Assembly: GCA_016209155.1 (NCBI GenBank)
Contig: JACQWU010000096.1
Span: forward strand, 1-5,745
DNA length: 5,745 nucleotides
Direction: 5' to 3'
Source: Candidatus Desantisiibacteriota bacterium
GTDB taxonomy: Bacteria; JACRDZ01
The first letter of the stretch is position 1. Each line of letters opens with the position of its first letter. The notes beneath the pieces were generated by a model. The model made no database searches and was not told the origin of the DNA. It saw nothing but the letters and a program-made list of their open reading frames with translations. Positions 1 through 5,745 of this stretch are shown piece by piece. The position numbers and the translations under genes were made by a program.

Positions 1-1218
1 ATTAAAAAAATAAAATTTAATTGTAAATATGAATTCCAGGCATGGAAATCATGGGAGAACAAGCCCGTAGTTATTATGATTCACGGACATGGTTTATCGA
101 AGAATTCATGGATTAACCCATATGAAGAAAAATATCAGAATTGTAATTTAAAATTTAAAGGTTTACTCACAGATTATCGTCATAATCCAACGGAAAAAGA
201 TGCCGGAATACATGATGGCCCGCCTCAAAGCGCTTTTTTACAATTTGGTTTTTCGAAACCGCTGGAATATCTTGAACTTCCGCCAAAATCTTTATGGGAT
301 TTTTTAAAAGAAAATGGATATAATCTAGCAACATGGTCGCAGAAAAATCCGGATAATAATATTGAAGAAGCTATAGATGAATTAACCTCATATGTTATAC
401 CAACAGTTAAAAAATTATTCAAAACAAATTCTGTCGTTTTAGCAGGACATGGACGCGGTGGATTGATTGCCAGAAAATATGCAGAACTTTATTATGATAA
501 GAGAAAAGATGTTTCCGGAATAATAATGATGGGAACACCTCATCAAGGTACTAATCTGTCTCGATTTAATAAAGAATTATCAGTGCTTTTTTCAAGTCTG
601 TGTATTTTTATTGATGAAGAAGCTCCACTCTCTTCTCTTCTTTCCACTGTGCTTAACGGTGTACCTGACCAGAAGAACATAAATATAAATGTGCTGGATG
701 AGGCTATTGAGAAACAGGCATTAATGATAAAAAACATAAAAATATTTTTTAGTCAGATGCAGACTTTTTTTGCTTCCTGTGCTTTGGAACAAATGTCTTC
801 GACTTCTGATTTTATTTCAAGTCTCAAAGAAGAAAAGAAACATGGTATTTATTACTCTTCGATTTGCGGAACTGAAAATACATTCACAAAAATGTATCTC
901 TGGTTTTATAAATCCACAAGTTTTATATCTCATAAAAGCAATAAACAATATCAGTGGATAATTCAACCGCGTGAAATAACCAAAATTCTTGATATTGTTG
1001 AGAAACTCCTCCCGCGTATTTTAATCCCCCGTGAATTAACTAAAAATAAAGGTGATGGACTGGTATCTATAGAAAGCGCCCGGCTGCCTTTTTCTGACGA
1101 AACTCATTCATTCCATCTCAATCATCTGGATCTTCTGGTAAACTACAGCGTAAAAGAAAAAATCATAAAAGTTCTGGAAAAGATAACTCAAAGAAATTTA
1201 AACAGTAAAGATGATTAA
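1..1218 (+). CDS. Alpha/beta-hydrolase (lipase/PGAP1-like), 5'-truncated by window edge, nucleophile Ser replaced by Gly
   Basis: The reading frame is open from base 1 to the TAA at 1216-1218, so the ATG at 76 is internal. The residues before it (KPVVI) complete the hydrophobic strand leading into the HGHG oxyanion motif, and the true start lies left of the window. The 405 visible codons show, numbering from the Met at 76: HGHG at 3-6; a nucleophile-elbow region LAGHGRGGL at 122-130; MGTPHQG at 152-158, typical of lipases; a helical lid-like stretch at about 165-250; DGLV with the likely acid Asp327; and an NHLDLL motif with the likely catalytic His350. The family elbow is G-x-S-x-G, usually GHSxGG. 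Here the Ser position is Gly126 (GGA at 451-453), so classic serine-hydrolase activity is doubtful although Asp and His remain. A substrate cannot be inferred. A roughly 270-bp gap separates it from the fatty-acid cluster, so a functional link is not established. Confidence 0.8.
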   Translation: MKKIKFNCKYEFQAWKSWENKPVVIMIHGHGLSKNSWINPYEEKYQNCNLKFKGLLTDYRHNPTEKDAGIHDGPPQSAFLQFGFSKPLEYLELPPKSLWDFLKENGYNLATWSQKNPDNNIEEAIDELTSYVIPTVKKLFKTNSVVLAGHGRGGLIARKYAELYYDKRKDVSGIIMMGTPHQGTNLSRFNKELSVLFSSLCIFIDEEAPLSSLLSTVLNGVPDQKNININVLDEAIEKQALMIKNIKIFFSQMQTFFASCALEQMSSTSDFISSLKEEKKHGIYYSSICGTENTFTKMYLWFYKSTSFISHKSNKQYQWIIQPREITKILDIVEKLLPRILIPRELTKNKGDGLVSIESARLPFSDETHSFHLNHLDLLVNYSVKEKIIKVLEKITQRNLNSKDD

Positions 1219-1362
1219 ATGATTAATTCTTCAATACTCCATAGCATTACAAATGACCTGCCCCCAGTCTGTACGTCCTATGAATAAAACAAGTTTAATT
1301 ATATGAGGCATTAAGGTATTTTAGTTACAAGCCGATAGGTATATTACCTTACCACTGCATTG

Positions 1363-1386
1363 AATATTAATAGCCTTATTAATATT
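1363..1386. promoter_or_regulatory. Perfect 10-bp AT-only inverted repeat, possible operator or hairpin in the operon leader
   Basis: AATATTAATA (1363-1372) and its exact reverse complement TATTAATATT (1377-1386) flank a GCCT spacer, about 110 bp before the ketoreductase start. An ATT microsatellite (1388-1404) follows directly. It could bind a dimeric regulator, or form a weak hairpin ending the upstream transcript. In DNA this AT-rich a chance palindrome is also possible. A second, longer-range stem pairs 1312-1318 (TAAGGTA) with 1345-1351 (TACCTTA). Apart from these and the weak promoter boxes downstream, I see nothing gene-like in 1219-1490. Confidence 0.3.
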
Positions 1387-1434
1387 AATTATTATTATTA
1401 TTATATAAACTTTGAAGAAAATATTAAGTCAGAT

Positions 1435-1466
1435 TTGATTTTTTGTTATTAGTGTGTGAATATATA
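1435..1466 (+). promoter_or_regulatory. Weak sigma70-like promoter candidate for the fatty-acid cluster
   Basis: TTGATT (1435-1440) resembles a -35 box and TATATA (1461-1466) a -10 box, but the 20-bp spacing is longer than the usual 17. A second -10-like TATAAA lies at 1471-1476. The position, just upstream of the first gene of the cluster, is sensible. In DNA this AT-rich such matches are expected by chance, so this is only a candidate. Confidence 0.22.
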
Positions 1467-1496
1467 GACATATAAAATTATTAGTATGGTGTGAAA

Positions 1497-2243
1497 ATGA
1501 CATTTAAAAATAAGACTGTTATCATAAGCGGGGCGTCAAGAGGTATAGGCAGATCAATAGCAATTGAATTAGCAGGTATCGGAGCTAATATAAGCTTTAA
1601 TTTTTTAAAAAATATTAAGGAGGCAAAGTCTTTAGAAAAAGAAATAAAAGAATTGGGGTCATGTGTTAAATCATATAAAGTAGATATTAAAGATTATTGT
1701 GCTGTTAAATTCTGGGCTGATAGTACAAAGGATCTGTTTGGCAATATTGATATTGTAATCAATAATGCTGGCATAATTAATGATAGTGCGCTTGCCTTGA
1801 TGGAACCGGGTGATTGGCATAATGTGCTAAGCACAAATTTAGACGGGACATTTAACCTTACAAGAGCGGCGATAATTAATTTAATAAAACAAAAAAGCGG
1901 AATTATAATAAATATTGCATCAGTAAGCGGAATTACCGGAATGCCGCGGCAGACAAATTATTCAGCATCCAAAGCCGGAATGATCGGATTTACTAAATCT
2001 CTTGCGCGCGAAGTAGCTCCATATAATATCAGAGTAAATGCAATTGCCCCCGGTTTCATAGAAACAGATATGCTTAAAATTTTAAAAGAAGAATATCTGA
2101 ATCATATGAGAAAACAAATACCTCTCAATAGACTGGGAAAAGCAGAAGAAATTGCAAAAGCAGTAAAATTTTTAATCAGTGATGACGCAAGCTATATTAC
2201 AGGTCAGACAATAGTAGTTGACGGTGGTTTAAGTATCGGTTGA
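1497..2243 (+). CDS. fabG: 3-oxoacyl-ACP reductase, FabG-type short-chain dehydrogenase
   Basis: Classical SDR of 248 residues, the usual FabG length. It should reduce the beta-keto group of ACP-bound chains with NAD(P)H in the cytoplasm. Visible motifs, numbered from the ATG at 1497: the Rossmann cofactor loop SGASRGIG (11-18), NNAG (89-92), the structural/catalytic Asn114, Ser142, and YSASK with Tyr155 and Lys159. Ser and Tyr are 13 residues apart and Tyr and Lys 4 apart, as in E. coli FabG. PGFIETDM follows, and the C-terminus VVDGGLSIG is typical. A GTG six bases upstream (1491) is in frame and would add two residues. I prefer the ATG because GGTG (1488-1491) sits 5 nt before it, while no Shine-Dalgarno site precedes the GTG. 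It is the first gene of the cluster. Its last 17 bases are repeated just before the next gene. It resembles housekeeping FabG, but its neighbours suggest a dedicated pathway. Confidence 0.93.
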   Translation: MTFKNKTVIISGASRGIGRSIAIELAGIGANISFNFLKNIKEAKSLEKEIKELGSCVKSYKVDIKDYCAVKFWADSTKDLFGNIDIVINNAGIINDSALALMEPGDWHNVLSTNLDGTFNLTRAAIINLIKQKSGIIINIASVSGITGMPRQTNYSASKAGMIGFTKSLAREVAPYNIRVNAIAPGFIETDMLKILKEEYLNHMRKQIPLNRLGKAEEIAKAVKFLISDDASYITGQTIVVDGGLSIG

Positions 2244-2306
2244 AATTATGTAGGGGCAGGTCCCCGTGCCTGCCCGTTTTATTATTATTGTTTAAGTATA
2301 GGTTGA
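2227..2306 (+). repeat. 17-bp direct repeat flanking an inserted 46-bp REP-like unit at the fabG/KS-like junction
   Basis: GTTTAAGTATCGGTTGA (2227-2243) forms the 3' end of fabG including its stop. GTTTAAGTATAGGTTGA (2290-2306) lies directly before the next start codon; 16 of 17 positions match. Between them, 2244-2289 carries a GC-rich palindrome unlike the surrounding AT-rich DNA. The layout looks like an insertion with target duplication, or a tandem duplication that captured the palindrome. The one mismatch (C to A) creates AGGT at 2300-2303, which may serve as part of the ribosome-binding site of the downstream gene. Confidence 0.7.
2254..2280 (+). terminator. GC-rich hairpin with T-tract, REP-like or terminator-like, inside the operon
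   Basis: GGGCAGG (2254-2260) pairs perfectly with CCTGCCC (2269-2275) around an 8-nt loop, followed by GTTTT. An alternative hairpin pairs GGGG (2253-2256) with CCCC (2262-2265). The shape is that of an intrinsic terminator, but it lies between fabG and the genes that should be co-transcribed with it. It may lower downstream expression, or may simply be a dispersed intergenic repeat; I recall similar GGGGCAGG...CCTGCCC units scattered through several bacterial genomes. Confidence 0.5.
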
Positions 2307-2307
2307 G

Positions 2308-3453
2308 ATGAGAAAAAAAAGAATAGTTATAACCGGTGTAGGAATAATCGCTCCAAATGGAACAGGAAAAGAAGAATATTGGCAGGCTTTAAAAAATGGG
2401 AAGTCCGGAATTAAACCTATTACACGATTTGATACAGATGAATTTAAGTGTAAGCTGGGAGGTGAGATTGATAATTTCAATCCTGCGCATTTTTTAAGCG
2501 GTAAAGGGCTGAAAGATCTCGATAGAACAGCAAGGCTTTTATGCTCTGCCGCAAAGTGGAATGTTTCGGAATTTGAGAAAGGTGCGATAAATGACGGACC
2601 TCTTTTTACTAATGTGGCTCTTTTTCCGGGAACAGTTATAAATGCAGCTTCAAGTCAGGTTTCAATTCGTTTTAATATTCAGGGATTTAACACAACTATT
2701 TCAACTGGTTATAGCTCAAGTATTGATGCGATGAAATATGCAATATATTTTATAAGGTTAGGACGAATTAAAGCTGTGCTGGTAGGCGGAGTAGAAAGTT
2801 TTTCTCTTGCAAATTTTATTGGATTTTACAAACTCAATTTTTTAGCAGGGATAAAAGGTGAGGAATTATCCTGTCCTTTTGATAAAAGAAGAAATGGAAT
2901 AATTTTAAGCGAAGGCGCGGGAGTTTTAGTTGTGGAGGATGAGGAATATGCTGAAAAAAGAAAAGCAAATATTTATGCTGAAGTTAAAGATATAGGTAAT
3001 TGTTTTGATTCTTATAAAATTGGTAAATATAACCCGGAAGTAACAGGACTTAAAGAAAGCATAAAATTAGCAATAAAAAATTCCGAATTAGATATTAAAG
3101 ATATAGATTATATCAGTGCTTCAGCAAATTCTGTACCTATACAGGATAGACTTGAGACTAAAGCCATAAAAAATGTTTTTGGAAAATTTGCATATAATAT
3201 TCCTGTAAGCTCAATTAAGTCAATGATTGGAGAACCCTACAGCGCAGGAGGATTATTCCAGATTGCCGCAGCTATCGGAAGTATGAGCTATGGCTTTATC
3301 CCGCCAACAATAAATTACAAATTAAAAGATAAGGATTGCGATCTTGATTATGTAGAAAACAAATCAAGAATAACAAGAGTAAACAATGTATTAATTAATA
3401 ACTTTGGACCCGGAGGAAATAATGCGGCACTGATAATATCCAAATATATGTAG
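2308..3453 (+). CDS. Ketosynthase-like protein without catalytic residues (chain-length-factor-like), internally shortened
   Basis: A 381-residue thiolase-fold protein of the KAS I/II family, clearly paralogous to the ketosynthase at 4088-5299 (both start with R-[IV]-V-[IV]-T-G and share the GKSGI, FDT-EF and IPPTIN blocks). All three catalytic positions are changed: the active-site Cys is Tyr135 (STGYSSS), the first His is Ser272 (ISASANS), and the second His is Glu309 (KSMIGEP). The KSM Lys (304), the EGAG loop (202-205) and the C-terminal GGNN (369-372) remain. This is the pattern of KS-beta/chain-length-factor subunits, which pair with an active KS, so I infer heterodimer formation with the downstream KS. 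From LxRT (71) to the active-site position it is 28 residues shorter than the paralogue; the strand and loop matching IFIGTTMG are absent near residue 85. The start ATG has AGGT 4 nt upstream, in the duplicated fabG tail. The stop TAG lies inside a REP-like repeat. Confidence 0.88.
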   Translation: MRKKRIVITGVGIIAPNGTGKEEYWQALKNGKSGIKPITRFDTDEFKCKLGGEIDNFNPAHFLSGKGLKDLDRTARLLCSAAKWNVSEFEKGAINDGPLFTNVALFPGTVINAASSQVSIRFNIQGFNTTISTGYSSSIDAMKYAIYFIRLGRIKAVLVGGVESFSLANFIGFYKLNFLAGIKGEELSCPFDKRRNGIILSEGAGVLVVEDEEYAEKRKANIYAEVKDIGNCFDSYKIGKYNPEVTGLKESIKLAIKNSELDIKDIDYISASANSVPIQDRLETKAIKNVFGKFAYNIPVSSIKSMIGEPYSAGGLFQIAAAIGSMSYGFIPPTINYKLKDKDCDLDYVENKSRITRVNNVLINNFGPGGNNAALIISKYM

Positions 3454-3500
3454 TGCGAAATATGAGTTTCGATAAATGTAGTGCGAGGCTTCAGCCTTGC
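3449..3500 (+). repeat. Two tandem REP-like hairpin units sharing TGTAGTGCGA
   Basis: TGTAGTGCGA occurs at 3449-3458 and again at 3477-3486. Each copy leads into a small palindrome: CGAAA (3456-3460) pairs with TTTCG (3467-3471), and GCGAGGCT (3483-3490) pairs with AGCCTTGC (3493-3500) with one G-T wobble. The same head with different stems suggests two members of one dispersed family. The stop codon of the preceding gene (3451-3453) falls inside the first copy. No T-tract follows, so processing or mRNA-stability roles are as likely as termination. Confidence 0.65.
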
Positions 3501-3510
3501 TAATATTGAA

Positions 3511-3516
3511 GAGGAG
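3511..3516 (+). promoter_or_regulatory. Shine-Dalgarno site that fixes the ACP start
   Basis: GAGGAG at 3511-3516 lies 5 nt before the ATG at 3522. An in-frame GTG at 3516 overlaps the site itself and so cannot use it, which makes the ATG the start. Confidence 0.75.
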
Positions 3517-3521
3517 TGTAT

Positions 3522-3761
3522 ATGACAATTAGTTTTGAAGAAGAAGTTAAGCAACTGGTTTCAGAAATTATAGAAGTTCCAATTAAAGATTTAAAACCTG
3601 ATGCAGATTTGATCAATGATTTAGGAATAGATTCATTAAAAGCTATTGAAATTGTGGCGGCTATTGAAAAAAAATATCGTGTAATCATACCTGAAAAAGA
3701 TATCCCCAAATTAAGAAACCTTAATAAAATAATAGATTTTACTAAAAAACTTAAAAAATAG
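3522..3761 (+). CDS. Acyl carrier protein
   Basis: A 79-residue acidic four-helix carrier protein, the usual ACP length. Ser38 in LGIDSLKAIEI is the 4'-phosphopantetheine attachment site; a phosphopantetheinyl transferase encoded elsewhere must activate it. It would shuttle the growing acyl chain between the two ketosynthase-family proteins, the ketoreductase and the hotdog protein. The usual pre-motif acidic segment (DADLINDLG, 27-35) is present. The C-terminus is Lys-rich (TKKLKK), less acidic than in housekeeping AcpP. It carries LGIDSLK rather than the DSLD-type motif of E. coli AcpP, which together with its position between two KS-type genes suggests a pathway-specific ACP. The start is set by the GAGGAG site described separately; the next gene starts 15 nt after the stop. 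Confidence 0.93.
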   Translation: MTISFEEEVKQLVSEIIEVPIKDLKPDADLINDLGIDSLKAIEIVAAIEKKYRVIIPEKDIPKLRNLNKIIDFTKKLKK

Positions 3762-3776
3762 GTAAAAAGGGTTTTT

Positions 3777-4091
3777 ATGATTTTTAATAAGGAAGAAATT
3801 AAAACTATTTTGCCTCAAAGAGAGCCATTCCTTTTTATTGATGAAATAATTGAAATTAATGGCAAAAAAAAAAAAAAAAATAAACCCGAAATTGCTAAAA
3901 CTAATCCATATTATTATTTATGCAAAGTTAAATCGGAATTTTTAGTTCCTGTAATTCCCGGTAATAAACTTATTTTGGAAGCAAATATTGTTAAAATTAT
4001 TGATAGCGCCGGTATAGTTGATACATTTGCAAGGGTTGGTGATAAAACAGCAGCAAAAGCAACTCTGGAATTTGGAGTACGGAAAAAATGA
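3777..4091 (+). CDS. FabZ/FabA-like hotdog protein lacking the catalytic centre (probable internal deletion)
   Basis: A 104-residue protein against about 140-150 for FabZ. The N-terminus (residues 6-25, with ILPQREPFLFIDE) is the standard beginning of beta-hydroxyacyl-ACP dehydratases. The C-terminal half, from YYYLCKVKSEF through VPVIPGN-LILEA to AAKATLEFGVR, matches the usual C-terminal strands. Missing between them are some 40-45 residues that normally contain the GHFP catalytic His, the following PG(V/I) turn and the central hotdog helix with its Glu/Asp. The junction is a Lys tract (residues 30-34) encoded by a 17-A run at 3864-3880. As written it should not be an active dehydratase. It may be a decayed gene, an assembly collapse, or a subunit without catalysis. 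AAGGG (3767-3771) lies 5 nt before the ATG. Its stop overlaps the next start (ATGA, 4088-4091), indicating translational coupling. Confidence 0.75.
   Translation: MIFNKEEIKTILPQREPFLFIDEIIEINGKKKKKNKPEIAKTNPYYYLCKVKSEFLVPVIPGNKLILEANIVKIIDSAGIVDTFARVGDKTAAKATLEFGVRKK
3864..3880 (+). repeat. 17-base poly-A tract inside the hotdog gene
   Basis: Seventeen consecutive A bases encode five Lys codons plus the first two bases of an Asn codon. One extra A would create an immediate TAA stop at the following T; one fewer would read to a TAG about 20 codons on. The tract is prone to replication, transcription and sequencing slippage, and lies exactly where the protein loses its central domain. Confidence 0.95.
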
Positions 4092-5299
4092 AAAGACGCA
4101 GAGTAGTAGTTACAGGTTTAGGAGTGATTTCATCTGTTGGAATTGGAAAAGATGAATTCTGGAATGCAATAACAAATGGCAAATCGGGAATAAGTGAAGT
4201 TTCTTCATTTGATACCGGTGAATTTCGATGCCATTATGCAGGTGAAATAAAAAATTTTTATCCGGAAGAATTTATTGCAAAAAAAAAACTTCAATTTTTG
4301 GGCCGTACTTCACAACTGGCTATATCAGCCTCTTTTTTAGGTTTACAGGATGCCGGATTATCTTTAAAAATTTTTAATAAAGAGAAAGCCGGTATTTTTA
4401 TCGGGACAACAATGGGTGAAAGACCTCTTGAGGAATCTATTGATTCATGGGTAAAAGAAGGGGTTGATAAAATCAGCAAATCAAAAATTTTGCAGTCTTC
4501 AGCAAATAACATTTCCGCAAATATTGCTGATTATTTTAAATTTAGAGGGCCAAACTATATGATTCCCACAGCTTGCGCCGCAGGGAATTATGCAATTGGA
4601 TATGGCTTTGATATGGTGAGTAAAGGTGATTTAGATTATGCAATAACAGGTGGTACCGATGCATTTTCTAAAATAGCATTTGCCGGATTTCATCGTCTTT
4701 ATGCTATGGCTTCTCTTAAATGCCAGCCATTCGACAAAAATAGAAAAGGAATGATGGTTGGTGAAGGTGCAGGGATTCTTGTACTTGAATCATTAGAATC
4801 TGCTTTAAGGAGAAAATCAAAAATTTATGCGGAAGTATTAGGATATGGTCTTAGCTGTGATGCGCATCATATGACAGCTTCCCAGACAACCGGGATTGAA
4901 AAGGTAATACAAAAAGCTATTAAAGCAGCAGAAATAAAAAAAGAAGAAGTTGATTATATAAGCGCGCACGGAACCGGTACTCCAAGCAATGATAAAACCG
5001 AATGTACTGCTGTTAAAAATGTTTTTAAAGAAAAAACAAAATCTATTTTTATAAGTTCAATAAAATCCATGCTTGGACATACCATGGGCGCTGCCTCTGC
5101 AATTGAAGCATTAACATGCTGTCTTGTTGTTAAAGAAGATATTATTCCCCCAACAATAAACTTTGAAACTCCTGATCCAAATTGTGATATAAATTGTGTC
5201 CCTAATAAAGCTAAAAAAAGGAGAGTTAATATCGCATTAAATAATGCTTTTGCTTTTGGAGGGAATAATTCCTGCCTGGTAGTTAAAAAGTTTAATTGA
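4088..5299 (+). CDS. fabF: Beta-ketoacyl-ACP synthase, FabF-type, catalytic triad intact
   Basis: A 403-residue condensing enzyme of normal KAS II length. It should catalyse decarboxylative Claisen condensation of malonyl-ACP with an ACP- or enzyme-bound acyl chain in the cytoplasm. Visible residues are the nucleophile Cys163 in PTACAAGN (codon 4574-4576), His294 in SAHGTGTPSND, Lys326 and His331 in SSIKSMLGHTMGAAS, the EGAG loop (226-229), and the C-terminal gating FGGNN (390-394). The IGTTMG strand (105-110), absent from the upstream paralogue, is present. It is the last gene of the cluster; its ATG overlaps the stop of the hotdog gene, with GGAG at 4074-4077 and GGA at 4081-4083 as possible ribosome sites. 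Pairing with the dead paralogue at 2308-3453 would mirror KS-alpha/KS-beta systems. By motifs alone it could be an ordinary FabF; the neighbourhood argues for a specialised role. Confidence 0.93.
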   Translation: MKRRRVVVTGLGVISSVGIGKDEFWNAITNGKSGISEVSSFDTGEFRCHYAGEIKNFYPEEFIAKKKLQFLGRTSQLAISASFLGLQDAGLSLKIFNKEKAGIFIGTTMGERPLEESIDSWVKEGVDKISKSKILQSSANNISANIADYFKFRGPNYMIPTACAAGNYAIGYGFDMVSKGDLDYAITGGTDAFSKIAFAGFHRLYAMASLKCQPFDKNRKGMMVGEGAGILVLESLESALRRKSKIYAEVLGYGLSCDAHHMTASQTTGIEKVIQKAIKAAEIKKEEVDYISAHGTGTPSNDKTECTAVKNVFKEKTKSIFISSIKSMLGHTMGAASAIEALTCCLVVKEDIIPPTINFETPDPNCDINCVPNKAKKRRVNIALNNAFAFGGNNSCLVVKKFN

Positions 5300-5336
5300 A
5301 TTATTGATTGCAATTTATCAACCATCATGTGTAGCG

Positions 5337-5360
5337 GGTGAAGTACTATTCGCCTTGTTT
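5337..5360 (+). terminator. Terminator-like hairpin after the last gene of the cluster
   Basis: GGTGAA (5337-5342) pairs with TTCGCC (5349-5354), with one G-T wobble, around a 6-nt loop, followed by TTGTTT. It lies 37 bp after the ketosynthase stop. The preceding TGTAGCG resembles the TGTAGTGCGA head of the repeats at 3449-3500, so it may be a further member of that family acting as terminator. A weaker 5-bp stem occurs at 5304-5321. Confidence 0.4.
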
Positions 5361-5493
5361 AGGAGCTGTCCAAAAAGGTGTCATTCCGCACTCGATGCGG
5401 AATCCAGACTTTGGGACACCGGCTTAAATGCTGGATTTCTGTTTTAACAGAAATTACAAAAAAGCATTTTTAGCACCTTTTTAGACAGCCCCC
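5361..5493. mobile_element. MITE-like element with 20-bp terminal inverted repeats
   Basis: The left end AGGAGCTGTCCAAAAAGGTG (5361-5380) matches the reverse complement of the right end (5474-5493) at 17 of 20 positions. The ~133-bp body has no ORF but is packed with palindromes: GGTGTC/GACACC (5377-5382, 5415-5420), a perfect ATTCCGCA/TGCGGAAT stem (5383-5390, 5396-5403), AATCCAG/CTGGATT (5401-5407, 5431-5437) and ATTTCTGTT/AACAGAAAT (5435-5443, 5446-5454). This fits a non-autonomous miniature transposable element or an internally deleted insertion sequence whose transposase lies elsewhere. I see no clear target-site duplication, so the exact ends are uncertain by a few bases. Confidence 0.7.
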
Positions 5494-5554
5494 CGCAATA
5501 TTAAATTTTAATTTTTTATAAAGATGGAGAATTTCTGGTAATATGCTTGCGATT

Positions 5555-5583
5555 TTGACATTCATATAAAAATGTGATAGTAG
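5555..5583 (+). promoter_or_regulatory. Possible sigma70 promoter for the downstream Uma2-like gene
   Basis: TTGACA (5555-5560) is a perfect -35 consensus. The -10 is poor: TAGTAG at 5578-5583 has 17-bp spacing but matches only three positions, while GATAGT (5576-5581) matches four with 15-bp spacing. It lies about 100 bp before the start at 5684. The rest of 5494-5683 is AT-rich with no ORF or strong repeat that I can see. Confidence 0.3.
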
Positions 5584-5670
5584 TATTATCTGAAAGTGCT
5601 ATTAATATCATGCCTTTTAAGGTAGGGATGAATTAATTGACGAAAATAAATAATACTAAAAACGATATCT

Positions 5671-5678
5671 GGAGGTGA
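5671..5678 (+). promoter_or_regulatory. Near-perfect Shine-Dalgarno site
   Basis: GGAGGTGA, fully complementary to the usual 16S rRNA tail, lies 5 nt before the ATG at 5684. It is the strongest ribosome site in the window and secures the start of a gene of which only 62 bases are visible. Confidence 0.85.
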
Positions 5679-5683
5679 TTACA

Positions 5684-5745
5684 ATGTCCTGTACAGCAAT
5701 TGTTGAAAAAAGAAAATATACATATGAAGATTATTTAAAAACTCC
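5684..5745 (+). CDS. Probable Uma2-family (DUF820) protein, N-terminus only, 3'-truncated by window edge
   Basis: Twenty full codons are visible, starting MSCTAIVEKRKYTYEDYLKT. The TYEDYL segment preceded by a short basic stretch is characteristic of the N-terminus of Uma2/DUF820 proteins, a restriction-endonuclease-like (PD-(D/E)xK) family found in many copies in repeat-rich genomes, mostly of unknown function. The catalytic residues would lie beyond the window, so the assignment rests on this short segment. It is separated from the fatty-acid cluster by a terminator-like hairpin and a MITE-like element and has its own strong ribosome site, so it is probably an independent unit. Confidence 0.6.
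   Translation, partial: MSCTAIVEKRKYTYEDYLKT

Follow-up and report, generated by a model that had tools for sequence, protein, structure and literature searches.

A ketosynthase and its catalytically dead paralogue in a probable ladderane-FASII-type operon of Candidatus Desantisiibacteriota

The window, by which is meant the whole 5,745-nucleotide stretch of Candidatus Desantisiibacteriota DNA analysed here, contains a five-gene core on the forward strand in the order FabG - KSbeta - ACP - FabZ - KSalpha. These genes probably make up the core of an acyl-chain synthase of the ladderane-FASII type, a highly reducing type II system, in which KSbeta is a partner resembling a chain length factor (CLF). 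An earlier note had proposed that an active ketosynthase (KS) is paired with a catalytically dead paralogue in a cluster that also contains an acyl carrier protein (ACP), and this pairing is backed by the residues of the two proteins, by a dedicated clade and by the co-deposition of a homologous pair in PDB entries 9s5h and 9s5i. The clade, the shared PDB entries and the residue match with Kuste3606 and Kuste2805 therefore point to a KSalpha/KSbeta module of the ladderane-FASII type, here without desaturase or radical-SAM partners.

KSalpha (4088..5299, 403 aa) is an intact ketosynthase on the evidence of its residues, its PDB matches and its place in the tree, with Cys163 (in IPTACAAGN), His294 (in YISAHGTGT), Lys326 and His331 (in SMLGHTMGA). 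It clusters with Iga11 of the ishigamide system (support 96) and, its triad being intact, it conforms to the ketosynthases of highly reducing type II polyketide synthases (PKSs). KSbeta (2308..3453, 381 aa) is 35% identical to KSalpha across 408 columns and retains the motifs of the ketosynthase fold, namely EGAG (at 202, and at 226 in KSalpha), GGNN (at 369 and 391 respectively) and, in both proteins, the KSM lysine, which is Lys304 in KSbeta. Direct checking of positions confirmed the earlier observation that these motifs are kept while Tyr135 (in ISTGYSSSI), Ser272 (in YISASANSV) and Glu309 (in SMIGEPYS) stand where KSalpha has Cys163, His294 and His331. Without the Cys-His-His triad KSbeta does not qualify as a FabF (KAS II), and it falls below the TIGR03150 fabF cut-off (312 bits with 494 required); residues, tree, profile and PDB matches assign it to the ladderane/anammox FASII type. 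The remaining genes encode a FabG-type 3-oxoacyl-ACP reductase (SDR; 1491..2243; NCBIfam TIGR01830, 292 bits) with the Tyr157/Lys161 motif, an ACP (3516..3761; Pfam PF00550) with the phosphopantetheine Ser40 in DSL, and a FabZ-type 3-hydroxyacyl-ACP dehydratase (3777..4091) which alignment and a partial TIGR01750 match of 46 bits show to be incomplete as assembled. The best PDB matches of the ACP include 7qv0_D and 9s5i_E and those of FabZ are 8ayc, 7qv0, 8ayi, 8ayb and 8ayd. The presence of ACP, FabZ and KSalpha in one operon with KSbeta is the arrangement of a ladderane/anammox-FASII cluster.

Relatives of KSbeta were gathered by a collection scan, one pattern of which included Glu at the second His position, and were found in Nitrospirota, Omnitrophota, Planctomycetota including anammox bacteria, and others. 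Among the 70 relatives examined the Cys is always absent and the Lys always kept, and the second His position is Glu in 70/70, a count that is partly built into the sampling because one scan pattern contained Glu. The residue pattern is nevertheless not due to chance, since all 70 Glu-bearing relatives keep the Lys and have no Cys. The Cys position is occupied by Phe (31), Tyr (21), Val (13) or another residue (5), and the first-His position is variable (Ser, Asn, Cys, Ala, Gly or Thr). Tyr had been described as atypical; this holds against the aromatic CLFs, which carry Gln, but not within the clade, where Phe or Tyr is the rule. In the tree KSbeta forms a single clade (SH-aLRT 97, inner support 98) that holds Scalindua, Brocadia, Loosdrechtia and 9s5h_C, so that the phylogeny called for in the earlier note did yield a dedicated clade with an aromatic residue conserved at the Cys position. 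The clade is separate from the aromatic CLFs in the tree, although the branches are long and a joint clade of the two to the exclusion of active KSs is not rejected (AU p 0.30). The dN/dS of KSbeta (0.04-0.15) is similar to that of KSalpha and indicates purifying selection; together with the conservation it rules out a pseudogene family, and the scattered relatives with random substitutions and stops that would have signalled decay were not encountered.

The closest solved chain to KSbeta is 9s5h_C (335 bits, the next being 227; with the family profile 632 bits, the next being 393) and the closest to KSalpha is 9s5h_B (491 bits, the next being 340). These relatives share entries 9s5h and 9s5i, of eight chains each, in which the two KS chains are present in equal number and to which 9s5i adds an ACP. 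In the tree 9s5h_B nests among Brocadiaceae KSalpha and 9s5h_C among Brocadiaceae KSbeta, a placement from which the source organism of 9s5h would belong to the anammox Brocadiaceae lineage. The residues of 9s5h_C (Val/Asn/Tyr/Gly/Lys/Glu) are exactly those of Kuste3606 (PMC2649909 Table 2). By analogy we infer that the KSalpha and KSbeta of the window heterodimerise. KSalpha would carry out the Claisen condensations, and KSbeta, which has the same fold but neither nucleophile nor histidines, would most likely serve only as an obligate partner that completes the acyl tunnel of KSalpha and sets chain length in the manner of a CLF. The product, carried on the dedicated ACP, would probably be an unusual acyl chain such as a polyene, because FabG and FabZ would reduce and dehydrate each added unit. 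A further suggestion, that Tyr135 forms the floor of the acyl channel and gates chain length, appears unlikely from the alignment because Tyr135 sits in the vestigial site of KSbeta itself: it aligns with the nucleophile position, at the N-terminus of the nucleophile-elbow helix. The usual gate is FabF Ile108, to which a separate residue (Leu, Phe or Tyr in the family) corresponds.

The gene order of the window is repeated in Nitrospirota loci (L029, L031, L032, L034, L036, L037 and L092), where FabG orthologues 67-75% identical to that of the window occupy the equivalent position. The anammox loci have instead the order ACP-FabZ-KSalpha-KSbeta-CrtI-B12 radical SAM, which is that of kuste3603-3608. 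No CrtI-like desaturase or B12-binding radical SAM gene was found on the contig, and the 79%-complete genome gave only weak partial matches (22-32%). KSbeta genes mostly adjoin an intact KS. At 15/68 KSbeta loci there is none within 4 kb, which counts against a CLF-like role; about four of these are at contig ends and most others are from Omnitrophota, some having KSbeta-FabG-FabZ with no KSalpha nearby.

The non-canonical FabF residue pattern of Kuste3606 and Kuste2805 was described in 2009 (PMC2649909). The cluster kuste3603-3608 (ACP, FabZ, FabF, the non-canonical FabF Kuste3606, CrtI-like, radical SAM) resembles the window in its homologous KSalpha/KSbeta pair with ACP and FabZ in one operon, and Kuste3606, like the window KSbeta, has lost the Cys and both His, keeps the Lys328 position and has Glu at the second His, but reads Val/Asn/Tyr/Gly where the window protein reads Tyr/Ser/Asn/Val. 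When kuste3603-3608 was expressed heterologously in E. coli, no new product was detected (PMC4790861), an observation that counts against the explanation preferred here. On published residues, Kuste2805 (Phe163/Asn298/Asn300/Cys302/Lys328/Glu333; PMC2649909) shares with the window KSbeta an aromatic residue at the Cys position, Asn300, Lys328 and Glu333, and differs in having Phe rather than Tyr at the Cys position and Asn rather than Ser at the first His. The ishigamide pair Iga11-Iga12 (6kxd-6kxf), from a highly reducing type II PKS, likewise combines a KS and a dead partner with its own KR, DH and ACP, although the window KSalpha has Met where Iga11 has Asp113; no close kinship of KSbeta with Iga12 was seen, as Iga12 lies outside the 60 best matches of the KSbeta profile. 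A dead paralogue adjoining an active KS, with an ACP, is also found in actinorhodin-type aromatic KS-CLF systems (1tqy). Assignment to these classical CLFs was rejected on the residue at the Cys position, the joint clade itself not being rejected in the tree: Gln occupies this position in the Streptomyces control, in contrast to Tyr in the window KSbeta and Gln in 0/70 relatives. With the KSbeta profile 1tqy_B reaches 212 bits and 9s5h_C 632. To our knowledge aromatic type II systems run no full FabG/FabZ cycle in every round. The aryl polyene ApeO-ApeC heterodimer is a KS-CLF with its own KR and DH and makes a polyene, as the window module may also do; intact KSbeta is full length, unlike ApeC of A. 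baumannii, which retains just one thiolase domain (PMC8358021).

Two gaps that escaped the earlier note affect the window as assembled. Alignment shows that KSbeta lacks a 29-residue core segment, present in every intact relative, at the junction K83/W84 (2556..2557), the lost segment including the FabF Ile108 equivalent, and that FabZ lacks about 41 residues, among them the catalytic GHFPG...E, with a 17-A homopolymer at the gap (3864..3880). The predicted structure of the window KSbeta has pLDDT below 50 at 85-112, whereas an intact homologue was modelled confidently. As assembled KSbeta and FabZ would be damaged proteins, which also counts against the preferred explanation. Both gaps are probably assembly errors of the metagenome-assembled genome (MAG) and not biology, since they are absent from every intact relative and since in this MAG rpoB and a fabF gene too carry deletions, which there shift the reading frame; for these reasons genuine truncation was not the preferred reading, and internal gaps of this MAG should not be taken as biology. 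That the deletions are real and in frame, and the operon is decaying to a non-functional module in its host, is improbable. The removal of core and catalytic segments, once beside the 17-A run, and the missing downstream partners of the relatives would fit such decay, but there are no stops or frameshifts across the five genes, the rpoB and fabF deletions speak for assembly error, and KSbeta is 78% identical to that of L029 over aligned columns, consistent with 76% for KSalpha.

Slightly less probable still is that KSbeta is a malonyl-ACP decarboxylase or other KS of altered chemistry, one that primes or modifies chains by means of Glu309 and Lys304 instead of histidines. The invariance of Lys and Glu exceeds the need of a purely structural site and some Omnitrophota copies have no adjoining KSalpha; however, the scan pattern accounts for part of the Glu count, the first-His position is freely variable, a bulky residue fills the Cys position in most members and the solved pair has its two KS chains in equal number. 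That the two are ordinary FASII paralogues, independent homodimers sharing only an operon, is very unlikely even though both score well on FabF models, as KSbeta lacks every catalytic residue of an independent KS in a family that is yet under purifying selection and homologues of both proteins share PDB entries.

The KSalpha/KSbeta pair thus adds to a lipid pathway that is already known though poorly understood, that of the anammox ladderane clusters, and is not a new system. It may be, although this is offered tentatively and is rather doubtful, that beyond anammox a large, mostly anaerobic lineage (Thermodesulfovibrionia, Omnitrophota and others) makes an uncharacterised polyene or long-chain lipid with a CLF-like subunit of an origin separate from the aromatic CLFs. 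In such a subunit an aromatic residue would plug the Cys position and Lys and Glu would form a conserved pair, and in some lineages a thioester reductase would release the lipid. Ladderane synthesis in anammox bacteria is still unsolved, and many bacteria outside the anammox group have the KSalpha/KSbeta/ACP/FabZ core, frequently with neither the desaturase nor the radical-SAM genes. These cores separate the shared chain-building from the ladder-forming steps and provide simpler modules to express.

KSbeta, the catalytically dead ketosynthase-fold protein at 2308-3453, has Tyr135, Ser272, Lys304 and Glu309 where the intact ketosynthase KSalpha (4088-5299) has Cys163, His294, Lys326 and His331, and EGAG and GGNN are present in both. 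Re-checking of these positions in the sequence confirmed the assignments of the earlier note, whose observation is real and correctly described. Upstream on the same forward strand lie FabG (1491-2243) and a 5'-open alpha/beta-hydrolase frame (1-1218; PGAP1/thioesterase-like, GHGRGG); no such hydrolase was found adjoining the module in the loci of relatives. Between the pair lie an ACP (3516-3761) and a FabZ-like frame (3777-4091) that overlaps KSalpha by four bases, all on the forward strand. Short intergenic repeats were seen within the operon at 3481-3497 and about 2249-2276.

When a species-genome collection was scanned with a stretch specific to KSbeta, 80 loci were returned. The nearest lie in Thermodesulfovibrionia/Nitrospirae (68-80% identity over the query stretch) and the more distant in Omnitrophota, Planctomycetota, the anammox genera Scalindua, Brocadia and Loosdrechtia, and others. 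Over the BLAST alignment the window KSbeta is 64-73% identical to its nearest orthologues. Across 70 ketosynthases that carry Glu in place of the second His, a residue whose universality is partly selected because it formed part of one of the two scan patterns, Lys is invariant, the first His is replaced by Ser, Asn, Cys, Ala, Gly or Thr, and the Cys position holds Phe (31), Tyr (21), Val (13), Glu (2), Asn (1), His (1) or Met (1). Tyr-Ser-Lys-Glu is the main Nitrospirota pattern, found in some Omnitrophota too; Phe-Asn-Lys-Glu is frequent in Omnitrophota, as is Val-(Cys/Asn)-Lys-Glu in anammox bacteria. In a 75-sequence tree KSbeta occupies one side of a branch (support 97), the KSalpha of the same loci form a separate group including the ishigamide ketosynthase Iga11 (support 96), and the two branch broadly in parallel. 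For pairs with usable dS, dN/dS was 0.04-0.15 for KSbeta versus 0.02-0.18 for the partner KSalpha, and an intact ketosynthase lies within 4 kb on the same strand at 53 of 68 KSbeta loci. Tree, dN/dS and operon pairing thus identify KSbeta as a distinct, maintained clade, and the alternative that these are pseudogenes is contradicted by the clade and its dN/dS. Lys-Glu type KSbetas, mostly Phe-Asn-Lys-Glu, without an intact ketosynthase within 4 kb were seen at L041, L057, L059, L064, L065 and similar Omnitrophota loci, with FabG- and FabZ-family genes following KSbeta at L041 and L057. In the Brocadia carolinensis assembly (L107) the adjoining ketosynthase is split into two frames of 222 and 171 aa.

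The window is one entire contig of 5745 bp and fits its 3.08 Mb, 79%-complete MAG: its GC content (33%) is inside the range of other contigs sampled, and the intergenic repeat GTGCGAGGCTTCAGCCT occurs at ten places on ten contigs (the window and nine others). A 131-bp MITE-like element bounded by inverted ends of 19 nt (GGAGCTGTCCAAAAAGGTG / CACCTTTTTAGACAGCCCC) was noted at 5362-5492. Elsewhere in the MAG, contigs C290 and C43 carry large modular PKS genes, whose open frames reach 6620 aa. The module may have come from a Nitrospirota relative by lateral transfer or mis-binning, since the matches in the three same-phylum genomes found did not exceed about 40%, the level of FabF. In Nitrospirota, rplM-rpsI-argC-argJ-like genes adjoin the module at L030, L032, L033, L036, L040 and L092 (partly L034 and L037), often with an rpoD-like sigma factor nearby, names being assigned by eye; this neighbourhood suggests old vertical inheritance there.

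Every intact relative aligns with 29 extra residues after KSbeta K83, and intact FabZ relatives with about 41, the catalytic GHFPG...E segment among them. A 17-A homopolymer (3864-3880) lies exactly where the FabZ segment is missing. The predicted structure of the window KSbeta (mean pLDDT 86) falls below 50 at 85-112, directly after the junction; that of an intact relative (L029) has a mean of 91 and places a helix end and core strand in the segment absent from the window copy. The MAG assembly seems to contain spurious deletions: rpoB is broken by a frame-shifting internal deletion (L119/L145, C276), and a FabF gene on C124 (L142) lacks about 24 residues and is frame-shifted. As no living cell would plausibly go without an intact rpoB, the window gaps are probably assembly errors. 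The KSbeta of another Nitrospirota MAG (L092:9158-10315) lacks about 29 residues in frame at a different place, the first-His region, which may be an error of the same kind.

By analogy with biochemically established KS-CLF systems, KSbeta is best read as a partner that would complete KSalpha's dimer and acyl tunnel, and here the KS-alpha/KS-beta pairing proposed earlier pointed in the right direction. The proposal that Tyr135 gates chain length is unlikely, because this residue fills KSbeta's own vestigial nucleophile site. In KS-CLF systems generally, chain length is limited by CLF residues at the dimer interface, and Ile108 is the gate of FabF. The position aligned with Ile108 is Leu (34), Phe (16) or Tyr (11) in 68 KSbetas and Met, Ala, Leu or Asn in active ketosynthases; at the positions of FabF 117 and 134, Phe occurs in 67/68 and 68/68 KSbetas, respectively. 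By alignment, these three positions are better candidates for a gate than Tyr135. The presence of FabG and FabZ suggests a cycle of reduction and dehydration. Downstream, relatives carry in addition a thioester reductase, a CrtI-like desaturase or a third ketosynthase. No convincing orthologue of the desaturase, radical SAM or thioester reductase was found in the window or its genome, and nothing points to ladderane as the product.

The best PDB relatives are 9s5h_C for KSbeta (335 bits; next 227) and 9s5h_B for KSalpha (491 bits; next Iga11, 340), and the KSbeta family profile scored 632 bits at best, then 393, with the aromatic CLF 1tqy_B at 212. Relatives of both proteins sit in the same two entries, 9s5h and 9s5i (eight chains each), and 9s5i also holds an ACP chain; the best relatives of the FabZ frame are 8ayc, 7qv0, 8ayi, 8ayb and 8ayd, 7qv0 likewise with ACP. 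Since 9s5h_B and 9s5h_C fall beside KSalpha and KSbeta, respectively, of Brocadia sp. WS118 in the tree, 9s5h probably derives from an anammox bacterium. Its KSbeta residues are those given for Kuste3606 in PMC2649909, which lists Phe in place of the Cys for Kuste2805. At L070, L073, L098 and L100 the genes run ACP-FabZ-KSalpha-KSbeta-CrtI-B12 radical SAM, the arrangement tabulated for the ladderane-FASII cluster kuste3603-3608 in PMC4790861. The passages of Rattray et al. (2009) on these paralogues already note them and related deltaproteobacterial clusters, without a chain-length-factor reading. The window pair therefore belongs to a lipid-synthesis module that had been described before, and does not represent the distinct type of CLF considered in the earlier note.
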